Below are positions 1-41,177 of a DNA stretch of 41,177 bases, in pieces. This DNA is from an uncultured Holdemania sp. GTDB taxonomy: Bacteria > Bacillota_I > Bacilli_A > Erysipelotrichales > Erysipelotrichaceae. Location of the stretch: positions 1 through 41,177 of the forward strand of contig CAMQTJ010000013.1 in NCBI GenBank assembly GCA_947037125.1, given 5' to 3'. The notes beneath the pieces are model-generated. The model was not told where the DNA came from and searched no databases. It saw nothing but the letters and a program-made list of their open reading frames with translations. Every line of letters begins with the position of its first letter. Within the stretch, counting starts at the first letter, position 1. The position numbers and the translations under genes are program-made.

Positions 1-55
1 TCTTTTAATACCTTAGGTGTAAATGTAATATCAAAACTTTCACCGTAGGTAATAT
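1..55. repeat. 55-bp direct repeat, copy A, inside the surface-protein gene
   Basis: Identical base for base to 829-883. The 828-bp spacing equals 276 codons, so the repeat is in frame. It encodes the segment ending FTPKVLK and marks the seam of a large tandem protein module. Confidence 0.85.
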
Positions 56-3000
56 TAGTATTAATTATAGTTGGTGCTGTTACTTCACTATTTTGTTTAG
101 AAATTGTAAAGTCTTCAGTAACATTTCCACTATAATTTCCTTTAGCTGTTATCGTTGCGGTAGCTTGACCTACATCAATGTTATTTGCATAAGTGACATC
201 ATAATCTGTGTTATTAATTATACTTGGTTTGCCATCAATTACCTCAATAGATGGTTTGATTTCATTACCAGTATATTTTTGATCCTTTATTACACCTATC
301 ATTGTATCTGAGAGTGGTTTTTTTGTTATTGATACATCGCCACTTACACCACTATTTTCAAGGATGTAGTAGTTTTTATCTTTACCATCTAAAGTAGCAC
401 TTGTAGCTGTAAATGCAGGCGTTCCTACATTTGCATTAACCGATGTACCATTAGCTTGTGCAGTCAATATGTCTTCACCAACTATATTTGTTATTGTAAG
501 ACTTACATCTGTAAAGTTATTGTTACCATCATACTCTTTTGTTGTATCTGCATTTACTGTTGCATTAAGTACTTTTTTATTTAGTACAGCTTTTATTGTA
601 CCTGTACTTGCATTTAAGTTATCATCCCCACCCCATTTGATTGTGAATGTTTGTTCTGTGCCATCAAATGCTGTTGCAGGGATATTTTTATCTGCTGTGT
701 TTACTGTGAATGCCACTTTTGTATTTACATCCACATTATTTTGTGTTGCAAGCACTATATTTCCATAATATAGTTGTGCTGTTTTAGTAGCAGGTTCTTC
801 TCTAATCAATCTTGATAACATTGGCTGCTCTTTTAATACCTTAGGTGTAAATGTAATATCAAAACTTTCACCGTAGGTAATATCATGCTCACTTATTTGT
901 GGTGTAGTTATTATACTGTCTTCTTTTATGATACTAAAGTTTTTAGTCACTGTCCCACTATAATTGCCAGCATCTGCTGCCGTGATAGTTGCTATTGCCG
1001 TATTTGTTCCTACATTTTTATTATTTGAATAAGAAACTGTGTAATCAATTTCTTCAATAATACTGGGCAAACCATCTGTTACACTTATTGTTGGTTTTAT
1101 CTGATTGCCTGTATATATTTGATCTGAAATACTAGCAATCATTGTACTTTCAAGTGGTTTTTTTACGATAGTCACACTTACATCAATTTGTGCTACAACA
1201 CTATTTTCATCTTTTACATTAATGACTTCATTATATGTCCCAACACCAAGTCTCGCTTTTGGTGTAATTGTAAAGGTTGCACTTTCATCTTCTGCCAATT
1301 TAGTTTTACTAAAATCACTAACAATAAAATTTGTTGATGTAGGTTGTGCCAAATTCACATCAATAGTAAATGTATTTTTTAATTTAATTGTCTTTGTGGC
1401 AGTATCTGCTCCATATTGTACGCTACCAAAATTATAAATTAATGGATCTGTTTCAATTCCAAAACGCAAGTCAGTAGCACCCAATTTACCTTTAATAGCA
1501 TTATAATTGTCTTTATGCTCTTGTGTAGCCATGATAATCTCACCGCTATCATTTGTTATATAAATATTTTTAATTTGAGGTGTATATTTAAAAGCATCCG
1601 CATCGATAGTTGATTGTAAATTTTGTGGCATAATTAGTGTTTCTAAAAACACACAATTACTAAAAGCACGCATTCCAATAATTGTTACAGAACTTGGTAT
1701 CTCAATTGAGGTTATAACAGCATAATAAAATGCATATACACCAATTGTTTCAAGTTTTGAATTTGCTTCAAATGTCACAGTTTTAAGTTTAGAACACGAA
1801 TTAAATGCATTATTTCCAATACTTGTTACAGAACTTGGTATCTCAATTGAGGTTATACCAGCATAAGAAAATGCAGATTCACCAATTGTTTCAAGTTTTG
1901 AATTTGCTTCAAATGTCACAGTTTTAAGTTTAGAACACGAATTAAATGCATTATTTCCAATACTTGTTACAGAACTTGGTATCTCAATTGAAGTTATATC
2001 AGTAGAATAAAATGCCTTTTCACCAATTGTCACAAGATTTGAATTATCTTCAAATGTCATATTTGTAAGTTGTCCGCACCCATAAAATGCATTATTTCCA
2101 ATACTTGTTACAGAACTTGGTATCTCAATTGAAGTTATATTAGTAAAATAAAATGCCTTTTCACCAATTGTCTCAAGACTTGAATTTTCTTCAAATGTCA
2201 CAGTTTTAAGTTTATTACAGAAAGAAAATACTTTCGCTTCAATACTTGTTACATCTTTTCCAAAATGCACAGATGTCGCATCACTTTTATTTGGACTACT
2301 ACTATTAATCCAATTATCCATACCAGCTTGTGTTTCGATGGTTAATTTCTTTGTTTCATTATCATAATTCCACCCTGGAGTTATTACATTAGATGTGATT
2401 GGTTGTTCAACTTTTTTAGAAAATGTATTTACTGTGATGGTTGGTATAATTACATTTTCTTCTAATATGTACTCTTCACTAAGTTTTGCATTATAGATAT
2501 ATAAAGCATCATTAAACGTGTATAAATCTGTTGTTGCTTCTAAAAAAATACTGTCAGTCGACCATGTTACTGGTATGATTTTTATATCTTCTCCTATTAA
2601 CATTTCAAGTTCACTTGGAAATTGCGCAGTTATCTCACTTACTAGAGTTCCAACTTCATATTGCTGGATTAAAACATTTTCATCCATTGCTACTATTCCA
2701 GTGATCACATTATCTATTACAGGTTGTGTTATATCATCATTCTGTATACTATCTTCTTCTTTATTTTCATTTTCTGTTTGTTGATTAACTATTATTTCTT
2801 CAACAGGTTTTACAATTGAATCATCTTCATTTACATTTATTGATTCTTGTACAACATTACATTCACCCTCATGTCCATGAAAAAAAGTACAGTTTTCATT
2901 AACTATACAAATTTCATTTTCATCCATATCTTCAGTAGTAATTTGTTGAGTATCTACAACCTCATTATTTTCTTGACTATTATTAACAGCAAATATTGGT

Positions 3001-3068
3001 ATATTCATATTCACTATCAAACAAATAATTAATAAAATTACAGACATCTTTTTTATTTTATTAAACAT
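1..3068 (-). CDS. Giant secreted BspA-type LRR / Ig-like surface protein, C-terminus beyond window
   Basis: About 1,022 codons are visible and the reading frame is still open at base 1. It starts at an ATG (3066-3068) preceded by GGGGTG. Residues 1-28 form a signal peptide (basic start, hydrophobic stretch, IPIFA). Residues 60-70 contain C-x3-H-x-H-x3-C. A linker rich in acidic residues and Asn follows. From about residue 255 to 480 come LRR_5 (BspA/TpLRR) units with the signature IPSSVTSIGNNAF. Beyond about residue 530 lie an anchor-like beta domain and repeated Ig-like units (DQxYTGNxIKP, then NYSGxVT) alternating with YDG/MBG-like units (KEYDGNNNF). The family consists of exported adhesins that bind host or cell surfaces. 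No cell-wall anchor is visible because the end is missing. The gene lies downstream of a PAS-LytTR regulator gene with a candidate operator between them. Architecture is confident; ligand and anchoring are unknown. Confidence 0.9.
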   Translation of the reverse strand, partial: MFNKIKKMSVILLIICLIVNMNIPIFAVNNSQENNEVVDTQQITTEDMDENEICIVNENCTFFHGHEGECNVVQESINVNEDDSIVKPVEEIIVNQQTENENKEEDSIQNDDITQPVIDNVITGIVAMDENVLIQQYEVGTLVSEITAQFPSELEMLIGEDIKIIPVTWSTDSIFLEATTDLYTFNDALYIYNAKLSEEYILEENVIIPTITVNTFSKKVEQPITSNVITPGWNYDNETKKLTIETQAGMDNWINSSSPNKSDATSVHFGKDVTSIEAKVFSFCNKLKTVTFEENSSLETIGEKAFYFTNITSIEIPSSVTSIGNNAFYGCGQLTNMTFEDNSNLVTIGEKAFYSTDITSIEIPSSVTSIGNNAFNSCSKLKTVTFEANSKLETIGESAFSYAGITSIEIPSSVTSIGNNAFNSCSKLKTVTFEANSKLETIGVYAFYYAVITSIEIPSSVTIIGMRAFSNCVFLETLIMPQNLQSTIDADAFKYTPQIKNIYITNDSGEIIMATQEHKDNYNAIKGKLGATDLRFGIETDPLIYNFGSVQYGADTATKTIKLKNTFTIDVNLAQPTSTNFIVSDFSKTKLAEDESATFTITPKARLGVGTYNEVINVKDENSVVAQIDVSVTIVKKPLESTMIASISDQIYTGNQIKPTISVTDGLPSIIEEIDYTVSYSNNKNVGTNTAIATITAADAGNYSGTVTKNFSIIKEDSIITTPQISEHDITYGESFDITFTPKVLKEQPMLSRLIREEPATKTAQLYYGNIVLATQNNVDVNTKVAFTVNTADKNIPATAFDGTEQTFTIKWGGDDNLNASTGTIKAVLNKKVLNATVNADTTKEYDGNNNFTDVSLTITNIVGEDILTAQANGTSVNANVGTPAFTATSATLDGKDKNYYILENSGVSGDVSITKKPLSDTMIGVIKDQKYTGNEIKPSIEVIDGKPSIINNTDYDVTYANNIDVGQATATITAKGNYSGNVTEDFTISKQNSEVTAPTIINTNITYGESFDITFTPKVLK
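829..883. repeat. 55-bp direct repeat, copy B, inside the surface-protein gene
   Basis: Second copy of the sequence at 1-55. Flanking Ig-like units are similar but not identical (start PLSDTMI near base 320 and PLESTMI near base 1160). Only this block is perfectly conserved, suggesting recent duplication or gene conversion. Confidence 0.85.
1687..2250 (-). repeat. Four tandem 141-bp LRR_5 units
   Basis: The block beginning acagaacttggtatctcaat recurs at 1687, 1828, 1969 and 2110, an exact 141-bp (47-codon) period. The copies at 1687 and 1828 differ at only a few bases over the whole unit. Each unit encodes one ITSIEIPSSVTSIG plus one LKTVTFE LRR-type segment. Copy-number change by recombination would keep the frame. 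Confidence 0.9.
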
Positions 3069-3108
3069 AATATTCACCCCGTATTATAATAATATAACTT
3101 TCATTAAG

Positions 3109-3137
3109 ATAATATCATTGTATATTAGATAATTCAA
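3109..3137 (-). promoter_or_regulatory. Predicted sigma-A promoter of the surface-protein gene
   Basis: On the minus strand: -35 TTGAAT (3132-3137), 17-bp spacer, -10 TATTAT (3109-3114), about 40 bp before the ATG. The direct repeat at 3143-3182 begins five bases upstream of the -35 box, an activator-like position. Confidence 0.65.
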
Positions 3138-3142
3138 TGGAT

Positions 3143-3182
3143 GTGGGACTATTAGCATAAAAGTGGGACAATAAGCACAATT
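3143..3182. promoter_or_regulatory. 20-bp imperfect tandem direct repeat, candidate LytTR operator
   Basis: Two consecutive units, each beginning gtgggac and continuing with an A/T-rich stretch containing 'agca', start at 3143 and 3163 and agree at 15 of 20 positions. LytTR proteins bind pairs of short direct repeats about two helical turns apart. The site lies between a LytTR gene and the surface-protein promoter. Binding is an inference. Confidence 0.5.
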
Positions 3183-3229
3183 AGGATATAAAAACATTTA
3201 TTTTAGTCAAAAAAATTATATTATTATAA

Positions 3230-3973
3230 TCATTTATTAAGATTATAATTAACAAAAATATTCTTTATTTTTTTATAATCTCTCTTTTTAATTAACACAG
3301 TTTTAATACCATCCATTATAAAATTATGACCCTGATCATTGAATTGTGCATAATCCATATTAATGATATAACTTTGATAACACCTAAGAAAATTATTTTC
3401 ACTTTTCAAAAATTGTTCAACTGAATTCATAGTACCATAACCATCAATCAACTTACCTTGTATAAGATGATAAAAAAGCTTATTTCTTTTACTTTCAACA
3501 TACAAAATATTATTTAATAAAACTTCACATTTCAAAATACCCCTTGAATTGTATATTTGTATCGTATTTTTTTTACTAATAGCTTCTATTGTATTATTTT
3601 GTGATTTTGGATCATAATGAGGTACATCAGAAGCATCACGAATATATGCAATTAAGTACTCAACTCCTTTAGAAACTACTATTTTCGAATTAATTTCAGT
3701 ACGAATAAGTGTTCCATCTTTTTTAATTATCATCCTAACAATATACTCATTAGAAAATAAATCATCTTCCTTATACTCATCTTGTAGATAATATTTCTCT
3801 TCATCAGGTACAAAATCACTTATATTAAGCTTTGTGATTTCTTCAATAGTATAACCCAACATATGCGCTCCAGCATGATTTGCCATAAGTATATCGCCTT
3901 TTAAGTTTTCAATGAATACTCCATCAATTGAAAGATTTAATACATCTAATACAGCGCTATCAAAAACATCCAT
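3230..3973 (-). CDS. PAS-LytTR transcriptional regulator
   Basis: 247 residues. I chose the ATG at 3971-3973 because GGGGG lies nine bases upstream; an ATG six codons earlier has no ribosome site. The N-terminal half reads as a PAS domain (GVFIENLKGDILMANHAG, then HMLGYTIEEI, IKKDGTLIR and a closing strand). The C-terminal about 100 residues form a LytTR DNA-binding domain (ILYVESKRNKLFYH, FLRCYQSYIINM). It has no receiver domain or histidine kinase, so it is a one-component regulator whose PAS domain probably senses a small ligand or redox state in the cytosol. It ends in TGA 161 bp before the surface-protein gene on the same strand. I infer that it controls that gene through the direct repeats between them. 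Confidence 0.85.
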   Translation of the reverse strand: MDVFDSAVLDVLNLSIDGVFIENLKGDILMANHAGAHMLGYTIEEITKLNISDFVPDEEKYYLQDEYKEDDLFSNEYIVRMIIKKDGTLIRTEINSKIVVSKGVEYLIAYIRDASDVPHYDPKSQNNTIEAISKKNTIQIYNSRGILKCEVLLNNILYVESKRNKLFYHLIQGKLIDGYGTMNSVEQFLKSENNFLRCYQSYIINMDYAQFNDQGHNFIMDGIKTVLIKKRDYKKIKNIFVNYNLNK

Positions 3974-4015
3974 ATTTACTATCCCCCGCATATTCTTTAA
4001 AAATTACATAACTAA

Positions 4016-4045
4016 ATTATACTATAAAAATCAATAATACATCAA
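4016..4045 (-). promoter_or_regulatory. Predicted promoter of the PAS-LytTR gene
   Basis: On the minus strand: TTGATG (4040-4045), 18-bp spacer, TATAAT (4016-4021), about 43 bp before the chosen ATG. Confidence 0.55.
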
Positions 4046-4094
4046 CTATCATTTCATCTTTTCTTTATTAAGATTTATATTATACTTTTATCAT

Positions 4095-4123
4095 AAAAAA
4101 AACTTCTTAATTAAAAGAAGTTT
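4095..4123 (-). terminator. Rho-independent terminator after the small-protein gene
   Basis: Stem AAACTTC / GAAGTTT (plus-strand 4100-4106 and 4117-4123) followed on the minus strand by a run of T. It overlaps the stop codon of the 52-residue gene and separates it from the LytTR gene. Confidence 0.75.
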
Positions 4124-4280
4124 AAATTATTGTTTTCTCTTCAGTTTTTATATTTACTATAAAAACTATACTACCTTCTACATGAATATTTACTTCATCG
4201 ATTGACAAATTATGACTATTTAAATAATCATTTATTTTACGTTGAGCAATTTCATTTAGTTTACTTATTTCTACTAACAT
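4122..4280 (-). CDS. Small 52-residue protein of unknown function
   Basis: The ATG at 4278-4280 has AAGGTGG eight bases upstream and the frame ends in TAA at 4122-4124. The product begins MLVEISKLNEIAQRKIND and ends IVNIKTEEKTII. It has no Cys, no signal peptide and no membrane segment; the pattern suggests a helix followed by beta strands. It has its own promoter-like sequence (4299-4326) and a terminator, which supports a real gene. I recognise no family. It lies between the cyclophilin and LytTR genes on the same strand. A small cytosolic regulatory or structural protein is possible, but nothing indicates a role. Confidence 0.6.
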   Translation of the reverse strand: MLVEISKLNEIAQRKINDYLNSHNLSIDEVNIHVEGSIVFIVNIKTEEKTII

Positions 4281-4298
4281 ATTAACACCACCTTACTT

Positions 4299-4326
4299 AT
4301 AGTATCATAATTTAGTATTTTATCAA
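4299..4326 (-). promoter_or_regulatory. Predicted promoter of the small-protein gene
   Basis: On the minus strand: TTGATA (4321-4326), 16-bp spacer, TACTAT (4299-4304), about 18 bp before the ATG. Confidence 0.45.
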
Positions 4327-4342
4327 TTGTTAATAAATGTAA

Positions 4343-4780
4343 TTACTTATTAATAACAACTGATGTCATAACATCACCATTTCTCATTTTTAATGCTGCT
4401 TGTACATTACTTGTAATTTTACCAAATACTGTATGAACACCATCTAAATGAGGTTGTGGTTCATGAACGATAAAGAATTGGCAACAACCAGTATTTTTTC
4501 CAGCGTGAGCCATTGATAATGAACCTTGTACATGTTTGTGTGGGTTATTAGCTGTTTCACACTTAATAGTGTAACCAAGTCCTCCAGTACCGTTACCATT
4601 AGGACAACCACCTTGTGATACAAAATGTGCAATTACACGGTGAAATGTTTTATTATCATAATACTTTTCTTCAATTAATTTAACAAAATTCGCAACTGTT
4701 ACAGGTGCTTCATCTGGGTATAATTCAAACTCCATTACTTCACTATTAGCCATTGTGATACTACCTTTTATAATACTCAT
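4343..4780 (-). CDS. Cyclophilin-type peptidyl-prolyl cis-trans isomerase
   Basis: 145 residues, a usual size for compact bacterial cytosolic cyclophilins. The ATG at 4778-4780 is chosen because GGAGG lies eight bases upstream; the longer frame adds twelve residues with no ribosome site. Active-site segments are clear: KTFHRVIAHFVSQGG (catalytic Arg, Phe and Gln), GTGGLGYTIKCE, LSMAHAG, QFFIVHEPQPHLDGVHTVFGKI. The usual NGSQFFI appears as TGCCQFFI, with two adjacent Cys, which is uncommon. There is no signal peptide, so it acts in the cytosol in proline isomerisation and folding. It is transcribed divergently from rlmA. Confidence 0.93.
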   Translation of the reverse strand: MSIIKGSITMANSEVMEFELYPDEAPVTVANFVKLIEEKYYDNKTFHRVIAHFVSQGGCPNGNGTGGLGYTIKCETANNPHKHVQGSLSMAHAGKNTGCCQFFIVHEPQPHLDGVHTVFGKITSNVQAALKMRNGDVMTSVVINK

Positions 4781-4876
4781 ATTTATGTTCCTCCATCTAA
4801 CTCTATTATTATACAATTATATTTGAAAAATATCATCACTTTTATGATACAATTTAAATATAGACGGAGAATTATT

Positions 4877-5665
4877 ATGAAATTGAAATGTCCAAAGTGT
4901 TCAAATGAATTAAATCATATTGATTCAACTTATAAATGCAACAATAATCACTGCTATGATTTAGGAAAAAGTAAGTATTTAAACCTTTATTTATCTAATA
5001 CTAAAGATCATGGTGATAATAAAGAAATGGTAAAAGCTAGAGCAAATTTTTTAAATCAAACCTATTATTTGAATTTAGCTAATAAAATAAATGAAATAAT
5101 TAAAAGTAAAGAAATTACTAATCTTGTCGATTTTGCTTGTGGTACAGGTTATTATACAAATATATTTAAAAATACTAATAATTTTGAAGTGTATGGTTTA
5201 GATATTTCTAAAGAAGCAATTATCTATGCAAGTAAATCAAATAAATTAGTCAATTATATAGTTGCATCAACTTTTGATAGTTGCTTTTATGATAATAGTG
5301 TTGATTGTATTACTAATATTTTTGCACCTATTAAGCTTGATGAAGTTAATAGAATCTTAAAAAAAGATAAATATTTCATTTTTGTATCACCTAACCCTAA
5401 TCATTTACTACAATTAAAACAAGCAGTTTATGATAATGTCTATTTAAATGAAGTTACTACATTAGTACATGATAATTTAGAATTAGTAGAAAGTCATGAT
5501 TTAAACTATCAAATAAGTATTGATAACAACCAAGGCATTAAAGATTTATTTTTAATGACACCTTATTATTATAAAACATCAATTAGTGATATGGCTAAAC
5601 TTGGTAAGTTAGAAAATCTTACTACTACCATTGATTTTCATATTCAAGTATTCAAAAAAAAGTAA
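4877..5665 (+). CDS. rlmA: 23S rRNA (guanine-N1)-methyltransferase, RlmA family
   Basis: 262 residues. The ATG at 4877 follows GGAG; the upstream in-frame ATG at 4823 lacks a ribosome site. The N-terminus is the RlmA zinc finger: C5-x2-C8, then C21 and H25/C26, followed by the typical DLGKSKYLNLY. KARANFLNQTYY matches the family's linker. The S-adenosylmethionine motif VDFACGTGYYT and the acidic GLDIS follow, then FAPIKLDEVNRILKKDKYFI and a P-x-P-NHL stretch shared by RlmA(I)/RlmA(II). The family methylates G745 or G748 in helix 35 of 23S rRNA; the second can affect macrolide binding. Which base is modified cannot be told by eye. A weak promoter (TTGAAA 4823-4828, 19-bp spacer, TACAAT 4848-4853) precedes it. 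Confidence 0.85.
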   Translation: MKLKCPKCSNELNHIDSTYKCNNNHCYDLGKSKYLNLYLSNTKDHGDNKEMVKARANFLNQTYYLNLANKINEIIKSKEITNLVDFACGTGYYTNIFKNTNNFEVYGLDISKEAIIYASKSNKLVNYIVASTFDSCFYDNSVDCITNIFAPIKLDEVNRILKKDKYFIFVSPNPNHLLQLKQAVYDNVYLNEVTTLVHDNLELVESHDLNYQISIDNNQGIKDLFLMTPYYYKTSISDMAKLGKLENLTTTIDFHIQVFKKK

Positions 5666-5670
5666 TCTTC

Positions 5671-5700
5671 TTGAAACTTTGATTAATAATGGCATATAAT
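5671..5700 (+). promoter_or_regulatory. Predicted promoter of the flavin-reductase-like gene
   Basis: TTGAAA (5671-5676), 18-bp spacer, TATAAT (5695-5700). The predicted start near 5706-5707 would put the AAGGAG at 5708 at the very 5' end of the transcript. Confidence 0.65.
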
Positions 5701-5707
5701 AACAAAT

Positions 5708-5751
5708 AAGGAGAAGTACGGAATAATTACTAATCGTACAAATATAAAATG
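5708..5751 (+). promoter_or_regulatory. Distant ribosome site joined to the start codon across a small hairpin
   Basis: AAGGAG (5708-5713) is 35 bases from the ATG (5749), too far for normal initiation. Between them GTACG (5716-5720) and CGTAC (5735-5739) can pair. Folding this 24-base element out leaves about 11 bases between ribosome site and start. No alternative in-frame start exists downstream of the in-frame TAA at 5731. Confidence 0.4.
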
Positions 5752-6246
5752 TTTAAAGAAATCGATGTTGAAAAATTAAATATAAATTTAGTTGATATGA
5801 TCAAAAATAAATGGCCAATAATTACAGTTAATGGCAAAGATAAAGTTAATGCAATGACAGCAACATGGATGCAAATAGGTCATTTATGGAATAAGCATGT
5901 TATGACAATCTATGTACGACCTCAAAGATTTACACACACATGTATTCAAGATCAAGATTTATTTTCAGTTGCAATATTTAATGAAGAACATATGCCTAAT
6001 TTAAAATATTTAGGTACAATTTCAGGTTTTAGTGAAGATAAATTAAAACATTGTAATTATACAACTTCATCATATCTTAATACCCCATATATTAATGAAG
6101 CAAATACTGTGTTCATTTGTAAGAAATTATACGTTGATGAAGTTGATCCAAATAAATTTGTAGGTGATGATGATAAAAATTATCCACACAAAGATTATCA
6201 TCAGGTAATTACTGCACAAATTTTAAAAGTACTAGTCAAACAATAA
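5749..6246 (+). CDS. Flavin reductase-like / FMN-binding split-barrel protein
   Basis: 165 residues, typical of the flavin-reductase-like (DIM6/NTAB) family. Visible features are the beta-strand start PIITVNGKDKVNAMTATWMQ, followed by the family's VRPQRFTHTCI region and later FSVAIFNEEHMPNLKYLGTISG. In this family the split barrel binds FMN and serves NAD(P)H-dependent flavin reduction or related redox work in the cytosol. No fusion domain or signal peptide is present. It is a single-gene unit with its own promoter and a terminator (6263-6296). The start is fixed by an upstream in-frame stop, but the ribosome site is unusually distant. Substrate unknown. Confidence 0.85.
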   Translation: MFKEIDVEKLNINLVDMIKNKWPIITVNGKDKVNAMTATWMQIGHLWNKHVMTIYVRPQRFTHTCIQDQDLFSVAIFNEEHMPNLKYLGTISGFSEDKLKHCNYTTSSYLNTPYINEANTVFICKKLYVDEVDPNKFVGDDDKNYPHKDYHQVITAQILKVLVKQ

Positions 6247-6262
6247 AATAGTTATAAGCATA

Positions 6263-6296
6263 AAATATCCCAATATATTACTTAGGATATTTTTTT
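6263..6296 (+). terminator. Rho-independent terminator
   Basis: Stem AAATATCC (6263-6270) / GGATATTT (6285-6292) with a T run to 6296, just after the flavin-reductase-like gene. Confidence 0.75.
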
Positions 6297-6326
6297 ATAT
6301 ATTGATAAATAAATCATAACTTTAAA

Positions 6327-6617
6327 TTATTTGTCACTTTTCATTATATCAATTAAACTTAACTGACCAATAGGTGGATTTGATAATCTTTTATGTTCAT
6401 TAATTGAGTATATTAAATCATTAACATCAGTAAAATATGACTTAACAAATTCATAATTTTTTACATACTTAAAGTTCAACTCAATTTTACAATAATCACT
6501 AGGTTTCATATTTTTCTTGCTTTGAAACTTTTTGAATTCAACATATTTATGCTCATTATATATTATAAGCATTTCTATTTTAGGTTCAGTTATTATACTT
6601 AATACGCTAATTTTATC
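6327..6617 (-). pseudogene. C-terminal remnant of the ATPase's partner gene
   Basis: The frame is open from the end of the ATPase remnant (6617) to TAA at 6327, about 96 codons with no start codon or ribosome site at its head. It begins DKISVLSIITEPKIEMLIIY and continues through KPSDYCKIEL and a hydrophilic end. The pattern resembles the C-terminal half of the small proteins encoded directly downstream of certain AAA ATPases in phage-defence-like pairs, but I cannot name the family. An internal ATG at 6572 gives an 81-residue frame with no ribosome site. Best read as a gene that lost its N-terminus by deletion together with its neighbour. Confidence 0.45.
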
Positions 6618-6618
6618 C

Positions 6619-6882
6619 TTATAAATATTGCTTAGAACAAACTTTTATTTTAAACGCTATATAAGATCGATATGATGGTGCCGTATTATCCAAATACCCA
6701 CTTTGAAACCATTCACTTTTATTTACATCGTTTCTTATTAAAATATTGTTTAAATTATCAACAACAATACCCCCAACATTTCTAGCAACATAAATGCTGT
6801 CATTACGTTCTAAACTATCAATAATTTCAATATAGTGAGTTGTAAATACAAAATTAGCTGGTGAAGTCGTTAAAGCTTTATA
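6619..6882 (-). pseudogene. C-terminal remnant of an AAA (COG1106-like) ATPase
   Basis: 87 sense codons open between an in-frame TAG and a TAA at 6619-6621, with no start. The translation carries FVFTTHYIEIIDSLERNDSI, then ILIRNDVNKSEWFQSGYLD, then APSYRSYIAF. The FTTH stretch is the sensor/H-loop region, and the 'RND-KSE-FQS' tail is typical of AAA15/OLD-like ATPases in defence cassettes. Walker A, Walker B and the whole N-terminus are gone. The remnant and the following partner keep their tandem order, pointing to decay in place by a large internal deletion. Confidence 0.6.
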
Positions 6883-6900
6883 CTACGTTGTATGCTGATT

Positions 6901-7353
6901 TTAATCATTGCTATCATCATTTAATTCTTCATCTAAAGCTTGCTGTCTTTTATTATTTAAGTGAAGCATTATTAAGCGTACCACAAATAAGATAACAACA
7001 AATGTTACAAAATATACTATTAAATAATTGATTTGTAACTTTTCACTCAAAAATACAAATACAATAACAGATATAACACCTGCTATAAGTGTAGTTATAA
7101 ATATCTTTGTTTTTCCATTATCATTTGTATCCCAAATATCAATTCCTTTTTTATAGTTAGCAATTATATTATATAATCCACACCCTAACATCAAGAAATA
7201 TTCGACTGCATATTGCGCAAAAGGTGCTTGCATTATAAATTGTTGAACAAAAGTTGATATAATTAATATAGTGACAAGCCAAGCATATCCTCTGCTCTGT
7301 ATTTTTCTTCTCTCAGATAAGATTCTTTCATCTTGAATTTTATTTTCTTTCAT
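6901..7353 (-). CDS. DUF6773-like small membrane protein
   Basis: 150 residues from the ATG at 7351-7353, seven bases after GGAGG. An ATG directly before it (7354-7356) is also possible and overlaps the TGA of the preceding gene. It begins MKENKIQDERILSERRKI, then has four predicted membrane helices and a charged C-terminal tail. The IQDER-RKI start and FVQQFIMQAPFAQYAVE agree with the DUF6773 family, which is usually encoded beside a small XRE regulator, as here. Function unknown; a membrane sensor or partner of the regulator is an inference. Confidence 0.7.
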   Translation of the reverse strand: MKENKIQDERILSERRKIQSRGYAWLVTILIISTFVQQFIMQAPFAQYAVEYFLMLGCGLYNIIANYKKGIDIWDTNDNGKTKIFITTLIAGVISVIVFVFLSEKLQINYLIVYFVTFVVILFVVRLIMLHLNNKRQQALDEELNDDSND

Positions 7354-7550
7354 CATATTTCCTCCCAAAATAAATCGTTTAATGTTTTATCAAGTGCTTT
7401 GCATATTGAAATACATAAATTAAGAGTAGGGTTATAATTTCCTGCTTCTATTAAGCTGATTGTTTGTCTTGTGACACCAACAGCATTAGCCAAAACTTCT
7501 TGATTCATATCGCATTCTATGCGTGCTATTTTCATCTTTTTATTTTTCAT
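7353..7550 (-). CDS. Small XRE-family HTH regulator
   Basis: 65 residues. The ATG at 7548-7550 follows AAGGGGG; a longer frame lacks a ribosome site. MKIARIECDMNQEVLANAVG / VTRQTISLIEAGNYNPTLNL is a complete Cro/CI helix-turn-helix, and the end LNDLFWEE is typical of the short YozG/Cro-like regulators. It is translationally coupled (ATGA overlap) to the membrane protein downstream. The promoter has an imperfect inverted repeat, TATATAGTT-N10-AAC-(A)-TATATA, around the -35 box, suggesting autoregulation. Binding is inferred. Confidence 0.88.
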   Translation of the reverse strand: MKNKKMKIARIECDMNQEVLANAVGVTRQTISLIEAGNYNPTLNLCISICKALDKTLNDLFWEEI

Positions 7551-7572
7551 AACTACCCCCTTTATATTGCTT

Positions 7573-7601
7573 ATAATAATATATATGTTACTAAATGTCA
7601 A
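7573..7601 (-). promoter_or_regulatory. Promoter and candidate operator of the XRE/DUF6773 pair
   Basis: On the minus strand: consensus TTGACA (7596-7601), 17-bp spacer, TATTAT (7573-7578). An imperfect inverted repeat overlaps the -35 region. Confidence 0.7.
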
Positions 7602-7687
7602 CTATATATTGCATTTGAACTTATAAAATAGAAAATAATCTTTCTAACCTTGTAAACGGTATATGTTTTATCTGTATAAATCATCTT

Positions 7688-7780
7688 TTATGTGTCTATC
7701 CTTACATTAATATAACTAATAAATACCATAATGTTGACAATCCATAGCAACATATCATAGAGTCGTTCTGCTTTATTCAT
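7688..7780 (-). pseudogene. N-terminal remnant of a YafY/WYL-type regulator
   Basis: A 30-codon frame with a good ribosome site (GAGGTG before the ATG at 7778-7780). It begins MNKAERLYDMLLWI, matching the usual start of HTH_11-WYL (YafY-type) regulators. It then departs into unrelated hydrophobic residues and stops; the recognition helix and WYL domain are absent. It faces away from the broken oxidase-like gene at 7860, with a perfect palindrome between them, as expected for a regulator and its divergent target. Assignment rests on about a dozen residues plus context. Confidence 0.4.
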
Positions 7781-7794
7781 AAACACCTCTTTTC

Positions 7795-7821
7795 TTAAGG
7801 TATCATGATGTGATACCTTAA
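7795..7821. promoter_or_regulatory. Perfect 11-bp inverted repeat, operator-like
   Basis: TTAAGGTATCA (7795-7805), five-base gap, TGATACCTTAA (7811-7821). It lies between two divergent broken genes, next to a TATAAT at 7832-7837. There is no T tract, so an operator fits better than a terminator. It is intact although both flanking genes have decayed. Confidence 0.6.
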
Positions 7822-7859
7822 ACTGTTATATTATAATTGATAAGAAAATAAAATTTTAT

Positions 7860-8260
7860 ATGAAATTAAAAAATGAACTTATTACAATTATGGAACACAA
7901 TGCGAAATAGCTTTATCAACAAGTTTTAATAATCAACCAAGGGGGAGGATTGTTAATTTTTACTTTGACACAATTACCAATAAGCTATACTTTTCAACCT
8001 TTGGTGACAACAAGGTAAAAGAATTTTCAAAGCAATTCTAAAATTGCATTTACTACCATTCCTCACAATGGTACAGAGCATGTAAAAGCAACAGGCATGG
8101 TTTTAAAAAGCAAGTTAAAAATTGCTGATGTTGCTGATGGATTTATAAATATAAAATCCCAGATTATAAAGATACAATAGATCAAGTGAGTGATTATTTA
8201 ATTCTATTTGAAATTACTTTTAAGCAAGCTTTAGTGACTTTAGATTTTGATAATATCTAA
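7860..8260 (+). pseudogene. Broken pyridoxamine-5'-phosphate-oxidase-like protein gene
   Basis: From the ATG at 7860 the frame reads MKLKNELITIMEHNAK and then hits TAG. Later segments in shifted frames read VNFYFDTITNKLYFSTFGDN, then IAFTTIPHNGTEHVKATG and a C-terminal YLILFEITFKQALVTLDFDN before TAA at 8258-8260. These match the N-to-C order of the small split-barrel PNPOx-like flavoproteins. At least two frameshifts are needed to join them, so no full product is possible. A terminator follows. Confidence 0.65.
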
Positions 8261-8266
8261 ATAATA

Positions 8267-8310
8267 AAAACATCTGATTACAATTTTATATCTGTAATTA
8301 GATGTTTTTT
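8267..8310 (+). terminator. Terminator between the broken oxidase and the toxin-antitoxin remnant
   Basis: Stem AAAACATCTGATTACA (8267-8282) with its near-perfect complement (8293-8308, one G-T pair), then T to 8310. A-rich sequence on the left makes it potentially bidirectional. Confidence 0.75.
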
Positions 8311-8342
8311 CTTATTATATAAATAATCTTGCAATAAATATC

Positions 8343-8606
8343 CTACTTATCACCATAATGTGAACCACATTGAACAATCATTATTGTATCATTTTCAATG
8401 CGATACACTAATCGATTACAATCATCGATTTGCCTACTCCAATAACTTGATAAATCACCTAACAAGCGTTCAGGTTTACCAATGCCATAATATTTGTTTC
8501 TATCAATATCTTTTAATAGGTGTAAAATACGTTTAAGTGTCTTTTTATTATGCTTTGTTTAATACTCAAAGCCTTTTTACGCATCATCTGTCCACGATTT
8601 AATCAT
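8343..8606 (-). pseudogene. YoeB/Txe-family mRNA interferase toxin, interrupted by two TAA codons
   Basis: 87 codons from ATG (8604-8606) to TAG (8343-8345). Readable segments are MIKSWTDDA, KGFEY, KTLKRILHLLKDIDRNKYYG, IGKPERLLGDLSSYWSRQ, NRLVYRI and CGSHYGD. These follow the YoeB family end to end, including the C-terminal HY. TAA interrupts codon 10 (8577-8579) and codon 16 (8559-8561), exactly where YoeB has conserved Trp. The rest has no frameshift. The family cleaves mRNA at the ribosomal A site; this copy should be inactive. Its start overlaps the antitoxin's end by eight bases, the normal order for this operon. Confidence 0.88.
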
Positions 8607-8862
8607 CAAGATTAACCGTGTGAACAATACCTACTGTTTCTTCCATTTGTGCAATTGATTTTCTTAATTTTGCCATGTTAGCTGCACTGTAAAAAGGATC
8701 ACTCTCTGCAGATATTTCAAATGGTATTCTACGTTGCCTTACCGCTGTTTTCGCAAATACACAAAAAGCTGTAGTCATATTCATTCCAATATCAGAACAA
8801 AATGCATCAAATTATTTTTTCAAATCTTCATCCATGCGAATATTAATATTTGTTTGTGCCAT
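8599..8862 (-). pseudogene. RelB/DinJ-family antitoxin with an in-frame TAA
   Basis: The frame starts at ATG (8860-8862) after AGGAGGT and reads MAQTNINIRMDEDLKK, then TAA at codon 17 (8812-8814), then FDAFCSDIGMNMTTAFCVFA through RRIPFEI to the TAA at 8599. This is a RelB/DinJ antitoxin: ribbon-helix-helix N-terminus, toxin-binding C-terminus. The residue at the stop is usually Gln, so one C-to-T change explains it. An internal ATG at 8782-8784 could restart a truncated protein lacking most of the DNA-binding part. It is paired with the broken YoeB gene. Confidence 0.85.
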
Positions 8863-9162
8863 ATATAACAATGACCTCCTTTTATTATTATATTCATAAT
8901 AATAAATTTTATGTGCAATGTAAATAAATTTATTGATTTACGAATTATTATATAACAAAAATAGATGATTTCACATTATAAACAACAAAATATATACATC
9001 AATATCTTTTAACTATATAATTAAAATAAATAATCCTATTTATATCTATCATTTATTTTAAGGAGGTGAGGATAGTGAGCAATTAACTTAAAGTATTGTT
9101 TGACAAATAACTTCATGCAGTACTTATAGATAATACTAAGTTATTATAAGGAGAAGTATTTT
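8863..9162. other. 300-bp intergenic region upstream of the DJ-1 gene
   Basis: Very AT-rich and without a credible gene. A strong AAGGAGG (9060) is followed by GTG-AGC-AAT-TAA, a three-codon dead end that may be the scar of a deleted gene. TTGACA (9100-9105) is a plausible -35 for the DJ-1 gene with a weak -10 near 9124-9130. AACTT/AGTATT (9085-9097) and AATACT/AAGTT (9132-9142) form a long inverted repeat around it, interrupted by two extra bases. Confidence 0.4.
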
Positions 9163-9810
9163 ATGAAAAAAAAATTAGCACTAATGATTTACTCCAATTT
9201 TAGTATGCAAGAAATTAGTAGTATTTGTTTTTTATTTCGCTGGCATTATGATGTAGAAACTGTTGTCTTCGCTTCATCAATAGATGTAGTAAATGCTGAA
9301 GAAGGCCCATTATTTAAACCACATAAAACATTTGAAGAATTTAATGTTGACGACTATGATTGCTTAATCTTAAGTGGATGTAGTGATTTTGGTTCAGCAC
9401 TTAAAGATGTAAGAAACAAAGCGTTTTTAATGCAATTTAAAGACAATAAAGACTTTATAATTGGTGCAATTTGTGCAGGACCAATATTTTTATCACAAGC
9501 AGGTTTACTAGACGACAAGAAATTTACTAATTCACTATTTAATGAAGCTAATGAATTATTTACTTTTATCAACAATTATAATAATATGTATCAACCTGTT
9601 GTTGTTTCTGATAATATCATAACAGCTGTCGGAGATGCCTTTAATGATTTTGCAATTGCTGTTGCAAGAAAAGTAGGTTATGAATGTCTTGATAAGATAT
9701 TAACAGGCATCGATTATAGTAAAGCTCATAATGATGATGACTATAAACATCCATTTCCATCGGATTATCTTCAAGAATTTAAAGATGAGTTTAAGGATTT
9801 CATTAAATAA
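9163..9810 (+). CDS. DJ-1/PfpI superfamily protein
   Basis: 215 residues, ATG preceded by AAGGAG. The fold is evident from ALMIYSNFSMQEIS, DYDCLILSGCSDFG and the nucleophile elbow IIGAICAGPIFLSQAGLL with Cys104. Glu17 is the likely Glu that pairs with the reactive Cys in this superfamily. Members include glyoxalase III-like deglycases, chaperones and proteases; which activity applies cannot be read from sequence. No signal peptide is seen, so it is cytosolic. The C-terminal tail is rich in Asp and Lys. It is monocistronic, closed by a strong terminator at 9820-9855. Confidence 0.88.
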   Translation: MKKKLALMIYSNFSMQEISSICFLFRWHYDVETVVFASSIDVVNAEEGPLFKPHKTFEEFNVDDYDCLILSGCSDFGSALKDVRNKAFLMQFKDNKDFIIGAICAGPIFLSQAGLLDDKKFTNSLFNEANELFTFINNYNNMYQPVVVSDNIITAVGDAFNDFAIAVARKVGYECLDKILTGIDYSKAHNDDDYKHPFPSDYLQEFKDEFKDFIK

Positions 9811-9819
9811 TATATATAT

Positions 9820-9855
9820 AAAGGTGCAAAATCATTTGATTGACTTTGCACCTTT
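9820..9855 (+). terminator. Rho-independent terminator
   Basis: Perfect stem AAAGGTGCAAA (9820-9830) / TTTGCACCTTT (9845-9855), followed by T-rich sequence. It lies between convergent genes and may serve both. Confidence 0.85.
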
Positions 9856-9867
9856 TATTTATATGTT

Positions 9868-10968
9868 TTATTGCTTTTGATTTAAAAAATCAATTACTTG
9901 TTGTTCATCACCTTTAAAAACAGTAACCTTTGTAGTCTTTTCTAATTGATATTGATACATAGCATCATAATAATCACTTAACCATATACCAATCCATGCC
10001 CTATGACCATCAACACTACCATTTAAAAATTGTGTGTCAAATGCATCCTTCACAAGCCCTAATACTTTATTAATTCTTTCTTCACCAAAACGTTTTTTAA
10101 TTTTAAGCATACTCTCTACAATATAATCATACCAAAGATTCATACCTGTTTTAAAATCATTTACACTATCAATATATTCTTTTTGAGCAGCTACTACATA
10201 TTCATCTAATATAATTTGTACTCTTTGATCAAATGACCTTTCGATTACTACTAATTCACCACTACTAATATATTCAAATAATGGTCTTGGGATATAACAT
10301 CTACCAATATGTACACTTTCATCTTCAAAAATTAAGTGTTTATAACCTATTGCTTGTTTTTGAATTAAATCATATGCTAAATCATTTTCAAATCCAATTT
10401 GTGTTGGTTGCTCTGTTACATGACGTCCAAAACCTGAACCCCTATGATTCGCAAGACCTTCCAAGTCAATTTGATTATTAAGTTTATTTAAGATAATTGT
10501 TTTACCAGTACCTGTATATCCACCTAAAATAATAGGTTTCATACTCATTGTTGCAGGATCTAATGAATCAATTAAATAAGTTCTGAATGCTTTATATCCA
10601 CCATCGATTCTAGGTATTGATAAATTAAGATTTTCATATATCCACTCTTGGGCAATACGAGAACGAGAACCACCTCTAAAGCAATATAAAATTGCATTAG
10701 GATGTTTAGTTAAAAAATCTTTCCAACCTTGAATTCTTTTTGCTTTAATATCACCTGATACAAGTTCATAACCAAGTTTTGTCGCTTCTTCATTTCCCTT
10801 TTCTTTATACATTGTGCCAACTAAACATCGTTGTTCATCATCCATAATAGGTAAATTTACACTATTTTTAAATGCACCCTTTTCATATTCAATTGGTGCT
10901 CTAACATCAATCAATGGTACATTGTTTAAAACAATACTTCTAAAATCACTATACAACAAATTTTCCAC
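9868..10968 (-). CDS. mnmH: tRNA 2-selenouridine synthase MnmH (SelU)
   Basis: 366 residues, a normal family length. The start is GTG (10966-10968) with GGGAG nine bases upstream. The N-terminal rhodanese domain runs from LIDVRAPIEYEKGAF to the catalytic loop YCFRGGSRS (Cys96). The C-terminal P-loop is GGYTGTGKT (149-157). The enzyme geranylates 2-thiouridine at the wobble position of Lys, Glu and Gln tRNAs and exchanges it for selenium using selenophosphate. Its presence implies that a selenophosphate synthetase (selD) is encoded elsewhere. It is a single-gene unit convergent with the DJ-1 gene. Confidence 0.93.
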   Translation of the reverse strand: MENLLYSDFRSIVLNNVPLIDVRAPIEYEKGAFKNSVNLPIMDDEQRCLVGTMYKEKGNEEATKLGYELVSGDIKAKRIQGWKDFLTKHPNAILYCFRGGSRSRIAQEWIYENLNLSIPRIDGGYKAFRTYLIDSLDPATMSMKPIILGGYTGTGKTIILNKLNNQIDLEGLANHRGSGFGRHVTEQPTQIGFENDLAYDLIQKQAIGYKHLIFEDESVHIGRCYIPRPLFEYISSGELVVIERSFDQRVQIILDEYVVAAQKEYIDSVNDFKTGMNLWYDYIVESMLKIKKRFGEERINKVLGLVKDAFDTQFLNGSVDGHRAWIGIWLSDYYDAMYQYQLEKTTKVTVFKGDEQQVIDFLNQKQ

Positions 10969-11033
10969 TTTTATTCACTCCCATAAGTAATATCATTAAT
11001 TACTTTATTCCTATATATTTTATATCTATAATA

Positions 11034-11378
11034 TTATTTTGTTTTAAAAACACTATGAAATGAAGAATTAACTACACTCACTACAATTGATGCAATAAAT
11101 GCTGTCGCAAAACCATCAATACTTGCATTACCTACAATATCAAAGGCAACACCAAGTACTAAAGTATTAATTACTAAGGCAAATAAACCTAAAGTTATTA
11201 TTGTAAACGGCAAAGAAAATAACTGTAAAAAAGGTTTTAATGTTATATTCAATATACCAAAAATTAAAGTTAATTGTAAAAAAGCGTCAGTACCATCTAT
11301 TTGAACACCTGCGAAAAGCTTTGCAATTGTTATTAAACATAAGCCGTTAATAATTAAAGATAAACATATTTTTTTCAT
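11034..11378 (-). CDS. YvlD-like membrane protein (phage holin family 4)
   Basis: 114 residues, ATG after GAGAGGT. Four hydrophobic segments with short loops and the family motif FGILNITLKPFLQLFSLPFTI, then ITLGLFALVINTLVL. This is the Phage_holin_4_2 / YvlD family of small four-helix membrane proteins common on Bacillota chromosomes. The holin name is historical; no lysis genes or phage genes are near, so a lytic role is unlikely. It is transcribed away from htpG. Confidence 0.88.
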   Translation of the reverse strand: MKKICLSLIINGLCLITIAKLFAGVQIDGTDAFLQLTLIFGILNITLKPFLQLFSLPFTIITLGLFALVINTLVLGVAFDIVGNASIDGFATAFIASIVVSVVNSSFHSVFKTK

Positions 11379-11437
11379 AAATACCTCTCTATAATATTAT
11401 ATGATGAAAATAAATAAATGCAAGATAATAATAACAC

Positions 11438-11466
11438 TTGAAATATTTATCAAAAAGGTGTATATT
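11438..11466 (+). promoter_or_regulatory. htpG promoter
   Basis: TTGAAA (11438-11443), 17-bp spacer, TATATT (11461-11466). The predicted start falls inside the CIRCE element that follows. Confidence 0.7.
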
Positions 11467-11469
11467 ATA

Positions 11470-11496
11470 TTAGCAGTCAATATTAAAGAGTGCTAA
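11470..11496 (+). promoter_or_regulatory. CIRCE element (HrcA operator) before htpG
   Basis: TTAGCAGTC-N9-GAGTGCTAA. The consensus CIRCE is TTAGCACTC-N9-GAGTGCTAA, so only one base of the left arm differs and the nine-base spacer is exact. It sits at the predicted transcription start and abuts the ribosome site, the classical position for HrcA repression. hrcA itself is not in this window. Confidence 0.9.
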
Positions 11497-11507
11497 AGGA
11501 GGCTATC

Positions 11508-13394
11508 ATGGCTAAAAAACAATTTAAAACGGAATCTAAAAGACTTTTAGACTTAATGATCAATTCAATTTATACAAATAGAGAAATCTTTTTAAGAGAA
11601 TTAATCTCAAATGCTTCAGATGCTTTAGACAAAAGACATTACTTATCAATTACAGACGATAATTATCGTGTAGCTACAGGAGAATTAAAAATTGAAATTA
11701 AAACTGACAAGGCTAATCGCTTATTTATTTTAACTGATTCAGGTATCGGTATGAATAAAGAAGCTTTAGAAAGTAACCTTGGAACAATTGCGAAAAGTGG
11801 AAGTTTAGAATTCAAACAAAACTTAGAAGAAAATGTTAGTGATGTAGATATCATCGGACAATTTGGTGTTGGATTTTACTCAGCATTTATGGTTGCTAAG
11901 GAAATAAGTGTTGAATCAAAAGCAGCTGGAGAACAAGCCTATAAATGGGTTTCTACAGGTGATGATGGTTATACAATTTCAGAATCTGATAAAGAAAATA
12001 TTGGTACTACAATTACACTTACTTTAAAAGATAATACTGAAAGTGATAACTATGATGAATTCTTAGAAGAATATCAAATTAGAACACTTGTTACAAAATA
12101 TTCTGATTATGTAAGATACCCTATTAATATGGATGTTGAAAAATCAGAACCTATTGAAGATAGTGAAGAAGTTTCAACTAAAATTGTTAACGAAACACTA
12201 AACTCAATGATTCCATTATGGAAGCGTAATAAAAAAGATATCACTGATGAAGAATATAATGACTTTTATAAGTCAAAATTCAGTGATTACACCGACCCTA
12301 TAAAAACAGTACACTATTCATTAGAAGGTAATGTTTCTTATAATGCACTTCTTTATATTCCTTCTAAAGCACCATATAATTATTTCAACTCTGATTATCA
12401 ACAAGGTTTAAAACTATACTGTAAAGGTGTCTTTATCATGGATAACGCTAAAGATTTAGTACCTTCATACTTTAGATTTACTAAAGGTTTAGTTGATAGT
12501 GATGATTTAAGTTTAAATATCTCTCGTGAAATATTACAACAAGATCGTCAATTAAAACAAATCGCTAAAAGTATTGAAAAGAAAATCAAAGCTGCATTAG
12601 TTGATTTATTAAATAATGACCGTCCTAAATATGAAGAATTCTATGATGCATTTGGTGCACAATTAAAATATGGTCTTTATGAAGATTTTGGTGCTCACAC
12701 AGAAGTATTAAAAGACTTAGTAATGTTTAAATCATCTTTTGAAGACAAATATACTTCATTAAATGAATACGTATTAAGAATGAGTGATGAACAAGAATTT
12801 ATTTACTATGCAAGTGGTGAATCAATTGCGAAGATCAACTTATTACCTCAAATAGAAAAAATTAAAGACAAAGGATATGAAGTACTTTACTTTACAGATA
12901 ATGTTGATGAATTCTCTATTATGGCAATGCAACAATTTGCTGATAAAAAATTCAAATCAATAGCACAAGGTGAACTTGATGTTGATACTGATGAAGAAAA
13001 AGTAGAAAAAGAAAAAATCGTTGAAGAAAACAAATCATTACTTGAAAAAATGAGTGAATCAATTAAAGACACAGTAAGTAGTGTTAAAATATCTTCACGT
13101 TTAAAAACACACCCAGTATGTTTAGTTTCTGATGATGGAATTAGTCTTGAAATGGAAAAAGTTTTAGCACAAAATCCTGAAGGAAGCGATGTTAAAGCCA
13201 CAAGAATTTTAGAGATTAATCCTGATCATGAAATCTTTGCTTTCTTAAAACAAACATATGAAACAAATCCTGAACAAATACAAGATTACACAAAATTACT
13301 ATATTCTCAAGCATTATTAATTGAAGGGTTATCAATTGAAAATCCTGTTGAATACGCTAATCAAATTTGCAACTTAATGATTAAATCAAAGTAA
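11508..13394 (+). CDS. htpG: Molecular chaperone HtpG (bacterial Hsp90)
   Basis: 628 residues. The ATG at 11508 is five bases after AAGGAGG; an ATG six codons earlier lies inside the CIRCE/ribosome-site sequence. The GHKL ATPase motifs are ELISNASDALDKRHYL, LTDSGIGMN, GTIAKSGS and GQFGVGFYSAFMVA. The middle domain has NLNISREILQQDRQLKQI, and the C-terminal dimerisation domain ends the protein. It is a cytosolic ATP-dependent chaperone dimer for late folding and stress. Regulation by HrcA is indicated by the CIRCE element. A terminator follows directly, so it is monocistronic. Confidence 0.98.
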   Translation: MAKKQFKTESKRLLDLMINSIYTNREIFLRELISNASDALDKRHYLSITDDNYRVATGELKIEIKTDKANRLFILTDSGIGMNKEALESNLGTIAKSGSLEFKQNLEENVSDVDIIGQFGVGFYSAFMVAKEISVESKAAGEQAYKWVSTGDDGYTISESDKENIGTTITLTLKDNTESDNYDEFLEEYQIRTLVTKYSDYVRYPINMDVEKSEPIEDSEEVSTKIVNETLNSMIPLWKRNKKDITDEEYNDFYKSKFSDYTDPIKTVHYSLEGNVSYNALLYIPSKAPYNYFNSDYQQGLKLYCKGVFIMDNAKDLVPSYFRFTKGLVDSDDLSLNISREILQQDRQLKQIAKSIEKKIKAALVDLLNNDRPKYEEFYDAFGAQLKYGLYEDFGAHTEVLKDLVMFKSSFEDKYTSLNEYVLRMSDEQEFIYYASGESIAKINLLPQIEKIKDKGYEVLYFTDNVDEFSIMAMQQFADKKFKSIAQGELDVDTDEEKVEKEKIVEENKSLLEKMSESIKDTVSSVKISSRLKTHPVCLVSDDGISLEMEKVLAQNPEGSDVKATRILEINPDHEIFAFLKQTYETNPEQIQDYTKLLYSQALLIEGLSIENPVEYANQICNLMIKSK

Positions 13395-13400
13395 TTATTT

Positions 13401-13427
13401 AAACCAACTTAATTGTTGGTTTTTTTT
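13401..13427 (+). terminator. htpG terminator
   Basis: Stem AAACCAAC (13401-13408) / GTTGGTTT (13415-13422) and a T tract to 13427. Confidence 0.85.
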
Positions 13428-13477
13428 ATTATAATAATCATAAATATTTTAAAACCTTAACCAAAACAATATAAATA

Positions 13478-13492
13478 TATCGTTTTACGATA
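13478..13492. promoter_or_regulatory. 15-bp palindrome upstream of the DUF2975 promoter
   Basis: TATCGT-TTT-ACGATA, perfect arms, eight bases upstream of the -35 hexamer. It is GC-containing in an otherwise AT-only stretch, suggesting a selected operator, possibly for the XRE protein encoded in the same operon. Confidence 0.5.
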
Positions 13493-13500
13493 AAAATATG

Positions 13501-13541
13501 TTGCATTACAATCATTAAAGTGATATATTATAAATGTAATG
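13501..13541 (+). promoter_or_regulatory. Promoter of the DUF2975/XRE operon with overlapping inverted repeat
   Basis: TTGCAT (13501-13506), 17-bp spacer, TATATT (13524-13529). CATTACA (13504-13510) and TGTAATG (13535-13541) flank the promoter core as a second inverted repeat. Confidence 0.55.
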
Positions 13542-13561
13542 TTAAGAAAAGAGGAATAATT

Positions 13562-14011
13562 ATGTGGGATAATAAAAAATCAGTATTACTTTCAAGGATT
13601 TGTGTTGTTATATTTATGATAACATCCATATTAGGATTGCTATTTGGAAATCAATTAATTGATTGGTTTATGTCATTTAGTAGAGCAGATATATTAGGAA
13701 AAAAGATGTATTTTATTTTAACTTGTTATAGTTGTGCAATATTTGTAATCATAACCTTATATCAATTAAATCTATTATTAAAAAACATGTATCAAGATAT
13801 AGTCTTTTCAAACAAGAATGTTTTAGCTATAAGAATTTGTAGTTGGTGTTGTTTTATTATTAGTTCAATTTGTATATTTAGTACATTTTACTATTTCCCA
13901 TTTTTTATAGTATTTATCGTTATGGCTTTTATTGGGTTAATACTTAGAATTATTAAAAATATATTTGAAAAAGCAATTATTATTAAAGAAGAAAATGAAT
14001 TAACTATTTAA
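13562..14011 (+). CDS. DUF2975 membrane protein
   Basis: 149 residues from the ATG at 13562, eight bases after GAGG; an upstream in-frame ATG lacks a ribosome site. Four predicted membrane helices, arranged as two pairs around the linker YQLNLLLKNMYQDIVFSNKN, which is characteristic of DUF2975. The family is almost always encoded next to a short YozG-like XRE regulator, as here (28 bp downstream). A membrane sensor that modulates the regulator is often assumed but unproven. Two Cys lie in the second half (WCCF). Confidence 0.82.
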   Translation: MWDNKKSVLLSRICVVIFMITSILGLLFGNQLIDWFMSFSRADILGKKMYFILTCYSCAIFVIITLYQLNLLLKNMYQDIVFSNKNVLAIRICSWCCFIISSICIFSTFYYFPFFIVFIVMAFIGLILRIIKNIFEKAIIIKEENELTI

Positions 14012-14039
14012 TTAAAACATAAATGAAAGGAAGATGAAT

Positions 14040-14252
14040 ATGGCAATTATCATAAATATTGATGTAATGATGGCAAAAAGAAAAATATCATCAGGCCAAT
14101 TGGCTGAAAAAATAGGAATTACTCCCGCAAACTTATCTATCCTCAAAAACAATAAAGCAAAAGCATTTCGACTACAAACACTTGATGCAATCTGTGATGC
14201 ACTACAGTGTCAACCTGCTGATATATTAGAATTTGTGAAAGAAAATAACTAA
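14040..14252 (+). CDS. YozG-like XRE HTH regulator
   Basis: 70 residues. The ATG at 14040 has suitable spacing from AAAGGAAG; the ATG at 14034 would be only three bases from it. Helix-turn-helix: GQLAEKIGITPANLSILKNN, with conserved ends RLQTLDAICDALQCQPADIL. This is the YozG/HTH_26 type that accompanies DUF2975 proteins. Predicted DNA-binding repressor of its own operon; the palindromes at 13478-13492 and 13504-13541 are candidate sites. Confidence 0.88.
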   Translation: MAIIINIDVMMAKRKISSGQLAEKIGITPANLSILKNNKAKAFRLQTLDAICDALQCQPADILEFVKENN

Positions 14253-14370
14253 TATATAATTAAAATATAAAAATCTATTTTATAAAAACAAAACAATGGA
14301 AAACCAATGATTTTTTTAGTGCGCAAAAAATGTAATAAAATAAATTAAATTAATAGAAATGGAGCATAAT

Positions 14371-15993
14371 ATGCAAGAAAAAAACCAAATAAACAATAGT
14401 ATTAATGATACACTACAAACAGATACAAATAACGATATAAATAGAAACAGTATTCCACCTATCACAATTATAGAAAAAAATAGTAATTCAAAGAAAAAAT
14501 ATCAATTTGACAAAATAGATTTCATCTTTAGTATAATTACTTTATGGTTAGGTAATTTATACATTGAATTTGTCCTAACATCACCACAAGGCCTTGGCTT
14601 TGTATTATTCACAATAGCATTCCTTATTGTAAGTTTAAGTTATTTATATGCAAAGAAAAAAGTTATCGAAAAAAAAGTAATACCCTTTTGTATAGTTACA
14701 ATACTTGCCTCATTACCATTAATGCTATATGAACAATATGACTTTACATTTATGTCTACAATACTTACTGCAACACTTGCTGTCTATACATTAGCTGTTG
14801 CAACAAATGTCAGGATACAAGATAAGATCGGTGATTTTATTATTTCTGACTTATATAATAGTTTTATATTTAGACCATTTAATAACTTTAGCGCACAATT
14901 TAATTCAATCTTTAAATTTCCTAAGAAAAGTAAAAATTATAGAAACATATTCAATATTTTAATTGCAAATATCATTACTTTATTAATTACACTATTCACT
15001 ATTAATATATTATGTAGTGTTGATGATAATTTTTATAAAACTATTCAGATGATAACTAATTATAATATCGGATTTTATTTAAATATTAATATAATTAATA
15101 TTATCTTAACATTATTAATTAGTAGCTATCTATTCGCAATGTTTTATAGCAGTATAAACAATCACAACGTCGGTTTATTAGACCAAGAGAAATTAATTGC
15201 AAAAAATGAAAAAAAGAAGATAATTCCAGGAATTATGTATATCTTACCTATGATTACATTAAGTATTGTATATTTAATATTCTTTATTTCTCATATTTCA
15301 ACGCTAACACAAGTCTTTAATAGTACATCAATTATTTACTCACAATATGCTCGACAAGGTTTTTTCGAATTATGTCAAATATCTGCTTTAAATCTTTTAC
15401 TTATACTATCAATATGTTTTTGTAAGAAAAATAAAAAAGAAAGTAAAATTATTAGTGTTCTAAGTTTAATATTAGGTATTGCAACCCTTTTAATAATGAT
15501 TACAGCATGCATTAAGCTTGGCTTATATATTAATATATATGGCCTTACAGCCAAAAGAATCCATGCTAGTTGGGTATTATTTATTATCTTTATAACTTTC
15601 ATTATTTTGATAATTAAACAATTTAAAAATATTAACTTTTATAAATATGTTTGCACTACTATAGTAATTAGTTATATTATTTTAAGCCTTTTAGGAGTAA
15701 ACAAAATTGTAGCCCAATATAATTACAATAATATCATTACAGATGTATCACATGACTATAATTATCCTTATGAAGATGATTATTTAAGAACACCAGCTTT
15801 TACCCCCTACTTGATTAAAGCATTATCACAAGAGACAAATCCCACAAAAAAAAGAATATTATCAGATCTTTTAGTGTATGGAAAATACCATGAATATAGT
15901 TATGATGAATTTTCAAGTTTCAATTTAGAAAGATATTATTCAGATAAAATAATTAAAGAATATCTAAATAATACAAATTACATAATTGATTAA
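14371..15993 (+). CDS. DUF4173 polytopic membrane protein
   Basis: 540 residues, ATG at 14371 after GGAG. A polar N-terminal stretch of about 45 residues rich in Asn, Asp and Thr precedes at least ten hydrophobic segments and a soluble C-terminal tail of about 75 residues. YARQGFFELCQISALNLLLI and the later YGLTAKRIHASWVLF match the DUF4173 signature. Function of the family is unknown. It follows the DUF2975/XRE pair by 118 bp and precedes an unrecognised membrane protein by 26 bp, so the four may be co-transcribed. The family name is moderately confident, membrane nature certain. Confidence 0.75.
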   Translation: MQEKNQINNSINDTLQTDTNNDINRNSIPPITIIEKNSNSKKKYQFDKIDFIFSIITLWLGNLYIEFVLTSPQGLGFVLFTIAFLIVSLSYLYAKKKVIEKKVIPFCIVTILASLPLMLYEQYDFTFMSTILTATLAVYTLAVATNVRIQDKIGDFIISDLYNSFIFRPFNNFSAQFNSIFKFPKKSKNYRNIFNILIANIITLLITLFTINILCSVDDNFYKTIQMITNYNIGFYLNINIINIILTLLISSYLFAMFYSSINNHNVGLLDQEKLIAKNEKKKIIPGIMYILPMITLSIVYLIFFISHISTLTQVFNSTSIIYSQYARQGFFELCQISALNLLLILSICFCKKNKKESKIISVLSLILGIATLLIMITACIKLGLYINIYGLTAKRIHASWVLFIIFITFIILIIKQFKNINFYKYVCTTIVISYIILSLLGVNKIVAQYNYNNIITDVSHDYNYPYEDDYLRTPAFTPYLIKALSQETNPTKKRILSDLLVYGKYHEYSYDEFSSFNLERYYSDKIIKEYLNNTNYIID

Positions 15994-16019
15994 TAAAATC
16001 AATTGAAAGGTTAAATCAA

Positions 16020-16733
16020 ATGAAAAAAAATAAATATTTATACATCTTATTAAGTATCTTTATCATTACATTTATATCAATTATCACTATAGCTCATAAT
16101 AGTAAACCAACCTATATTCCATACAATGAAAACAATATCAACATTATTGATAATAATGGTATTATAACAGTTGAGATTTTAGAAAATAGTTTAAATTATT
16201 CTATAAGACATGAAAATAGCTACGAAAAACAAAATAGCTTAACTTACTATATAAGTCTTCATGAAAATAATATTAGTAAGTTAAATAAACAAAATCATCT
16301 TGAGAACACAAGTTTCATCCTTAATAAAAATGATGAAATAGTTACAAACGTTTATTATAGTAATAATGGTACAGGTGATATAGGAACGCATGATTATCTT
16401 TTGTATGGCACACAAAATCGTGATGTATTTGGTATATCATTACAACATTTAGCCTTAGCTTATTATTTAGGTTTATCATTTATAATAGGAATAATAGCTT
16501 TAGTAATATGTAAATTAATTAAAAAATCAAAATTTTCTAAGTTACTTACAAATATCTATACATTTTGCTTTTGTTTTGTTTTTTCAACTTTCTTAATCAA
16601 AGGTTTTGATACTTCAAGTTATCAATTAATAATGGATTTATCATTTATTATTATTGTATCAATAAATTTATTTATAATAAGTTTACTTACTATAAAAATA
16701 AAAAAATGTCATCTAAAATACTACATTAAATAA
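16020..16733 (+). CDS. Membrane protein of unknown function with an extracytoplasmic domain
   Basis: 237 residues, ATG nine bases after AAAGG. One N-terminal hydrophobic helix (residues 5-25) is followed by about 120 polar residues rich in Asn, Ser and Tyr (TYIPYNENNINIIDNN, later YYSNNGTGDIGTHDYLLYG). Three more membrane helices sit in the C-terminal third, ending in a Lys-rich tail. The polar domain is probably outside the cell. I do not recognise the family. It lies immediately downstream of the DUF4173 gene, so a shared membrane complex is possible; this is inference only. Confidence 0.7.
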   Translation: MKKNKYLYILLSIFIITFISIITIAHNSKPTYIPYNENNINIIDNNGIITVEILENSLNYSIRHENSYEKQNSLTYYISLHENNISKLNKQNHLENTSFILNKNDEIVTNVYYSNNGTGDIGTHDYLLYGTQNRDVFGISLQHLALAYYLGLSFIIGIIALVICKLIKKSKFSKLLTNIYTFCFCFVFSTFLIKGFDTSSYQLIMDLSFIIIVSINLFIISLLTIKIKKCHLKYYIK

Positions 16734-16756
16734 AGTTACTTAATACCTTACACCAA

Positions 16757-16784
16757 AATATTGTTGATCAAATACAACAATATT
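16757..16784. repeat. Perfect 10-bp inverted repeat without T tract
   Basis: AATATTGTTG (16757-16766), eight-base loop, CAACAATATT (16775-16784), between two membrane-protein genes. No T run follows, so it is an operator, an RNA-processing hairpin or a weak terminator. Confidence 0.5.
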
Positions 16785-16825
16785 AATATAAAAGATAAAC
16801 ATTACGCTTATACAAAGGATATTTT

Positions 16826-17083
16826 ATGAAACTAGATTTTTATGTTAACTCAATAACCTTTATTGGTTTAATTATTTTAGTTATCAATTTACTATCAATT
16901 ATTAAAGTTATAAATATCCCATCTAAATTTACCATCCTTTTTAATTCAATTGGTATTCTTTACTTATTGTTTAATAATGCAATTGTTTCAGGATGGTTAA
17001 TGGATGAATACTTAATTAATGACCCTAAAAACACTGTATTGTTTAGTTTTTTTGCATTTATTGTTACAATGTTACTATTATAG
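16826..17083 (+). CDS. Small three-helix membrane protein, unknown
   Basis: 85 residues, ATG after AAAGGAT with good spacing. Helices lie at about residues 8-28, 34-57 and 68-85, and the chain ends within the last helix (TMLLL). The middle carries IVSGWLMDEYLINDPKN. I recognise no family. It follows the preceding gene by about 90 bp with a hairpin between them, and a strong bidirectional terminator follows. A real gene is supported by the ribosome site and hydrophobic pattern. Confidence 0.6.
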   Translation: MKLDFYVNSITFIGLIILVINLLSIIKVINIPSKFTILFNSIGILYLLFNNAIVSGWLMDEYLINDPKNTVLFSFFAFIVTMLLL

Positions 17084-17146
17084 TTGTATTTATTAAAAAA
17101 AATTATAGTAATGATTAAATCATTGAATTAATTAAATATTATAACT

Positions 17147-17174
17147 AAAAAAATCACTTATTAGTGATTTTTTT
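17147..17174. terminator. Bidirectional terminator
   Basis: AAAAAAATCACT (17147-17158), four-base loop, AGTGATTTTTTT (17163-17174). It serves the small membrane-protein gene on the plus strand and the PH-domain gene on the minus strand. Confidence 0.85.
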
Positions 17175-17177
17175 ATG

Positions 17178-17570
17178 TTACATCGTTTTTATATTAGTAT
17201 TTATTTTTAATAATTCTTGAATAAATAAAGAATTATCTTTAGGTGATATTACAATATCGTCATTTTTTAATACAATATATACTCTATCGAAATAAATTTC
17301 ACTGTCATCTTTTATATATTTACATTTATCGATTGTTACTATATCATCAATTAAATATTTTTTTTTACATAATCCAAATTTTAAAATAAGCATCTTGTCT
17401 GTTAGTTGTGCACTATTATTAAATATTGCAGGTATTGTAGCTATTGCAATTATTACAGCAATTAAAATTGTCCACCAACGAAAATAACTCATAATTAATA
17501 TTAATGATAAAGCATTAATAACTCCAATAAACACTAAATACTTTGTATCAAATTTACATTTAAAAACCAT
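17178..17570 (-). CDS. Bacterial PH-domain membrane protein
   Basis: 130 residues, ATG after AAGGTGG. Two hydrophobic helices (about residues 11-29 and 32-50) are followed by a beta-rich domain that ends in the helix FIQELLKINTNIKTM, the usual close of bacterial PH-like (bPH, DUF304-related) domains. Membrane-anchored with the PH domain probably cytosolic. Function unknown. It is a single gene, convergent with the preceding cluster. Confidence 0.6.
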   Translation of the reverse strand: MVFKCKFDTKYLVFIGVINALSLILIMSYFRWWTILIAVIIAIATIPAIFNNSAQLTDKMLILKFGLCKKKYLIDDIVTIDKCKYIKDDSEIYFDRVYIVLKNDDIVISPKDNSLFIQELLKINTNIKTM

Positions 17571-17630
17571 ATAAACACCACCTTAACTTACATTATAGAC
17601 TATAATAAATTATTGTCAACAATATAAAAG

Positions 17631-17669
17631 ATCCTCATTTTATTTGAATTATACAAAAGAAATGAGGAT
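17631..17669 (-). terminator. Terminator-like hairpin after the CDF transporter gene
   Basis: ATCCTCATTT (17631-17640) and AAATGAGGAT (17660-17669) pair perfectly. On the minus strand CTTTTATATT follows, so the T tract is short; it may be a weak terminator or shield. Confidence 0.55.
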
Positions 17670-17694
17670 TAATATATTTATACTTATTATTTAA

Positions 17695-18858
17695 TTAATG
17701 ATATAAACGATCAAAAGTTACTACTAAATAAAATTGTGTTTCAGAATCATTAAACTTCTTATCTAAAATATCTTTAATATCAATATCATCTAGGCAACAT
17801 TTAAATGGTACTACTACATCAAATATTACATTTGTATGTGTATTACCTGGTACTATTCTAAAATCATGATAAGTTAATCCTAGATCAATTTCTTTAAGTA
17901 TTAATACTAATTTATTTTTTAAATCATTTACATATGGATTATCTTGTTCCATTGGATCCATATGAATTGTCATTATAACTTTAAATTTATCATAGATATC
18001 TTTTTCAATACAGTCAACAATGTCATGGATCATAACAAAATCACTATTAGCACATACCTCAACATGAACACTACCAAGCAATGTACTTGAACCATATGAA
18101 TGTATAATTAAATCATGTATTCCTAATATCTCACTATTTCCTTTAATAAGTTCACAAATATTCTCAACTAATTCACTATCGGCAGATTTACCAATTAATA
18201 TATCAATTGTATTTTTAATTATTCCATACCCTGCATTGATTACAAACAAAGAAACTATTATACCAATAAAGCCATCTACAGGCCACTTAGTAAACTGTGA
18301 TACAATTAATGATACTAAGGCCGCAAATGTCGCTAATGTATCACTATAACTATCCTGAGCTGTCGCTAACATTATTGATGACTTACATTTAGTACCAAGA
18401 TTTTGATTAAACTTACCCATCCATAACTTTAAGATTATTGAAAAGATTAAGCTAATTGCAATAAACCAACTAAATTCAATAGCAACAGGATTTAATATTT
18501 TATCTATGGCACCTCTAAATAATTCAAGACCGACAAATAAAATAACAAATGCTATCAACAATGATGTCAAATATTCTATTCTACCATGACCAAATGGATG
18601 ATCTTTATCCGCAGGTTTTGCTGCCATTTTATAACCAAACAATGTCACAACACAACTCATACAATCCGAAAGATTATTAAAACCATCTGATATTATTGAA
18701 ATTGATGATGACAATGTCCCAATCAAAAACTTTAAACCAAATAAAAATATATTACAAACTATCCCAACTATACTACTTAATGTACCAACTTTTTCTTTTG
18801 TTTTTACATTTAAATAATCTGTATCTTTAATAAAAAACTTTAATAAAAATTCACTCAT
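17695..18858 (-). CDS. Cation diffusion facilitator exporter, predicted Mn(II) type
   Basis: 387 residues: six membrane helices, then a cytosolic domain and an extra ferredoxin-like C-terminal stretch. Metal-site residues: helix 2 has ISDGFNNLSD (Asn and Asp four apart) and helix 5 has DSYSDTLATF (Asp and Asp four apart). The N-D/D-D set, rather than H-D/H-D, is associated with manganese exporters such as MntE. HPFGHGRIEYL after helix 2 is the usual CDF signature. It would export divalent cation against protons across the membrane. The unrecognised membrane-protein gene lies 14 bp upstream on the same strand, probably in one operon. Confidence 0.88.
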   Translation of the reverse strand: MSEFLLKFFIKDTDYLNVKTKEKVGTLSSIVGIVCNIFLFGLKFLIGTLSSSISIISDGFNNLSDCMSCVVTLFGYKMAAKPADKDHPFGHGRIEYLTSLLIAFVILFVGLELFRGAIDKILNPVAIEFSWFIAISLIFSIILKLWMGKFNQNLGTKCKSSIMLATAQDSYSDTLATFAALVSLIVSQFTKWPVDGFIGIIVSLFVINAGYGIIKNTIDILIGKSADSELVENICELIKGNSEILGIHDLIIHSYGSSTLLGSVHVEVCANSDFVMIHDIVDCIEKDIYDKFKVIMTIHMDPMEQDNPYVNDLKNKLVLILKEIDLGLTYHDFRIVPGNTHTNVIFDVVVPFKCCLDDIDIKDILDKKFNDSETQFYLVVTFDRLYH

Positions 18859-18872
18859 ATTATCACCCTAAC

Positions 18873-19439
18873 CTATTTTATCACATTAATTTTATCAATA
18901 CTAGTCTTATAAAAATGTGATTTACTATATAGTATATGACTTAATTCAATTGAATAAACCATTAAAAATAAACAAATAATAATCATAACAATAAAACCTG
19001 CATAATTATCAAAATAAGTTGTATATTCTAATATAACTAATAAATCATTTTTTAATAATATTGAGGCAACTATTAAAAGAAATACAAATATTTGAAAATT
19101 ATTAATGGTATTAGCCAATGTTACTTCTATTTCAGATTCATTATAACCTGAAATTATTTGTACAAATATTAATTGAGTAAAACCAATAGTGGCAATAAAA
19201 ATCAAATTATATAAACTTAACATATTTTGATTCATTACATAAATTAATATAATAGCTATACTTAAATAAATAATAGTTTGTTTCATAATTTTAATAATAT
19301 TTAAATTATAGTAATATAACATCACTGCAATATTAATCAATAAAAAATAGATACCAATTTGTGCTTGATTCAAAAATAAATAATTAAGTGATAACATCAC
19401 AGTAATTAAGTTAAAATATTTAATAAATAATAAATTCAT
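18873..19439 (-). CDS. Polytopic membrane protein, unknown, upstream of the CDF gene
   Basis: 188 residues from the ATG at 19437-19439, which follows GGAGG; a longer frame starts eleven codons earlier without a ribosome site. About six hydrophobic helices with very short loops; one polar loop reads ISGYNESEIEVTLANTINN. No recognised family or metal motif. The 14-bp gap to the CDF gene implies co-transcription from TATAAT (19464-19469). Divergent from the WYL regulator, whose operator-like repeat is close enough to affect both. Confidence 0.65.
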   Translation of the reverse strand: MNLLFIKYFNLITVMLSLNYLFLNQAQIGIYFLLINIAVMLYYYNLNIIKIMKQTIIYLSIAIILIYVMNQNMLSLYNLIFIATIGFTQLIFVQIISGYNESEIEVTLANTINNFQIFVFLLIVASILLKNDLLVILEYTTYFDNYAGFIVMIIICLFLMVYSIELSHILYSKSHFYKTSIDKINVIK

Positions 19440-19486
19440 AAGATACCTCCGCTGTATGGATGTATTATACACTAAATAAAAAAAAT

Positions 19487-19518
19487 CATTGTCCTAAAAA
19501 ACGGATAGTGTTACAATG
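19487..19518 (+). promoter_or_regulatory. Promoter and inverted repeat of the WYL regulator
   Basis: TTGTCC (19489-19494), 17-bp spacer, TACAAT (19512-19517). CATTGT (19487-19492) and ACAATG (19513-19518) are inverted arms covering the -35 and -10 boxes. Only six bases separate the -10 box from the ATG, so transcription should begin at the start codon. Confidence 0.55.
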
Positions 19519-19523
19519 AATTT

Positions 19524-20489
19524 ATGAAAAATAATAAAATAAGATTACTTTTAATTAAAGATCAATTAATTAAACACAGTGACCCTTGTACCCCTTTAAC
19601 ATTTGATCAAATAAATAATAATTTAGTTAATCATGATATCATTTGTAACCGAAAATCAATATATAATGATATAAAGATTTTATGTGATTATGGATATGTA
19701 ATTGAATTTATAAAAAGTCATCCAATGGGGTATGTTTTACACAATAAGCAATTTGATAATATTGAAATTAAATTACTTATCGACGCTATTAATGCTTCTA
19801 GTTTTATATCTCAATCCAAGTCTTTAAAACTAATTGAAAAAATAGAAGATACTACAAGTAAAAACGAGATTGATTCATTAAGATTTAATGTTAACTATAA
19901 AAAAACAAGCAATGAACATATTATTTATATTATCGATGATATCCAAAGAGCAATAGGTAGTGATTATAAAATATATTTTAAGTATTTTGATTTAAACATT
20001 ACCAAAGATAAAAAATATCGAAAAAAAAATAGTACATATAGTGCTATTCCTTATGCATTAATTTGGGAGAATCAAAAATATTATTGTGTTATGTATTCTG
20101 ATGAACATCAAGATTTTAGAACATATCGTGTTGATAAGATGGATAATGTAAAAGTTGTTGAGCAAAAAAAATATGATAAAATCGATTTTGACTATAAGAA
20201 ATATCAGCTAGAACAAGTCCAAATGTTTAATGGCGAAACCTTTGCTGTAACATTAAAATTTAATAATATTTCAACACTATCAAATGCAGTATTTGATCAA
20301 TTTGGTTATGACATTTTAGTAATAGAGGTAACTGATGAATATTTTATTATTAATATTAATGTTGCGATATCTCCTACCTTTTATTCTTGGTTAGTTCAAT
20401 TTAATAATCAAGTTAGTATAATACAACCTATTAATATAAAAATTGATTATATAAGTTATTTAAAAAGAATAATAAATAATCAGGATTAA
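19524..20489 (+). CDS. WYL-domain transcriptional regulator (HTH_11)
   Basis: 321 residues. The N-terminal winged helix (TFDQINNNLVNHDIICNRKS, IYNDIKILCDYGYVIEF) is HTH_11-like. The WYL domain carries YSAIPYALIWENQKYYCVMY and the conserved FRTYRVDKM; the third signature position reads as a substituted 'W-E-N-x-x-Y-Y'. A C-terminal WCX-like region follows. WYL regulators bind nucleic-acid-derived or other small ligands and control DNA-damage, metabolism or defence genes. No ribosome site is present and the ATG coincides with the predicted transcription start, so the mRNA looks leaderless. Divergent from the CDF cluster. It may control itself, that cluster or the following signalling genes; which is unknown. 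Confidence 0.88.
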   Translation: MKNNKIRLLLIKDQLIKHSDPCTPLTFDQINNNLVNHDIICNRKSIYNDIKILCDYGYVIEFIKSHPMGYVLHNKQFDNIEIKLLIDAINASSFISQSKSLKLIEKIEDTTSKNEIDSLRFNVNYKKTSNEHIIYIIDDIQRAIGSDYKIYFKYFDLNITKDKKYRKKNSTYSAIPYALIWENQKYYCVMYSDEHQDFRTYRVDKMDNVKVVEQKKYDKIDFDYKKYQLEQVQMFNGETFAVTLKFNNISTLSNAVFDQFGYDILVIEVTDEYFIININVAISPTFYSWLVQFNNQVSIIQPINIKIDYISYLKRIINNQD

Positions 20490-20539
20490 TTCTATACTTT
20501 AAAATATTATTTATCAGCGTATAGGCATACAAATTTTAA

Positions 20540-20876
20540 CTCGCTAAGAATAAACCCTCGTGTCAACCAATTAACACTATGCATTTATCTAAAACTGTAC
20601 AATACGGTCAACTAAGTATTTCACCTATAAATTATTCTGTTTTATACAATGGTTTTTACGTGGATTTTACTACTCAATATTTGATGTATTATTTTCCCTA
20701 GTCGACACCCAAATACAGTATTTCCATACGAACAAATTAATGAACAGATATGGATATATCCAATCGTAAGTGGTGTTAAGTCAGTTTAAATGACTATCGT
20801 TCGTATTAGAAAAAAACTATTATTATCGCCAGAACTCGATTATCTTCATACAATTATAAGTAGAGGTTATATATTT
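20540..20876 (+). pseudogene. Shattered OmpR-family response regulator (DNA-binding domain remnant)
   Basis: No intact frame exists, but fragments in shifting frames follow the order of an OmpR-type winged helix. They are QYGQLSISPINYSVLYNGFY, then VDFTTQ / FDVLFSL, then HPNTVFPYEQINEQIW, YPIVSGVKSV, a TAA codon (20787-20789), TIVRIRKKLLLSPELDYLHT and IISRGYIF (ending 20876). The whole receiver domain, including the phospho-acceptor Asp, is missing. At least two frameshifts and one nonsense codon are needed. It lies directly before the sensor-kinase frame, so this was a two-component operon. Confidence 0.75.
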
Positions 20877-20966
20877 ATTCATAAATATATAGTTATTGTA
20901 ATAATTTCAATAGTTTTTCATCCATATTGCTTTAAACTTTTTTGCGGTATTCGATAGCAAATATAA

Positions 20967-22829
20967 CACCGTTACCCAAACTTTAAAGAAAATATTACAT
21001 TTATACAAGAAGATGAAATTCAGTTTTTAATTAATGGGTGGCAATTATATCCAGATGTTTTACTTGAACCATCAGATTTTTTATATAGTAAGCAGCATGA
21101 ATTCTATACTACATGGATTGGTCAATATCCAAATCTTTCTGTATTTCACTCAGATAAAAATCCCTATGGTGTTTCCACTTATAAAATTACCTTAAACGGT
21201 AATGGATTATTCACAATTTATCTTCAAGAACCATTTTGTGCGACACGTTTATTTGTAGATGATAAAGAAATCGAAGGTAGTGGTTCAATCAATAATTATG
21301 ACCCACATGTTGAAAATCTTGTTTTCACATTTTTAGTTGATGAAAAAGCAGAACTTTTAATACAAACAGCAAATTATTCTCATTATTATGGTGGAATTTG
21401 GTTTCCTCCTGTAATTGGTAATAGCAATGATATCACAACTTTAATTGGCTTACGTCTTTTAATCTATGGTATTTTAGCTTTTAGTTCTATTTCATTTTCG
21501 ATATTTTGTCTGTCAAATTGGTTTGGTAAAAGAAATAATGATACTATAGCATTATATTTTGGTTTACTGTGTTTATCATTTGGCGTTCGTGTTTGCTACC
21601 CCTTTATAAGATTTTTAGGTATTCCATTAATAAGTTCTCTTTATGCATTAGAGGATTTTACTTCACTTTTAGGTATTTATTGTACACTATGTATTTCATT
21701 ACAACTTTTACTTGGTAATAAATTAGAAAATATAAAAAAAATAACTAAAATAATAGCATTATCTATGTGCATATTTACTGTTATTACACCTATATTTATC
21801 TTACCAATTTTCCCAAACATTACATTTATTTATGGACAAATTATTTCATGGTATAAAATAATAATGGCATTATTTATAATTATTATTGCAAGCTACGGTT
21901 GTATTAGTGGTCAAAATTATTTAAAAATAATATTAAGTGCCGTTACTGTTAATGGTATTTGTATTTCATATGGCGTTTTATCGCTAGGTAAGTTTGAACC
22001 AATTATCGGAGCTTGGCCAGAAGAGTATGGAACGTATTTTATGGTTATTTGTTTTGTTATATTAATGATGAAAAGAAATAAAGAAATAATTATTGAAAAT
22101 CTAAATTTAACAAACAACCTTAAACAAGAAGTAGACGAAAAAACAAAACATTTAAAATTACTAATTACAGAAAGAGGACAATTGATATCTGAGTTAGGTC
22201 ATGATATGAAATCACCGTTATCATCATTTTCAATGATGAACCAACAAATACAATTGGATAATAATTCAGTAGATGATAACACAAAAGTAAGATTACAAAG
22301 TATTGAAAATAAATGTAATATATTATCTCAAAGACTACATGCACTACAAGCATTAACGGCCGATAGTATCGTTTCTATAAATATGGAATCAATCGATTTA
22401 AACGAATTTTTACTCAATTTTTATAAAATAAACAAACCAGTAATAGAACTTGATGGACCAGACTTAGTATATAATGATAATGGTAATACCTGTCTAATCT
22501 TTGGAAACGAAGAAAATATTTCTCGTGTATTAGAAAATTTAATATATAATGCTGCTGACTTTACACCAATGGATGGTACAATATCCATATCTTTAGAAGT
22601 TCTTAATAATTTTGTTCATATTTATATAGAAGATAATGGTTGTGGAATTTCAAAAGTAGATTTACCTAAAATATTTGATCGTTACTTTACTACTCGAAAA
22701 GGTAAAGATTTTCAAGGTTTAGGTCTTGCCATATCTAGATTTATAATATTGGATCACGGTGGTACTATAAAAGCAGAATCTACACCTAACAAGGGTACTA
22801 TCTTCACCATAAAACTTCCTTTAATTTAA
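20967..22829 (+). pseudogene. 7TMR-DISM-type sensor histidine kinase, body intact but start lost
   Basis: The frame is open for 620 sense codons from a TAA at 20964-20966 to 22829, yet the first ATG is at 21765, in the middle of the membrane domain. Upstream translation shows an extracellular beta domain (FLINGWQLYPDVLLEP, YKITLNGNGLFTIYLQEPF, SHYYGGIWFPPVIG) and several membrane helices. After 21765 come further helices and a coiled segment. The kinase core is ELGHDMKSPLSS (phospho-acceptor His, 22200-22202), LENLIYNAADF (N box), DNGCGIS (G1), FDRYFT and GLGLAIS (G2). A hydrophobic KYIVIVIISIVF in a broken frame before 20960 looks like the lost signal sequence. Together with the shattered response regulator this indicates a dying system; use of a rare start cannot be excluded. 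Confidence 0.65.
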
Positions 22830-22832
22830 ATT

Positions 22833-22866
22833 AAAAGATATTTTCTATAATGAAAATATCTTTTTT
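22833..22866 (+). terminator. Terminator after the kinase
   Basis: Perfect 13-bp stem AAAAGATATTTTC (22833-22845) / GAAAATATCTTTT (22852-22864), six-base loop, T run to 22866. Confidence 0.85.
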
Positions 22867-23000
22867 ATTATTCTAAATTTCTATTTGTACAGTTTACTTA
22901 TAATAATTACATTGTCTTGATAATTATAAATATTAATCCCTAGAGTACCATTATAGTCTCAAAAAATTTTAAATTTAATTAATATTTTAGTTATTCATTG

Positions 23001-23029
23001 TTGCTATTATTAATAAATTAAAGTACAAT
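23001..23029 (+). promoter_or_regulatory. Promoter of the ABC/YgbA/YbaN operon
   Basis: TTGCTA (23001-23006), 17-bp spacer, TACAAT (23024-23029). Predicted start about 23036, at the edge of the palindrome at 23037. Confidence 0.55.
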
Positions 23030-23036
23030 GTAAAGC

Positions 23037-23054
23037 AGTTAGTCAATACTAACT
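23037..23054 (+). promoter_or_regulatory. Operator-like palindrome at the transcription start of the ABC operon
   Basis: AGTTAGT-CAAT-ACTAACT, perfect seven-base arms, about 20 bp before the first gene. MarR- and TetR-type repressors use such sites. No regulator gene is adjacent in this window. Confidence 0.6.
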
Positions 23055-23075
23055 AAGTATAGAAAAGAGATATGT

Positions 23076-24824
23076 ATGATAAATAAAAGATTAATTAAAC
23101 TAGTACCATATGCAAAGATTCATATTTTAAAAAGTGTATTATTTCAATGGCTTACACTGCTATGTAATATTGTGATAATGATTTTCTTATCAATTATTAT
23201 TTCTAATTTAGTTAATTTTAATAGTTTATCTGATTCAAATGAGATGTATACAATAATAATTGCTTCAACTTTAGTAATTACTATTTGTATTTTGGCACGC
23301 TTTATATTTACAATTTTAGCATCAATACAAAGTTACAAGGCATCAAAATCAGTTAAAAGAATATTAAGAGAATTGGTATATAAACAATTATTGAAAACTG
23401 GTAGTATTTACAAAAAAGAACTATCTACAGCATCAGTTATACAAGTTAGTGTTGAAGGAATAGAACAACTCGAAACATATTTTGGTAATTATTTACCACA
23501 ATTTTTTTACTCAATGCTTGCTCCAATTACACTATTCATATTATTATCATTTGTAAGTTTCAAAGTTGCTATTATTCTATTGTTATGTGTTCCACTTATT
23601 CCAATTTCAATTATTTTTATACAAAAGATAGCAAAAAAATTACTTGCGAAATACTGGGACAAATATACAACATTAAGTGATAATTTTCTAGAAAATCTTC
23701 AAGGAATTAATACACTTAAGATTTATCAATGTGACGAATATAAACATAAGCAAATGAATAAAAACGCTGAAGAATTTAGGAAAATAACAATGAAAGTTTT
23801 AACTATGCAATTAAATTCGATAATTATTATGGATATAGTTGCTTATGGTGGAGCTAGTTTAGGAATTATATTAGCACTAATTCAATTTTCTAATAATGAT
23901 TTAAGTTTATTTTCAACTATTTTGATTATGTTATTAGCGGTAGATTTCTTTTTACCTTTAAGATTATTAGGTAGTTACTTTCACATAGCGATGAACGGTA
24001 TGGCAGCTAGCAAAAAACTATTTGAAATAATCGATTTAACAATTCAAAATGAAAAAACTAATTTAATTTCAAATTATAATATAATAATTGAAAACTTATC
24101 TTTTTCTTATGATACCAAAATAAATACACTACATGAAGTAAACCTTGTCATACCAGAAAATACTTATATATCAATCGTTGGTAAAAGTGGAAGTGGTAAA
24201 TCAACTTTAGCCTCTTTGCTTTCTAATATTAATACAAACTATAGTGGTAGTATTAAAGTTGGCAATATCCAACTTAACACAATTAATCATGAATCAATAT
24301 CAAAAACTATCACAATGATTGGATCGAATAGTTACATATTCAAAGGAAGTATAAGAGATAATTTATTGATAGGCAATAAATTTTCTACAGATATTAATAT
24401 GTGGGAAGTTTTAGATCAAGTTAATTTATCAGATTTTTTAAAAAATGAAAATGGTTTAAGCACGATGATATCTGAAAATGGAAATAATTTATCTGGTGGC
24501 CAATGTCAACGTTTAGCATTAGCAAGAGCCTTATTACATGATAGTAAAATTTATATATTTGATGAAGCTACAAGTAATATAGATATAGAGAGTGAAGCAC
24601 ATATTATGGATGTTATTAAAAAATTATCAACGCATAAAACTGTCATAGTAATTTCACATCGTCTAGCTAATGTAATTAATTCGGATAATATTTATATGCT
24701 TGCTGATGGGCTAATTGTCGAAAATGGCACTCACAAAAAACTACTAAAAAATAAGAAAGAATATTCAAAATTATATTATGCCCAGCAAGATTTAGAATGT
24801 ACAAAAGGTGACTTATATGAATAA
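23076..24824 (+). CDS. ABC exporter half-transporter, CydD-like
   Basis: 582 residues: six membrane helices in the first 310, then an ATPase domain. Visible: Walker A VGKSGSGKST, signature LSGGQCQRLALARAL, Walker B IYIFDEATSNID with the catalytic Glu, and the switch His in VISHRLAN. The Q-loop reads MIGSNSYIFKG, so the usual Gln is Ser. The pairing with the next gene and overall pattern resemble CydD of the CydDC heterodimer, which moves thiols/haem-related compounds and supports cytochrome bd. Other heterodimeric exporters are possible. Its stop overlaps the next gene by eight bases. Predicted operon promoter and palindrome lie upstream. Confidence 0.82.
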   Translation: MINKRLIKLVPYAKIHILKSVLFQWLTLLCNIVIMIFLSIIISNLVNFNSLSDSNEMYTIIIASTLVITICILARFIFTILASIQSYKASKSVKRILRELVYKQLLKTGSIYKKELSTASVIQVSVEGIEQLETYFGNYLPQFFYSMLAPITLFILLSFVSFKVAIILLLCVPLIPISIIFIQKIAKKLLAKYWDKYTTLSDNFLENLQGINTLKIYQCDEYKHKQMNKNAEEFRKITMKVLTMQLNSIIIMDIVAYGGASLGIILALIQFSNNDLSLFSTILIMLLAVDFFLPLRLLGSYFHIAMNGMAASKKLFEIIDLTIQNEKTNLISNYNIIIENLSFSYDTKINTLHEVNLVIPENTYISIVGKSGSGKSTLASLLSNINTNYSGSIKVGNIQLNTINHESISKTITMIGSNSYIFKGSIRDNLLIGNKFSTDINMWEVLDQVNLSDFLKNENGLSTMISENGNNLSGGQCQRLALARALLHDSKIYIFDEATSNIDIESEAHIMDVIKKLSTHKTVIVISHRLANVINSDNIYMLADGLIVENGTHKKLLKNKKEYSKLYYAQQDLECTKGDLYE

Positions 24825-26460
24825 TTTTACTGTAATGATGCGACTTTTAAAACTTGTTAAACCGTTAACTTTTTATATTTTTGTAGCCGTTGTAACTGGA
24901 GTTTTAGGATTTTTATGTGCAAGTTTTATTACAGTATTTGCAGGATTTGGTCTATTAAGCATCATGGGACTCAATAATTTTACATTACAATCAATATTTA
25001 TCATTATTTCTATCTTTGCGGTTTCGCGAGGTATTTTGCATTACATTGAACAGGCATGCAATCACTATATTGCATTTAGAATTTTAGCACTAATTAGAGA
25101 TAAAGTATTCGAAGCTATCCGAAGATTATCGCCTGCAAAACTAGACAACGAAAATAAAGGTAATCTAGTTGCTCTTGTAACAAGTGATATTGAATTATTA
25201 GAAGTATTTTATGCCCATACAATTTCACCTTTAATTATTTCTTTAATAACTACAACTATCATGGTTTGTTTTATCGGTTATTACCATATCACTTTAGGAA
25301 TTATTTCTTTATTAGCATATATTATCGTCGGAATTATTATACCGATAACTGCTTCAAAAATGACAAAAAAAGTAGGTTTATTATATAGAAATGATTTTGG
25401 TAACATGAATTCATATTTTTTAGATAGTTTAAGAGGTATTCAAGAAGTAATTCAATTTAATAATGGTGAGCAAAGAATAAATGGGATAAATAATCAAAGT
25501 GACAAAATGGAAAGTTCATTTTATCATCTTAAGAGAATTTCAGGTGTTACTGTTGCCTTTACCGGATCAATAATATTGGCTTTTACAATTATATTACTAC
25601 TATTTTCAAGCACATTATATATCAACAATCAAATCAATTTTGATGCAGTTGTCATAACAACACTAATATTACTTACCTCTTTCGGTTCGGTAATCTCACT
25701 TGCAAATCTTGGCAGTGGTTTATCTACCACACTTGCTAGTGGAAATAGAGTTTTAAATCTTTTGGATGAACAACCAATTGTTAAGGAAGTTAATAATGGT
25801 GAGGATATTAAATTTACAAGTGCTAATATAAATAAGATTAATTTTTCTTATGACAAAGAAATTATACTAAAAGAATTATCTTTAAATATTATACCAAATA
25901 AAATAAATGGAATTATCGGAAAATCTGGGAGTGGTAAATCAACAATTTTAAAACTATTAATGAGATTTAGAGATGTAGATAGTGGCTCTGTTGTTATTTC
26001 TTCAAAAAACATTCAAAATATTAATACAAAAAGTTTACGTAATTCCCAAAGTTTCGTTACACAACATACTCAAATTTTTCACGATACTATTGAAAACAAC
26101 ATTAAAATCGCAAATATTTCAGCAACCTATGAGCAAGTTGTATCTGCTGCAAAAAAAGCATCGTTGCATGAATTTATAATTCAACTACCAAATTCTTACA
26201 AAACTATAATTGGCGAACTTGGTGATAATTTATCAGGTGGAGAAAGACAAAGAATAGGAATAGCTAGAGCTTTTTTACACGATGCTCCCTTACTATTATT
26301 AGACGAGCCCACAAGTAATCTTGATAGTTTAAATGAGGCAGTTATTCTTAAATCTTTGAAGCAAGATACAAATAGAACTATAGTTATTGTTTCACATCGA
26401 CTATCAACATTAAATATTGCAGATAATCTATATATTTGTGAAAGTAGTAGAAAAAGTTAG
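24817..26460 (+). CDS. ABC exporter half-transporter, CydC-like
   Basis: 547 residues from the ATG at 24817, six bases after AAAGGTGA; a GTG three codons earlier overlaps that ribosome site. Six membrane helices, then Walker A GKSGSGKSTIL, Q-loop with Gln (SFVTQHTQIFHDTI), signature LSGGERQRIGIARAF, Walker B LLLLDEPTSNLD, and VSHRLS. All catalytic residues are present, unlike its partner, whose Q-loop is altered. Most like CydC. The C-terminus is short, ending soon after the switch His. It shares a base with the next gene (TAGTG). Confidence 0.82.
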   Translation: MNNFTVMMRLLKLVKPLTFYIFVAVVTGVLGFLCASFITVFAGFGLLSIMGLNNFTLQSIFIIISIFAVSRGILHYIEQACNHYIAFRILALIRDKVFEAIRRLSPAKLDNENKGNLVALVTSDIELLEVFYAHTISPLIISLITTTIMVCFIGYYHITLGIISLLAYIIVGIIIPITASKMTKKVGLLYRNDFGNMNSYFLDSLRGIQEVIQFNNGEQRINGINNQSDKMESSFYHLKRISGVTVAFTGSIILAFTIILLLFSSTLYINNQINFDAVVITTLILLTSFGSVISLANLGSGLSTTLASGNRVLNLLDEQPIVKEVNNGEDIKFTSANINKINFSYDKEIILKELSLNIIPNKINGIIGKSGSGKSTILKLLMRFRDVDSGSVVISSKNIQNINTKSLRNSQSFVTQHTQIFHDTIENNIKIANISATYEQVVSAAKKASLHEFIIQLPNSYKTIIGELGDNLSGGERQRIGIARAFLHDAPLLLLDEPTSNLDSLNEAVILKSLKQDTNRTIVIVSHRLSTLNIADNLYICESSRKS

Positions 26461-26774
26461 TGAATAAAAAAGAAAAAGAACAACAAATTGTTGAATTAAT
26501 GATTAATTTATATTGCCGTAAAAAACACAAAAATAAAAAACTTTGTAGAGAATGTCAAAATCTATTAGATTATGCTAATTTAAAAATTTCAAAATGTCCA
26601 TTTATTGATACAAAAACTTTTTGTTCAAATTGTTCAGTTCATTGTTATCAAGAAAACTATAGAATTAAAATTAGGCGTATTATGAAATATTGTGGACCTT
26701 TCATGATATTCTTTCATCCAATTATAGCTATAAAACACTTATTATCAACAATAAAAGAAAGGAAAAAGTATTAA
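26460..26774 (+). CDS. YgbA-type nitrous-oxide-stimulated promoter family protein
   Basis: 104 residues. Start GTG (26460-26462) shares its G with the TAG of the ABC gene; there is no clear ribosome site, so translational coupling is likely. Eight Cys occur in pairs: LYCRKKH, LCREC, KCPF and FCSNCSVHCY, then the conserved MKYCGPFM and HPIIAIKHL. This pattern matches the YgbA_NO family, linked in enterobacteria to nitric-oxide-responsive promoters. A metal or iron-sulfur site is plausible from the Cys. Cytosolic or membrane-associated. Molecular function is not established. Confidence 0.85.
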   Translation: MNKKEKEQQIVELMINLYCRKKHKNKKLCRECQNLLDYANLKISKCPFIDTKTFCSNCSVHCYQENYRIKIRRIMKYCGPFMIFFHPIIAIKHLLSTIKERKKY

Positions 26775-26778
26775 TATT

Positions 26779-27156
26779 ATGAATCTAAAAAAAATTATTT
26801 ATGTTTTAATTGGAACTTTTAGTATTGTTATTGGAGCTATAGGAGCAATCGTTCCATTACTGCCATCTTTTCCATTTCTTCTTTTAGCAACATGTTGCTT
26901 TGGTAAAAGTAGTGATAAATTAGACCATAGATTTAAGTCATCTACACTATATAAAAATAATCTAGAATCTTATGTAACCGGTAATGGTATGTATATGAAA
27001 GTTAAAATAAAAATTCTAATTATGATAACAATTTTACTAACTTTTGGATTTATAATGATGAATGATATCTTTATTGGTAGACTTGTTATTATTATAGTTT
27101 GGCTGTTTCATATTTATTATTTTTCACTTAAAGTTAAAACAATTAAAAAAGGCTAA
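26779..27156 (+). CDS. YbaN / DUF454 inner-membrane protein
   Basis: 125 residues, ATG at 26779 with AAAGGAAAAAG upstream, five bases after the YgbA stop. GAIGAIVPLLPSFPFLLLAT, then CCFGKSSDKLDHRFKSSTLY and NLESYVTGNGMYMKVKIKIL are the DUF454 signature. Three predicted membrane helices. The family is of uncertain function and often occurs with respiration or haem-related genes. Last gene of the four-gene operon, closed by a strong terminator. Confidence 0.9.
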   Translation: MNLKKIIYVLIGTFSIVIGAIGAIVPLLPSFPFLLLATCCFGKSSDKLDHRFKSSTLYKNNLESYVTGNGMYMKVKIKILIMITILLTFGFIMMNDIFIGRLVIIIVWLFHIYYFSLKVKTIKKG

Positions 27157-27182
27157 TTCCTAATTTTGGAAATAGCCTTTTT
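27146..27182. terminator. Bidirectional terminator between the ABC operon and gatB
   Basis: AAAAAGGCTAATTCC (27146-27160) and GGAAATAGCCTTTTT (27168-27182) pair with a small mismatch; both flanks are A/T tracts suited to either strand. Confidence 0.85.
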
Positions 27183-27186
27183 ATCA

Positions 27187-28611
27187 TTAATAATTTTTTA
27201 TTTGCGCACTAACTAATTGATTAGCCATTGAAGGGTTTGCTTGTCCCTTTGATCTTTTCATAACTTGACCAACTAAAAATCCAATTGCACGATCTTTACC
27301 ATTTTTAAAATCTTCAATTGATTGAGGATTATCATTTAATACATCAATAACTATTTGAAGGATTGCACCTTCATCACTAATTTGTTTCATACCAGATGAT
27401 TTAACTAGTTCAATACAATTTTCACCATCTACAACCTGAGCAAAAATTTGTTTAGCCTGTTTTCCTGATATTTCTTTTTTAGTAATCATATTAATCAAAT
27501 TCGCAAAGTTTTTACTATCACACTTCATTGTTGCAATAGATTGATTTGTTTTAGAAAGTTGGGCAATTAATTCCGATATTATCCAGTTAGCACATATTTT
27601 ACCATCATCACAATCTTGCATTACTAATTCATAAAAATCAGCTAACAATTTATTCGAAACTAATACATTAGCATCATATTCTTCAAGAGCATAAACATCA
27701 TGATAACGTACACGTCTTGCATCAGGTAATTCAGGTAAATTATTTACTATTTCATTAACCCAATCTAATGGTAATCTTATTGGGAAAATATTTGGTTCAG
27801 GAAAATACTTGTAATCAACATTACCCTCTTTTTTACGCATAGATACAGTAGACTTAGTCGTTTCATCAAATCTTCTAGTTTCTTGAACTATTAGTTCAGC
27901 ATTATCTAGCATGTCACTTTGTCTTGAAATTTCAAACTCTACAGCTTTTAAAACATTACTTAAAGAATTTAAGTTTTTAATTTCAACTTTTGTACCAAGC
28001 TTTTCAGCATCTTGTTTCATAAGTGAAATATTAATATCACAACGCATCGATCCTTGTTCCATCTTAACATCACTAACTCCAAGATATAATAAAATCTCTT
28101 GAATTTTACTAATATAAGCAACAGCTTCAACACCACTTGTCATATCAGGATCAGAAACGATTTCTACTAATGGAGTACCTGCACGATTGTAATCGATTAA
28201 AGTTTCATCATTAAAATGAAATTGCTTTGCTGTATCTTCTTCCATATGTAGACGTTCAATATTTATACGTTTGCTATTTCCATCAACATTTATGTCAATA
28301 AACCCATTTCTTCCAATTGGATGAAATTGTTGAGTAATTTGATAACCCTTTGGTAAATCAGTATAAAAATAATTCTTACGATCAAATTTAACTAATGTAT
28401 CAATTTCCAAATTAAATGCACTACATGCCATAATTGCATATTTTATAGCATTTTTATTAACACATGGTAAAGTACCAGGATGTGCTAAATCAACTTCATT
28501 AACACAACTATTAGGTGTTTGTGCAAATGATAAAGGTGCTGATGAAAACATTTTTGTTTTTGTTTTTAATTCACAATGAATTTCAATTCCTATAACTACT
28601 TTGTATGCCAT
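27187..28611 (-). CDS. gatB: Asp/Glu-tRNA amidotransferase subunit GatB
   Basis: 474 residues. Starts MAYKVVIGIEIHCELKT, the typical N-terminus. DLPKGYQITQQFHPIG, MEEDTAKQFH, DYNRAGTPLVEIVSDPDM and MRCDINISL are the GatB catalytic cradle, which phosphorylates the mischarged Glu/Asp-tRNA before ammonia transfer. The C-terminal YqeY-like tail ends SKGQANPSMANQLV. It works with GatA and GatC to make Gln-tRNA and Asn-tRNA in the cytosol. One base separates it from gatA. Confidence 0.98.
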   Translation of the reverse strand: MAYKVVIGIEIHCELKTKTKMFSSAPLSFAQTPNSCVNEVDLAHPGTLPCVNKNAIKYAIMACSAFNLEIDTLVKFDRKNYFYTDLPKGYQITQQFHPIGRNGFIDINVDGNSKRINIERLHMEEDTAKQFHFNDETLIDYNRAGTPLVEIVSDPDMTSGVEAVAYISKIQEILLYLGVSDVKMEQGSMRCDINISLMKQDAEKLGTKVEIKNLNSLSNVLKAVEFEISRQSDMLDNAELIVQETRRFDETTKSTVSMRKKEGNVDYKYFPEPNIFPIRLPLDWVNEIVNNLPELPDARRVRYHDVYALEEYDANVLVSNKLLADFYELVMQDCDDGKICANWIISELIAQLSKTNQSIATMKCDSKNFANLINMITKKEISGKQAKQIFAQVVDGENCIELVKSSGMKQISDEGAILQIVIDVLNDNPQSIEDFKNGKDRAIGFLVGQVMKRSKGQANPSMANQLVSAQIKNY

Positions 28612-28612
28612 A

Positions 28613-30028
28613 TTAATTACCTGCCTTCATAGCTTTAAAATCATTACATAGTTCATGAGTATAAGCCAAGTTTAAAAGATTACCTTCATCAAATTTATGC
28701 GCAGTAAAATTTATCCCCACCGGCATTTTATCAACAAATCCCATAGGCACACTAATTGATGGATAACCGGTAAAATTACTAATAATCATGTGATTTTCAG
28801 CAACTAAATATTCATCTGATAATTGATCTAAATGTTTGTCATCTAATAAGGGCGCAATACTTGCACTAGCAGGTGCACAAACAAAATCAAAGTCCTTTAA
28901 TACTTTATCATATTCTTCTACAATTAAACGTCTAACTTTTTGAGCTTGTTTAAATAACTTCTCTTGATTCTCTACAAATAAACCATAACTACCAATTACA
29001 AACCTTTTACGAATTAATGGACCAAATCCATTAGTTCTTGATTTTATCATAATTTGTTCAGAAGTCTGTGATTCAACCTGATTTCCATAGCAAATTCCAT
29101 TTAAATTAGCATGATTAGCAGTTGCTTCACAGTTTGCAATTAAGTAATAAGTAGGTAAAATTGCAAGCATTAACTTTTCATTTAAAATTACCTCTTCTAC
29201 AATGGCACCTTGTTGTTTTAATTTTTCAATTGATTCATTAAAACATTTTAAAACATCAACATTACTAATATTATCAGTAACATTTTTTAATATTGCGATT
29301 TTTTTACCTTTGATATCACCTGATAAAAATTCACTATAATTATCAACAGGTTCATAACTTGATGTCATATCTAAATCATCACGCCCAGCTAAAACTTCTA
29401 ATGCTATTGCAGCATCTTTTACATTAGATGTAAAGCACCCAACATGATCAAGTGATGATGAGTATGGAATAATTCCATAACGCGAAATACGACCATATGT
29501 AGGCTTTAAACCAACACAACCACAAAATGCTGCCGGTTTACGAATAGAGTCACCAGTATCAGATCCGATTGCCATACTAACAACACCTTTACCAACTAAA
29601 GATGCACTACCACCTGATGAACCACCAGACATTCTATTAGTATCATACGGATTTTTAACACTACCTGTAGCTGCAGTTAAATTTGTTCCGCCCATCGCTA
29701 ATTCATCCATTGATGATTTACCAATTATAATTGCCCCTGCATCTTTTAATTTAGTAACAATAGTTGCATCATAAATTGGAACATAATTTTCCAACATTTT
29801 ACTAGATGCTGTAGTCTTGATTCCTTTAGTGTTAACATTATCTTTTAAAACAATAGGAACACCAAACATCTTACCACTTTTATGCATATTCATATTTTCT
29901 AATTGATCATTATAATCAACAAAAGTAACCATAGCATTTAATTCTTCTTGAACATTTTTCGCAAAATTGTACGCATCACTAATTCTTTTTAAAACTATTT
30001 CTTCATTTAACATTACATTTTCACCCAT
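28613..30028 (-). CDS. gatA: Asp/Glu-tRNA amidotransferase subunit GatA
   Basis: 471 residues. The ATG at 30026-30028 follows AAGGTGG and shares one base with the gatC stop (TAATG). Amidase signature: VPIVLKDNVNTKG (catalytic Lys), GGSSGGSA (cis-Ser) and IGSDTGDSIRKPA (nucleophile Ser). The common GGSIR appears as GDSIR, a variant I believe occurs in related low-GC lineages. It hydrolyses Gln to supply ammonia through the tunnel to GatB. Encoded within the conserved gatCAB order. Confidence 0.98.
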   Translation of the reverse strand: MGENVMLNEEIVLKRISDAYNFAKNVQEELNAMVTFVDYNDQLENMNMHKSGKMFGVPIVLKDNVNTKGIKTTASSKMLENYVPIYDATIVTKLKDAGAIIIGKSSMDELAMGGTNLTAATGSVKNPYDTNRMSGGSSGGSASLVGKGVVSMAIGSDTGDSIRKPAAFCGCVGLKPTYGRISRYGIIPYSSSLDHVGCFTSNVKDAAIALEVLAGRDDLDMTSSYEPVDNYSEFLSGDIKGKKIAILKNVTDNISNVDVLKCFNESIEKLKQQGAIVEEVILNEKLMLAILPTYYLIANCEATANHANLNGICYGNQVESQTSEQIMIKSRTNGFGPLIRKRFVIGSYGLFVENQEKLFKQAQKVRRLIVEEYDKVLKDFDFVCAPASASIAPLLDDKHLDQLSDEYLVAENHMIISNFTGYPSISVPMGFVDKMPVGINFTAHKFDEGNLLNLAYTHELCNDFKAMKAGN

Positions 30029-30318
30029 TATTTTACCACCTTCGGAACTAAAATATGTCCACTTTTAACTTTAAATGCATTACTAATTGCATCCTTTTGT
30101 GATATCACATTAACTACTTCATCTTCTCTTAAAAATGTTGTTTCTTCTTCAAAAGGATAAATCATTTCTAAAACACCTGAAGTATCAATTGATTGTAATA
30201 ATTCTAATTGTTGAGATAACACATCAAATTCATCAATTATATCATTAACCTCATCTTCACTTAATTCAAACATTAAATCTTTAGCTAAAACATTAATATA
30301 TTCTTTATTTAAACTCAT
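30028..30318 (-). CDS. gatC: Asp/Glu-tRNA amidotransferase subunit GatC
   Basis: 96 residues, ATG six bases after AGGAG. Pattern: LAKDLMFELSEDEVNDIIDE, then LELLQSIDTSGVLEMIYPFE and the closing KVKSGHILVPKVVK, the family's C-terminal clasp that holds GatA and GatB. It starts nine bases after the camS stop, so it belongs to the ligA-camS-gatCAB operon. Confidence 0.96.
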   Translation of the reverse strand: MSLNKEYINVLAKDLMFELSEDEVNDIIDEFDVLSQQLELLQSIDTSGVLEMIYPFEEETTFLREDEVVNVISQKDAISNAFKVKSGHILVPKVVK

Positions 30319-30327
30319 CGTTTTCTC

Positions 30328-33687
<3,360 letters not shown>

Positions 33688-33713
33688 AAAAAGCAATAAT
33701 TAAATTGCTTTTT
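33688..33713 (-). terminator. Terminator of the SpoVT-like gene
   Basis: AAAAAGCAAT (33688-33697) / ATTGCTTTTT (33704-33713), perfect stem, six-base loop; T tract on the minus strand. Confidence 0.8.
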
Positions 33714-33721
33714 ATTTGATG

Positions 33722-34243
33722 TTATCCACAAATTATATCAGATGTATATTTAAGTAAAGCATCTATTACCATATTTTGATTTACATCTATTTCTGAATCT
33801 TGCTGATTATCTACAATAATAAATAATCCATTATCTACAACCAATATTTTTTTAACCATATACTCATTATCTCTGTCTAATAAATATAATGGGTTTTCAT
33901 TCAGTGTACTATCATAACTATCATTACTTGCAATAAACATACATAGTTTATTGTAAGATTTTTTCTTTATTTTTTTAGTTACTATCTTGCTTGAGGTTAT
34001 AACGATACTATCATTAATCATAAAACAACAATCCATCCCTGTAATTTTCGCAACATTTAAGCAAAAATTTTCATGAATACTACTATACTGTTCGTCCATG
34101 ACTTTTTTAATTGTAATTGAATCTTCATCTAAGTAAAAATCTACTTCATCACCAAAATCAATATTTAATTTATATCTAAAACTCTTAGGGATTACAATTC
34201 TACCAAATGAATCGACTTTTCTAACTATCTCTGTCTTATTCAT
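33722..34243 (-). CDS. SpoVT/AbrB-family transcriptional regulator
   Basis: 173 residues, ATG after AAGGAG. N-terminal AbrB swapped-hairpin: IVRKVDSFGRIVIPKSFRYK, then LNIDFGDEVDFYLDEDSI. The remaining about 115 residues form a GAF-like domain of the SpoVT kind (NVAKITGMDCCFMINDSI ... KYTSDIICG). In spore formers SpoVT modulates late forespore genes. The overall length equals SpoVT, but the C-terminus is divergent, and whether this organism sporulates cannot be told here. Transition-state regulator is the safer description. Single gene with its own terminator. Confidence 0.8.
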   Translation of the reverse strand: MNKTEIVRKVDSFGRIVIPKSFRYKLNIDFGDEVDFYLDEDSITIKKVMDEQYSSIHENFCLNVAKITGMDCCFMINDSIVITSSKIVTKKIKKKSYNKLCMFIASNDSYDSTLNENPLYLLDRDNEYMVKKILVVDNGLFIIVDNQQDSEIDVNQNMVIDALLKYTSDIICG

Positions 34244-34486
34244 TTTACAGCTCCTTCCAATGGTTTTATCCTTATTTTAAATACCTCATAAATGCACTAT
34301 TTTATAAGTATATTTCATTTAATAAGATTACCACTATCAATTAATATTACAATAAATCAAACTTATTTACAATATTTTTTACCAAAATAAATTAATTTAT
34401 TTGTGAATTAATGCGCTTTAATTTCATCTGAAAAGTTGATTTACTTTATTAAAATACGTAATATCTCCTAATTACCAGTAATTTAG

Positions 34487-34924
34487 TTATTGATAAGGAT
34501 CAATTAATTCTACTAAATTATCTAAGAATTTATTAACGACATCATTAGTTCTTTTACTAGGACCTTTTGTCCTAACACCACTTTTTCTAAGTTTTGCAGA
34601 TGAAAATCGTGACATCAATAAACCATCGATATTAAAATCATTCACAATTAAGCCACTCGGATTTAATACTTTAGAACCTTTTGATAAACATAAGGCAGAT
34701 AACCCATAATCTTGAGTAATTACGATATCTTCTTTATCGACAACTTTTATCAACATTAAATCACAACTATCACTACCAACATCACATTTAATTACTTTAT
34801 AATAACAATCATTCATATTGTGACTATAATCTGTAAATACTAACATTTCTAAATTATAATCACTTGCAATATCACTAATTTGACTTAAGTTCGGACAAGC
34901 ATCACCGTCTACTATTATTTTCAT
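34487..34924 (-). CDS. YaiI/YqxD family protein (DUF188)
   Basis: 145 residues, ATG with AAGG/GGTG upstream. MKIIVDGDACPN (family usually VDADACP), DIVITQDYGLSALCLSKGSKVLNPSG and the tail SGVRTKGPSKRTNDVVNKFLDNL fit DUF188 from end to end. The family has a PIN-like nuclease fold with conserved Asp residues; activity is not established. It is divergent from the MerR gene. Confidence 0.93.
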   Translation of the reverse strand: MKIIVDGDACPNLSQISDIASDYNLEMLVFTDYSHNMNDCYYKVIKCDVGSDSCDLMLIKVVDKEDIVITQDYGLSALCLSKGSKVLNPSGLIVNDFNIDGLLMSRFSSAKLRKSGVRTKGPSKRTNDVVNKFLDNLVELIDPYQ

Positions 34925-34991
34925 ATATTCACCAATCCTTAGCTATATTATAAATTAATCTTAATCAATATACAAAGGATATTAATATTTA

Positions 34992-35000
34992 TGATATAAT
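34992..35000 (+). promoter_or_regulatory. Extended -10 promoter of the MerR gene
   Basis: TGATATAAT (34992-35000), a TGn-TATAAT extended -10. The predicted start near 35007 leaves a leader of only a few bases before AAGGATGG. Confidence 0.5.
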
Positions 35001-35010
35001 TTTTATAAGG

Positions 35011-35841
35011 ATGGATAAAATTTTGAAAAATGATAATATAAAATATTATGTAGCTGATGTATGTAAGATGCTACGAATTACCGAAGGAACTTTAAGATTT
35101 TATGAGAAAAAAGGATTGATTAAAAGTCATAAAGTAAATGAAGATAGTAAAAAATATTATACGTTTAGGGACTTTAATACAATTCTTAGTATAAGAGAAT
35201 ATCGTAATATGAATTTTTCTTTATCAAAATCAGGTGACTTGATGCAACAAACAAATTTAGAAAGTATTAATAATGAATTAGGTATGCAAATTATTAACAT
35301 TAATAACGAAATTAATGAATTAAAAAACACATTAAACAATATAGAAATAAAAAAGAATAAGTTAAATAATCCTTTTAGATTATTATGGAATTATGAAATA
35401 AGAGATCTATCAGCAATATATTTTTTATCTTGTCAAAATTTAGAAAAATGTTTAGAATCGAAAGAATTAAAATCCTCAACTCAAAAATGGTTTGAATTAC
35501 ATCAAAATTCTAAAACATGTTCAAAGATCTTTTATGATCAGGAAAAAGAATTAGTTTTACCTCAACTAGGATTTTATATTGATGCAAAAGAATTTGATGA
35601 AAACACACCAAATTTCACATCATTATATTATTATTCACAACAAAAATGCTTATACACACTTATCAAAATCACTAAGTTTGATAAAAATATCGAAAGTTTT
35701 TTTAACTCACTAAAGCCATTATTAGATTATATGCAAGCAAATAATTATATATTAACAAATGATATGTTCGCTTTTAAACTAATAACCCTTAATCAAAATG
35801 GTCAAAATGATTATTATGAAGTTTATGCACCAATAGCTTAA
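35011..35841 (+). CDS. MerR-family transcriptional regulator
   Basis: 276 residues from ATG (35011), which overlaps the ribosome site AAGGATGG; the in-frame TTG at 35023 has better spacing and may be the true start. N-terminal MerR winged helix: YVADVCKMLRITEGTLRFYE, KKGLI, then KKYYTFRDFNTIL. A coiled coil follows (INNELGMQIININNEINELK), then an about 140-residue effector domain with an aromatic-rich end, GyrI-like in pattern but not assigned. MerR dimers twist promoters with over-long spacers; the gene downstream has exactly such a promoter. Predicted activator of the flavin reductase lipoprotein. Ligand unknown. Confidence 0.88.
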   Translation: MDKILKNDNIKYYVADVCKMLRITEGTLRFYEKKGLIKSHKVNEDSKKYYTFRDFNTILSIREYRNMNFSLSKSGDLMQQTNLESINNELGMQIININNEINELKNTLNNIEIKKNKLNNPFRLLWNYEIRDLSAIYFLSCQNLEKCLESKELKSSTQKWFELHQNSKTCSKIFYDQEKELVLPQLGFYIDAKEFDENTPNFTSLYYYSQQKCLYTLIKITKFDKNIESFFNSLKPLLDYMQANNYILTNDMFAFKLITLNQNGQNDYYEVYAPIA

Positions 35842-35868
35842 CATATAAATAAAATAAAAAAGCTATTG
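35831..35868. repeat. Inverted repeat joining the end of merR and the reductase -35 box
   Basis: CAATAGCTT (35831-35839) and AAGCTATTG (35860-35868), 20-base loop. The left arm contains the MerR-gene end; the right arm runs into TTGACT of the next promoter. It could terminate merR transcription weakly or act as DNA-level regulation. Confidence 0.5.
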
Positions 35869-35896
35869 ACTTCGTAATTACTACGCATGTTATCTT
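35866..35896 (+). promoter_or_regulatory. MerR-type promoter of the flavin reductase gene (19-bp spacer)
   Basis: TTGACT (35866-35871), 19-bp spacer, TATCTT (35891-35896). The spacer contains CGTA-N5-TACG (35873-35885), a small dyad near its centre. A 19-bp spacer with an internal dyad is the hallmark of MerR activation. Confidence 0.6.
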
Positions 35897-35939
35897 GATA
35901 ATGTTAAATTATTAACTAGATAAAAAACGGGAGAATAAC

Positions 35940-37868
35940 ATGTTTAAATTAAAAAAAGTCCTAGCTACACTTGTAGTTTTGGCAATGATTTTTGTAACTG
36001 TTGGATGTTCAACAAATACAAAAAGTGCGTATGAAGCGGGAACTTACAAAGCTTTTGCTATGGGAATGAAAGGTGAAGTTAATGTTGAAGTAACTTTCAC
36101 AAACGATGCAATTGAATCAATTGTAATTGGTGAACATCAAGAATCACCATCAATTTCAGATGCAGCCTTTATTCAAGTACCAGAACAAATCTTAGCTAGC
36201 CAATCACTTGGAGTTGATGTAGTAGCAGGTGCTACAATTACATCTAATGCCTTAATTGCAGCAATTAGTGATGCAGTACAACAAGCAGGTGGTGATGTAG
36301 AAGCTCTAAAAAATATTGAAGTTACACAAGAAGAAGTATCAATGGATTTAGTTGAAAAACAAGCTGATGTTATCGTTATTGGTGGCGGTGGTGCAGGTCT
36401 TTCTGCTGCTGTAAGTGCTGCACAAGATGGTGCAAGTGTTATTGTTATAGAAGCAAATGCTTATCTTGGCGGAAATACAGTACGTTCAGCTGGTGCAATG
36501 TCAGTTGCCGACCCTGAAACTACTTCACAAAATGAAATGAATGAAGCACAACTTAATGAAATTTATGCTTTATTAGAAAAAGAAAGTACTGATGAAAAAA
36601 TTATTGAATGGCAAAGTATTGTTACTAAACAATTACAAGAACATTTAGATGCAAACAATACTGGTGTATTTGATTCTATTGAATTTAATTGTTTACAACT
36701 ATACTACCGTTTTGGGGCAGTTGGAGATCCTTTAATGATACAAAACACAACTTCAAATGGTCTTGTTGCTAAAAATTGGTTAGGTGAACTTGGTTTACCT
36801 TGGGCACCTGTATCACATACTGTTGTTGGTGATAGTTGGCCTCGTTGGGTAACTTCTAGCGAACATAAAAGTGGTGTTGCATATATCGAAACATTTGAAA
36901 ATGCTATAAAAGATTTAAATCTTAATGTTGAAATTATTACAGCACTTGCTGGTGAAGAATTAATTCAAGATGAAACAGGAAAAGTTATTGGAGTAAAAGC
37001 TACTACAACTAAAGGAACTCCATATCAATTAAACGCTAATAAAGGTGTTGTTATAGCTACTGGTGGTTTTTCTGCTAACCCTGAAATGATGGTAGATTAT
37101 GGTGATGGCCGTTGGTCAGATTTAGAAAATGTAAAAACTACAAATGATCCATCTTCTCTTGGTGATGGTATTACAATGGCACTTACTGTAGGTGCTGGAG
37201 TAGTTGACATGGCTCATGTTCAAATTTTACCAATCGCTGACCCAATTACTGGTTATACTGATACTCTAGTTGGCGCTAGTACTAACATGTATATTAATAG
37301 TGAAGGTTTAAGATTTGTAGACGAATCAACAGATCGTGACTCATTGACAAATGCTATATTATCACAAACTAATTCAGAAGTATTTATCATCAGTTCATCA
37401 GAAAATGCTGGAATTGATGCAGATGGAATGAATATCTTTGGAAGAAATGTTCAAGAATTAGTTGATCAAAATAGTGTTATTTTTAAAGGTGAAACTTTAG
37501 AAGACCTTGCTGCTCAAATAGGTTTTGATCCTAAAGTATTAATTGAAACAGTAGAAAAATTTAATTTAGCTGTACAAACAGGTAATGATGAAGAATTTGG
37601 TCGTTTAACTTTTGGTGGCGATCTTGGAAATCTTGATGGAACACCTGAAATTTTAACTGGTCCATTTTACGCATGTAGAAGAGCACCTGCTGCTCATATT
37701 ACTAAAGGTGGCTTAACAGCTGATTTAGATGGTAAAGTATTAAACACTGAAGGACAAGCTATAAATGGCTTATATTCAGCTGGTGAAGTAAATGGTGGTT
37801 CTACACTTGGTGGAATCGTACAAGCAATTACTGACGGTTACAAAGTTGGTAAAAACATCGTTAAATAA
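35940..37868 (+). CDS. Secreted flavinylated lipoprotein reductase (FMN-binding + fumarate-reductase-type FAD domain)
   Basis: 642 residues, ATG after GGGAG. Lipoprotein signal with lipobox VTVGC (Cys23). The FMN-binding domain (about 30-110) has DVVAGAT, the site where ApbE attaches FMN, predicted on Thr99. The FAD_binding_2 domain starts at VIVIGGGGAGLSAA (about 144) and ends APAAHITKGGLTADLDGKVL ... GLYSAGEVNGG. This architecture is that of extracellular flavocytochrome-c/fumarate-reductase-like enzymes that take electrons from flavin carriers and reduce fumarate, urocanate, methacrylate or related acceptors. Substrate cannot be read by eye. No haem motif is present. Controlled by the adjacent MerR, by inference; monocistronic, closed by a strong terminator. 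Confidence 0.92.
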   Translation: MFKLKKVLATLVVLAMIFVTVGCSTNTKSAYEAGTYKAFAMGMKGEVNVEVTFTNDAIESIVIGEHQESPSISDAAFIQVPEQILASQSLGVDVVAGATITSNALIAAISDAVQQAGGDVEALKNIEVTQEEVSMDLVEKQADVIVIGGGGAGLSAAVSAAQDGASVIVIEANAYLGGNTVRSAGAMSVADPETTSQNEMNEAQLNEIYALLEKESTDEKIIEWQSIVTKQLQEHLDANNTGVFDSIEFNCLQLYYRFGAVGDPLMIQNTTSNGLVAKNWLGELGLPWAPVSHTVVGDSWPRWVTSSEHKSGVAYIETFENAIKDLNLNVEIITALAGEELIQDETGKVIGVKATTTKGTPYQLNANKGVVIATGGFSANPEMMVDYGDGRWSDLENVKTTNDPSSLGDGITMALTVGAGVVDMAHVQILPIADPITGYTDTLVGASTNMYINSEGLRFVDESTDRDSLTNAILSQTNSEVFIISSSENAGIDADGMNIFGRNVQELVDQNSVIFKGETLEDLAAQIGFDPKVLIETVEKFNLAVQTGNDEEFGRLTFGGDLGNLDGTPEILTGPFYACRRAPAAHITKGGLTADLDGKVLNTEGQAINGLYSAGEVNGGSTLGGIVQAITDGYKVGKNIVK

Positions 37869-37874
37869 TTATGT

Positions 37875-37902
37875 AAAAGATATAGCAATTGCTATATCTT
37901 TT
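37875..37902. terminator. Bidirectional terminator, perfect 28-bp palindrome
   Basis: AAAAGATATAGC-AATT-GCTATATCTTTT, followed by further T on the plus strand. It separates convergent genes. Confidence 0.88.
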
Positions 37903-37920
37903 CTTTTGTATAAATTGATA

Positions 37921-38544
37921 TTAATTACGGGTAAGATATGTTACAGCAATTTGAGTACGATGTTCTAGTCCCATTTTTTCTAATATAACACTAATATAAT
38001 TTCTTACAGTACCATTTGTTAAATATAACATGTTTGCTATTTGAATATTAGAATGACCTTTCGCAATTAACTTTACTATTTGCATTTCTCTATCACTTAA
38101 ATCAAGAAATGAATTATCATTATGATTATTAAATTCAATGTGTTTTTGAATAAATTCTAAAATATCATTTTGAAATACAACACCACCTACTGCAACTGAT
38201 CTTATTGCACTTAAAATTCTTTGACTAGTGCTATTTTTCAGTATATAACCACTAACACCAACTTTTATTGCTTTGATAATTAATTCATCTTCATCAAAAG
38301 TTGTTAACAATAAAGGCGTTGCTAATTTCTCACTAATTATTAATTCACTAGCACTTATACCATCCATTATCGGCATTCTAATATCAAGAACAACAACATC
38401 TACTTTATTATTTCGACACATTTCAACCGCTTGTTGTCCGTCATTCGCAACCCCAATTAATTTCATATCATCTTGACTTTCAATAATCATCTTTAGCCCT
38501 TCACAAATTATTGCATCATCATCCCCTATAATTATATTAATCAT
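37921..38544 (-). CDS. NarL/FixJ-type response regulator
   Basis: 207 residues from the ATG at 38542-38544, five bases after GGAGG. Receiver: IIIGDDDAIICEGLKMII (acidic pocket) and VDVVVLDIRMPIMDG with phospho-acceptor Asp, then the conserved LLTTF and GYILKNS. C-terminal LuxR helix-turn-helix: LSDREMQIVKLIAKGHSNIQ, then NMLYLTNGTVRNYI. Starts 15 bp after the kinase stop in the same operon. Likely activates the upstream ABC-2 exporter genes, as in LnrJK-type systems. Confidence 0.93.
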   Translation of the reverse strand: MINIIIGDDDAIICEGLKMIIESQDDMKLIGVANDGQQAVEMCRNNKVDVVVLDIRMPIMDGISASELIISEKLATPLLLTTFDEDELIIKAIKVGVSGYILKNSTSQRILSAIRSVAVGGVVFQNDILEFIQKHIEFNNHNDNSFLDLSDREMQIVKLIAKGHSNIQIANMLYLTNGTVRNYISVILEKMGLEHRTQIAVTYLTRN

Positions 38545-38559
38545 ACTATCCTCCATAAT

Positions 38560-39678
38560 TTAATTAACAATGAATGTATTAATTACCTTGAATACATCAT
38601 CTTCATTTATCACTATACTTGTTCCACCTAAAAAAACAACTCTTTCTTCAATAAGCATTAATCCAATTCCTTTTTGCTTAGAAGTATTTTTAACTTTATC
38701 ATTAATATATTCAACTCTAATTATTTTATTTGTTACCATAATTCTTAATGTAAAATAACCTGCGTTAGAGTGTTTTAAAACATTAGTTAATGATTCCATT
38801 AAATTTTCATGTATACAGTGCCATATATCATAATTAATAATATCTACTTCATTACTTACTATTAAATCGGTTTTAATATCATGTTGTAAACTAAATTCTT
38901 CAAGTATTTCTTTTACTTGATTAAGATTTAATATAGGAAGTTTTGGTCTTTCTTCACGCAATGACTTACGAATATCATCAACACCATTTCTTAAATTATC
39001 AACTGCACGATTAATATTTAATTTTGCTTTTTCACTGTCTTTTTCAATAATCAATAATGACCCTTCTAACAAGATTATACTACCAGATATACTATGCCCC
39101 AAATTATCATGAATACGACTAGAGAAACGATTTCTTTCCTCTAATATCGCAACTTGTTTGATTGTTTTATGGTAATGTTTTATTTCTTTAATTCGATCAT
39201 TTAAAATTGCTACATTAGTTTTTTGTAACATTGTCTCATTTTTATAGTATAGTAGTCTTTCACTTAAATAACATGTAAACAACAAACTATTACAAAGTAT
39301 TATTTGAACAATCAATATTGATATATCAATATAAAATATATAAAGTGTAATACATAAAATAGTAAATGCGATAATATTAAATATTTTTTGTTTTAACTTA
39401 AAATAATCGATAAGTTCTAATATAACAATTATTCCTAAAATGCTACCAATTGAACAATTAATGAAATAAATTATTATTAATTCTATAGCTAATAGTAATA
39501 AATATATTTTGTTTTGTCTAACTTTAATATTCACATAAAAAGTTACCAGATGGATACACGCTAAAATAAGACTAAAGATTACAACATCTGTAATCTTTTC
39601 GCCCATTGAAATCATGTAAAGAATAAAAGCAAATAAGGCTATATTCTTATAAATAAAGTAGACTAAATAATTTTTCAT
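38560..39678 (-). CDS. HisKA_3 sensor histidine kinase
   Basis: 372 residues. The ATG overlaps the TGA of the permease gene (ATGA) with GAGG upstream. About six hydrophobic segments in the first 150 residues, with no large extracellular domain, suggest intramembrane sensing. Dimerisation/phospho-acceptor box: EERNRFSSRIHDNLGHSISG. The ATPase domain has HENLMESLTNVLKHSNA and KGIGLMLIEERV. The partner is the NarL-type regulator 15 bp downstream. Co-encoded with ABC-2 permeases, typical of detoxification or envelope-stress modules. Confidence 0.92.
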   Translation of the reverse strand: MKNYLVYFIYKNIALFAFILYMISMGEKITDVVIFSLILACIHLVTFYVNIKVRQNKIYLLLLAIELIIIYFINCSIGSILGIIVILELIDYFKLKQKIFNIIAFTILCITLYIFYIDISILIVQIILCNSLLFTCYLSERLLYYKNETMLQKTNVAILNDRIKEIKHYHKTIKQVAILEERNRFSSRIHDNLGHSISGSIILLEGSLLIIEKDSEKAKLNINRAVDNLRNGVDDIRKSLREERPKLPILNLNQVKEILEEFSLQHDIKTDLIVSNEVDIINYDIWHCIHENLMESLTNVLKHSNAGYFTLRIMVTNKIIRVEYINDKVKNTSKQKGIGLMLIEERVVFLGGTSIVINEDDVFKVINTFIVN

Positions 39679-40790
39679 AATTCCTCTTTTACTTTAAATA
39701 ATGTGATAGCACATAAATAAACAAATACATTAAACAAAATCATTATCCCAATGTTTGTATAGTATGCATTAGGTGTATTGGCAACATTTATTGTCCAATA
39801 CACTGGTATAAATCTAGCAATTTTAGCTAAAATATCAGCAGAATCATTTACTGGAAACCATGCCCCACCAAGCATTGATGCTATTGTATAAAATGATGAA
39901 ATTACTACTCCAATAACATTTTTACTCTTACATATTATACCAATTAATATCCCAAAGCCAACTGTAAAACTACCATATAGTAAATATAGTACACTAAATA
40001 ACCATAAAGGAATACTGATAGCAACACTATTTAGATATAAATAAATAATTAGTGGAACCACTGTTATTAATACAGTTAAATAGCCAAACAATGCAATCCC
40101 TAATACATAAGATAATGGACTGATATTTGTTATTTGAATTCTTTGGTAAATCTTATTGCTTTTATCATGATATATATTTTGAGGTATATACAAAGAAATA
40201 ACCCCTAATAATGTTAATAATAACATATTAACTAACGTAATAGCTGTAAAGTTTTTTTGTTCAACTAATAAATTACTTTCAAAAACAATTTTTTTTGTAG
40301 GCTTCAATAAAATCTTCTCTACCTCGCCCTTCTCATTTGAGGCATCAATTAATGATTTAACCATTGATAAGTAAGTATTAACATCATTTTCAATAAAAAT
40401 GGCATTTTCAAAATCATTTAAAGTTTCAAGATTCAACAATAAAGGATCATCACCATATAAACTATCATAAAACCCTTTAGGAATAGTAATAATCGTCGAT
40501 ATTTTATAGTTTATCAATTGTTTATTTAAATCATCATAATCACCATACATAACCGAAATATTTAAGTCATCTTGTAAATAATCACCAATTTGTTCACTTA
40601 AAAAACTATTGTCCTCATCAACTATTCCCACAGATGAATTGAGCATTGAAACACTAACAATCTTTATTGCACTTTCATCTTTAGATATTTCGCAAAGTCC
40701 CATTGCAAGTATACTAATTACTAAAGCTGAAAGTAATATCATTTTATTTTTTTTATACATATTGCAAAAAACTAGAAAAATATTTTTCAT
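39675..40790 (-). CDS. ABC-2 type permease
   Basis: 371 residues. The ATG overlaps the stop of the previous permease (ATGA), with GGAG nine bases before. One N-terminal helix, an extracellular region of about 140 residues (INYKISTIITIPKGFYDSLY), then five to six helices, including SMLGGAWFPVN, typical of ABC2_membrane_3 / YhgE-like permeases. Resembles LnrM/LnrN, exporters of membrane-active compounds. The ATPase should be encoded just beyond the window end. Confidence 0.88.
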   Translation of the reverse strand: MKNIFLVFCNMYKKNKMILLSALVISILAMGLCEISKDESAIKIVSVSMLNSSVGIVDEDNSFLSEQIGDYLQDDLNISVMYGDYDDLNKQLINYKISTIITIPKGFYDSLYGDDPLLLNLETLNDFENAIFIENDVNTYLSMVKSLIDASNEKGEVEKILLKPTKKIVFESNLLVEQKNFTAITLVNMLLLTLLGVISLYIPQNIYHDKSNKIYQRIQITNISPLSYVLGIALFGYLTVLITVVPLIIYLYLNSVAISIPLWLFSVLYLLYGSFTVGFGILIGIICKSKNVIGVVISSFYTIASMLGGAWFPVNDSADILAKIARFIPVYWTINVANTPNAYYTNIGIMILFNVFVYLCAITLFKVKEEL

Positions 40791-41177
40791 AATTCAATCT
40801 CCTTTTTCGCAAATATTTTTGCTCCTAATAAACTAAAGACTAAAAATAAAACTGTACAAACAATAATCACAATAATTGCATTGCTACTTCTACCATAAAG
40901 AGTTAAATCAAAGGCTGCTTGTTGGATAATATAAGGTGGCATAAAATTTGAGAAACCATCAATAATTACTTCTTTTGCAAATGTTCCCGAAAAAAACAAC
41001 ATCGCCCAAATAATCATATTAAGAATACCCACGAAACTTTTTTTGAGTAAAACAGCCAATAAACTACCTAATGAAATTACCATTGCAGTAGCTATTGATA
41101 GCATAGAAAATAATAAGATATTATCCAAAATATTATCACAATAAGTCACATCTAATATAATTACACTTGCAGCCATC
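40787..41177 (-). CDS. ABC-2 type permease, N-terminus beyond window
   Basis: The frame runs in from the window's right end; about 130 C-terminal residues are visible. Four hydrophobic segments, with the family motif WAMLFFSGTFAKEVI (equivalent to the GGxWxP loop) and a basic end AKIFAKKEIEL. It ends in TGA overlapping the start of the second permease. Paired permeases plus HisKA_3 kinase and NarL regulator match the LnrLMN-LnrJK arrangement. Truncated only by the window. Confidence 0.85.
   Translation of the reverse strand, partial: MAASVIILDVTYCDNILDNILLFSMLSIATAMVISLGSLLAVLLKKSFVGILNMIIWAMLFFSGTFAKEVIIDGFSNFMPPYIIQQAAFDLTLYGRSSNAIIVIIVCTVLFLVFSLLGAKIFAKKEIEL

Follow-up and report, generated by a model that had tools for sequence, protein, structure and literature searches.

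In Escherichia coli, the half-transporter pair CydDC exports haem (PMC10374445, PMC13337084). Its axial haem ligands are CydD H312 and CydC H85 (PMC10374445). Two further E. coli genes bear on this report: ygbA is repressed by NsrR, both there and in Salmonella (PMC2884951, PMC1274295), and ybaN belongs to the core Fur regulon (PMC7157518, PMC10164565). A DUF454 protein is induced by iron restriction in Avibacterium (PMC7970244), and an ECF transporter scavenges haem in Staphylococcus lugdunensis (PMC7299338). Neither YgbA nor YbaN/DUF454, two families whose conservation reaches from E. coli to gut Bacillota, has a known function.

We analyzed a stretch of 41,177 nucleotides from an uncultured Holdemania sp. 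(contig CAMQTJ010000013.1; hereafter the window), in which relatives of cydDC, ygbA and ybaN lie together. The features are:

23001..23029, + strand: promoter-like hexamers TTGCTA-17-TACAAT, 9/12 consensus positions
23037..23054, no strand: operator palindrome AGTTAGT-CAAT-ACTAACT (7+4+7), exact; candidate DtxR-type box
23076..24824, + strand: ABC1, CydD-like half-transporter, 582 aa (PF00664 and PF00005)
24817..26460, + strand: ABC2, CydC-like half-transporter, about 547 aa (PF00664 and PF00005)
26460..26774, + strand: YgbA, 104 aa (PF11756)
26779..27156, + strand: DUF454/YbaN-like membrane protein, 125 aa (PF04304)
27146..27182, no strand: inverted repeat AAAAAGGCTAATTCC...GGAAATAGCCTTTTT, read from the sequence in the interval between the operon and the convergent gatB

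The four genes overlap or lie at most 4 bp apart. ABC2 is taken to start at ATG 24817, overlapping ABC1; the open reading frame list begins it at GTG 24808 instead. YgbA has a GTG start and shares one base with the ABC2 stop. Pfam calls ABC_membrane and ABC_tran on both transporter genes, YgbA_NO on the third gene (PF11756, 135 bits, cut-off 25) and DUF454 on the fourth (PF04304, 104 bits, cut-off 35). The initial annotation had placed four coupled genes and a palindrome here, and the open reading frames, the Pfam matches and the exact palindrome match bear it out; it was also right that no repressor gene adjoins them within the window. We propose that this is probably an iron-starvation-induced operon, in which a DtxR-type repressor would control a CydDC-type transporter of haem or another tetrapyrrole together with two accessory proteins.

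The inverted repeat at 27146–27182 was not called in a terminator scan; it is a possible terminator for the operon and gatB sides. Another inverted repeat, with 13-bp arms, lies at 22833–22864 of the window, 3' of a histidine kinase gene. It is probably the kinase terminator, setting the kinase gene apart from the operon. A link to this upstream kinase was rejected because the kinase is not conserved as a neighbour in 40 related loci.

No zero-mismatch match occurs in the window besides the palindrome itself, which lies 21 bp 5' of the ABC1 start (ATG 23076). Matches with up to three mismatches are at chance level (4 found, 4.5 expected). With 7 bp between the end of the promoter-like pair and the palindrome, the latter would cover the predicted transcription start, and the spacing of the two is suitable for this; comparable promoter matches in this AT-rich stretch do not exceed chance (40 found, 36.6 expected). 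In the 2.49-Mb Holdemania genome (135 contigs), GTTAGT-N4-ACTAAC occurs exactly at two places, the operon studied here and a DUF2325-DUF3793 operon (L012:3737–4623, contig C10), which thus holds the sole other exact copy. Matches with up to two mismatches number 92, fewer than the 302 of a reversed-pattern control, so weak matches carry no meaning. For comparisons between genomes we used a strict box, GTTAG-N6-CTAAC, made of the outer arms of the palindrome. Six genomes of relatives hold 45 strict boxes against 38 sites for the reversed pattern, which is about equal. Because totals are near or below such controls, genome-wide counting was dropped as evidence. The argument for the box is its location, rather than its number.

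Location was assessed in a sample of 145 Erysipelotrichaceae genomes. YgbA is present in 45 of them, and we inspected 40 loci (549 kb). The order ABC1-ABC2-YgbA-DUF454 is intact in most of these loci, with variable flanking genes, the upstream histidine kinase included. The 549 kb contain 29 strict boxes, all 29 at the operon; arm-shuffled controls gave 0–2. In the Erysipelotrichaceae loci a strict box stands 5' of 24/47 operon-first genes and 8/355 other genes (Fisher p 4e-19), and these eight appear to use the operon's own intergenic region. A second set comprised 80 named loci, chiefly from Clostridia but also from Olsenella and other groups, and gave 27/83 and 27/568, respectively (p 2e-12). 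Where ygbA stands apart from the ABC genes, it has a box of its own in some genomes (L162, L182). Conservation and position together raise the box above chance. Of gene order and palindrome, which the initial annotation had singled out for comparison across Bacillota, the order is kept in most of the 40 Erysipelotrichaceae loci, and the strict box is enriched before the operon both there and in the 80 named loci. The operon is real and conserved, and it is widespread in gut Bacillota.

Two side observations come from these loci. In six relatives (G110, G130, G144, G065, G094, G024) the YgbA profile match spans one in-frame stop, which may reflect profile ends overrunning the gene or true decay. 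Small DUF4405-like membrane proteins recur beside the operon (L069:11764–11946, L156:7719–8042, L170:3179–3598); only the L069 protein reaches the Pfam cut-off for DUF4405.

The strict box also links the operon to iron genes. In the Holdemania genome it occurs twice 5' of feoA and once 5' of feoB. On a contig other than that of the operon, a 123-aa DtxR-family gene (PF01325 and PF02742; G000:C5:52827–53195) lies next to feoA, beside the box, and is divergent from feoA-feoA-feoB. One additional site falls within a gene (L016), and the list of boxed genes in this genome is partial. The two other DtxR paralogues of the genome have no box nearby. There is likewise no strict box at the loci around its six TetR genes, and DtxR was preferred to TetR as the likely owner of the box. 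The initial annotation had pointed to a MarR or TetR repressor; with the six TetR loci boxless and a DtxR-type gene recurring beside the box, this is not supported. Short regulators adjoining the box in two relatives (L146, L159) have equally weak scores with MarR and iron-dependent-repressor profiles.

Other genomes place the same genes side by side. In Acetatifactor muris, dtxR and the operon are divergent, and two boxes are present. In Ca. Faecousia, dtxR adjoins ygbA/DUF454; in Velocimicrobium porci, feoA-feoA-feoB lies 5' of ygbA; and in one further locus (L199) feoB adjoins the operon. The genome of one relative (G059) has the same 16-mer at its dtxR-feoA-feoB locus and at the operon. 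We read all 45 strict sites in the six relatives; by our own classification, about 28 lie at the operon or upstream of an iron or metal gene. Many strict sites of one genome (G124) lie away from both. Boxed genes in relatives include feoA/feoB, FecBCD-type importers, Trep_Strep ECF transporters, NrdI with DUF3793, Dps, a Fur-family gene, a ZnuA-type importer, a YbtPQ-like transporter and a short DtxR/MarR-like regulator. Three of these, namely Dps, Fur and the second FecCD gene, were identified by eye, without a profile search.

Several boxed genes deserve a separate record. In genome G113, a strict box lies 22 bp 5' of a Dps-like gene (L253:2958); an iron-uptake-type box is unexpected for iron storage. 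Another strict box of that genome lies 31 bp 5' of a half-transporter gene (L150:1248–3060) placed with YbtP in our tree; in Acutalibacter (L223), a pair resembling this half-transporter adjoins the operon. DUF3793 comes after a boxed NrdI-like flavodoxin gene in two relatives (L135, L152). Trep_Strep ECF genes are boxed repeatedly (L134:3072, L148:9075, L258:3001, L265:2968), and the substrate of these transporters may be an iron compound or haem.

Because the box is common to feo genes, importers and NrdI/DUF3793, and because dtxR or feoB sometimes adjoins the operon, the operon very probably belongs to a DtxR-type iron regulon. DtxR-family repressors may respond to iron or manganese, and the gene content of the regulon points to iron. 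The repressor is most likely the 123-aa DtxR-family protein. On the sequence evidence, iron control of the operon is the most likely form of regulation.

The transporter pair resembles CydDC without reaching the family thresholds. NCBIfam equivalog scores are 371.7 bits against the CydD cut-off of 435 and 274.0 bits against the CydC cut-off of 329. We therefore call the pair CydDC-like, not CydDC. A quick tree with long branches places ABC1 sister to CydD (SH-aLRT 98) and ABC2 to CydC (86), apart from YbtP/Q, MsbA and MdlAB. On this placement, a YbtPQ-type siderophore importer was rejected. In pairwise comparison ABC1 is nearest to E. coli CydD, and ABC2 is about equally close to YbtP, MsbA and CydC. 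Two-domain exporters dominate a sequence search of solved structures; among single half-transporters with structures, CydD is the best listed for ABC1, and Sav1866 and MsbA for ABC2.

Both haem-ligand columns are kept. At the CydD H312 column, histidine occurs in 77/77 ABC1 sequences and 0/12 other half-transporters. At the CydC H85 column, it occurs in 81/81 ABC2 sequences, but also in 4/12 other half-transporters. The stacking residues F195 and Y311 are replaced by W and F in the operon pair; the CydC arginines R81 and R136 are replaced by Q and H and are thus not kept. Cytochrome bd maturation was rejected as a role, since CydA scored above cut-off in 0/145 Erysipelotrichaceae genomes. Ferrochelatase was found in none of the 145. 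Cytochrome bd is therefore an unlikely client, and haem, if it is used, is probably external.

Neighbouring genes in some relatives also concern haem. A NEAT-domain gene overlaps the operon end in one locus (L222), and a NEAT-like gene is placed between ygbA and ABC1 in two others (L169, L194). In an Erysipelotrichaceae locus (L077), NEAT and FecBCD-type genes lead directly into DUF454-ABC1-ABC2-ygbA. Trep_Strep/CbiQ/ATPase genes of an ECF importer extend the operon run in four loci (L169, L173, L194, L219). NEAT was not found in the Holdemania genome and occurs in 5/145 genomes of the family; it is too rare there for family-wide co-occurrence to be used as evidence, and that comparison was dropped. 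The initial annotation had suggested a haem or thiol response. The haem part is strengthened as a candidate by the kept ligands, with the NEAT and ECF neighbours as context rather than proof; thiol export stands as a possible rival.

The reading we prefer is as follows. With Fe(II) plentiful, a DtxR-family repressor would bind the palindrome over the transcription start and silence both the operon and FeoAB. As iron becomes scarce, the four operon proteins would be produced. ABC1 and ABC2 would form a CydDC-type heterodimer with its two haem-coordinating histidines kept. The substrate of the heterodimer would most likely be haem or another iron tetrapyrrole, which it would probably bring into the cell to supply iron. 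The inward direction is suggested by the NEAT haem-binding and importer genes that some relatives have as neighbours. To YgbA, with its four invariant cysteines and conserved histidine, we would assign the uptake or processing of the iron or haem, and to DUF454 a supporting role at the membrane. Sequence gives good support to the operon itself, to the conservation of its operator, to the box in common with feo and dtxR, to the clade and the haem ligands of the pair, and to the lack of cytochrome bd and ferrochelatase hits in the family sample; the repressor, its metal, the substrate, the direction and the roles of YgbA and DUF454 are inferred. Taken part by part, haem or another tetrapyrrole is somewhat favoured as the substrate, and uptake rather than export is a tentative assignment. 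The exporter nature of CydDC fits iron starvation awkwardly.

In two other readings the pair exports. One, which we consider unlikely, is an iron-repressed exporter whose substrate, a thiol or an iron-mobilising compound, would reduce or solubilise Fe(III) and so feed Fe(II) to the co-regulated FeoB, with YgbA and DUF454 protecting or tuning the process. Thiol export has been described for CydDC, and both thiols and haem affect its ATPase (PMC4132815); the pair has an exporter fold, and the operon has its box in common with FeoAB. But the two haem-ligand histidines are invariant and would be needless for a thiol substrate, some relatives have NEAT and ECF importer genes joined to the operon, and chelator biosynthesis genes are not recurrent beside it. 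The other, a decidedly weaker candidate, is a detoxification pump that exports surplus haem or porphyrin, with YgbA and DUF454 as haem buffers and iron control as a secondary matter. The haem export known for CydDC (PMC10374445, PMC13337084) and the ligands kept in the operon pair agree with it. However, an operon that has its box in common with iron uptake genes is expected to be expressed under iron scarcity rather than haem excess, and no haem-sensing regulator recurs beside the operon.

In YgbA, C46, C55, C58, C62 and His93 are invariant in 85/85 sequences, E. coli included. The protein is predicted to be soluble, with a confident helical model. Operon YgbA is 34% identical to E. coli YgbA, with the four cysteines and His93 kept, and the operon DUF454 protein is 33% identical to E. 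coli YbaN. The DUF454 protein scores 59 with the YbaN equivalog profile, below the cut-off of 163. Searches of PDB folds with good models of YgbA and DUF454 gave no match for either. The operon unites two orphans whose enterobacterial control already touches iron or NO. A nitric-oxide stress module with YgbA as effector, the response that the initial annotation had raised, is nevertheless very improbable: ygbA is NsrR-repressed in E. coli and Salmonella (PMC2884951, PMC1274295) and Hcp is somewhat commoner with YgbA (7/45 YgbA-positive and 5/100 YgbA-negative genomes), but NO control is known from enterobacteria and not from the present setting, the box most likely belongs to an iron regulon, the Holdemania genome is without Hcp, as are all but those 7/45 YgbA-positive relatives, and its TetR genes have no box nearby (six loci). 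NO could act indirectly, through damage to Fe-DtxR.

Returning to the proposed haem transporter under iron control, we also offer a more speculative extension, to which we give a low probability. YgbA and DUF454 might be dedicated partners of a haem-importing CydDC branch in anaerobes without cytochrome bd and ferrochelatase, with the four-cysteine core of YgbA receiving or releasing iron. If so, one shared chemistry would account for the NO control of ygbA and the Fur control of ybaN in E. coli. More generally, a joint operon with an iron-type operator and a ligand-keeping CydDC-type transporter turns two orphan families into testable iron or haem proteins. It further suggests that anaerobes making no cytochrome bd use a CydDC-type transporter for their iron nutrition. 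The box itself gives a readable iron-regulon mark in a fair share of the gut flora.

Five known systems are close enough to compare. E. coli CydDC shares the tandem half-transporters, the CydD/CydC grouping and both axial haem-ligand histidines; the operon pair differs in being 27% identical to it, in its two extra co-operonic proteins and in its iron-type operator. The siderophore importer YbtPQ, an exporter fold used for uptake, is likewise an iron-linked pair of that fold, and YbtP is close to ABC2 pairwise, but in the tree YbtP/Q fall with other half-transporters, apart from ABC1/ABC2. NEAT/Isd-type and ECF haem uptake have a counterpart in the NEAT and Trep_Strep ECF genes that are boxed or contiguous with the operon in some relatives, whereas the Holdemania genome is without NEAT. 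E. coli YgbA and YbaN are homologous proteins, and YbaN is Fur-controlled (PMC7157518); there ygbA and ybaN are separate single genes with ygbA under NsrR, whereas here they lie in one operon with an iron-type box. DtxR/IdeR-type iron regulons with feoAB share the DtxR-family gene by feoA-feoA-feoB, the common palindromic box, the importers and NrdI/DUF3793. Here, in contrast, the repressor is short (123 aa), the box arms read GTTAG-N6-CTAAC, and YgbA, DUF454 and a CydDC-like pair are among its members; we did not find such a regulon described in the literature searched. The novelty lies in the combination of parts, not in kind.
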